Shown piece after piece: positions 1 to 35,937 of a stretch of 35,937 bases of DNA. Source of the stretch: Ignavibacteriales bacterium (GTDB lineage: Bacteria; Bacteroidota; Ignavibacteria; Ignavibacteriales; Ignavibacteriaceae); contig JAAYVN010000084.1 in the NCBI GenBank assembly GCA_012517155.1, positions 1 to 35,937 of the forward strand. Reading direction: 5' to 3'. The translations under genes were made by a program, and so were the position numbers. How positions within the stretch are numbered: the first letter of the stretch is position 1; the number at the start of each line of letters is the position of its first letter. The notes under the pieces are model-generated. The model had not been told where the DNA came from, made no database searches, and saw nothing but the letters and a program-made list of their open reading frames with translations.

Positions 1-411
1 ACGCTGTTGTGGTTAAAGAGGGAAACAAACGTATGGCTTGAGATAACGACTTTATTGATTCCAGGCGAGAATGATTCGGAGGAAGAGATAAAACAACTTA
101 GTGACTGGATTGTTGATAATATGGGGGATGGGGTTCCGCTACATTTCACGGCGTTTCACCCCGCATTCCGGATGAGGGACAGGCGGAGTACTCCAACATC
201 AACGGTTAAAAAGGGAAGGGAGATTGCAATGAGCAGGGGGATAAAGTATTGTTATACGGGAAACATTATTGATGAGGAGGGACAGAGTACTTATTGTCCG
301 GAATGCAGGCGGGAGGTTATTGTGAGGGACTGGCACAGTGTGAAGAAAAACAGTCTAATCGGAAACAGATGTAAATTCTGTAATGCGGAAATTGCGGGGG
401 TGTTTGAATGA
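1..411 (+). CDS. amrS: AmmeMemoRadiSam system radical SAM enzyme, C-terminal part (cut by window edge)
   Basis: The last 136 residues of a protein whose start lies left of the window; the frame is open to base 1, so the TTG at base 7 is not a real start. The stretches LLIPGEND, HFTAFHP and YTGNI, two CxxC pairs (TYCPEC and RCKFC) and the ending AGVFE are the conserved C-terminal half of AmrS, related to pyruvate-formate lyase activating enzymes. The radical SAM CxxxCxxC motif would be in the missing N-terminal part. The family usually accompanies an AmmeMemo (Memo plus AMMECR1) protein, and its substrate is not firmly known. Family identity is strong; function is inferred from the family only. 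It is the only plus-strand gene before base 25684. Confidence 0.9.
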   Translation, partial: TLLWLKRETNVWLEITTLLIPGENDSEEEIKQLSDWIVDNMGDGVPLHFTAFHPAFRMRDRRSTPTSTVKKGREIAMSRGIKYCYTGNIIDEEGQSTYCPECRREVIVRDWHSVKKNSLIGNRCKFCNAEIAGVFE

Positions 412-432
412 GGGGAGGGTAAGTGGTCATTA

Positions 433-450
433 GTCCGTTAGGTAACGGAC
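433..450. terminator. palindrome, possible stop after amrS
   Basis: GTCCGTTA (433-440) and TAACGGAC (443-450) pair perfectly around a two-base loop, 22 bases after the amrS stop codon. The direct repeat GTCATTA lies immediately on both sides (426-432 and 451-457). There is no T tract, so it may be a weak or factor-dependent terminator, or a small palindromic element between short duplications. Confidence 0.4.
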
Positions 451-601
451 GTCATTAAATTGCCATTTGTTGTAAAAAGACGGAACGCGGATCCCGACAC
501 AGCAGGGTGTTGCAGTGAAAGAAGAATATTTTACTCAGGCATAAATTTCTAAAATTTTCTAAGCTGCAAGGGAGTATTCTAAGCGAAAATCAGCTCTTAA
601 A

Positions 602-652
602 CGCTAAGTACGCAATCCGACTCGGTCGGATCGCAAAGTAACGCAAAGTAAC
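602..652. repeat. CGCAAAGTA-type repeat with embedded palindrome
   Basis: The units CGCTAAGTA, CGCAAAGTA and CGCAAAGTA occur in tandem. Between the first and second sits the palindrome ATCCGAC-TCG-GTCGGAT (615-631), which has CGCA on both sides (611-614 and 632-635). It looks like interspersed noncoding repeat DNA. Whether it recurs in the genome cannot be seen from this window. Confidence 0.45.
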
Positions 653-745
653 AACAATCATTGTGAAGGAAAGTACTCATTGCAAAAGCCTGCACAACAA
701 CACGGAGTTCATACCCCTAGTTTGAAGGGAGGAGGTATTCGGGAT

Positions 746-788
746 ATAGTCCGGAAAGAGAAGCCCTTGGCTTCTATTTCCAGACTAT
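746..788. terminator. long imperfect hairpin after the secreted orphan gene
   Basis: Arms 746-765 and 769-788 pair over 18 of 20 positions (mismatches at 752/782 and 758/776) around the loop CTT. The innermost helix is AGAAGCC/GGCTTCT. It begins 17 bases past the stop codon of the minus-strand gene at 805. No T run follows in either direction, so a canonical intrinsic terminator is not proven. It could be a bidirectional stop for the convergent pair or a palindromic repeat element. Confidence 0.5.
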
Positions 789-804
789 GGCAGTTTGAAA
801 TTTA

Positions 805-1491
805 TTATTTTACCTCTACAATTGCATGACCTATAGGCGGAGTCATTTCAAAAGCAATCGGGGTAACAGTCCTGCCCTGGTTATAATCCCAAAATGAATT
901 CTCCGGGCAATTTCTTCTGAAACCGACAGAATGGACAATATAAAGTTGCCAACCAGGTTTAGCTCTTTCAAGCCACATTCCGACGTCTCGTTTTAAGTCA
1001 TTGTTCTCAGTGTCTTCCCAGCTAACTGCAGAACCGTCCCAATCTCTAATGCCCGACTCGGTATTAAATTGGATAAAGCAGATTTCCTTATCTTTATTAA
1101 TCATTTTTTCGGGAGTATCCCATTTCTCATGGAGCACATTTCCGACGAAGTCGTAATTGGCAAAGATTTTCCAGTAGACCTGATCGGCAACTTTTTTACT
1201 ATATTCGGGATGCTTTTTGTTAAATCCGTCCAGCAAGTCCTTATACAGTTTTCCCTTTGGAGTAAAATAGCGCAGATCAATTGTTCCACCGGCTTCCACA
1301 AAGAACTTGCCATCTCTAAATTCAAACTGAGAAGGATTATATTGAGTTTTTTGGGGGAATCCACTTTTAGATACACAGACAGCTCCATAGCCAAAAGCTT
1401 TAATATAGGCGGGATCCAGATCGGCCGGCAGAAAAAACGAAAAGAAAGAAAGGACTATAACACTAAACACAAATTTTTTCAAAATATTCAT
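805..1491 (-). CDS. secreted protein of unknown function
   Basis: I do not recognise a family. The 228-residue product begins with a lysine-containing n-region and a hydrophobic core (residues about 4-20, rich in V, L, F and S), a typical signal peptide. The mature part is mixed alpha/beta in composition, rich in aromatic residues (Trp, Tyr, Phe) and acidic residues. It ends with a hydrophobic strand-like tail (IGHAIVEVK). The start at 1491 is chosen because AAGGAAG lies 8 bases upstream and the signal peptide follows at once; an in-frame GTG at 1572 would add 27 residues and has no ribosome site. Its own promoter appears at 1586-1615. It is transcribed alone, downstream of the spmAB terminator. 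Likely periplasmic or extracellular. Confidence 0.75.
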   Translation of the reverse strand: MNILKKFVFSVIVLSFFSFFLPADLDPAYIKAFGYGAVCVSKSGFPQKTQYNPSQFEFRDGKFFVEAGGTIDLRYFTPKGKLYKDLLDGFNKKHPEYSKKVADQVYWKIFANYDFVGNVLHEKWDTPEKMINKDKEICFIQFNTESGIRDWDGSAVSWEDTENNDLKRDVGMWLERAKPGWQLYIVHSVGFRRNCPENSFWDYNQGRTVTPIAFEMTPPIGHAIVEVK

Positions 1492-1585
1492 AACAGACTT
1501 CCTTATGTTAATTGATAAATAATCATCTAACAAGCGGCAAGGGGCTATACCGGGAATTTGTCGTTTTAACACAAAAATGAACAGA

Positions 1586-1615
1586 CAAATTTAGCTAAAA
1601 TAAATCAAGTGACAA
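1586..1615 (-). promoter_or_regulatory. Bacteroidota-type promoter for the secreted orphan gene
   Basis: Read on the minus strand, TTTTTG ends at 1613 and TAAATTTG occupies 1593-1586, with a 19-base spacer. This matches the TTG-N19/20-TAnnTTTG form used by the main sigma factor of Bacteroidota. It leaves a 5' leader of roughly 90 bases before the ATG at 1491. Confidence 0.5.
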
Positions 1616-1645
1616 AAAGAAAGAATAAAAATTAATTATAATTAG

Positions 1646-1686
1646 AAATCAGCCAACCGGGAAGAAGTAATCCGGCTGGCTGATTT
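1646..1686 (-). terminator. intrinsic terminator of the amidase-spmAB unit
   Basis: The arms at 1646-1660 and 1672-1686 pair over 14 of 15 positions (outer part AAATCAGCCA, inner part CCGG) around an 11-base loop. The hairpin starts 10 bases after the spmAB stop codon. On the minus strand the stem is followed by a T- and A-rich stretch. Position and stem strength make it a convincing terminator. Confidence 0.75.
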
Positions 1687-1695
1687 GAAAGGGGT

Positions 1696-3327
1696 CTAAC
1701 CGAAAAGCATTTTCACTACAAAGAGAGCTCCGAGAGTACCAGCCAGATCAGCGATTAAGCCGACTGCAAGGGCATGACGGATTTTGCTGATATTTACCGC
1801 GCCGAAATAAACCGCCACCACATAGAAAGTGGTTTCGGAACTACCGAAGAGAGTTGAGGTAAGGATACCCACGAATGTATCCGTACCATGAACAGCCATA
1901 GTTTCGGCCATTACGCCAAGCGAACCACTACCCGAGAGGGGTCTCATAAGAGCCATTGGGAGGGCTTCAACGGGAAATCCGATAAAGTCAGTGAAAGGTC
2001 TAAGAACATAGATGAGCCAGTCCATAGCACCGCCTGCTCGAAAAATAGCTATAGCCATCAAGATACCGACGAGATATGGAATAATTCTGACGGCGACATT
2101 AAATCCCTCTTTAGCGCCTTCAATAAAGGTCTCGTAAACCTTGACTTTTCTAAAAAAGCCATACATTACGAAAGAAACTATTATAAGAGGGATAGCCAAG
2201 GTTGCAACAATTTGAATAATCAATCTGACAGTTTCGGCACTCATGAAAGAGAATGCGCCGCCGACCAGGGCAAAAAGTCCCGTTGCGAAAGCAATCACAA
2301 AAAAGAGGATCACAAAAGCAACAATCAAAAAGAACTTAGCATATTGTTTAATCCAAGAAGCAAAACCGCCTTTACCCATGGGGAATTTTTCAAGAAGTTT
2401 AGCGCTAAGGACACCCATAATAGTGGCGCAAGTTGAGCCAAATATGGAAGTCCCGATAATAATTGCGGGTTCCGCACTACCAGCAGCAGCGCGAAGTGCG
2501 ATAGCTGTTGCGGGGATCATGGTCATTCCGCCGGTATTGAGAGCCAGGAAAGTACACATTGCGTTTGTGGCAGTATCCTTTTTATCGTTAAGAGAATTAA
2601 GTTCCTCCATGGCTTTAAGTCCGAAGGGAGTTGCGGCATTACTCAGCCCCAAAAAGTTCGCCGACCAGTTCATTATAATTGCCCCCATAGCAGGATGATC
2701 GGAGGGGACATCGGGGAATAAGAATCTAGTAACCGGGGTAAGTGCTTTAGCAAGAATTCGAATAAGTCCTGCTTCATCAGCTATTTTCATAATGCCGAGC
2801 CACATAGCCATAATACCGATCAAGCCCAAGGCAATTTTCACAGCGGTGTCCGCATAACTTAAAGCGGAGTTGGTAACCTCCTTCATTTTTATGAAAGAGA
2901 TTTTTTCGAAAACAATTTCCGCACCGACAACTTCTCCAGATTTTGTTCCCATTATTTTTATTTCGCCATACAAATCTTCTTCCTTGCCGTTGGTTTTAGC
3001 CATCCGTTTCAGAATTTCGGGGCTATCACCTCCGATGATTAGGTAAAGAGGGGCTTTATTGGTTTTTTTATCAAATGACAAATGAGCGGAGAACTCAAGG
3101 TCTTCCGGAATATTTTCATTGTAGAATTTATTAAAATCTGTTTTTGCGATTTTAATTTTAATCTCAACATTTTTAGTATAGACGGGAGTTACCGAATCAG
3201 GAAAAGAGACAACAGCGGAAAGGGGTTTTCCGGTTTTATACTTATCCGTTGAACTATCAATAATATCGCTGGATAAAGCTGCCGCTAAACCAAGAAAAAT
3301 AAGGGCGGCCCATACATAATTCATCAT
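1696..3327 (-). CDS. SpmA-SpmB fusion, nucleoside recognition (Gate) domain membrane protein
   Basis: This 543-residue inner membrane protein joins the two halves that are separate SpmA and SpmB proteins in Firmicutes. Helix 1 (residues 3-20) is followed by a hydrophilic insert of about 135 residues (22-155). Then come the SpmA-type core (160-315, with the conserved block NWSANFLGLSNAATPFG at 220-236) and the SpmB-type core (about 365-543, ending in a segment with GSSETTFYV). The insert is much larger than the loop of simple SpmA. The start has AGGA 9 bases upstream; a second ATG follows at once. It lies 12 bases after the amidase gene, so both are one unit. Spm proteins act in spore maturation in Bacillus, but no sporulation gene is seen here. 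The transported substrate is unknown. Confidence 0.88.
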   Translation of the reverse strand: MMNYVWAALIFLGLAAALSSDIIDSSTDKYKTGKPLSAVVSFPDSVTPVYTKNVEIKIKIAKTDFNKFYNENIPEDLEFSAHLSFDKKTNKAPLYLIIGGDSPEILKRMAKTNGKEEDLYGEIKIMGTKSGEVVGAEIVFEKISFIKMKEVTNSALSYADTAVKIALGLIGIMAMWLGIMKIADEAGLIRILAKALTPVTRFLFPDVPSDHPAMGAIIMNWSANFLGLSNAATPFGLKAMEELNSLNDKKDTATNAMCTFLALNTGGMTMIPATAIALRAAAGSAEPAIIIGTSIFGSTCATIMGVLSAKLLEKFPMGKGGFASWIKQYAKFFLIVAFVILFFVIAFATGLFALVGGAFSFMSAETVRLIIQIVATLAIPLIIVSFVMYGFFRKVKVYETFIEGAKEGFNVAVRIIPYLVGILMAIAIFRAGGAMDWLIYVLRPFTDFIGFPVEALPMALMRPLSGSGSLGVMAETMAVHGTDTFVGILTSTLFGSSETTFYVVAVYFGAVNISKIRHALAVGLIADLAGTLGALFVVKMLFG

Positions 3328-3339
3328 AACTGTTTTTCC

Positions 3340-4365
3340 TTATTTAATGTTTATAAATTTATACCGGAACGGGAAAGAAGTATTTCCCTTTGAATTGACG
3401 GCTATTATTCTAATATCACACGCATTAATGGAGTCATCGTTAACCGATACTTTAACCTGATTACTCCTGGCATCGAATAAAAACGAATTCACGGCAGTAG
3501 AGTCGAAAAAGACCTTTATACTATTGGGGTCGATAGTATTTTTATCAGTGATTTTAAAGAAGAGTTCCTTAACGCCATTATTTATTTCTTCAGTAAAGAA
3601 AGAAATTTTAGGAACACCAGTTTTAAAGTAGCGGCACAATCCCTTGAAAATTCCCCAAGCCTGAATTTTATTAAAATCCTCGAGGGCTAAGCGCTGTTCT
3701 TCCCAGTTGTGGGTATGGAAGCCGCACTCAAGAAGAACGGCAGGAATTTCGGTATGCCGGAGGACAGAAAATCCAGCTTTCGGATAAATCCAATAATCAG
3801 AGTAAGTCCCGTCAAACGAACCAAGACCTCCGCTATTTCTCATAGCAAAAGCCAAGTCACGCTGAATAAACTTAGCGAGGTCTTTTTCCATCTGTTCAAA
3901 TTCGAAATCAGACTCGGTTGCATGGTAATAAGTTGAAGTATAATTAGTCCAATTATCCCCAGCTTTTCCGGGGGCATTATGATGCACGCTTATAAAAATA
4001 TCCGCACCGCTTTGATTTGCCATAATTGAACGGTCTTTAAGGCTTACAGTTTTGTCAATATCTCTTGACAAGAAGACAGTTGCCCCGGCTTGCTCAAGAA
4101 AGCTTCTAAGATAAAGGGAAACGCGCAGATTCACATCTGCTTCAATAGCGATACCCATAGGTCCGGTATTTTTCCGGTCCTCTCCTCCATGTCCCGGGTC
4201 AAGGAAAATCTTTAGTCCGGATAAACCCGAGCTACAGTCAGAGATGCTGTTATTCATTAATTGCGTATCAAGGAACTCCCTCGGGACATCGTAGTAAACA
4301 GCGGGGCCGGAGGAACATCCATAGAAAAGGACAACAAGAACAAACAGAGCAAAATATTTTTTCAT
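3340..4365 (-). CDS. N-acetylmuramoyl-L-alanine amidase, lipoprotein (Amidase_3)
   Basis: Predicted to cut the amide bond between N-acetylmuramic acid and the stem peptide of peptidoglycan. A lipoprotein signal ends at Cys17 (LFYGC). The zinc amidase core spans about residues 50-247. Ligands and catalytic residues are visible: His59 in DPGHGG, Glu75 in GIAIEADVN, His128 in SVHHNA and Glu213 in LLECGFH. The last 90 residues form a beta-rich tail resembling an immunoglobulin-like domain. Most of the region between His128 and Glu213 is an insertion containing FDGTYSDYWIY, which may be a regulatory or substrate element. AAGGAGAT sits just before the ATG. Co-transcription with spmAB suggests an envelope-remodelling role. 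Membrane leaflet is not decided by the sequence. Confidence 0.92.
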   Translation of the reverse strand: MKKYFALFVLVVLFYGCSSGPAVYYDVPREFLDTQLMNNSISDCSSGLSGLKIFLDPGHGGEDRKNTGPMGIAIEADVNLRVSLYLRSFLEQAGATVFLSRDIDKTVSLKDRSIMANQSGADIFISVHHNAPGKAGDNWTNYTSTYYHATESDFEFEQMEKDLAKFIQRDLAFAMRNSGGLGSFDGTYSDYWIYPKAGFSVLRHTEIPAVLLECGFHTHNWEEQRLALEDFNKIQAWGIFKGLCRYFKTGVPKISFFTEEINNGVKELFFKITDKNTIDPNSIKVFFDSTAVNSFLFDARSNQVKVSVNDDSINACDIRIIAVNSKGNTSFPFRYKFINIK

Positions 4366-4412
4366 CTAATCTCCTTTATATAGTGGTAGCAATAAAGTCA
4401 ATATTGTGACTA

Positions 4413-4420
4413 CAAAAATA
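4413..4420 (-). promoter_or_regulatory. possible -7 element for the amidase-spmAB unit
   Basis: TATTTTTG (minus strand) matches TAnnTTTG and lies 48 bases before the amidase start. A TTG at the expected distance is missing; the nearest is 24 bases upstream and inside the terminator stem of the preceding unit. The call is tentative. Confidence 0.3.
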
Positions 4421-4427
4421 AGAATCA

Positions 4428-4448
4428 TTTGCTTATGATAAAAGCAAA
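4428..4448 (-). terminator. probable terminator of the helicase-nuclease unit
   Basis: TTTGCTT and AAGCAAA pair perfectly over 7 bp around a 7-base loop, 17 bases after the stop codon of the helicase-nuclease gene. On the minus strand it is followed by GATTCTTATTTTTG, which is T-rich but interrupted. The stem is AT-rich, so strength is moderate. Confidence 0.5.
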
Positions 4449-4465
4449 AGAGGAGATTGTGAAAA

Positions 4466-7400
4466 TTATATAATACAGTTTCCGTGGTTGTCCGAAAACA
4501 AACAGGAGTTACAATGATCCAGATTCTTGGGGAACGATTTTGCTCTGATACCGGCAATTGATTTTTCAACAAGTTTTCCGAAAGAAGATATAGAGTGCAG
4601 GGATACCGACTGACGGATATCAATCGAGGGGTAGTTAATAAAGAGAAGATTTAACTCTATATCCCTTCCAGGCATTATTGAGTTAAGAAGATATGCATAA
4701 AACATAAGCTGATCTGAATACTGCCTTCCTCTTTGTAAAATGGAGGATTTATCGGTATTCGGGAGGGTATCGGTTTTATAATCAACCACAATTAATTTCG
4801 AATCACCGTCGAAGATCACCTTATCAATAATGCCATACAAAATATAATTTGAGTTTCTTACAAATATCTCATACTCATTTTTGTAATCCTTGTAATTTTG
4901 AAGATTTTTATAAGAAGCTGAATTATAGAATGCGGCGAGAGTTTCCTTCACTTTATTTCTCAACCTATCAAGGGGAATTAAGTTATAGCGAGTAAAGTCA
5001 GTTTCCGTTCTGAGTATTACTTCAATAAGGGAATCAACATCTTCAACGGGAGTATTTTTTTGCAGAGCCGCGTGAATTATACTTCCCTTGAAAAGAGAAA
5101 AAGAAGTAAAGACTGATTTATCTTCGTCTTTCTTTTCTTTCTCCTCATGGTCAACAGATTTATATTCATATTCCACACTTTCTTTTTCTAACTCATGATT
5201 GGAAGACAAATGTGAAAATTTACTAAAGCCGAGTTCGTAAGTCAGTTTATACTTAAGCGGGCAGTGAAGGAAAGTTGCGATTTTCGTTGCGGAATAGATT
5301 TCTTCCGAAGGAGATTCTATTATTTTATCACTATTAACTTTGATGTCAAAAGGTTTTTCAATTCCGGGGACCGGATCAGCTTCCGCTTCAGCATAGTCAA
5401 CAGTTTTCAGGACCGGAATTTCAACCGTCATATCCTCTTCGAAGGAGACAAATTTTCCGTCGTGAACGAGAGCCTTCTTAAGTTTACCGGAAACCGCAAT
5501 TTTGGGTTGAATGAGGGGCATATTCAGTCCATTACAGAGAAAAGAAAAGAATGAGTTTTTCTTGAATGGTTTATCGCTTATAACTCCGGAGAGAAAGAGG
5601 AAATTTTCAGCGCGGGTAACGGCGACATAGAACAAGCGGACAGATTCAGCAATTTCTTTCTCCTTTTGGATATAGTCATAAGTCCGCAGGATGGGGGGGG
5701 AAACATAATCCTTAGAATAATTTCCAGAATGTGGAATTTTCATCAACAATCCGGTATTTTTTGCAATAGCGACTGACTTAGCTTTAGTTACCGTTTGCTG
5801 AGGAACCTCATCCATATTTATGACGAATACCGCTTTATACTGCATTCCCTTTGCCATATGAATAGTAAGAATTTTCACTGTATCAGAATCATCTCCAGGG
5901 CTTACCAGACCTTCATCAGTTTTGGTTTCAATAGCGTCGCGGAGGAATTCAGTATAATCATAAAGAAGGCGATAACCGTTAGAAACAAATACTTCTGCGT
6001 CCTTAATTAATTTTTCGAGATTTTGCACTTCCACATTACCATTTTTTCTAGCAGCAATGACTGAAAGAAAATCCCCTTCTTCAATTATCTTTCTGATTAA
6101 TGAGGGGATATCATAAGTTTCGGCTAATTTAATATTTTCAGAAAGGATTTTAACAATTTTATCAAAAGTTTTGCTTTGGTCAGCGGAATGAACTAATCTT
6201 TTCCAAAGACTAACCGGTGATGAAGGAGGATCGGGCGGTTCGGTTAAAGATATTTCAAGAATAGAAGAGTCAGACAAATTAAAAAACGGGGAGCGAAGCA
6301 AGCCGACGAGAGGGACGTCATCCTTATTAACAAGGAAGCTCAAGTAATTGTAAATATCGTAGACCGTCTGGCGCTGATAAAAACCCTCACCGCCAAGTAT
6401 AGAATAAGGAATGTTCTCATCAGTAAATACCTTTTCAATAACCGGAAAGATTTTTCGCTTACGGCAGAGCAGAGCGATGTCCCGGTAGTTAAGACTATCC
6501 GTTGAATGTTTAAGTTGCTTAAGACGTTTTGCAATCATTCTGATTTCCGAAACCTGCGGATTATTTAATTCCTTTTGCATATTGTCCGCCAAGATGATTT
6601 CAATAGTCCCGGGCTCATTATCCGATCTTGCGCAGACAATATTTGAATAAGCGACGCGATTAAACTCCGGAATCGGATTGTCCATAAGATTTGAAAACAG
6701 ATGGTTAGTAAAGAGAGCAAGCGAAGGGGACATACGGAAACTCTCCTCCAGTTCTCTGGCGCCCCGATTGTCAGTTTCCCTTTGAATGTTTTCCCTTGTT
6801 TTCCGGAATACTTCAAGTTCCGCATCCCGGAACATATAGATACTTTGCTTCTCATCACCAACAACGAAGAAATTATTATCCTTCAAATAATTTACGAGGG
6901 GCAGGAATATATTATATTGAATTTCGTTAGTGTCCTGATATTCATCGATCATAATATAGTTGAAGCGCTCTTTCAAAGTTTCCCGCACATGGTCATCAGA
7001 AACCACCTTTTCTGCTTTCAGCAAAAGGTCCTCAAAATCAAGCAAACCTTTTGTTTTTTTCTTTGTTTCATATTTGTGGAACACACGATCGAACAAAGTC
7101 ATCAAATGAAGACCAACAGCAGCGAGATAGTTGTGTGAAGAAAGGTCGTCAGATGAGGAGTGAATTTTGTTAATAGTATCCTGATAAGAAGAAAGAAGTA
7201 TCGAGTCAGATTCAGTGAACTCTTTTCCCGCCTCAAATTCCTTTTTATAGTCAGAGCGTATCTCGCCTTTTTGAGTAAGGATTTCGTTTAGCAAGTCTTT
7301 CATTAAACGTAAGACATCAAGGCAATTCCCATTTTGTGATGCAATCCTGAGTTGAGAAAGCATCGAAGTGATTTTAGGGACTTTCGGTTCTTTTCCTCTT

Positions 7401-8122
7401 TTCAAGGGGATTGTATTCCCAGAGTTAATTTTTGATATTCCCTCAATGAAATCCCCTAAAAAAGGAGCAAGGATAAGGTTAAGGTCTTGTAAGTATTTTG
7501 TGTTGAAAAAAGATTCGATAATGGACAAAGACCGGGAATAAATTTCATTTTGTAAGCGGAGAACTTTCCGGCGTTCTTCGATCATTTTATTAATTACGCT
7601 CTGAAGATTGGCCCAGGAGCCGAATATTCTGACGAGAGTGCGGATATCATTTTTTTCTTGCGGGGGGAAATCCGGAGAATGAAATTCTCTTTTAAACTCA
7701 TCAAAAGAAGTGGCGATAAGTTCATCATTTAAGGTCTGGTCAGCCACGATGAAATCAGTATCCACATCAGCCTCAACGGCAAATTCCTTAATAACATCCT
7801 TACAGAAAGAGTGAATAGTAGAAATTTTTGCCGAATAAAGTTGTCGGCGAAGCAGAAGAAACCGGGCGGCATCCTCAGGTTGAGACTCTTGAATCTTTTC
7901 CTCAATTCGAAGAGATATTTTCGAATAAAGTTCTGCTGCGGCTTTATCAGTAAAAGTTATAGCAACAATTTTTGAAAGATCAATGTTTTTCTCAAGCGCA
8001 ATTTTAAGGTAGCGTTCAATCAACACAGAAGTTTTACCAGAGCCAGCATTAGCAGTGAGGGAAATATGGCTATCAAGTCCCAGAGCATTTTCCTGATTCT
8101 GTGTAAATACTTTACTACCCAT
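4466..8122 (-). CDS. UvrD-type helicase fused to Fe-S PD-(D/E)XK nuclease (AddA/RecB-like)
   Basis: Predicted ATP-driven 3'-5' DNA helicase with exonuclease activity, acting on broken DNA ends. Helicase motifs run in order: Walker A ANAGSGKT (24-31), TIHSFC (102-107), DEYQD (393-397), VGDEKQSIYMFR (421-432), EESFRM, LTIHMAKGMQY and RLFYVAVTRA. The nuclease at the C end shows His1017, Asp1100, Asp1114 and Lys1116 (VVDYKTD) and the QxxxY motif (Gln1138, Tyr1142). Four cysteines (954, then 1204, 1207, 1216 in HCNSC and NC) match the split 4Fe-4S pattern of AddB, Dna2 and Cas4 nucleases, unusual for an AddA-length helicase. At 1218 residues it has AddA/RecB size. No AddB or RecC neighbour is seen. 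It starts one base after the sensor kinase stop codon. Confidence 0.92.
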   Translation of the reverse strand: MGSKVFTQNQENALGLDSHISLTANAGSGKTSVLIERYLKIALEKNIDLSKIVAITFTDKAAAELYSKISLRIEEKIQESQPEDAARFLLLRRQLYSAKISTIHSFCKDVIKEFAVEADVDTDFIVADQTLNDELIATSFDEFKREFHSPDFPPQEKNDIRTLVRIFGSWANLQSVINKMIEERRKVLRLQNEIYSRSLSIIESFFNTKYLQDLNLILAPFLGDFIEGISKINSGNTIPLKRGKEPKVPKITSMLSQLRIASQNGNCLDVLRLMKDLLNEILTQKGEIRSDYKKEFEAGKEFTESDSILLSSYQDTINKIHSSSDDLSSHNYLAAVGLHLMTLFDRVFHKYETKKKTKGLLDFEDLLLKAEKVVSDDHVRETLKERFNYIMIDEYQDTNEIQYNIFLPLVNYLKDNNFFVVGDEKQSIYMFRDAELEVFRKTRENIQRETDNRGARELEESFRMSPSLALFTNHLFSNLMDNPIPEFNRVAYSNIVCARSDNEPGTIEIILADNMQKELNNPQVSEIRMIAKRLKQLKHSTDSLNYRDIALLCRKRKIFPVIEKVFTDENIPYSILGGEGFYQRQTVYDIYNYLSFLVNKDDVPLVGLLRSPFFNLSDSSILEISLTEPPDPPSSPVSLWKRLVHSADQSKTFDKIVKILSENIKLAETYDIPSLIRKIIEEGDFLSVIAARKNGNVEVQNLEKLIKDAEVFVSNGYRLLYDYTEFLRDAIETKTDEGLVSPGDDSDTVKILTIHMAKGMQYKAVFVINMDEVPQQTVTKAKSVAIAKNTGLLMKIPHSGNYSKDYVSPPILRTYDYIQKEKEIAESVRLFYVAVTRAENFLFLSGVISDKPFKKNSFFSFLCNGLNMPLIQPKIAVSGKLKKALVHDGKFVSFEEDMTVEIPVLKTVDYAEAEADPVPGIEKPFDIKVNSDKIIESPSEEIYSATKIATFLHCPLKYKLTYELGFSKFSHLSSNHELEKESVEYEYKSVDHEEKEKKDEDKSVFTSFSLFKGSIIHAALQKNTPVEDVDSLIEVILRTETDFTRYNLIPLDRLRNKVKETLAAFYNSASYKNLQNYKDYKNEYEIFVRNSNYILYGIIDKVIFDGDSKLIVVDYKTDTLPNTDKSSILQRGRQYSDQLMFYAYLLNSIMPGRDIELNLLFINYPSIDIRQSVSLHSISSFGKLVEKSIAGIRAKSFPKNLDHCNSCLFSDNHGNCII

Positions 8123-8123
8123 A

Positions 8124-11100
8124 TTATTCTTTATTTTCTTTCAGGACAGAATCCGATGTTCCGGTTTTCAGGAGTTTGATTATGAACTCTGTCGTTTCGG
8201 TATTCTGTTTATTAAGGTAGATATCCCCGCCAATGCCGGATATGAATTTTTTAGCCATCTTTAAGCCAAGTCCCATACCTGACTTTTTCGTTGAAAAATC
8301 AGGATCAAATATGCGGTCTTTTAAGTAATCAGGAATTCCGGTTCCATTATCCGATACAGAAATAATAAAAAAGTTATCTTCATCAAAGAGAGTTATATTA
8401 ATAATATTGGCTCTTGCCTGTATAGAATTTCTGACGATATTAATAAAGACTCTTCTAAGATTATTTTCATCTGCTTCAATAACGGCAGTATCAAGATCAG
8501 AGGAAAAACGAATGGATATTTTTTCGTGTATGAAAAGGTTAACCACTTCATTAACAGTATGGACAAGATTGATATTGGTCAAATTAATTCCGGGCATGCG
8601 GGCAAAGCGTGAGAATTCGGAGGCAATCTGACTGAGTGTATCAATCTGCTGAAGAACGGTATTAGTAACCTTTTGAAAGATGACGTCGAAATTTTTGCCT
8701 GCGTCTTTGTAGGAAGCGATAAGCTGTTGAACGGCAAGTTTCATGGGGGTAAGGGGGTTTTTAATTTCATGCGCCACCTGTTTAGCCATTTCCCTCCAAG
8801 CGCTTTCCCTTTCCAATTCAGCCAATTCATGCTGATTTCGTTTAATTTCCGAGGTCATATAATTAAAGCCATCAATAAGATCTTTGATCTCGCCAAACTC
8901 AACTTTTTCAACCCGAACATTCAGATCACCATGGGCGACCGAGTTCGTAGCATTAGTAAGATTACGGATTGGGGCAGAGATTTTACCAGCCAGCATTGTG
9001 CTGACAAGGATTATAATAAGTATTGCAACAGAGTACGAGCCAAAAATAAAAACATCTATTTCGAGTGGAGAGAAGGGATTATCGAGTTTATTAAAAATAT
9101 CATTGACCTCGATAATATATGAACGGTTGTTTATCCTTGCCTTTCTATAAAAGGAGTGATACTCAACATTCTCGTATTTATTTTTCACGAAGTCCTCATT
9201 TAATCCTATCAGACGGAGAGATTGAAGAGGTAAAGGATTGAGGAGATCGGGAATAATTCCAGCAGCCAAAAGGTCATAATTAGTTGTAAATGCAATACGA
9301 GAAGAATCGTAGAAATTGTAAGAAATTTTTAATTCCTTATGAGCTTTTTCAACTGCGGTTAAAACACTTCTATCGGGGTTGTTTTTTAACTGAGTCTTAA
9401 TGTGTTCTTCAATCAGAGTTGCTTTTTCGCGAAGTGAGGAGCGGACGAGATTTTCACTCTTTTCAGATACGCTAAAGCGGTTATAAATTGCAAGAGCAAG
9501 AAGAGGGATAAGAGAAATAATTAAGAAAGAGGTAAGTAACTGACTCTTAAAAGTGAAGCGGAGTTTTTTAAGTTCCTGCAGATTTTTAATAAGCGAAATA
9601 AAAATAAGAACCACAAGAAATATACTATGGAGAATGAAAAGTTTGAGGAAGTTAAAGACACTCCATTCAAGATCTTTTTCTTTGAGGGTGACGACTATGT
9701 GGTTAGTATCCTTCCCGATAATCTGTCTAAGAGCAAAAAGGACATGATCCTCGTTATTAATTTTTGCCTCACTCCATAGCTCGCCCAATTCATTATAAGT
9801 GCCCGTCCGGATCAGATCAATAACCTGTCTGTCCAAAAACAGATCAGATCTATAAGGAGTGACTTCGCGGTTAGAGAGAGAAAAAATATTTGCTGAAGTA
9901 GAAGAAATATCCCGTTTACGTTTATCAGAATAGAGAAGTTTATGCACATCAGGGACAGCAGAGGAGGGATGTTTAACAACAACCGTTGCGCAGATGTAAC
10001 CAATCTTTTTATTCCGATCTTTTATGGGAATAATTCCCGAAACAATTTTTTCTCCTGTTTCATTATTTATGAGGTCAAATGTTTTCAATTCATCTGCCGG
10101 CAAAGCGAGAGCTATCTGAGGAACGAGGTCTTTTTCCGGGAGTCCAGTTGAGAAGCTGCCGACAATTTTCCGATTTTTATCAAGAATAGTAATTGCAGAG
10201 GAGACATCTTCATTTCTCATAGCGCTTCGTGACCAGACCCAGAAGGCGAGGGAATTAAAGTCGGTTTCCCTTCCCAACAAGCCGTCAACCAATTCCTCCG
10301 AAGAATAAGATTCAAGCAATGCCTCACCAACAAGAAAAGTGCGAAGGCTTTCATTTTGGCGATTGATGTTATACGCAATAGTCCGCAAAGACTCTTTTTC
10401 CTGAAGGAGGTTAAAATAATTAAGGTATGAGATGCTAATTATTGATGAGAAAACAATAATGGTAAGGTAATCAACAGTTTTTATTGTTGCTTGTCGTGAT
10501 ATTTTAAAGGAGACCAGGAAAAGTAAAAACAAGGTCAGGAAAAGCAATGTGGGAGTTATCAATGGTTCAGACTGAGCGAAGGAGTAGATAAGGAAACCGA
10601 CCAAATAAATAATTGCAAAGAAACCAACATAGACTGTAAACTGAAATTTGTTTTTTGTCTGAAGCCAGGAAAAATTATGAGCAAGCAACAGAACAATAAG
10701 CAAAGCAATCGACGAAGCGAGAAGCAGAAGTGAAAAATTCATAAACAAAATAATAAAATCGGGGAGAAGATCACTTCCAGCGAAGTAATTCAAAGAAGAA
10801 TCATAGATAATGCTTTTTATGGAAGCAGAAAGAATTCTGATAAATCCAAACACAAAAAAAGCAGTGACAGGAATCAGAATAAAGAAGGAGGAGCGATTTT
10901 TATTCCGGGCATAATGAGTGAAATAATTAGAATATTGATTGGAGAGGTACAAAATCACAGCCAGAAATGCTACAGCAGTCATAAAGAGTTCAAGGGGGGA
11001 TTTAACAATTCCCCCACCCATAGAAGAAGAGAAATGAGAAGGATCAGATAGTTCCTGCCAAACCAAATTAGCGGGGATATCAAGGTAATAAAGGATAAAG

Positions 11101-12020
11101 CGTAAGAAGAGAATATATATAATAAAGAGGGCTATTTTCAGAGACCGAAACTTTAATTTTTTGTAATCACTTTTTAGTCCGAAGCCAAGCATTAAGAAAG
11201 CGAGAACCAGGAGGAGGGACTGAACCGATGAAATTTTATCCCGGAAGGAATTAAGTTCCAAATTAAGTGTTGGAACTGCAACAGTAACCAATCCGATTTT
11301 TTCTCCCCGGTTATTAAGAATTTCAAAGGAAGAGTTTCTTCCATCCTTTGAATTGGACTTAGAAGGATTATAAGTAATAGCAATATTAGTTTGAAATTTA
11401 TCTTCAAGCTCAGAAGTGAAGCTATAGCCAGTTTGTCTGCCGATTTCGAATGTGTATTTTTTTTCAAGAAGTTTTTCGAAGGAAAGCCAGTACTTTGAAT
11501 TATCAATAATAACAGAATCAAAAAAAGCAAGAGTTGTTTTTAAGGGAGTGGTTTTAAAGAAAGTGATTCCGGTACCTGAATTGCCGGGAGGGGGTACAGG
11601 TTTCCGAGTAGTTATATTGTTATTCCAAGCCCTAAGATTTCCGATACTGTCGTAGAGAGCGATTTCGTAATTAAGGAAAGAGGGGTCATTTAACTTGCGA
11701 AAGAGAAATTTTCTCAAAGACTCGTCTGATGCTGGTTGATCATTTATCAAGTTAAATTTAGCTTTTTGTGCATCGGATACGAGTTGAGACTGAAGAATTT
11801 CGAACTGTTTTAAAGTGCCGGTTTTATTTTCCAGAATTTTTCCAGCCAGAATTTGCTCCCAGTTATCCTTTTTTTGATTTATAAGGTAAGGGCCGGCGAT
11901 AGCAATAAGAAGGAAGCCAATAAGAAGCAGAAGGACGAAAGTAAGAAATTTTCTTTCTCCCGAAAAGTATTGCCGAATTTTTTTCTGAATTATCTTATAG
12001 TTAGCTGAGAGATTGTCCAC
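8124..12020 (-). CDS. large NtrY-like membrane sensor histidine kinase
   Basis: A 1298-residue kinase, far longer than typical NtrY. Visible order: transmembrane helix 24-44; extracytoplasmic region 45-264; about eight membrane helices between 265 and 537; second extracytoplasmic region 540-790; helix 791-811; helix 826-846; third outside region 847-990; helix 991-1011; HAMP 1011-1065. Then the H-box with His1084 (VAHEIKNPLTPMKL), N-box Asn1198, DNGTGI (1224-1229), FDPDF and GMGLGL (1248-1253). The H-box and ATPase are complete, so it should autophosphorylate. No response regulator is encoded in the window. The start is GTG at 12020, overlapping the DUF4783 gene by 31 bases; no better start is nearby and the ribosome site is weak. 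The signal it senses is unknown. Confidence 0.9.
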   Translation of the reverse strand: MDNLSANYKIIQKKIRQYFSGERKFLTFVLLLLIGFLLIAIAGPYLINQKKDNWEQILAGKILENKTGTLKQFEILQSQLVSDAQKAKFNLINDQPASDESLRKFLFRKLNDPSFLNYEIALYDSIGNLRAWNNNITTRKPVPPPGNSGTGITFFKTTPLKTTLAFFDSVIIDNSKYWLSFEKLLEKKYTFEIGRQTGYSFTSELEDKFQTNIAITYNPSKSNSKDGRNSSFEILNNRGEKIGLVTVAVPTLNLELNSFRDKISSVQSLLLVLAFLMLGFGLKSDYKKLKFRSLKIALFIIYILFLRFILYYLDIPANLVWQELSDPSHFSSSMGGGIVKSPLELFMTAVAFLAVILYLSNQYSNYFTHYARNKNRSSFFILIPVTAFFVFGFIRILSASIKSIIYDSSLNYFAGSDLLPDFIILFMNFSLLLLASSIALLIVLLLAHNFSWLQTKNKFQFTVYVGFFAIIYLVGFLIYSFAQSEPLITPTLLFLTLFLLFLVSFKISRQATIKTVDYLTIIVFSSIISISYLNYFNLLQEKESLRTIAYNINRQNESLRTFLVGEALLESYSSEELVDGLLGRETDFNSLAFWVWSRSAMRNEDVSSAITILDKNRKIVGSFSTGLPEKDLVPQIALALPADELKTFDLINNETGEKIVSGIIPIKDRNKKIGYICATVVVKHPSSAVPDVHKLLYSDKRKRDISSTSANIFSLSNREVTPYRSDLFLDRQVIDLIRTGTYNELGELWSEAKINNEDHVLFALRQIIGKDTNHIVVTLKEKDLEWSVFNFLKLFILHSIFLVVLIFISLIKNLQELKKLRFTFKSQLLTSFLIISLIPLLALAIYNRFSVSEKSENLVRSSLREKATLIEEHIKTQLKNNPDRSVLTAVEKAHKELKISYNFYDSSRIAFTTNYDLLAAGIIPDLLNPLPLQSLRLIGLNEDFVKNKYENVEYHSFYRKARINNRSYIIEVNDIFNKLDNPFSPLEIDVFIFGSYSVAILIIILVSTMLAGKISAPIRNLTNATNSVAHGDLNVRVEKVEFGEIKDLIDGFNYMTSEIKRNQHELAELERESAWREMAKQVAHEIKNPLTPMKLAVQQLIASYKDAGKNFDVIFQKVTNTVLQQIDTLSQIASEFSRFARMPGINLTNINLVHTVNEVVNLFIHEKISIRFSSDLDTAVIEADENNLRRVFINIVRNSIQARANIINITLFDEDNFFIISVSDNGTGIPDYLKDRIFDPDFSTKKSGMGLGLKMAKKFISGIGGDIYLNKQNTETTEFIIKLLKTGTSDSVLKENKE

Positions 12021-12457
12021 TTATTACCCGAATATTCCAAAGATAAAAACACCTGAGCAGTTTCCTTTTTATTCCTTAATTCATAGGTCAGCACACCAGT
12101 TGCATAAGGATTTTTATTGATAACGACACTTGTGTAGCGAAAAGTTACCGATTTATTGACTTTGAATAAATCCTGCAGGATATAATAAGTTTGACTTTGG
12201 CTATAATAACCCCTAACGCCATTTAACAAGCTAAGATAAGTTTGCGAAGACAGATGAGATGATAAGAGATTAACATTTCCAGCCGACAGCCCATTTTCGA
12301 TATCAGCAAAAGTTTTTTCCAGCAACTGCTTGTTTTGTATCTGAATATCAAGTACAGAATTGATATCAGGCACAGACCCGGAATTTCCGGCAGCAGGAAA
12401 GAAGAAAACCGGAAACGTTAAAAGAGAAAAAACGACAAATATTAAAAAGTATTTCAT
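11990..12457 (-). CDS. DUF4783 family secreted protein
   Basis: A 155-residue protein with a signal peptide (residues 1 to about 24). The mature part has the layout of DUF4783, a small NTF2-like fold in Bacteroidota: a helix with the sense of ADIENGLSAGNVNLLSSHLS, the segment GYYSQSQTYYILQDLF, then strands ATGVLTYELRN and WTISQLTIR at the end. Function is unknown. It is the first gene of the unit with the sensor kinase, whose start lies inside its last codons, so the two are probably translated together. A periplasmic partner for the kinase's outside regions is a reasonable guess only. The possible -7 element TAATTTTG lies 30 bases upstream. Confidence 0.75.
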   Translation of the reverse strand: MKYFLIFVVFSLLTFPVFFFPAAGNSGSVPDINSVLDIQIQNKQLLEKTFADIENGLSAGNVNLLSSHLSSQTYLSLLNGVRGYYSQSQTYYILQDLFKVNKSVTFRYTSVVINKNPYATGVLTYELRNKKETAQVFLSLEYSGNKWTISQLTIR

Positions 12458-12486
12458 TATTAATCAAACTTATTCGATTTCAGATA

Positions 12487-12494
12487 CAAAATTA
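12487..12494 (-). promoter_or_regulatory. possible -7 element for the DUF4783-kinase-helicase unit
   Basis: TAATTTTG (minus strand) matches TAnnTTTG and is the best candidate in the 119-base gap before the DUF4783 gene. No TTG is found 19-20 bases upstream, so support is partial. Confidence 0.3.
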
Positions 12495-12534
12495 CAAATA
12501 AATCAGGAGAATCCCTTGATAATCGGGATTAAAG

Positions 12535-12560
12535 AAAAAAAATCCCGGCGAGCCGGGATT
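12535..12560 (-). terminator. strong intrinsic terminator of the fibronectin-III lipoprotein gene
   Basis: AATCCCGGC (12541-12549) and GCCGGGATT (12552-12560) form a 9-bp stem with a tight GA loop. On the minus strand it ends in eight T in a row (12542 to 12535). It starts 16 bases after the stop codon. The T-flanked AT ends could also let it act on the plus strand. Confidence 0.88.
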
Positions 12561-12576
12561 TTTGTTTTGCTCCTCA

Positions 12577-13383
12577 TTAACGTATCCACGATCTATAGAG
12601 AGTTTTACGTTCAGTAAGATTCTTGCCATTTTTGAGCTGAGGATTACCCTCAACCGTCTGATATGCCCAGTCAAAAACAATTCTTTCAGGAGTAATATTA
12701 CTTACTCTAATTTTAGCGAAGTGGTTATCCCAAGTCCAAATGACGTAGGTATGTCCAATCTGAGCAATTACATCCTTTGTAGGAGACCAACCGGCTAAAG
12801 GAGCTTCGGGGATATCCCAAATATCGACAGTTTTTCCCATATCACGAATATCAGTATCATCCCAGACATCAAGGTAATAGGTACCATTATAATTTTCAAA
12901 GAAGAAGTCAGCATCTAGGTGGTCATAAGGAACGACCTTGTATTTTCTGAAAGAATACCCGGAATTATTAGGGAAATTGAGATAATCAAAAACAATCTGG
13001 TTAAAACCTTCAGGTCGCGGAGTTGCATAAGCCAGGTCATAGCTGAGATCACTTTCATTTCCGTTAAAGTCGTATGCTGCGACCGCATAATAGTATTTTA
13101 CACCATTGCTAGCGCCATAGTCAACAAACATTGTTTTTTTGGTGGAACCGAGCAAATAGTATTCACCATCATAGTCATAACTATAGTAAACATTATATCC
13201 GGCCAGATCATCATCCCGATTTGCATCCCAGGAGAGGTCAACCCTCTGATCGCCATTAAGGACGGAAAGACCGGAGGGAGGAGCCGGCGGATCATAGTCG
13301 TAATAATAGTAGTCGTTTACTTTACACCCTACAAAAAGAAGGGGAATTAAAAGAGCGATCAATATATATTTTTTTGTTTTCAT
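12577..13383 (-). CDS. lipoprotein with fibronectin type III domain
   Basis: A 268-residue protein. The signal peptide ends in LLFVGC, with the lipid-carrying cysteine at residue 20. A tyrosine- and aspartate-rich linker (24-33, YYYYDYD) leads into a fibronectin type III domain at about 33-123 (APPSGLSV, VDLSWDAN, YNVYYS, YYYAVAAYD). The remaining 145 residues are rich in Asp, Tyr and Trp and form an unassigned beta-rich domain. GAGGTG lies 5 bases before the ATG. It is a single-gene unit between a 134-base spacer and a strong terminator. A cell-surface or periplasmic binding role is likely; no enzyme motif is seen. A Bacteroidota-type promoter could not be placed with confidence upstream. 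Confidence 0.8.
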   Translation of the reverse strand: MKTKKYILIALLIPLLFVGCKVNDYYYYDYDPPAPPSGLSVLNGDQRVDLSWDANRDDDLAGYNVYYSYDYDGEYYLLGSTKKTMFVDYGASNGVKYYYAVAAYDFNGNESDLSYDLAYATPRPEGFNQIVFDYLNFPNNSGYSFRKYKVVPYDHLDADFFFENYNGTYYLDVWDDTDIRDMGKTVDIWDIPEAPLAGWSPTKDVIAQIGHTYVIWTWDNHFAKIRVSNITPERIVFDWAYQTVEGNPQLKNGKNLTERKTLYRSWIR

Positions 13384-13517
13384 TTTACACCTCGTGAATC
13401 TACAACAGGCTATTCAATTTGAATGCCAAAAAATAATATGCAAAAAATGAAAATAATAAGGACTTTGATAGAGAGAAATGTCTGCAAAAGAGTTCAGAGT
13501 GTACAGTTTTTTAGATA

Positions 13518-14369
13518 TTATTGGATTTCGAGGGTTTCCAAATGAACGAGAATATTCTTGATAAAGGATTCTTCCTCAAGGGTTGCCGGTTCATCATACT
13601 CCACAAGCACAAACACAGAAGGAGAGATTTTAACCCGATATTGCATAAAACTTTCGTCTGGTGAAGTATCGAAGCCATAAGCGACAGGAAAATCACCGGG
13701 TGACGGATTATTTACAAAATTCACGAGTGAAATATTAAGGTAACTCTGGGAAAGCGGGATAGAAAGAGAGTAAACCAAATAGTTTTGATAGTTTTGGAAA
13801 TAGTCAACGAGAGAGGTGGCAGCATTTTGAAGGGCTAATATTCCTTTATAAAGTTTGAGATTCCGGAGGTGATCTTTAAATAAATTGTGGTTGAATAATC
13901 CAGGGAGAGTAAAATGAGCGACACCTATATTTTCAAGCAGTAATTTAGCGATGGAAAGAGCAATTTGCTGTTCATGTACAGTTCCAGAAGAATTAACAAT
14001 TGAGATATAGTGGTTTCCGGATAAGAGTTGAAGCTGATAACGGGACTGACAATTCTCAACAGGAATGTCAGAAAGAGGGGAACATTTAAAGTGTGAGATA
14101 GAATAAATGCCAAAAGCGGATTCCGAGTCAGACATTTCGTAATCTTCTACTCTTATAGTAAAAGAATCAACCCGGAGTTCGGTGAAATGGAGAATATTAA
14201 AACCGTATTCAAGATAGAGGTCTGCCCCACCGTTGATATGACCCCAGAGGCTCTCCTTCGAAAATTCGGCAGAACGAAGTACCTTGCAATTTTTCAGCGA
14301 GGAAAAATCCTGAGATAAAGAAGTAATGGAAAGAAGAAAGGAACCAACAATTAAAATGAGAGAGCGCAT
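13518..14369 (-). CDS. DUF6599 family exported protein
   Basis: A 283-residue protein with an N-terminal signal peptide (to about residue 20). It carries the DUF6599 signature: a helix-strand start with WGHINGGADLYLEYGF, the block YEMSDSESAFGIYSIS, then RYQLQLLSGNHYISIV. Its function is unknown. The start at 14369 is chosen because it follows the DUF362 stop codon by one base (TGATATG) and begins a signal peptide; an upstream in-frame ATG would place 41 residues inside the DUF362 gene. It is the last gene of the long minus-strand run. No clear terminator hairpin is seen in the 134 bases after it. The pairing with DUF362 suggests a shared process. Confidence 0.75.
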   Translation of the reverse strand: MRSLILIVGSFLLSITSLSQDFSSLKNCKVLRSAEFSKESLWGHINGGADLYLEYGFNILHFTELRVDSFTIRVEDYEMSDSESAFGIYSISHFKCSPLSDIPVENCQSRYQLQLLSGNHYISIVNSSGTVHEQQIALSIAKLLLENIGVAHFTLPGLFNHNLFKDHLRNLKLYKGILALQNAATSLVDYFQNYQNYLVYSLSIPLSQSYLNISLVNFVNNPSPGDFPVAYGFDTSPDESFMQYRVKISPSVFVLVEYDEPATLEEESFIKNILVHLETLEIQ

Positions 14370-14370
14370 A

Positions 14371-15516
14371 TCAGACTGAAATAGTTTTAAGATTAATTTT
14401 TTCAATATCAGAGATTCCAAGAGACAGCTTTGAAGCCAGTTCCATGAAGCGACGACCGCGGGGATTATCGGTTTGCTGAATCTTTTCATCAATTCTTTTT
14501 TTTATGACGATATCATACCCAATTCTATCCACTGCAACCGGATCCGTACCAATTAACACAGTGTTGAAGTTACAGAAAAAGTTGGGATTAGCACCGGGTC
14601 CACCATCAAAACATCCCTTAATACCATCCACAATATTAAGAACGACCTTATCGCGAAGCGGGGGAAATGCGGGTACTTCCGCACATGTTTCTGCCCAAAG
14701 TTGTTTATGGAGTCTTCCGGTATTTGAGACAGCGCCATAAGCAAGATTTTTCAGGCACAAAGTAACAGAGGCACCTGCGTTTTTAAGAATCGGGATATTA
14801 ATAACCTTGTCGACCATTTGAGTTAAGATTTTAGAGAAATAGGAATATCTGCCCTCGTTAACCATATAGGGGATTGTTTCCGCATCATATTTTTCTTCGG
14901 TATCTGCCCAATAGAACCAATCTTTATCGATCATATTTTCGCCGTAGAGTTTGCCATCTTTATCGTAGAAAGAGCCGGAGGGGTCTTTTTGTTCTGTGCC
15001 AATAACAGTAATTCCAGGGAAATTATCAGAAATAAAACCGCACTCGTGCATTTCGAATTCACGCCTATCCCAAATAAGGATATTCTTTCGGCTGATACCA
15101 GATTCTTCGAGCTGGCGGATAATTGCTTTTGTAATTTCGAGACTTGTAGATAAAGAAGGACCAGCAACCGGATTCACCTTGAGGCCGATACGGTCAGTAT
15201 CAGAGAAAAACTTATGATATGCATTTTTTATATTTTTCTCACCTGTAAGACTGAGCATTCCAGCGGCAACCATTTGGTAAACGACATCTTCAGAAATTTT
15301 TTCATCAACTATTGCTTTAGGGTTATTAACCCGAACAACCTTTCCGGGATACTTTCCGGGGAGGGAATTTTGAGTACGGGGGTATTTCAGAGCTTCTTCA
15401 ATATTTGTTTTGGGTTTCGTATCGTCAGATGCAAGTGTTGGTTGTGATATTGCGGGGGATACAGAAAGTCCGAGTCCACAAACGGCGGATATTTTAACAA
15501 AGTCTCTTCTTTTCAT
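14371..15516 (-). CDS. DUF362 domain protein with twin-arginine signal
   Basis: A 381-residue protein. The N end MKRRDFVKIS plus a hydrophobic stretch and SPAIS is a twin-arginine export signal, so it is probably folded, perhaps with a cofactor, before crossing to the periplasm. The body matches DUF362: RIGLKVNPVAGP, an ILIWDRREFEMHECGF segment, KVINIPILKNAGASVTLCLKN and a C-terminal VLIGTDPVAVDRIGYDI. No CxxCxxC ferredoxin motif is present, unlike the DUF362 proteins fused to iron-sulfur domains. The biochemical role is unknown. GGAG lies 8 bases before the ATG. A 74-base gap with a possible promoter precedes it, and the DUF6599 gene follows directly. Confidence 0.85.
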   Translation of the reverse strand: MKRRDFVKISAVCGLGLSVSPAISQPTLASDDTKPKTNIEEALKYPRTQNSLPGKYPGKVVRVNNPKAIVDEKISEDVVYQMVAAGMLSLTGEKNIKNAYHKFFSDTDRIGLKVNPVAGPSLSTSLEITKAIIRQLEESGISRKNILIWDRREFEMHECGFISDNFPGITVIGTEQKDPSGSFYDKDGKLYGENMIDKDWFYWADTEEKYDAETIPYMVNEGRYSYFSKILTQMVDKVINIPILKNAGASVTLCLKNLAYGAVSNTGRLHKQLWAETCAEVPAFPPLRDKVVLNIVDGIKGCFDGGPGANPNFFCNFNTVLIGTDPVAVDRIGYDIVIKKRIDEKIQQTDNPRGRRFMELASKLSLGISDIEKINLKTISV

Positions 15517-15549
15517 TGCACAAACTCCAATCAGATAAAAATCATACTA

Positions 15550-15579
15550 CAAATTTATGAAAATTAAATTAAATAGCAG
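15550..15579 (-). promoter_or_regulatory. possible promoter for DUF362-DUF6599
   Basis: TAAATTTG (15557-15550, minus strand) fits the -7 consensus. CTG rather than TTG sits 19 bases upstream. The 74-base gap is the largest within the minus-strand run from 25555 to 13518, which favours an internal start here. Confidence 0.3.
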
Positions 15580-15590
15580 TTATACGGGAG

Positions 15591-17372
15591 TTAAAATTCA
15601 TTCACAATACCGAAATGAATTTTACCTTCGCTAAATGAATCCCCCTTAGCCATGGCAAAACTAACGCTAAGAACACCAAGGCCAGTTTCGAGATTAATAC
15701 CGAGTCCGTATCCCGATTTATAAGCAGAGGATTCTTCGACCTTCAGTAATGAATCGGCTTTGCGGAGATAATAACCGGTATCGAAAAAAGAAAAGAGATA
15801 AGTTCTGCGGGAGAGAAGGAAGCGATATTCAAGATTTCCCCAAAGAACCCTTGAGCCAAGGAACTGATTTTCGCGATAACCACGGAGGCTATTAGTACCA
15901 CCAAGGCGGTAAAGGTCGCTTATTTCAAGGTGGGAACCACGGAGTTCACGACCAAAAAGACCTACGGCTATAACCTGCCGGTTAAAGATCTCCCAGAAGT
16001 AACTAAAGTCAACAGAGAGTCTCTGAAGGTTAATACTTCTTTCAAAATTCTGAGGAATGAACTCTTCCGGACCGTTGATTTTTTTCAAAGAATAGAGATA
16101 GGAGTTTATGAAAAGAAGACCAGATGTAGGGGAGAAGGGGTCATTGCGGGTATCAATTCTGAAGTTCAAGCCCGTCAGGACAAGTGAAGAATTAAAAACT
16201 ATAAAACGAGGGACATCAGAGATGGTTGGAATAACAGATTCGCTACCGAATGTTAAAGCAAAAGTAATTTCATTTGTAGCGAGGAACTCAATATATGCGT
16301 CGAATTTACGCTGGACGTAAGTAGTATCCTGTTTCTTTTGAAAGAAACCGCCGCCAATATTAAAGGGGTAAGAAAAAATATAAGGTTCAAGATATTTCAG
16401 TTCAAGTTCCTGAGAGAACATATCAAGTTTCTGCCACCGAACAGAAGCAGCCCGTCCAGTGCCGAACAGATTGCGAAGACTTATATTAACCAGACCCGTA
16501 ACATAACCATCTCCCTCTTTTCCGGAGGGGACATAACCAATAATTCCGTCAAAATTGTTAGTATTTCGTTCTTTAACTGAGATACGAAGGATACCTTCAT
16601 TACGGGAGTTGAAATAGAATTCCGGTTCCGGGACAGGCTCGAAGAATCGGAGGCGATTGAGAAGACGAGGGATGTCCGATATTTTAGAGTAAGAGTAGTT
16701 TTCGCCTTCAGTGATTTTTATTTCACGAGTAATCACATAAGCTTTAGTTGATGAGTTACCGACAATTTCTATTTTATTAAATCTACCGAGCAATCCATAG
16801 TCGAGGAGAAGAGTAATATCGGCAGAGTAATTAGCTGATGAAGAATCGGGATCTATGAATATACTTTTAACAGTAATTTTTGCAAATGGATAACCCTGTT
16901 TTTCAAGTTCGTCAATATATAAAGAAATCAGTTGTTCAAATTGTACGGGAACGAAAGGTTCTTCGAGCAAAGAATAGACTTCCTGATAAAGTTGAATAAG
17001 TTCAGGAGAAGAGGAAGTATCGGCGCCTGTAAACTTCAAAGACCTAATTATGGCAAGAGGACCTTCTTTAAGGAAAAGCTGCAGGGAAGCTCGAGAAGAA
17101 TCGTCTGAAAAAAGGGGAGCAATAGAATCTATTTCCGAGAAGAAGTAACCATTAGCGGATAAATATTCAGAAATCCTATTTTGGACTGTATCCCGGTAAC
17201 CGGGAAAGAGAGAAGACCGGGGGGGTAAATCAATCCAACGGAGATAAGTTTCGTCCGAGAATGCAGAATTTCCCTGAATGGAAATTGAGGAGAGAATCTG
17301 CGGTTGCAGGCGAAAAGAAAGAGCAAGAAAGAAAACAATAAAAAAAGTGAATTTATCTCTGAGGGGTGACAT
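15591..17372 (-). CDS. BamA/TamA-family outer membrane protein (Omp85)
   Basis: A 593-residue Omp85 protein predicted to insert or export proteins at the outer membrane. After a signal peptide (to about residue 24) come three POTRA-like domains, at about 27-105, 106-195 and 198-270. A C-terminal beta barrel runs from about 275 to 593. The barrel contains the loop-6 motif RGY (497-499, within LGGTNSLRGYREN) and ends in Phe, as outer membrane barrels do. It is shorter than BamA, which has five POTRA domains, and closer in size to TamA or FtsQ-type variants. ATG at 17372 is preferred over the adjacent TTG at 17375. It overlaps the sugar kinase gene by 20 bases. No BAM lipoprotein or skp gene adjoins it. 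Confidence 0.88.
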   Translation of the reverse strand: MSPLRDKFTFFIVFFLALSFRLQPQILSSISIQGNSAFSDETYLRWIDLPPRSSLFPGYRDTVQNRISEYLSANGYFFSEIDSIAPLFSDDSSRASLQLFLKEGPLAIIRSLKFTGADTSSSPELIQLYQEVYSLLEEPFVPVQFEQLISLYIDELEKQGYPFAKITVKSIFIDPDSSSANYSADITLLLDYGLLGRFNKIEIVGNSSTKAYVITREIKITEGENYSYSKISDIPRLLNRLRFFEPVPEPEFYFNSRNEGILRISVKERNTNNFDGIIGYVPSGKEGDGYVTGLVNISLRNLFGTGRAASVRWQKLDMFSQELELKYLEPYIFSYPFNIGGGFFQKKQDTTYVQRKFDAYIEFLATNEITFALTFGSESVIPTISDVPRFIVFNSSLVLTGLNFRIDTRNDPFSPTSGLLFINSYLYSLKKINGPEEFIPQNFERSINLQRLSVDFSYFWEIFNRQVIAVGLFGRELRGSHLEISDLYRLGGTNSLRGYRENQFLGSRVLWGNLEYRFLLSRRTYLFSFFDTGYYLRKADSLLKVEESSAYKSGYGLGINLETGLGVLSVSFAMAKGDSFSEGKIHFGIVNEF

Positions 17373-18321
17373 CAACCAACTTCATTTTTTTCCCAACAGG
17401 GGAAATTACAACTTGTTTAGAGAGAGTAAGTGCATCTTCAGGGGGGACATTACAGACATCAAAGCGTGAAGCATTCAACGATCCCAAAGCAGTTGCGAGG
17501 GGAAGGAACTCATCGAAAACCAAGTCCTTATAGTGACCATACACAATGCCCGCGAAGAAAGCATCCCCGCTTCCGGTTGAATCGAGACAGGTGATCTCCG
17601 GATTTTCCACACGATAGATATAATCAAAGTTTGCCACATAAGAAGGAGCTTTCCCATTAGTAAGATAGAACTGACGAACACCTTTGGAATAAGAATTCAG
17701 CAAGAACCGGACTATATCGTTCTCATCCTTCAGGGTAATTCCCAGGGAAGAGGATATTTCGTCAAGGTTGTTATGAACGACCATTGGGGAACTGTTAATA
17801 CAAGAAAGGAGGTGGGCACCATAAGTATCGAGGAAAGAAATTTTATCGAATTTGTTAGCGATCTCAATACCGAAAGGGAATATTGAGTCGGTTTCCGTGC
17901 AAGGCGAACTACCGCTAAAGACAACAATTTCACAATTCCGAATCATTTTTTCGAGTTTAGTTTTAAACCCATCAACTTCAGAGGAAGAGATAAGGGAATT
18001 ATTTCCGAAGAAAGTTGTAACCCTTTTCGAATCTTCTTCAATAATAACAGAAGCAGAACGGGATTCGGATTTAATTTTTGTTGAGACGAAAGAGAGAGTT
18101 TCAGTTCTCAAGCAGTCGGCAATTCGTTTTCCATTAGGTCCACCGAGTGGAGAAAAAATCAGGCTATCGACGCCAAGTTTTTTAAGTTGGCGGCTAACGT
18201 TAATTCCTTTTCCTCCAGCAGCCAAGAGTTCGGAAGGATTGCGGTTATTGCCTCCGAGAGATATGGACGGATATGAATAGCGTATTTCGAGTAAGGGATT
18301 AAGCGTTACAGTTAAAATCAT
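17353..18321 (-). CDS. PfkB-family sugar kinase (1-phosphofructokinase/tagatose-6-phosphate kinase type)
   Basis: A 322-residue ATP-dependent sugar-phosphate kinase. Both PfkB signatures are present: GGKGINVSRQLKKLG from residue 36 and the catalytic DSTGSGDAFFAG, with the base Asp253. The start MILTVTLNP is the usual beginning of the LacC/FruK branch, so fructose 1-phosphate, fructose 6-phosphate or tagatose 6-phosphate are likely substrates; the sequence does not decide. ATG at 18321 has AGGTGAT upstream and lies 4 bases after the GWxTD gene stop. A longer frame would add 25 residues inside that gene. There is no PTS or sugar transporter nearby, so a link to fructose uptake is not supported. 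Confidence 0.88.
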   Translation of the reverse strand: MILTVTLNPLLEIRYSYPSISLGGNNRNPSELLAAGGKGINVSRQLKKLGVDSLIFSPLGGPNGKRIADCLRTETLSFVSTKIKSESRSASVIIEEDSKRVTTFFGNNSLISSSEVDGFKTKLEKMIRNCEIVVFSGSSPCTETDSIFPFGIEIANKFDKISFLDTYGAHLLSCINSSPMVVHNNLDEISSSLGITLKDENDIVRFLLNSYSKGVRQFYLTNGKAPSYVANFDYIYRVENPEITCLDSTGSGDAFFAGIVYGHYKDLVFDEFLPLATALGSLNASRFDVCNVPPEDALTLSKQVVISPVGKKMKLVDVTPQR

Positions 18322-18325
18322 ATAA

Positions 18326-19606
18326 TCACCTGAATTTATTAACATCCCCATAAAAAGGAGTAACAAGGCGGTAATCGCCAAAGCCGGTATAATCAACGAA
18401 AACGTACTGGCGATTTATTTCATAGTAGTGCCATATTTCATATGGTTTACTGTCAAGTTCAAACGGGTGGCGGTCGATATTACTTGGAGTACCCAGAATA
18501 ATAAAGACCATTCCCATATCGGTGCGCCAGCCTTCGGTATAGTGAGTAAAATTTTTATTAGCATATTCAACCCTACGATAGTACTCGTTGAAGACTTCGT
18601 TTTCGGAAGTAGCATTGTTAGGATCGCGTCTTTTCCAAAATTCAAAGAAACGTTTGAAACGTTCGTCATCATTGGGAGCGTTTCGCATGCTGTCGAGTTC
18701 GGTAGAAGAAGCAATATAAACCATCTGCTCAATAGCTTTGTTTAAATCCTTGATGACAAAAGGAATTCCTTCAAGGCGATTAAAGAATTGTTTAGCTATG
18801 GAGAGGGCTTTGTTTGATTCTTGATCAGTTACATCAATGCGAAGGAAATAATCTCCAAGGCCAAATTCGGCATTTTCAATGCGCCGGAAAATACGATTGA
18901 TCCCCTCAACAAGATCCCTGTCCTCCTTAACCTGGTAGATGCTGGTTTGTTCTTTATTCAGAATTGTATAAACGAGGTTAACAGTTTTTGGTTTGTCGGA
19001 ATTAAGTTCGAAGAAGAAGGGAATACCGTTTTTGGGGTTCGAAATGAGTCGGGGGACATTGGGATATATTTTTTTTATTTCTTCCGACCAGTGTTTATTC
19101 TCAATAAAAATCAAATCGCTAACAGAAAGGGTAGTATTAAAACTGTTCACATTAGTCTTTTTGTCAATTGAATATTTTTTACGAGAGTCTTTATCCTCAA
19201 CCTCAAGGGTTATAGAATAGCTTCCGGGGGAGAGGATAAATGAACGTATGCTAAGGTTATAACTAGTTGTTGAGACAGTCTGTTCATAATCGGGGGATTC
19301 AACCTTTTCAGACCAGGTTTTTTCAGTAAGGAGTTTAGTTTTTTGCTCATCGAAAATAGCTATAGTAACAGAGTATTCAGATTTAAATATTCCGGAGGAA
19401 GCCTTAACGAATTTAATAACGGAGAAAGGAACCTGAATGAAGATATCAATCCGGGAATCTTTGGAAGCATATTCGGGAAAATTCACGATATCGTAATTAA
19501 ACACAGGGACATACAACTCTTCGACAGCAACGCCAGTATTTTCAATCTGTGAGAAAGCCGGGAAAGCAAGTATGATAAAAATAGATATAGCAAAAAGTTT
19601 TTTCAT
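18326..19606 (-). CDS. GWxTD domain-containing secreted protein
   Basis: A 426-residue protein with a signal peptide ending in AFS at about residue 19. The GWxTD domain is at the C end: GWRTD at 359-363 followed by a GTPSNIDRHPF segment and repeated aromatic strands (YEIWHYYE, YVFVDYTGFGDYRLV). The middle (about 30-290) is beta-rich, like tandem immunoglobulin-type strands. The family is common in Bacteroidota, Chlorobiota and Acidobacteriota, and has no established function. ATG at 19606 follows the rimO stop codon by one base (TGATATG). It is embedded between rimO and the sugar kinase in the same run. Periplasmic or outer membrane location is inferred. Confidence 0.88.
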   Translation of the reverse strand: MKKLFAISIFIILAFPAFSQIENTGVAVEELYVPVFNYDIVNFPEYASKDSRIDIFIQVPFSVIKFVKASSGIFKSEYSVTIAIFDEQKTKLLTEKTWSEKVESPDYEQTVSTTSYNLSIRSFILSPGSYSITLEVEDKDSRKKYSIDKKTNVNSFNTTLSVSDLIFIENKHWSEEIKKIYPNVPRLISNPKNGIPFFFELNSDKPKTVNLVYTILNKEQTSIYQVKEDRDLVEGINRIFRRIENAEFGLGDYFLRIDVTDQESNKALSIAKQFFNRLEGIPFVIKDLNKAIEQMVYIASSTELDSMRNAPNDDERFKRFFEFWKRRDPNNATSENEVFNEYYRRVEYANKNFTHYTEGWRTDMGMVFIILGTPSNIDRHPFELDSKPYEIWHYYEINRQYVFVDYTGFGDYRLVTPFYGDVNKFR

Positions 19607-19607
19607 A

Positions 19608-20903
19608 TCAAGTCTTTTTAAGGTTAGCAAATAAATCGTAATCATCCGCGTCATTAACATTAACATAATAAAAGTTGCCGATTTTCAAGTGATTTTCGGC
19701 TGCATTAACAAGGATCTCGCCATCTACTTCCGGAGCTTCGCGAAAAGAGCGGCAGATGTAGTAATCGCCCTCAAGGCGATCCACAATAACCTTTATATCT
19801 GATCCAATCAAGGAGTTATTAAAATCGCGAGAAACGGACTGCTGAATTTGCATAAGCGAATTAAGTCGTTTCTCTTTTATCCGATCAGAGAACTTATCCC
19901 CGATTGGGAAAGCGGGGGTGTCCTCTTCGAGGCTATAGGTAAAAACGCCAAGGCGTTGAAATTTAAATGAGGAAATAAAGTCTGCGAGTTCAGAGAAAGC
20001 AGATTCAGTTTCGGCAGGGTAGCCGACGATGAAGGTGGTTCTGAGAACGAGGTCGGGGATGCGATTTTTAAGATCAGAAAGAAGTTGGATAGTGCGGCGT
20101 TTAGTAATTCCTCTGCGCATTGATTTGAGGACGTTATCGGAGATATGCTGAAGCGGGATATCAAGATACTTAACAACTTTAGGGTTATTTGCGATTTCAT
20201 CTATCAGGTCATCGGGGAAGTGAGATGGATAAGCGTACATAAGGCGAATCCAGTCAATTCCTTTTATAGTGCTAAGTTTGTTAAGAAGTTCGGCAATATT
20301 GCGTTTCCCGCAGATATCTTTTCCATAATCAGTAGTATCCTGACCAATAATTATAAGTTCTTTAGTTCCTTTGGAAGCGAGGAAGCGGGCTTCTTCAAGC
20401 AATTCATGCATAGGGCGGGACTTATGCAAGCCACGCATAATCGGGATAGCGCAGAAGGAGCAGGGATTATCACAGCCCTCAGATATTTTCAAGTAAGCAT
20501 AATGAGAAGGAGCCGTCAGGTGGCGTTCACCGAGGAGTTCATACTTCAGATGTCCGCCAAGACTTTCGACTATCTCGTTATACTTCTCGACACCGAAGTA
20601 ATTATCCACCTCGGGAATTTCCTTTTCGAGGTCTTTTTTATACCGTTCAGAGAGGCAGCCGATAACAAGGACACGGCGAACGAGCCCCTGTTTTTTCATA
20701 TTAACGGCATTAACGATAGTATCAACAGATTCTTTTTTAGCCGCTTCAATAAATCCGCACGTATTAATAATAATGGTATCCGATTTCTGAGGATCGTCAG
20801 TAATCTGAAACTTATTAATTCTCAATTGTTTAAGGAGGCGTTCACTATCGACAGTATTTTTCGAGCAACCGAGCGTGATCAGATTTATTTTATCTTTTTT
20901 CAT
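19608..20903 (-). CDS. rimO: ribosomal protein S12 methylthiotransferase RimO
   Basis: A 431-residue radical SAM enzyme that adds a methylthio group to an aspartate of ribosomal protein S12. The N-terminal UPF0004 domain carries the three cysteines of its iron-sulfur cluster (Cys13 in LGCSKN, Cys49 in NTCGF, Cys83 in GCLSERY). The radical SAM core has Cys144, Cys148 and Cys151 (GCDNPCSFC). A TRAM-like end follows (IKVIVDRLEGDYYICRSFRE). The PIMRGLHKSR and SRPMHELLEEA segments favour RimO over the tRNA enzyme MiaB. The ATG overlaps the cdsA stop codon (ATGA), and the GWxTD gene follows by one base. Length is normal for the family. Confidence 0.95.
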   Translation of the reverse strand: MKKDKINLITLGCSKNTVDSERLLKQLRINKFQITDDPQKSDTIIINTCGFIEAAKKESVDTIVNAVNMKKQGLVRRVLVIGCLSERYKKDLEKEIPEVDNYFGVEKYNEIVESLGGHLKYELLGERHLTAPSHYAYLKISEGCDNPCSFCAIPIMRGLHKSRPMHELLEEARFLASKGTKELIIIGQDTTDYGKDICGKRNIAELLNKLSTIKGIDWIRLMYAYPSHFPDDLIDEIANNPKVVKYLDIPLQHISDNVLKSMRRGITKRRTIQLLSDLKNRIPDLVLRTTFIVGYPAETESAFSELADFISSFKFQRLGVFTYSLEEDTPAFPIGDKFSDRIKEKRLNSLMQIQQSVSRDFNNSLIGSDIKVIVDRLEGDYYICRSFREAPEVDGEILVNAAENHLKIGNFYYVNVNDADDYDLFANLKKT

Positions 20904-21715
20904 AAGAACAACTGCAAGTAAATAAAGACAACCGGTGCGGAAAGCAAGAGGGAATCGAAGCGATCGAAAATACCACCATGCCCCGGAATCAGATTAGAAG
21001 AATCCTTAACACCGGCATCCCGTTTAATAAGTGACTCAACAAGATCACCAAGCTGGCCGATAGTTCCAACAAGGATACCGATGACCAGGACATCCGGCCA
21101 CGAAAGGAAGCCGAGGACAATATATTTAGATGCGATCATTGTCGCGACAGAGAAGAGAAGGCCGAAGACGGCTCCCTCCCAACTTTTATTAGGGCTGACG
21201 CGGGGAAAGAGTTTATGTTTGCCCAGGGAGACGCCTCCGAAGAAAGCGGCAGAATCGCATATCCAAATAGTTGCGAATATAGAAATTATCAAATAAGCGC
21301 CGTTAAGGTAGGGGGAAAAGAACTCGCGTATTCCGATAAGTGCGGCAGAGCAGACACCAATATAGAATATTCCCAAGTATGTTGAGCCGAGATTTCCAAT
21401 AGAGGAGCCGCGGTTGCGAAACAACTCGATTAAAAGAGTTGTGACCACAGTTAAAATGGTCAGCTCAAAGAATCCGATAAAGCGGAAATAGGAATTTGTA
21501 ATAAAAGCCAGTACAGCAAAAAGACCGGTTATTTTAAGGGGGTAAGAGTTTTTCTTTTCGGACATAGCAGCAAACTCCCAGAAGGAGATGAGGCCGATGA
21601 GAAGTCCGAAAGCGAGGAAAAAGTAGCCGCCAAGATAAACAACCAGAAGAATGAGTGGAATAGTAACGAGAGAAACAACGATGCGTACAAGAGTGTTATT
21701 CTTCATTATCCTCAT
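20900..21715 (-). CDS. cdsA: phosphatidate cytidylyltransferase
   Basis: A 271-residue integral membrane enzyme that makes CDP-diacylglycerol from phosphatidate and CTP, the branch point of phospholipid synthesis. Around eight membrane helices are visible. The family signature near the C end is intact: SLIKRDAGVKDSS and PGHGGIFDRFDS. WICDSAAFFGG and RVSPNKSWEG are further conserved CdsA blocks. Two starts are possible, ATG at 21715 and ATG at 21706; the first is given, but GAGG close to the second leaves this open. It overlaps the zinc-ribbon gene upstream by 20 bases and rimO downstream by four. This coupling suggests one transcript. Confidence 0.95.
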   Translation of the reverse strand: MRIMKNNTLVRIVVSLVTIPLILLVVYLGGYFFLAFGLLIGLISFWEFAAMSEKKNSYPLKITGLFAVLAFITNSYFRFIGFFELTILTVVTTLLIELFRNRGSSIGNLGSTYLGIFYIGVCSAALIGIREFFSPYLNGAYLIISIFATIWICDSAAFFGGVSLGKHKLFPRVSPNKSWEGAVFGLLFSVATMIASKYIVLGFLSWPDVLVIGILVGTIGQLGDLVESLIKRDAGVKDSSNLIPGHGGIFDRFDSLLLSAPVVFIYLQLFL

Positions 21716-22037
21716 CCGTTGTGTTATCCAGGGAGGCTATAAATTCCATAGCCGCATCCAGGTCTTCATTATTAACGAAGACCTTTACGATAGCGAGATT
21801 GCCCAATCCTGTGACAACGCTATCCCGCTGGGAAAGAATATAAGCGGTAATTCCCGCAGATTCAAGATTAGTCACAAGCATTTCAGCCTTATACATCTCG
21901 TCGAAGGTAGCAACCAGGGAAAGATTTTCCTCGTAGGGAGTGTTATCTTCGTCGAGTTCAAGCAACTGAGCACCGCATTCATCGCATACTTTGACACCAT
22001 GGTCAAATTCCTTATCACAATTTGGGCAGAACGGCAT
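21696..22037 (-). CDS. zinc-ribbon plus DUF2007 small protein
   Basis: A 113-residue cytoplasmic protein. Residues 4-21 form a zinc ribbon with CPNC and CDEC (Cys4, Cys7, Cys18, Cys21). Residues about 38-103 match the DUF2007 putative signal-transducing domain (LVATFDEMYKAEMLVTNLES, GITAYILSQRD, KVFVNNEDLDAAMEFI). The tail is acidic. AGGAGG lies 8 bases upstream of the ATG, the best ribosome site in this run. It overlaps the cdsA start. The family has no proven function; regulatory or protein-binding roles are inferred. Confidence 0.88.
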   Translation of the reverse strand: MPFCPNCDKEFDHGVKVCDECGAQLLELDEDNTPYEENLSLVATFDEMYKAEMLVTNLESAGITAYILSQRDSVVTGLGNLAIVKVFVNNEDLDAAMEFIASLDNTTDEDNEE

Positions 22038-22072
22038 AGCAACCTCCTATTATTTGTTAGACATGATTAAAT

Positions 22073-23098
22073 TTACTCCGCTAAATTCTTATAAGTTTCT
22101 TCATCATTAGTTATTTTAACTTTTCTATAGTAGTAAACAATATAGCCAAGGATAACAGCAAAAAGGACGAACTGATATGAGAAGCTAATTAAGGCAGACT
22201 TAAACTCCTGTCCAGTTACCTTAGTCCCGATAAGCTGATCATCCGCTCCGAAAGCATAGTACATAATTACGGAAAGAAAGTTATTGAGGAAATGCAAAAT
22301 AACAGGTACTAAAATCGAGTTAGTTTTATAAGTGGCATAACCGATATAGAAACCCAGAGCAATAAGAGGGAGGAGGGAATAGGGGCTAAAGTGATATAAT
22401 CCAAAGAAGACAGAAGTAATCAAGATAGCGAGCAGGGGGCGAAAACGAAGTTCGAAACTTTTCTGAATAAAGCCCCTAAACATAAGTTCCTCGCATACTG
22501 CAGGGACAATTGAGATAGAGAAGAAAATGATAATGTAGTCCGCATAATTATTTGCTTTGAGGAGATCGGCGAAAGTTTTTTCCATCATATTATTAAAGAG
22601 ATCGAAAGCCTCTTTGAAATATCTAACAAAGCCGCTCCACTCAGCGAGAGATTCAATAAAGAAATTCTGGATATACAAAAAATTCTGGAGAAGAGGGATG
22701 AGTGCGAGCATGCCGAGAGAAAAGAGTCCGATTTCCTTAAGAGGAGCGAGGCGGAATCGAATGATAACCCCGACATTTTCATAAATTATTTTTGAAAATA
22801 CGAGAGCAGGGAGGAGGATAAAGAGGACTTGTCCGGCGACATTCATAAGTCTAACGGCGTTGACATCAGCCTCAGCGGGGTTGAGTCCGAGAATGATTGC
22901 TGAAATTAGTCCGCCTACAATCTGGTAGAAGATAAGTCCACCCGCAAGCCCGAGGATACCGGCTTTAAGGGGGGTAATTTTAGGTTCAATTTCGACACCA
23001 TCAACGGTATAAACTTCCCGGGGAGGCAAAGGATTATTTGGTGGAATTGAGGAGTTATCGCCTGAATTTTGTGGTTGATTTAAATTGTCATTATTCAT
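22073..23098 (-). CDS. CPBP-family intramembrane glutamic endopeptidase
   Basis: A 341-residue membrane protein with a proline- and asparagine-rich cytoplasmic N end (1-40) and about eight helices. The CPBP catalytic motifs are complete: EELMFR (Glu203, Glu204, Arg208), His236 in FFGLYHF, and HFLNN (His269, Asn273). Such proteases cut within the membrane; in eukaryotes the family removes the CAAX tail, while in bacteria substrates are mostly unknown. It starts six bases after the DUF3108 stop codon and precedes the zinc-ribbon gene by 35 bases. A link to processing of a neighbour's product is possible but unsupported. Confidence 0.9.
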   Translation of the reverse strand: MNNDNLNQPQNSGDNSSIPPNNPLPPREVYTVDGVEIEPKITPLKAGILGLAGGLIFYQIVGGLISAIILGLNPAEADVNAVRLMNVAGQVLFILLPALVFSKIIYENVGVIIRFRLAPLKEIGLFSLGMLALIPLLQNFLYIQNFFIESLAEWSGFVRYFKEAFDLFNNMMEKTFADLLKANNYADYIIIFFSISIVPAVCEELMFRGFIQKSFELRFRPLLAILITSVFFGLYHFSPYSLLPLIALGFYIGYATYKTNSILVPVILHFLNNFLSVIMYYAFGADDQLIGTKVTGQEFKSALISFSYQFVLFAVILGYIVYYYRKVKITNDEETYKNLAE

Positions 23099-23104
23099 AA
23101 GTAA

Positions 23105-23896
23105 TTACCGTTTAGATGTAAGTTTACCAGCCAAGCCTTCATATTTAGTAAGTTCGGCATCGATTGAGCCGATAATAATTTTAGACTTAACTTTAACGGG
23201 GAGTTTAATAATATCGTCCGTAAGCCAGACGAGGATACTTCCCTCACTTTTAAAGAGTCCACCTTCCTGGACAAGTGGTTCAACGATGATGCAGTCAAAA
23301 GTACCGGCGGTAACAGAGATGCGTTCCTTGCCGATATACTGGACATCGAGGTCATATACTTTATCTTTATAGAAATTCTGAAGGCGGAACTTATCGCCTT
23401 TTTTCAGTTTAGAGTAGTCAAATGTGCGAGCGAGATAGAATGCTGAGACGATATCGTTGACATAAGGGGGTATAGAGTAGCTTCCCTCGCTGGTTTTAGC
23501 TTTTCCGCGACGCTGGTCGAAGAAAGCGGAGAAATCACGGGAATAGCCTCCTTCGCGGATATGTTGTTCGAAGCGCCATGGGAAGAGTCCCTCGACGTCG
23601 AGGTAAGTTTCATATCTATCCCGAACTTTATAAAATGGGTCGAAAGTGGGGACTGAGTTAACCTCGAAAGTGATATGGTAGGCTTCTCTTCCGGAAATTC
23701 GTTTAATTGAAGGAATTTGCATAACAGCGACACCGGCAGTAACGAAACCGTACTTAACATCGAAAGTGAGTTTTTCGCCTACTTTGAATGATTTATTTTC
23801 GAGTTTTCGAAAATCAGCATAAGATCCTTTGAATACAAATCCAAAGGAAGTGATTAAAAGGATTAAGAGGAGGTAGTGAAATTTCCAAGAGTTCAT
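23105..23896 (-). CDS. DUF3108 domain exported protein
   Basis: A 263-residue protein with a signal peptide (hydrophobic core at about 7-22). The mature part fits DUF3108: VGEKLTFDVKYGFVTAGVA near residue 40, PTFDPFYKVRDRYETYLD, a DIVSAFYLARTFD helix, then a beta-rich C half with WLTDDIIKLPVKV. The family is predicted to be periplasmic or membrane-associated, with a lipoprotein-carrier-like fold. Its function is unknown. The start overlaps the glycosyltransferase stop codon (ATGA), and it lies six bases before the CPBP gene. Confidence 0.85.
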   Translation of the reverse strand: MNSWKFHYLLLILLITSFGFVFKGSYADFRKLENKSFKVGEKLTFDVKYGFVTAGVAVMQIPSIKRISGREAYHITFEVNSVPTFDPFYKVRDRYETYLDVEGLFPWRFEQHIREGGYSRDFSAFFDQRRGKAKTSEGSYSIPPYVNDIVSAFYLARTFDYSKLKKGDKFRLQNFYKDKVYDLDVQYIGKERISVTAGTFDCIIVEPLVQEGGLFKSEGSILVWLTDDIIKLPVKVKSKIIIGSIDAELTKYEGLAGKLTSKR

Positions 23897-24930
23897 AATT
23901 TTAATCTTTCTTGAATTACGGAAAAAACTTTATTAATATTTATAGAATTCATACAATTCAAACGTTCACATTGTTCCCGAGAGCAGTTATTACAATCAAT
24001 TTCGGGTTCAAAGACAGCTTTTTTATCCGTATAGGGTCCCCAACGTTTCTGAGAGCAGGCGGGAATCCTGGGAAAAAAGCCAACCGAGAATATCCCGAGT
24101 GCTGCGGCAATGTGGAGGGGTCCCGTGGAATTAGAGACAAACAGAGTGGACCTATTAATCAGGGAAATAAGCGCGCCAAGGTCGAGTTTTCCGGCAAGAT
24201 TGTGCGTGTTAAATCCCGAAGAAACAGATTCACAGTACTGAAATTCGGCAGAACCACCGGTTAAAAAAATCTGTATATCCAATTTACTAATTTCCTGCAA
24301 TAACTCCCTATATTTTTGTAAGGGTAAATCGACGGAGCTACCACCGCTACCCGGGTGAATAATGATAATGGGTATTTGAGGAGATATATTAAAATCAGAG
24401 AAAAGGGAGTCGATAAACTTCTCGCTATCAGGATCGGTAGCGAGGTCGAATGCGAGGTTATTGAGAGAGGGTTCCGAGGAAATACCAAGAAAGCGAAGAA
24501 GATTGAAGTTATATTCAAGCTCATGTTTTTTAGCATCCTTGCGGTGTTCATAGATTTTATGAGTAAAGAGGAAGGAGTACCAGCGGTAACCGGAGCCGAT
24601 ACGATTTTTTATTCGAGAGAGGAAGAGGATAAGGGCTATAGCAAAAGTCGGATAGACCACGATGCAGGTATCGAAATTAAAGGCAGAGAGGAATTTGACA
24701 TTATTGCGGATAAGGGGACGGGAATCCTTTTCCTTAAGAGTGAGGATTTTATCGATAAAAGGATTACCAAGTGCGAGGCGGCGGGTATAATCGCGCAGCA
24801 GGAAAGAGATATTCGAAGCGGGGAGAGCCTGTTTGACAGAGCGAGCTAGGGGGAGGGAGAGGACGACATCCCCGATTCTATCCGTCCGAACGATGAGAAT
24901 ATTATTTGCCGATACTGTTTTTAGAGACAT
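23893..24930 (-). CDS. glycosyltransferase family 9 (heptosyltransferase-like)
   Basis: A 345-residue GT-B enzyme of the ADP-heptose:lipopolysaccharide heptosyltransferase family. It has the N-terminal motif ILIVRTDRIGDVVLSLP (near residue 11), the nucleotide-sugar half with IIIHPGSGGSSVDLP and VSNSTGPLHIAAALG, and a C-terminal cysteine cluster (Cys313, 316, 321, 326; DCNNC, EQCERLNCM). That cluster is found in a subset of these enzymes. Heptose as donor is a family inference; other sugars are possible. It overlaps the glycosylase gene by 29 bases at its start and DUF3108 by four at its end. Likely role: core polysaccharide of the outer membrane. Confidence 0.9.
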   Translation of the reverse strand: MSLKTVSANNILIVRTDRIGDVVLSLPLARSVKQALPASNISFLLRDYTRRLALGNPFIDKILTLKEKDSRPLIRNNVKFLSAFNFDTCIVVYPTFAIALILFLSRIKNRIGSGYRWYSFLFTHKIYEHRKDAKKHELEYNFNLLRFLGISSEPSLNNLAFDLATDPDSEKFIDSLFSDFNISPQIPIIIIHPGSGGSSVDLPLQKYRELLQEISKLDIQIFLTGGSAEFQYCESVSSGFNTHNLAGKLDLGALISLINRSTLFVSNSTGPLHIAAALGIFSVGFFPRIPACSQKRWGPYTDKKAVFEPEIDCNNCSREQCERLNCMNSININKVFSVIQERLKL

Positions 24931-25555
24931 AAATGTTGTTTTTTAAGTAAAACCGCCAGAGTAATCCGGTTGATTTAGTAATTCCTATTCTTTTTGATGC
25001 AACAATCAATTCATCCGCAGGATTTTCCGGAGAAGGGGAGGGGGAAACTGCGGGAAAATGTGATTTTTCAGATGCAATATAAATATTTCCGGCAAGCAAA
25101 TCTAATCCATTGTGAGCCTTATCAATTGAGAAAGCGGAGCAGATTTTAGCGGGACCATTAAGGAGGTTAATAAGCCGGGAGGGGGAGGGGGATTTTGTGT
25201 TAAAACGCCGGGCGGATAGGAGTTGAATTCCGGCAACAGGTTCAAGTGCGCGAATGAGGACAGCGGCACCATGCCCTTTTTTTCCGGTAACAACATTGCA
25301 GCAGTAATGTACGCCATAAATAAAATAGACGTAAAGGTGTCCGCCACGAAGGAACATAACGCTATTGCGGGGAGTTTGTCCATTAAAAGAATGAGAAGCG
25401 GGATCGGAAGAATCATAAGCCTCGACTTCCACAATTTTGCCGGCGAGGAGGAAGTTCTTTTCCTCTTTAATGAAGAACTTGCCGAGAAGGTCGCGAGCGA
25501 CGGAGACGACCTCCCGGTTAAAGAAAGAGGGGGAAGAGATTCTGTATAAATTCAT
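24902..25555 (-). CDS. aag: DNA-3-methyladenine glycosylase (AAG/MPG type)
   Basis: A 217-residue base-excision repair enzyme that removes alkylated purines such as 3-methyladenine and hypoxanthine. The AAG core is clear: GKIVEVEAYD with the catalytic Glu45, ASHSFNGQTPRNSVMF, then LYVYFIYGVHYCCNVVT and VLIRALEP. A proline/serine-rich insert lies at about 165-178. It differs from the helix-hairpin-helix AlkA type. It is the first gene of the long minus-strand run and overlaps the glycosyltransferase start. The upstream region is shared with the divergent PHP gene and contains evenly spaced TGCATAA sites. Confidence 0.93.
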   Translation of the reverse strand: MNLYRISSPSFFNREVVSVARDLLGKFFIKEEKNFLLAGKIVEVEAYDSSDPASHSFNGQTPRNSVMFLRGGHLYVYFIYGVHYCCNVVTGKKGHGAAVLIRALEPVAGIQLLSARRFNTKSPSPSRLINLLNGPAKICSAFSIDKAHNGLDLLAGNIYIASEKSHFPAVSPSPSPENPADELIVASKRIGITKSTGLLWRFYLKNNIYVSKNSIGK

Positions 25556-25586
25556 TGTTTCAGTTTAAGTTAAATTATGTTAAATT

Positions 25587-25633
25587 TGCATAAGGATGAA
25601 AGAGAGTTATGCAGATAAAATGGGATTGCATAA
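25587..25633. promoter_or_regulatory. three TGCATAA sites at 20-bp spacing in a divergent promoter
   Basis: TGCATAA occurs at 25587-25593 and 25627-25633, and its inverse TTATGCA at 25607-25613. Starts are exactly 20 bp apart, about two helical turns, so bound proteins would line up on one face. The first site overlaps a plus-strand TAAATTTG (25581-25588), a possible -7 element for the PHP gene. The first two copies could also form a hairpin with a 13-base loop. This looks like an operator, but no regulator is identified. Confidence 0.45.
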
Positions 25634-25683
25634 CGAGTAAAAATTTGTTTTTTAGAAGTGAAAAATATAAATAATTATTAAAT

Positions 25684-26730
25684 ATGCAAGAATACGCAGG
25701 AGCAATCCATATACACTCAAGGTTTTCGGACGGGAGCGGGGAGATACCGGAGATTGCGAGTTTGGCAAACGAGGCGGGGCTGGACTTTATAATCCTGACC
25801 GATCATAACACGCTGAGGGGATTGACCGAAGGATACGAAAGATTTTACGGGGAGACATTATGTCTGGTGGGGTGCGAGATAAATGACAAGGAAAACAAGA
25901 ATCATTATTTAGCGATGGGGATAGAGAAGACATTTTCGACAAGAATGCCGGCAAAGGAATTCGTAAGGGCAGTAAAAGAGAGCGGGGGGATTGGATTTCT
26001 AGCGCATCCATTTGAGAAGAGGGATTCGATGAAGGAGCATCCGCCATATCCGTGGACGGAGTGGGACTGTGATGAGTACACAGGGATAGAGATATGGAAT
26101 CATATGTCGGAGTGGATGGAGAACTTAACAGAACAGAACAAATACCAGGCATTCATGCATCCGCTAAAATCAATTGCCGGTCCGACAAAAGAAGCGCTAA
26201 CGAAGTGGGATGAAGAAAGTATGAAGCGGAAGGTGGTGGGGATAGGGGGAATTGACGCGCATGCACACAGAGTGAATCTGCTGGGATTTTTTGAAGTTGA
26301 GGTGTTCCCTTATAAAGTTTTATTTAAATCAATAAGGACGCATGTTCTTACGCATCACAAGCTGGACAGAAAGAAAGGGGAGGAGGGAGTTAAGAAGGGG
26401 AAGAGTATGATATATGAAGCGCTGAGGGAGGGAAGATGTTTTGTATCAAACTATTATCATGGAGATGCGACCGGATTCAGATTTTTTGCAGAAGAGGGGA
26501 AGAATGTGTATCAGATGGGGGATAAGGTAAAACTGACCAAGAACTTAAAACTGCGGGTGGAGGTTCCGGAAGTTGTGGCTACGATAAGGGTAATCAGGAA
26601 CGGGGAACTATATGCAATTACGGAGGGATTAAAAGGGGAGTATGAAGTAAGCGAAGGGGGGATGTACAGGACAGAGATATTTGTCAATAAGAAAGCATGG
26701 ATATTCTCGAATCATATCAGAATTGAATAA
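25684..26730 (+). CDS. PHP-domain metal-dependent phosphoesterase
   Basis: A 348-residue cytoplasmic protein. The PHP metal-binding motifs are complete: HIHSRFSDGS (His9, His11, Asp16), LTDHNT (Asp40, His41), the GCEIN glutamate, a conserved LAHPFE and GIDAHA. The C-terminal 120 residues are beta-rich (about 270-348) and may be a separate domain. Relatives hydrolyse phosphoesters such as histidinol phosphate or small nucleotides; the substrate here is unknown. It has no signal peptide. It is transcribed alone, divergently from the glycosylase gene. Its codons are markedly rich in G (GGG, AGG, GAG), in line with the G excess of this strand. Confidence 0.85.
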   Translation: MQEYAGAIHIHSRFSDGSGEIPEIASLANEAGLDFIILTDHNTLRGLTEGYERFYGETLCLVGCEINDKENKNHYLAMGIEKTFSTRMPAKEFVRAVKESGGIGFLAHPFEKRDSMKEHPPYPWTEWDCDEYTGIEIWNHMSEWMENLTEQNKYQAFMHPLKSIAGPTKEALTKWDEESMKRKVVGIGGIDAHAHRVNLLGFFEVEVFPYKVLFKSIRTHVLTHHKLDRKKGEEGVKKGKSMIYEALREGRCFVSNYYHGDATGFRFFAEEGKNVYQMGDKVKLTKNLKLRVEVPEVVATIRVIRNGELYAITEGLKGEYEVSEGGMYRTEIFVNKKAWIFSNHIRIE

Positions 26731-26756
26731 TACAAGAGGGAGGGGGATAAAATAAA

Positions 26757-26777
26757 GGGTTCCCAATGCGAGAACCC
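26757..26777 (-). terminator. terminator of the DUF6266-like gene
   Basis: GGGTTC and GAACCC pair over 6 bp around a 9-base loop. On the minus strand the hairpin is followed by TTTATTTTATC. It starts 15 bases after the stop codon. The PHP gene ends 26 bases away on the other strand, so it may serve both, though the plus side lacks T. Confidence 0.55.
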
Positions 26778-26792
26778 AATCAAATCAAAGGA

Positions 26793-27458
26793 CTATGAAT
26801 TCAGAGGGAAAGAGGAGCCCTTATTAGAAAACCATTCCTGAACACCATCCTTAGAAAACAACAAAGCAGAATAAGCGATTACTTCCTGATACAGCGGGAA
26901 ATTTGAGGTAATATGATCACCGAGAGGGAAGACCTGCTCATGGGTACCGAACGTAACCTCGTTTTGCAGGTAAGCAAAGGAGAGGAAATCGGTATTGGTA
27001 TTCAGGGGTTTAATAAAAGCGAGCACGATAAAAAGTTGGTGAGAAGTTGATCCCGGGATGAAAGCATCATCTGAAAGAGTGAGAGTCAGGGTGTTGTTAA
27101 TCAAAGAAGCAGATTTTACTGGATTAATGAGAGTCAGGGGAGCTATCCGGTTGTTAGGGGAGAGGAATTCATTTGAGAGGCGATCCTTATTAGCCATGAG
27201 GATTTTTCTATAGGTTGTAGATCCGGATAATTCGGGATTATTCCAGAGTGCAGCCAGGGAATAGATCCTATTAACAAAAGAAGAAAATTTAGAATAAGAT
27301 TTGAACATATTCCGGGCGGTAACAGCTTTATCTGAATAACTCGCCTTATAATTCTGTGGTCTAACAGAAACCACCAATTTGTCATTCATATTTCGATAAA
27401 CAATATTTCCAATTTTCCCTATGGGAAGACCGAGTACTGACTTTTTAACCTTAGCCAT
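26793..27458 (-). CDS. DUF6266-like protein, function unknown
   Basis: A 221-residue protein without signal peptide or membrane helix. The N end MAKVKKSVLGLPIGKIGNIV, then a VSVRPQNY block and a long helical stretch (residues about 48-95), resembles DUF6266, a family seen in Bacteroidota and their phages. The resemblance is to the N-terminal glycine-lysine pattern only, so the assignment is tentative. The C half is beta-rich, with repeated Ser/Thr/Leu strands. ATG at 27458 has AGGTGT upstream; an earlier in-frame ATG at 27497 would start 13 codons earlier and lies before that site. The gene has its own promoter and terminator. Other possibilities: a phage-derived structural or an exported adhesion protein. 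Confidence 0.6.
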   Translation of the reverse strand: MAKVKKSVLGLPIGKIGNIVYRNMNDKLVVSVRPQNYKASYSDKAVTARNMFKSYSKFSSFVNRIYSLAALWNNPELSGSTTYRKILMANKDRLSNEFLSPNNRIAPLTLINPVKSASLINNTLTLTLSDDAFIPGSTSHQLFIVLAFIKPLNTNTDFLSFAYLQNEVTFGTHEQVFPLGDHITSNFPLYQEVIAYSALLFSKDGVQEWFSNKGSSFPLNS

Positions 27459-27494
27459 ATTAACACCTATATAAATAATTAACAAATTTGTATG

Positions 27495-27525
27495 CAAATA
27501 TATAAAGTTAAAATGGAAATTGCAA
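27495..27525 (-). promoter_or_regulatory. promoter of the DUF6266-like gene
   Basis: Minus strand: TTG (27525-27523), 20-base spacer, TATATTTG (27502-27495). It matches TTG-N20-TAnnTTTG exactly and stands 37 bases before the ATG. The same arrangement occurs in front of the TetR gene. The repeat array starts 18 bases upstream of the TTG. Confidence 0.6.
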
Positions 27526-27543
27526 GACTTTTGTATCGAGTTA

Positions 27544-27631
27544 AGTACGTAATCAGTACCTATTCACCACGTATTCAGTACGTAATCACTACGTATTCAC
27601 CACGTAATCACTACGTAAACACCACGTATTC
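27544..27631. repeat. eight tandem 11-bp repeats, consensus ACTACGTATTC
   Basis: Units begin at 27544, 27555, 27566, 27577, 27588, 27599, 27610 and 27621. Variation is confined to a few positions: AGT, ACC or ACT at the start, and TATTC or TAATC at the end (TAAAC once). Seven of eight keep ACGTA, and four contain the palindrome TACGTA. A degenerate ninth unit follows. The period is close to one DNA turn, so the sites face the same side. It lies just upstream of the DUF6266-like promoter. It could be a protein-binding array or a minisatellite. Confidence 0.85.
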
Positions 27632-27706
27632 ACATCGAAAGAAGAGGGGGATTTTGGTGGGGGGAAGGGTGAAAAAAGAAAAAAAGAAGAAATTTTAAGA
27701 AAATTG

Positions 27707-27737
27707 TTGACAAGGAGGGAAAGATGTGTTATATTTG
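27707..27737 (+). promoter_or_regulatory. promoter of the TetR gene
   Basis: TTGACA (27707-27712) and TATATT (27730-27735) are separated by 17 bases, a near-consensus sigma-70 layout. Read the Bacteroidota way it is TTG-N20-TATATTTG. The leader to the ATG at 27779 is about 35 bases and carries no clear ribosome site. Confidence 0.65.
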
Positions 27738-27774
27738 ATAGAGTTATTTAATTAATTTATTTAATAGAGCTATT
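27737..27774 (+). promoter_or_regulatory. two candidate TetR operator sites
   Basis: GATAGAGTTATT (27737-27748) and AATAGAGCTATT (27763-27774) share 10 of 12 bases, 26 bp apart. The second is a palindrome (AATAG-AG-CTATT). The first begins on the last base of the -7 element, and the second ends four bases before the ATG. TetR-family genes often repress themselves from such sites. Inference only. Confidence 0.45.
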
Positions 27775-27778
27775 AAGA

Positions 27779-28399
27779 ATGGAAGAAAATAAAAATACAA
27801 ATTTAGAACAGGCTATACTTGAAGTAGCGGAGAGGTTGTTCCTGGAGAAGGGATTTGCGATGACTTCGACTACGGAAATAGCTAAGGAAGCAGGGTGTAA
27901 TCAGGGACTAGTGCATTATTATTACCGGACTAAGGAGAAATTGTTTGAGGAGGTTTTTTCGAAAAAGGCGGAGTTGTTTTTTTCGGCATTCATGAATGTG
28001 GAGAATGAGGAGCTGCCGTTTAGGGAAAAACTGCGAAGGGTGATAGAGGTGCATTTTGATATGCTGATGAAGAATCCGAGGCTGCCGTTTTTGCTGATTA
28101 ATGAGTTTACTACAAATCCGGGGAGGGTTTTGTCGGTGAAGGAGAAGATAAAGAATTTGCCGGAGTCGGTGCTTGCAAAAATGGAGAAGGAGCTGAAGGA
28201 AGAGATTCGCTGCGGGAGGATTAGGGAGATTGAGCTGGTTGATCTGATGCTGATGATTATCTCGCTGAACGGAGGGCTGTTTATTGCAAAGCCAATTATG
28301 GGGGCGATTATGGGGATGGGGGAGGAGGAATGGGAGAGACTGGCAAAGCGGAGAAGGGATGAGAATGTGAGGATAATTTTGCAGGCGGTGGAGGGGTGA
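27779..28399 (+). CDS. TetR/AcrR family transcriptional regulator
   Basis: A 206-residue regulator. The DNA-binding helix-turn-helix spans about residues 10-56, with AERLFLEKGFAMTSTTEIAKEAG and HYYYRTKEKLFEEVF, the canonical TetR pattern. The C-terminal ligand and dimerisation domain (60-206) is helical and unassigned. It stands at the head of an export operon (TolC-type channel, HlyD adaptor, two ABC ATPases, two permeases). The TetR regulator CecR next to E. coli ybhGFSR is the closest known parallel. Self-repression and control of the exporter by a substrate are likely. A 238-base gap separates it from the channel gene, so the exporter may also have its own promoter. No clear ribosome site is seen. 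Confidence 0.92.
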   Translation: MEENKNTNLEQAILEVAERLFLEKGFAMTSTTEIAKEAGCNQGLVHYYYRTKEKLFEEVFSKKAELFFSAFMNVENEELPFREKLRRVIEVHFDMLMKNPRLPFLLINEFTTNPGRVLSVKEKIKNLPESVLAKMEKELKEEIRCGRIREIELVDLMLMIISLNGGLFIAKPIMGAIMGMGEEEWERLAKRRRDENVRIILQAVEG

Positions 28400-28449
28400 T
28401 AGGGATGGAGGGACGGAAAAAATGTTTATTTGTTGAGGTGAATGTTTGT

Positions 28450-28481
28450 ATGGATGAATGGATGCATGGATGCATGGATGA
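28450..28481. repeat. four tandem 8-bp repeats (ATGGATGA/C)
   Basis: ATGGATGA, ATGGATGC, ATGGATGC and ATGGATGA follow each other without gaps, 50 bases after the TetR stop codon. The 8-bp unit would shift frame on gain or loss, so it is probably a simple-sequence repeat in noncoding DNA. Confidence 0.75.
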
Positions 28482-28571
28482 ATTATATGGAGGGAGGGAG
28501 AGTTTTGTTGATTTGTAGAAAGTGGGGGCGGGTGTCCGGTGAGGTTCTTCGGCACGGGATTGGTTTTTTAC

Positions 28572-28610
28572 CACAGATTCACACAGATTATACACGGATT
28601 CTCACAGATT
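28572..28610. repeat. four phased CACRGATT repeats
   Basis: CACAGATT at 28572, 28582 and 28603 and CACGGATT at 28593, at spacings of 10, 11 and 10 bases, averaging one helical turn. They end 28 bases before the TolC-type gene. Similar CACAGATT runs are scattered noncoding repeats in many bacterial genomes. A control role is possible but unproven. Confidence 0.65.
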
Positions 28611-28637
28611 ATTTGTGCACAAAGGTTTAATAGTTAA

Positions 28638-29906
28638 ATGGTGAAAGGTATGAGAAGAGGTATTTGGATTTTGGTTTTAACGGGATGGATTAGTTTTACA
28701 TCCGGACAGGTGACGCTGGAGGTGTGCCAGGAGAAGGCGAAACGAAATTATCCCATTGTAAAACAGTACGGAATTATTGAAGCTATAGCAGAGAATAATT
28801 TATCGAACGCAAATAAAGGATGGCTGCCACAACTTTCGATTACGGGACGGATTACACATCAGTCTGACGTAACGGAATTGCCAATCAAACTGCCAACAAT
28901 AAATATTGAGGGGATGAGCAAGGACCAGTATCAGGGGGTGGTAGAAATCACGCAGACTATATGGGACGGGGGGATAATAAGTTCGCAGAAGGGAATAACC
29001 AAAGCGAACAGGGAATTGGAGAAGAGCAAACTTGATGTGGATTTATATGCGCTGAGGGAGAGGGTGAATCAGTATTATTTCGGGATACTGCTTCTGGAAG
29101 AGCAGTTGAAGACAAATGAAATCCTGATTGACGAACTGAAGAGTAATTACGATAAAGTATCGGCGATGGTTAAGAACGGAGTGGCAAACGAGGCAGATCT
29201 CAATGCGGTAAGGGTTGAGGAGATAAAAGCGGAACAGAGGAAAATTGAGATTATGACTACGGGGAAGGGGTACAGAGAGATGCTATCGCTGCTGACCGGG
29301 GAAGATATAATGGAGGGGACGGTTTTTGAGAAACCGGGAACGGAATTGCCGGCAGGGGCGATGACGAACAGGCGACCGGAACTGGATTTATTTGACTCAC
29401 AGAAAATGTTATTTGAGAGTCAGCGGGGAACAATCAACGCGGGGATAATGCCAAGAATCGGCTTGTTTGTTCAGGGGGGATACGGGAAGCCGGGGCTGAA
29501 TATGCTGAAGAATGAGGTGTCGGGATATTACATAGGGGGAGTGAGACTGAGCTGGAATCTGAGCGGACTTTACACAAGGGGGAATAGTCTTGAAACGATT
29601 GAGCTAAACAGCAAGGCGTTAGATTCACAGAGGGAGACGTTTCTATTTAACAGCGAGATAAAATCTGTTCAGCAGATTAATGAAATCAAAAAGATACGAC
29701 AGCTAATTGGAAAGGATGCGGAAATAATTCAGCTAAGGAACAGTATTAAAAGAGCGGCGGAATCAAAGGTGGAGAACGGAACACTTTCGGTGACTGATTT
29801 GGTGAGAGAGATTAATTCTGAGAATATGGCAAGGCAGGAGATGGCGCTGCACGAGATTCAGCTGATGATGACAATTTACAATTTAAAGAATTTATACAAC
29901 AATTAA
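28638..29906 (+). CDS. TolC-family outer membrane efflux protein
   Basis: A 422-residue protein with a signal peptide (to about residue 23, TSG). The mature part is the outer membrane efflux protein fold: a first repeat (about 25-210) and a second repeat (about 230-420). It shows the conserved NLSNANKGWLPQLSITG and SITGRITHQ segments and paired long helices (residues 95-190 and 320-420). It would form the outer membrane channel of the exporter. It is followed by the adaptor gene after 10 bases. ATG at 28638 has AAAGG 12 bases upstream; ATG at 28650 is an alternative start. Its codons favour G-ending triplets. Confidence 0.9.
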   Translation: MVKGMRRGIWILVLTGWISFTSGQVTLEVCQEKAKRNYPIVKQYGIIEAIAENNLSNANKGWLPQLSITGRITHQSDVTELPIKLPTINIEGMSKDQYQGVVEITQTIWDGGIISSQKGITKANRELEKSKLDVDLYALRERVNQYYFGILLLEEQLKTNEILIDELKSNYDKVSAMVKNGVANEADLNAVRVEEIKAEQRKIEIMTTGKGYREMLSLLTGEDIMEGTVFEKPGTELPAGAMTNRRPELDLFDSQKMLFESQRGTINAGIMPRIGLFVQGGYGKPGLNMLKNEVSGYYIGGVRLSWNLSGLYTRGNSLETIELNSKALDSQRETFLFNSEIKSVQQINEIKKIRQLIGKDAEIIQLRNSIKRAAESKVENGTLSVTDLVREINSENMARQEMALHEIQLMMTIYNLKNLYNN

Positions 29907-29916
29907 GAAGCGAAAA

Positions 29917-30822
29917 ATGAAAACAATGCAATATGTTATTTTAGGAATAGCAATAGTTTTAATATCAGGATGCGGCGGGGGAGAGGGAGAGTTTGACGCA
30001 TCGGGAGTATTTGAAGCGACGGAAGTTATAGTCTCCGCCGAGGCAAACGGAAAGATACTGGAGTTCAATGCGAATGAGGGGGATACGCTTGAGGCGGGAG
30101 AGAGGCTGGGTTATATTGACAGTCTGCAATTATACCTGAAGAAGTTACAACTGCTGGCAAGTCAGAGAAGTGTGCAGAAAAGGATGCCGGACATCAGGAC
30201 ACAGATAGCGGCAACAGAGCAGCAGATAGCAACAGCGAAGAAGGAAAAAGAGCGGGTTGAGAATCTGCTGAAAGCAAATGCGGTTAACAAGAAGCAGCTG
30301 GATGATCTGAATGCACAGATAGCTTTTTTAGAGAAGCAGCTTGCGGCACAGAGATCGAGTCTGAGCACAACCAATCAGAGCTTAACGGAGGAGAGCAGTG
30401 CGCTGGAGATTCAGATAAAGCAGATAAACGATCAGCTTGAGAAGAGCCGGATAATAAATCCGATAAGGGGGACGCTGTTAGTTAAATATGCAGAGACCGG
30501 AGAAATTACGGGAACGGGAAAACCTTTATTTAAGATAGCGGATATGGAGAATATGTATTTGCGGGCGTATATCAGCACAGGACAACTGACAAAGCTAAAA
30601 CTCGGGGAGACGGTGAAAGTATTTGCCGATTACGGTGAGGATGAGTATAAAGAATATAAGGGAAAAGTGACCTGGATATCGAGCAAGGCGGAATTCACAC
30701 CGAAGTCGATACAGACAAAAGATGAAAGGGCTAACTTAGTATATGCCGTTAAGATACAGGTGAAGAATGACGGATATCTTAAAATCGGAATGTACGGGGA
30801 AATAGAAATCAGCGAAGAATGA
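29917..30822 (+). CDS. HlyD/YbhG-type periplasmic adaptor, lipoprotein
   Basis: A 301-residue membrane-fusion protein linking the inner membrane ABC complex to the outer membrane channel. The signal peptide ends in LISGCGGG, so it is probably a lipoprotein. A biotinyl-lipoyl-like segment (FDASGVFEATEVIVSAEANG and KPLFKIADMENMYLRAYI) surrounds a coiled-coil hairpin (about 75-180; heptads rich in Gln, Lys and Glu). A beta-barrel domain follows. The layout and neighbours match E. coli YbhG. Its stop codon overlaps the first ATPase start (ATGA). Confidence 0.92.
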   Translation: MKTMQYVILGIAIVLISGCGGGEGEFDASGVFEATEVIVSAEANGKILEFNANEGDTLEAGERLGYIDSLQLYLKKLQLLASQRSVQKRMPDIRTQIAATEQQIATAKKEKERVENLLKANAVNKKQLDDLNAQIAFLEKQLAAQRSSLSTTNQSLTEESSALEIQIKQINDQLEKSRIINPIRGTLLVKYAETGEITGTGKPLFKIADMENMYLRAYISTGQLTKLKLGETVKVFADYGEDEYKEYKGKVTWISSKAEFTPKSIQTKDERANLVYAVKIQVKNDGYLKIGMYGEIEISEE

Positions 30823-31727
30823 AAGCCATAGAAGTAAAAGGACTTAAGAAGAAGTACCGGAAGACCGAAGCCATAAAGGGAGTAAGCTTTGAAGTTGATA
30901 AGGGAGAGCTGTTCGGGATAATCGGTCCGGACGGAGCCGGGAAGACAACGCTATTCAGGATACTGACAACATTAATATATCCTGATGAGGGGGAGGCGAG
31001 AGTTGAAGGACTGGATACAATAAAGGATTACAAGGAGATACGTCACATAGTCGGGTATATGCCGGGGAGATTCTCGTTATATCAGGACTTAAGTGTAGAA
31101 GAGAATCTGACATTTTTTGCGACCGTATTCAACACCACCATAAAAGAGAATTACCATTTAATAGAAGATATATACAAACAGATAGAGCCATTCAAGAGAC
31201 GAAAAGCGGGGAAGCTGAGCGGGGGAATGAAACAGAAGCTGGCTTTGAGCTGCGCATTAATACACAAGCCTAAAGTACTTTTCTTAGACGAACCGACAAC
31301 AGGAGTGGATCCGGTATCGAGAAAAGAATTCTGGGGGATGTTAAAGAAACTGAAGAAAGAGGGGATAACAATAATTGTATCCACGCCATACATGGATGAG
31401 GCGATGCTGTGTGACAGGATAGCGCTGATATCGGAAGGAGAGATAATGAAGATAAACAGTCCGGAGGGGATAATCGACGAATATGATTCGCGGTTATGGA
31501 AGATAAGGGGGGAGGATATGCACAGATTATTAAAGGACGTAAGAGAGTACGAGGGGACCGAGAGCTGCTATGCATTCGGGGATTCGCTGCACATAACATT
31601 AAAGGGGGGAGAAGAGAGTATAGGGGGGTTAGAGAAATTTGCTGAAGAAAAGGGGCACGGAAAAATCAGAGGGGAAGAGATAAGGGCAAACATAGAAGAC
31701 TGCTTTATGAAACTAATGAAGAAGTGA
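30819..31727 (+). CDS. ABC transporter ATPase 1 (YbhF N-half-like, H-loop lost)
   Basis: A 302-residue nucleotide-binding protein. Walker A is GPDGAGKTT (36-44), the signature is intact (LSGGM at 133-137) and Walker B with catalytic Glu is VLFLDEP (153-159). The switch histidine is missing: STPYMDEA has Pro190 where most have His. In E. coli YbhF the N-half ATPase also lacks this His. The C-terminal tail (residues about 225-302) is an extra regulatory extension. It pairs with the next ATPase, whose signature is degenerate; together they would make one active and one degenerate site. The stop is followed one base later by the second ATPase start. Confidence 0.93.
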   Translation: MKAIEVKGLKKKYRKTEAIKGVSFEVDKGELFGIIGPDGAGKTTLFRILTTLIYPDEGEARVEGLDTIKDYKEIRHIVGYMPGRFSLYQDLSVEENLTFFATVFNTTIKENYHLIEDIYKQIEPFKRRKAGKLSGGMKQKLALSCALIHKPKVLFLDEPTTGVDPVSRKEFWGMLKKLKKEGITIIVSTPYMDEAMLCDRIALISEGEIMKINSPEGIIDEYDSRLWKIRGEDMHRLLKDVREYEGTESCYAFGDSLHITLKGGEESIGGLEKFAEEKGHGKIRGEEIRANIEDCFMKLMKK

Positions 31728-31728
31728 T

Positions 31729-32469
31729 ATGAAGAAGGTAATCGAGGCAGAGAATTTAGTAAAGAAATTCGGAGACTTCACAGCAGTTGACAACATCACC
31801 TTTCAGGTAAATGAGGGGGAGATATTCGGATTTTTAGGGGCGAACGGAGCGGGAAAGACAACTGCGATGAGGATGCTTTGCGGACTAAGCAAACCGACTT
31901 CGGGGGAAGGGAGAGTTGCGGGTTACGACATTGGGAAAGAAGCCGAAAAAGTAAAGGCGAACATAGGTTACATGAGTCAGAAATTTTCTTTATACAATGA
32001 TTTGAAAGTTTGGGAGAACATAAGGCTTTTCGGCGGGATATACGGAATGGGGAGTGATGAAATAAAAGAAAAAACAGATGAGTTGTTAAAGAGGTTAAAT
32101 TTCGAAAATGAGAAGAACACAATGGTAAAATCGTTACCGCTGGGGTGGAAGCAGAAGCTGGCATTTTCAGTATCAATATTTCACAATCCAAAAATAGTAT
32201 TTCTGGACGAGCCGACGGGGGGAGTGGATCCAGCAACGAGAAGGCAGTTCTGGGAATTAATATACGAGGCGACAGACAGGGGGATAACAGTATTCGTGAC
32301 AACTCATTATATGGATGAGGCGGAGTACTGCGACAGAGTTTCGATAATGGTGGACGGAAGGATAGACGCTTTGGAGAGTCCGATGAAGTTACGGGAAACA
32401 TACGATGCGAAGAACATGGATGAGGTATTTTATCAGCTTGCGCGAACCGCAAAAAGGAACGGGGGATAG
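31729..32469 (+). CDS. ABC transporter ATPase 2 (YbhF C-half-like, degenerate signature)
   Basis: A 246-residue nucleotide-binding protein. Walker A is GANGAGKTT (37-45), Walker B FLDEP, and the switch His is present in TTHYMDEAEYCD. The signature is LPLGW (136-140) instead of LSGGQ, as in the C-half of YbhF. In a heterodimer, its weak signature would face the first ATPase's Walker A and missing switch His. So the degenerate site is made of both degenerate elements, and the other site is complete. It ends in TAG, directly followed by the ATG of a 23-residue micro-frame (32470). Confidence 0.92.
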   Translation: MKKVIEAENLVKKFGDFTAVDNITFQVNEGEIFGFLGANGAGKTTAMRMLCGLSKPTSGEGRVAGYDIGKEAEKVKANIGYMSQKFSLYNDLKVWENIRLFGGIYGMGSDEIKEKTDELLKRLNFENEKNTMVKSLPLGWKQKLAFSVSIFHNPKIVFLDEPTGGVDPATRRQFWELIYEATDRGITVFVTTHYMDEAEYCDRVSIMVDGRIDALESPMKLRETYDAKNMDEVFYQLARTAKRNGG

Positions 32470-32541
32470 ATGAAAAAGAAAGTGAGGATGTTTCTGAGCT
32501 GCAGGCGACTGATTCACGTCAGGAGAGGAGGGGAGAAATGA
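32470..32541 (+). CDS. possible 23-residue leader-type micro-ORF
   Basis: ATG at 32470 follows the ATPase 2 stop codon with no gap and the frame ends in TGA at 32541, overlapping the permease ATG (ATGA). The product is short and strongly basic (7 Arg, 4 Lys). GAGGAGGGG ahead of 32538 could be the permease ribosome site. It may couple translation across the 68-base gap or be chance. No family is recognised. Confidence 0.3.
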   Translation: MKKKVRMFLSCRRLIHVRRGGEK

Positions 32542-33644
32542 AGCAGTTTCTTGCATTCGTGAGGAAAGAGATATATCACATAATGAGAGATGTGCGGACG
32601 ATAATGATACTGCTAGGGATACCGGTAATACAGATTATACTTTTCGGATTTGCAATTTCGACGGAAGTAAGGAATGCGGAGATTGCGATATATGATCCCT
32701 CGAACGATGCAGCGACAAGGAGGATAGCGGAGCAGATTGAGACGAGCAGTTATTTTAATATAGTCAAATATATAAGCAGTCCAAAAGAGATTGACCAATT
32801 GTTCAAAAAGGGGGAAGTGAGCATTGTGCTTGTATTTGCGGACAGATTCAGAGAGAAGATGCTGCACACGGGGAAGGGGGAGATACAGATAATTGCGGAT
32901 GCATCGGATCCGAACAATGCGACATCACTGACGAACTATCTAAGGGGGATTATCGGGGTTTATCAGCAAGAGTTAATGAAGGAGCAAAAGGTGCCATACC
33001 AGATCACGTCAGAAGTAAAACTGCTTTACAATCCGCAAATGAAGGGGGCATACAATTTTGTGCCCGGAGTGCTGGGGATGATACTGATGCTGATATGCGC
33101 GATGATGACATCAATTGCGGTAGTCAGGGAGAAAGAGATGGGGACAATGGAAGTGCTGTTAGTCTCCCCCATGAAGCCGCTGTTAATAATAATTGCCAAG
33201 GCGGTTCCTTATTTTCTATTATCCTGCATTAATCTGACGACTGTGCTGTTGCTGTCGGTATTTGTACTTGATGTACCGGTGGCAGGGAGTTTATTCTGGC
33301 TAATCACGGTTTCGCTGGTATTCATATTTGTGTCACTCTCATTAGGACTGCTGGTATCGACGATAACAGAGAGTCAGATGATTGCGATGCTGATATCGGG
33401 AATGGTTTTCATGCTTCCGGTGGTATTATTATCGGGGATGATGTTTCCGGTGGAGAACATGCCAGATTTTCTGCAGTGGATATCGTTAGCAATTCCGGCA
33501 CGTTGGTACATAGCGGCGGTGAAGGATATAATGATAAAGGGGCTTGGATTTGAGGGGATAGTAAAGGAACTGGTAATACTGTCCGGGATGATTGTTTTTT
33601 TACTAGCCGTGAGTCTGAAAAAATTCAAATCGAGGCTGGAGTAG
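32538..33644 (+). CDS. ABC-2 type permease (YbhS/YbhR-like), first
   Basis: A 368-residue inner membrane protein with the ABC2_membrane layout. There is one N-terminal helix (about 20-40), an outer domain of about 130 residues (45-175), then five to six helices (about 178-365). Segments such as REKEMGTMEVLLVSPMKP and FMLPVVLLSGMMFPVENMP are family hallmarks. It would form half of the transport channel with the next gene. AGGAGGGG lies 3-10 bases before the ATG, and a micro-frame overlaps this start. Substrate is unknown; related exporters move drugs or ions. Confidence 0.92.
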   Translation: MKQFLAFVRKEIYHIMRDVRTIMILLGIPVIQIILFGFAISTEVRNAEIAIYDPSNDAATRRIAEQIETSSYFNIVKYISSPKEIDQLFKKGEVSIVLVFADRFREKMLHTGKGEIQIIADASDPNNATSLTNYLRGIIGVYQQELMKEQKVPYQITSEVKLLYNPQMKGAYNFVPGVLGMILMLICAMMTSIAVVREKEMGTMEVLLVSPMKPLLIIIAKAVPYFLLSCINLTTVLLLSVFVLDVPVAGSLFWLITVSLVFIFVSLSLGLLVSTITESQMIAMLISGMVFMLPVVLLSGMMFPVENMPDFLQWISLAIPARWYIAAVKDIMIKGLGFEGIVKELVILSGMIVFLLAVSLKKFKSRLE

Positions 33645-33647
33645 GAA

Positions 33648-34760
33648 ATGCTGAAATATTTAATTGAAAAAGAATTCAAACAGATACTGAGAAATCCTAT
33701 CCTGCCGAGGCTGATACTGGTATTTCCTTTAATGGCATTGCTGATACTACCGTTAGCAGCTAACTATGAAATAAAGAATATAAATCTGTGTGTGGTGGAT
33801 AACGATCAGAGTCCCTACTCGCGGAAACTGGTTGAAAAAATAAGATCGTCCGGATATTTTGTAATAACAAAAACAGCGAAGACATACGACAAGGGGCTGG
33901 AGGCAATAGAGTATGACGATGCGGATGTGCTGATTGAGATACCAAAAAATTTCGAGAAGGAGCTTATAAGAGAGGGGAAGGGGAAAGTATTAATATCCGC
34001 AAATGCCGTAAACGGAATGAAGGGGGGGCTGTCAAGTTCGTACTTATCGAGTATCGTTACGGATTTCGCGGGGGAGGTAAGGAGTGAGTGGATAGAGGCA
34101 GGAACGGGGGGAGGAGTGCCGGTAATAGAGATTATGCCGCTGAACAGGTTTAATCAGAATCTTGATTATCACTCGTACATGGTGCCGGCGATAATGGTGA
34201 TGCTACTGACAATGATATGCGGATTTCTGCCGGCGTTAAATATAGTGAGTGAAAAGGAGGCGGGGACGATAGAGCAGATAAACGTAACGCCTATCAGGAA
34301 GTTTACTTTTATAATTTCGAAGCTGATACCGTACTGGATAATCGGGATAATTGTGCTGACGATAGGATTCGGAGTAGCGGCGGTCGGATATAATTTGCTA
34401 CCCGCGGGGAGTTTTGGGACGATATATGTGTTTGCGGCGGTATATGTACTGGCGGTTTCGGGATTCGGGCTGCTGGTTTCCAATTATTCGGAGACGCTGC
34501 AGCAAGCGTTGTTTGTAATATTTTTCTTTGTGATAATATTTATACTGATAAGCGGATTATATACGCCGATAAAGAGTATGCCGGAATGGGCGCAGACGCT
34601 GACGGTGATAAATCCGTTAAGGTACTTTATTGAGATGATGAGGAGCGTGTATCTGAAAGGGAGCGGGCTTTTTGATTTGCAGAAGCAGATGATTGCGTTG
34701 CTAATATTCGCGGGGCTGTTTAATGTGCTGGCGGTGGTGAGTTACAGGAAGAGGCAATAA
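33648..34760 (+). CDS. ABC-2 type permease (YbhS/YbhR-like), second
   Basis: A 370-residue paralogue of the preceding gene with the same plan: one helix (about 18-38), outer domain (40-175), then six helices to residue 365. The shared segments SEKEAGTIEQINVTPIRKF and IFILISGLYTPIKSMPEWAQ mark the ABC-2 permease family. The gap to the first permease is three bases. It completes the set of two ATPases and two permeases and ends the operon. No terminator hairpin is visible downstream; short direct repeats fill the next 140 bases. The two permeases have diverged enough to act as a heterodimer. Confidence 0.92.
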   Translation: MLKYLIEKEFKQILRNPILPRLILVFPLMALLILPLAANYEIKNINLCVVDNDQSPYSRKLVEKIRSSGYFVITKTAKTYDKGLEAIEYDDADVLIEIPKNFEKELIREGKGKVLISANAVNGMKGGLSSSYLSSIVTDFAGEVRSEWIEAGTGGGVPVIEIMPLNRFNQNLDYHSYMVPAIMVMLLTMICGFLPALNIVSEKEAGTIEQINVTPIRKFTFIISKLIPYWIIGIIVLTIGFGVAAVGYNLLPAGSFGTIYVFAAVYVLAVSGFGLLVSNYSETLQQALFVIFFFVIIFILISGLYTPIKSMPEWAQTLTVINPLRYFIEMMRSVYLKGSGLFDLQKQMIALLIFAGLFNVLAVVSYRKRQ

Positions 34761-34777
34761 ACACAGTTGTCTGAATT

Positions 34778-34800
34778 AGGATTAGTAGGATTAAAGGATT
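34778..34800. repeat. AGGATT direct repeats
   Basis: AGGATT at 34778, 34787 and 34795, with TTAGG following at 34801. Similar AGGATTA-rich runs occur as scattered noncoding repeats in many genomes. Nothing ties it to gene control here. Confidence 0.5.
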
Positions 34801-34805
34801 TTAGG

Positions 34806-34875
34806 AGTGACTAGTGACTAGTGACTAGTGACTGGTGACTGGTGACTGGTGACTAGTGACTAGTGACTGGTGACA
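34806..34875. repeat. ten tandem 7-bp repeats (RGTGACT)
   Basis: Ten gapless heptamers: AGTGACT four times, GGTGACT three times, AGTGACT twice, then GGTGACA. The blockwise change from A to G suggests duplication in groups rather than independent mutations. It lies between the exporter operon and the trxB 3' end, both ending here. Copy number may vary between strains. Confidence 0.88.
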
Positions 34876-34885
34876 AGGGAAATAT

Positions 34886-34906
34886 CGTTTGTAACGTTTG
34901 TAACGT
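34886..34906. repeat. 9-bp tandem duplication CGTTTGTAA
   Basis: CGTTTGTAA occurs twice in direct succession (34886-34903), followed by CGT. It lies 11 bases after the heptamer array. The trxB gene ends 34 bases further on. Together they make 34761-34940 a 180-base spacer made mostly of short repeats. Confidence 0.6.
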
Positions 34907-34940
34907 GGGAACAGACGAAGGTCAATAGGCTACGCCGTCA

Positions 34941-35876
34941 TTAGCTACGCGTTATCAGGTTGTTGATGTAATCGGCGGCGGAGAGGGCGGCGATTGTGCC
35001 ATCAGCTACTGCAGTGGTTACCTGTCGGTATTTTTTTGCGATAGAATCGCCTGCGGCGAAAACGCCGGGAAGATTTGTTTTCATAACCGCATCCACTTTG
35101 ATTTCTTTCCATTCATTCAATTCGATAATGCCTTCGAGCTTTTCTGTGTTGGGGACATAACCGATGAAAATAAATACACCGTCAATATTCATTGCCATGA
35201 TATCACCGGTTTTCAGGTTTTTTAATCTGACGGAACTGAGTTTTTCGCTGCCAATGAATTCAGTTATTGCAGTTTCCATAATGAAACTTATTTTAGGATT
35301 CTTTTTTGCTTCGTCCACATAATGGGAGAAAGCCTGGAAATGATCAAACTGATGCACGACGGTGACTTTAGAAGCGTATTTTGTGAGCGCAACGGCTTCT
35401 TCAAGTGCCGAGTTTCCACCACCGACAACAATAATATCTTTATCCTGAAAGAAGTCGCCGTCACAAGTTGCGCAGTATGAAATACCTTTGCCTTTAAAAG
35501 TATCCTCACCAACAGCACCTATTGTACGTGAGCGTCCTCCGGTGGAGATAATAACGGCGTGTGAAGTGTAAATATCCTTTTCGTTAACAGTGATTTTTTT
35601 AACATCGCCTGAAAGGTCGAAGGAGGTAATGCGGAGATTGGATTTAATGGTACAGCCGAAATTCTGAGCCTGAGTTTTCATGTTACGGGCGAGTTCGTAT
35701 CCGCTGATGGAGTGAACGCCGGGATAGTTAGCAATTTCGTGGGTGAGGACCATTTGTCCGCCAACGGCACCCTCGTTAAGGATGAGGGTTCTGACTTTTG
35801 CGCGTGAGAGGTAGATACCTGCAGTCAGTCCGGCTGCTCCGGCACCTATAACTATAACATCAAAATGATTATCCAT
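34941..35876 (-). CDS. trxB: thioredoxin reductase, variant nucleotide-binding motif
   Basis: A 311-residue FAD enzyme that reduces thioredoxin. FAD binding is GAGAAG (11-16), the redox pair is CATC (Cys135, Cys138), and GVFAAGD near the C end completes the FAD site. The nucleotide domain has GGGNSALEEA (152-161). But the usual HRRxxxRA that binds the 2'-phosphate of NADPH is replaced by HQFDHFQA (175-182), with no Arg. NADH or another donor is therefore possible. It is the only gene in the window's last 1.2 kb. The start is preceded by a weak TTGGG. A terminator hairpin sits 22 bases upstream, and no promoter is visible between. Confidence 0.93.
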   Translation of the reverse strand: MDNHFDVIVIGAGAAGLTAGIYLSRAKVRTLILNEGAVGGQMVLTHEIANYPGVHSISGYELARNMKTQAQNFGCTIKSNLRITSFDLSGDVKKITVNEKDIYTSHAVIISTGGRSRTIGAVGEDTFKGKGISYCATCDGDFFQDKDIIVVGGGNSALEEAVALTKYASKVTVVHQFDHFQAFSHYVDEAKKNPKISFIMETAITEFIGSEKLSSVRLKNLKTGDIMAMNIDGVFIFIGYVPNTEKLEGIIELNEWKEIKVDAVMKTNLPGVFAAGDSIAKKYRQVTTAVADGTIAALSAADYINNLITRS

Positions 35877-35897
35877 AAATTCCCAAGGTTAAAAAGG

Positions 35898-35917
35898 GGG
35901 AGAGAAAAATCTCTCCC
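35898..35917 (-). terminator. terminator hairpin just ahead of trxB
   Basis: GGGAGAGA (35898-35905) and TCTCTCCC (35910-35917) pair perfectly over 8 bp with an AAAA loop. On the minus strand it is followed by CCTTTTTAACC, a T run. It would end a gene beyond 35937, yet stands 22 bases before the trxB ATG, leaving no room for a separate promoter. trxB may depend on read-through, or this may be an attenuator. Confidence 0.75.
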
Positions 35918-35937
35918 TCAAAAAAAGATTTATTTAC

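Follow-up and report, generated by a model that had tools for sequence, protein, structure and literature searches.

Dispersed arrays of 11-bp direct repeats, paired with a DUF6266-like gene family, lie at the centres of strand-asymmetric zones in an Ignavibacteriales genome

Results

The genome of this Ignavibacteriales bacterium contains at least 40 related intergenic arrays of tandem 11-bp units. They belong to two main unit families, ACGTATTCAGT and ACGGCTTTACC, and each array family has one copy just upstream of a member of a gene family of ~225 amino acids. In this genome the arrays are local extrema of strand asymmetry, occupying the centres of ~20-kb zones in which the array strand is G-rich. 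We are highly confident of this description, that is, of a gene-array pair, its dispersed copies, and arrays that centre ~20-kb skew zones.

An array of eight units upstream of a DUF6266-like gene

The window (the whole stretch of DNA analysed, 35,937 nucleotides) contains one such array between a DUF6266-like gene and a divergently oriented TetR-family gene (Table 1). Tandem Repeats Finder reported a repeat of period 11, 22 and 33 at 27544–27633, with a best score of 138, and the units run in the order ACGTAATCAGT ACCTATTCACC ACGTATTCAGT ACGTAATCACT ACGTATTCACC ACGTAATCACT ACGTAAACACC ACGTATTCACA. This confirmed the original prediction of eight gapless 11-bp units: the 400 bp upstream of the DUF6266-like gene score 36/44 at period 11, whereas shuffled upstream regions, taking the best score over periods 6–20, have a mean of 22.8 and a 95% point of 26. 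The TACGTA core is palindromic in some units only. The divergent layout predicted for this locus was also right, with promoter-like hexamers for the TetR gene (TTGACA at 27707–27712 and TATATT at 27730–27735, 17 bp apart) lying ~73 bp past the array. An Rfam scan of 27000–28200 gave two matches, both far below their gathering scores. Elsewhere in the window, a 7-bp tandem repeat (AGTGACT, 9.9 copies) occupies 34806–34874, in the most skewed part, where four-fold-site skew is ~0.8.

Table 1. Coordinates of the array and surrounding features in the window
Feature	Position	Strand	Basis or remark
Array of eight gapless 11-bp units, ACGTATTCAGT type	27547–27634	+	Read from the DNA and Tandem Repeats Finder
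Conserved left end TCGAGTTAAGT, a degenerate unit common to dispersed copies	27536–27546	+	ATCGA..TTAAGT before most copies
Conserved right end TCGAAAGAAGAGGGGG	27635–27650	+	TCGAAGGRAGAGGGG then G-rich tail in nearly all 21 copies
DUF6266-like gene, 221 aa, family uncatalogued; array in its upstream region	26793–27458	−	
TTGACA-17-TATATT, sigma-70-like hexamers before the TetR gene; neighbour, probably outside the element	27707–27735	+	Read from sequence
TetR-family regulator of efflux operon, neighbour	27779–28399	+	
Strong GC skew domain around the array, four-fold-site skew 0.58–0.81, genes on either strand	25000–35937	+	

Related arrays are dispersed through intergenic DNA

By BLAST, the window array's family occupies 21 places in its own genome, which represent 20 loci because contigs C128 and C155 overlap. 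The ACGGCTTTACC-like family occupies 22 places, among 31 matches; these represent 21 loci because C133 and C135 are near duplicates. Recurrence at so many unrelated loci largely refutes the earlier view of the array as a private promoter device, and we therefore rejected a unique promoter array. Copies of the first family share a common plan, consisting of ATCGA..TTAAGT, repeated ACGTATTCA(GT/CC/CT), a final ACGTATTCA(TA/CA), TCGAAGGRAGAGGGG and a G-rich tail, with the variant unit ACGGCTTTAGT within many copies. Intact ACGTATTCA-type copies have 5–8 units. The locus shared by the overlapping contigs has eight units on C155 (L059) and seven on C128 (L063), which is strain variation within the assembly, and identical five-unit arrays are found at three unrelated loci (C146, C109 and C33).

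Arrays of other units with the same WCG phase are present at C8:8071 and C25:60721. Genome-wide, WCG recurring every 11 bp five times gave 66 forward and 81 reverse matches, whereas the reversed control gave 9 and 6, respectively; the weak period-11 matches at C109:62644 and C57:10535 (score 29) were treated as chance. The array counts miss arrays built of units with no known sequence, and gene calls are simple ORF calls on a draft genome that looks like a metagenome assembly.

None of 43 arrays lies inside an ORF, though the coding fraction is 0.91. Where both neighbours are visible (36 arrays), the flanking genes are divergent at 19 arrays, tandem at 13 and convergent at 4. The divergent share of background gaps is 65/211 (31%); the excess at arrays is mild (Fisher p = 0.013), and there is therefore at most a mild preference for promoters. 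The proposed tie to two divergent promoters is confined to gene-linked arrays. As direct repeats, the arrays fold weakly (mean z −1.28 on the array strand, 6/20 below −2).

A search for the consensus in the genome and its relatives, proposed with the original prediction, succeeded at the 21 places in the own genome and found nothing by BLAST in 40 relatives; an exact pattern search of GTDB contigs likewise returned no window unit from another species. Relatives carry units other than the window's. A phage or plasmid origin was rejected, there being no match in phages or plasmids. Four exact pattern matches in viral contigs look like chance, and one of these contigs (L081) contains at 4120–4260 a different, unrelated-looking 11-bp array of ATTCAGGACKT units. 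No relatives of the window gene were found in viral contigs.

Array orientation predicts the sign of the skew

When arrays of the first family are oriented alike, the GC skew of their ±5 kb flanks (300 bp left out) is positive at 20 of 21; at the sole disagreement, C17:2326, an opposite-facing array lies 14 kb off. The skew profile peaks at the array, at ~0.2 within 2 kb, ~0.1 at 5–15 kb and ~0 beyond 18 kb. At four-fold sites the skew is ~0.55 within 3 kb, with the same sign on both sides, and decays over ~10 kb. The array strand at these sites has G at 0.32–0.34 and C at 0.08–0.11 within 3 kb, compared with 0.15–0.16 and 0.18, respectively, at 30–60 kb. Near arrays four-fold T drops and A goes up slightly. 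The skew is the same for genes on either strand and on both sides of the array; a coding-strand effect was ruled out, as gene strand makes no difference. An early idea, that arrays follow the leading strand, was abandoned: the skew is local, and its sign changes every 20–60 kb. We found no selected motif behind the skew that was strong beyond a Markov model; the highest Markov z (6.6) belongs to a 6-mer that is near-equal on both strands.

The sign of the skew matched the array strand at all 27 distinct loci, from the two families, that were read first. For 15 further arrays the sign was predicted before the sequence was read, and all 15 predictions were right; these represent 14 distinct loci (p = 1.2e-4 for 14), and one of the arrays, C57:21259, had been partly seen beforehand. 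C128/C155 and C133/C135 are each counted once in distinct-locus figures. Four arrays, all of which agree in sign, were left out of the count: C5:12192, whose unit is purine-rich, so that orienting it would be circular; C8:8071 and C25:60721, which were oriented by a WCGG rule chosen afterwards; and C151, which was oriented by its gene.

From array positions and orientations alone, a one-parameter kernel model accounted for 72% of the skew variance (R2 0.72, r 0.848). The kernel sums orientation x exp(-distance/10 kb) over arrays and was applied to 398 two-kb windows on 17 contigs, with the decay length picked among nine values on the same data. With random orientations the maximum r in 500 draws was 0.485, and with random positions and true orientations it was 0.705, also in 500 draws. 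Skew peaks with no findable array are present on C90 (42–48 kb), C33 (90–96 kb) and C25 (74–82 kb).

The partner gene family keeps the 11-bp period

The window gene carries a ACGTATTCAGT array; a ACGGCTTTACC array accompanies its C39 paralogue, whose product shares 43% identity with the window protein. Each array family thus has its own gene-linked copy. Paralogues on C18, C96, C91 and C81 have no array upstream. A profile of four sequences identified homologues in 43 of 116 relatives and seven in the own genome. The window protein matches its homologue in G018 with a phmmer E of 1.6e-14, and the named relatives come from Ignavibacteriales, Ignavibacterium, Melioribacter and Bacteroidetes MAGs.

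Among the 59 homologues with readable upstream DNA, 11 was the best upstream period (6–20 tested) in 38, versus 2 of the 37 controls with readable downstream DNA. A period-11 score of at least 27/44 was reached by 34/59 upstream regions and by 0/37 downstream controls. The unit sequence varies from gene to gene, with a CG core in most. Because the period, and not the unit sequence, is kept upstream of these homologues, the suggestion in the original prediction that a period near one DNA turn provides a cooperative binding platform is still plausible.

The window protein had no match in Pfam up to E 10, and no family assignment above cut-off was obtained in Pfam, NCBIfam or PHROG. PF19781 (DUF6266) matched two homologues weakly, below cut-off (E 0.017 and 0.067), and a search of the own genome with it returned nothing at E 0.001. 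At PF19781 loci in a phylum-wide sample, the best upstream period was 11 in 5 of 14 testable cases, so the gene-array pairing may be wider. The name DUF6266 is absent from the open-access literature searched, and the gene family is without a described function. Genuine PF19781 genes in distant Bacteroidota were seen with 11-bp-period arrays upstream (L281, L282, L284, L287 and L288), the array at L281 being near perfect (41/44).

The structural model of the protein (pLDDT 63) has a C-terminal FnIII-like sandwich, with 74–87 in its better blocks; its N-terminal part, three strands and a helix (b-b-b-a), is poorly predicted, mostly below 66. Fold matches of this low-confidence model mainly concern the FnIII-like domain, and no RHH is seen in it. 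We found no nuclease or transposase domain, nor any catalytic family, in the window gene, and a single-sequence fold of one homologue was uninformative (pLDDT 31).

Two kinds of neighbouring gene were also noted. An unclassified sigma-factor-like/HTH gene lies near the family gene at 13 of 56 loci (L178, L182, L190, L195, L197, L220, L222–L224 and others), on the opposite strand in the loci listed, which suggests that gene, array and sigma-like gene form a module. At L193, L234, L239, L241, L242 and L245, an ORF of 83–106 aa with no assigned family lies near the family gene on the same strand.

Related genomes carry arrays, with and without a skew peak

In a first scan the WCG-phase pattern matched 8 of 59 genomes, and 24 of 164 genomes of the order match the array pattern. 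Arrays of G018, G038 and G054, found blind by WCG phase, sit 40–190 bp upstream of window-gene homologues. In G078 there are seven array loci, built of a unit particular to that genome (ACGTTTTCAGG), and one of the seven (C61) is gene-linked; there are five array loci in G062, three in G104 and two each in G054 and G096. Solitary arrays also occur in G078, G062, G054 and G096, and dispersal of arrays has happened more than once. At one locus (L165, G038:C32:172123-174269), read from its sequence, an array is flanked by what is left of the family gene (26 aa) on one side and by an IS110-like transposase ORF on the other, a layout that suggests insertion at the array.

Around the arrays of G078 the oriented skew is 0.29 within 2.5 kb, 0.28 at 2.5–5 kb and ~0.12 at 5–10 kb, weaker than in the own genome. 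Six of its seven arrays are clearly concordant and the seventh gives 0.02, with 20 control windows ranging from −0.17 to 0.26. In G070, local skew is +0.42 at the gene-linked array. Around the arrays of G018, G038, G054, G104, G022 and G062 there is no clear skew peak. The effect is thus lineage-bound, and an array alone is not sufficient for it.

Discussion

Several known systems share features with these arrays. KOPS/SRS are polar motifs on the G-rich strand that are read by FtsK/SpoIIIE, and they are single 8-mers along replichores. The arrays are likewise polar chromosomal sites on the G-rich strand; in contrast to KOPS/SRS, there are ~40 of them, the sign changes every 20–60 kb, and no k-mer is strongly over-represented beyond Markov expectation. 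The ParR/parC iterons of plasmid R1 are 11-bp direct repeats beside the gene of their binding protein, and ParR is a ribbon-helix-helix protein. Here, too, 11-bp direct repeats adjoin the gene of a putative binding protein, but the arrays are chromosomal and dispersed, and the partner is predicted, from a low-confidence model, to be b-b-b-a plus FnIII-like. ParB spreads from parS, a palindromic site, and reaches ~10 kb to both sides. The site-centred effect described here also reaches ~10 kb both ways; unlike parS, the array is non-palindromic, its effect is strand-asymmetric, and the window gene has no Pfam match to a ParB family. The DUF6266 family itself (PF19781) has weak similarity to two homologues and period 11 at 5/14 of its loci, with the window protein unmatched. 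The sections of PMC9836097 considered here report that peaks of GC skew contain gene-transfer-agent clusters as well as core genes, and do not mention arrays. In the open-access literature searched, we found no description of dispersed arrays marking ±10-kb domains of strand asymmetry. Arrays with strand-asymmetry zones are a new kind of genomic landmark.

We propose that each array offers its DUF6266-like protein a cognate, polar platform with multiple binding sites, on which the protein would assemble as an oligomer along one face of the DNA. The bound platform would nucleate a process that spreads about equally both ways, falls off with a length constant close to 10 kb and acts differently on the two strands; this might be an oriented factor that slides along the DNA, a tract of strand-specific repair or gap filling, or fixed-polarity single-strand recombination. 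Over evolutionary time, pyrimidines on the array strand would become purines, chiefly by change of C and T to G. The upstream position of the array would also permit autoregulation of the gene. We give a probability of roughly 0.4 to the causal part of this proposal, that an array causes skew through a bound protein; arrays as the cause of skew and arrays settling in skewed DNA are both compatible with these data.

Because the decay is symmetric, exponential-like and of one sign on one strand, an ordinary origin or terminus, at which the sign would switch, is excluded, and a one-sided effect of the fork or Chi type is disfavoured. The pattern is consistent with a process that is nucleated at the site and extends in both directions without losing the site's polarity. 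As the model shows no catalytic family, we favour a platform that would recruit or orient something else. A bolder version, which we consider rather unlikely, is that the arrays represent a new class of cis-acting polar sites setting local strand identity, in which protein on the array would load an oriented factor that slides ~10 kb both ways and targets repair or gap filling to a chosen strand, so that ~40 sites would outweigh origin and terminus in shaping asymmetry.

The rival that we take most seriously, though we think it rather improbable, is selfish dispersal in the manner of REPINs: non-autonomous arrays spread by a trans-acting enzyme would settle in fixed orientation in already strand-asymmetric DNA, for example single-stranded places. 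In the sections of PMC3116915 considered here, each RAYT gene has a distinct REPIN cluster next to it, with solitary copies elsewhere, and the arrays have the same parent-plus-solitary layout, being short dispersed extragenic elements with their own flavour beside each gene copy. The identical five-unit arrays at unrelated loci and the exclusion from ORFs also favour dispersal. However, the arrays are weakly folding direct 11-bp tandem units and not palindrome or hairpin units; the linked gene is DUF6266-like, with no nuclease or transposase domain, and not a Y1 transposase, a family (PF01797) represented in the own genome by just one 47-aa open frame on C10. Strand-composition domains, present here, are absent from the REPIN/RAYT account in those sections. 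Moreover, skew peaks already in place before the arrays, spaced some 70 kb apart and centred at arrays, would need a cause of their own, and positions matter in the kernel.

Less likely again is that arrays mark DNA for uptake or packaging, with fixed-polarity single strands recombining over ~10 kb tracts under strand-biased mutation. One-strand skew that decays symmetrically with distance would follow from this, and the copies are intergenic, polar and dispersed, but no uptake or packaging gene was linked to the array, and known uptake sequences are short words that occur in far greater numbers than these arrays. We put slightly lower still an array that serves solely as a promoter operator for the DUF6266-like gene and the gene divergent from it, with the solitary copies and the skew having other causes. 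The upstream arrays of most homologues, the sigma-like gene near 13/56 loci and the TetR gene in the window speak for such an operator; ~40 copies without the gene, 17/36 arrays outside divergent gaps and the locking of array orientation to the skew speak against it. A functionless minisatellite produced by replication slippage, the alternative raised in the original prediction, is very improbable: unit number does vary (5–8 in intact copies; 7 versus 8 at C128/C155), but the ends are conserved, whole arrays are dispersed, there is a cognate gene, and orientation is locked to strand composition.

Replication direction is the usual explanation for GC skew in bacteria. In the windows tested, array positions and orientations account for 72% of the variance in synonymous-site GC skew. 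If the arrays cause the skew, they would be transplantable handles on a strand-specific process of mutation or repair; if they merely mark it, they would be pointers to a strand-specific process that acts at set positions along the chromosome. In both cases the pairing of gene and array opens the study of co-divergence between a repeat and its protein.
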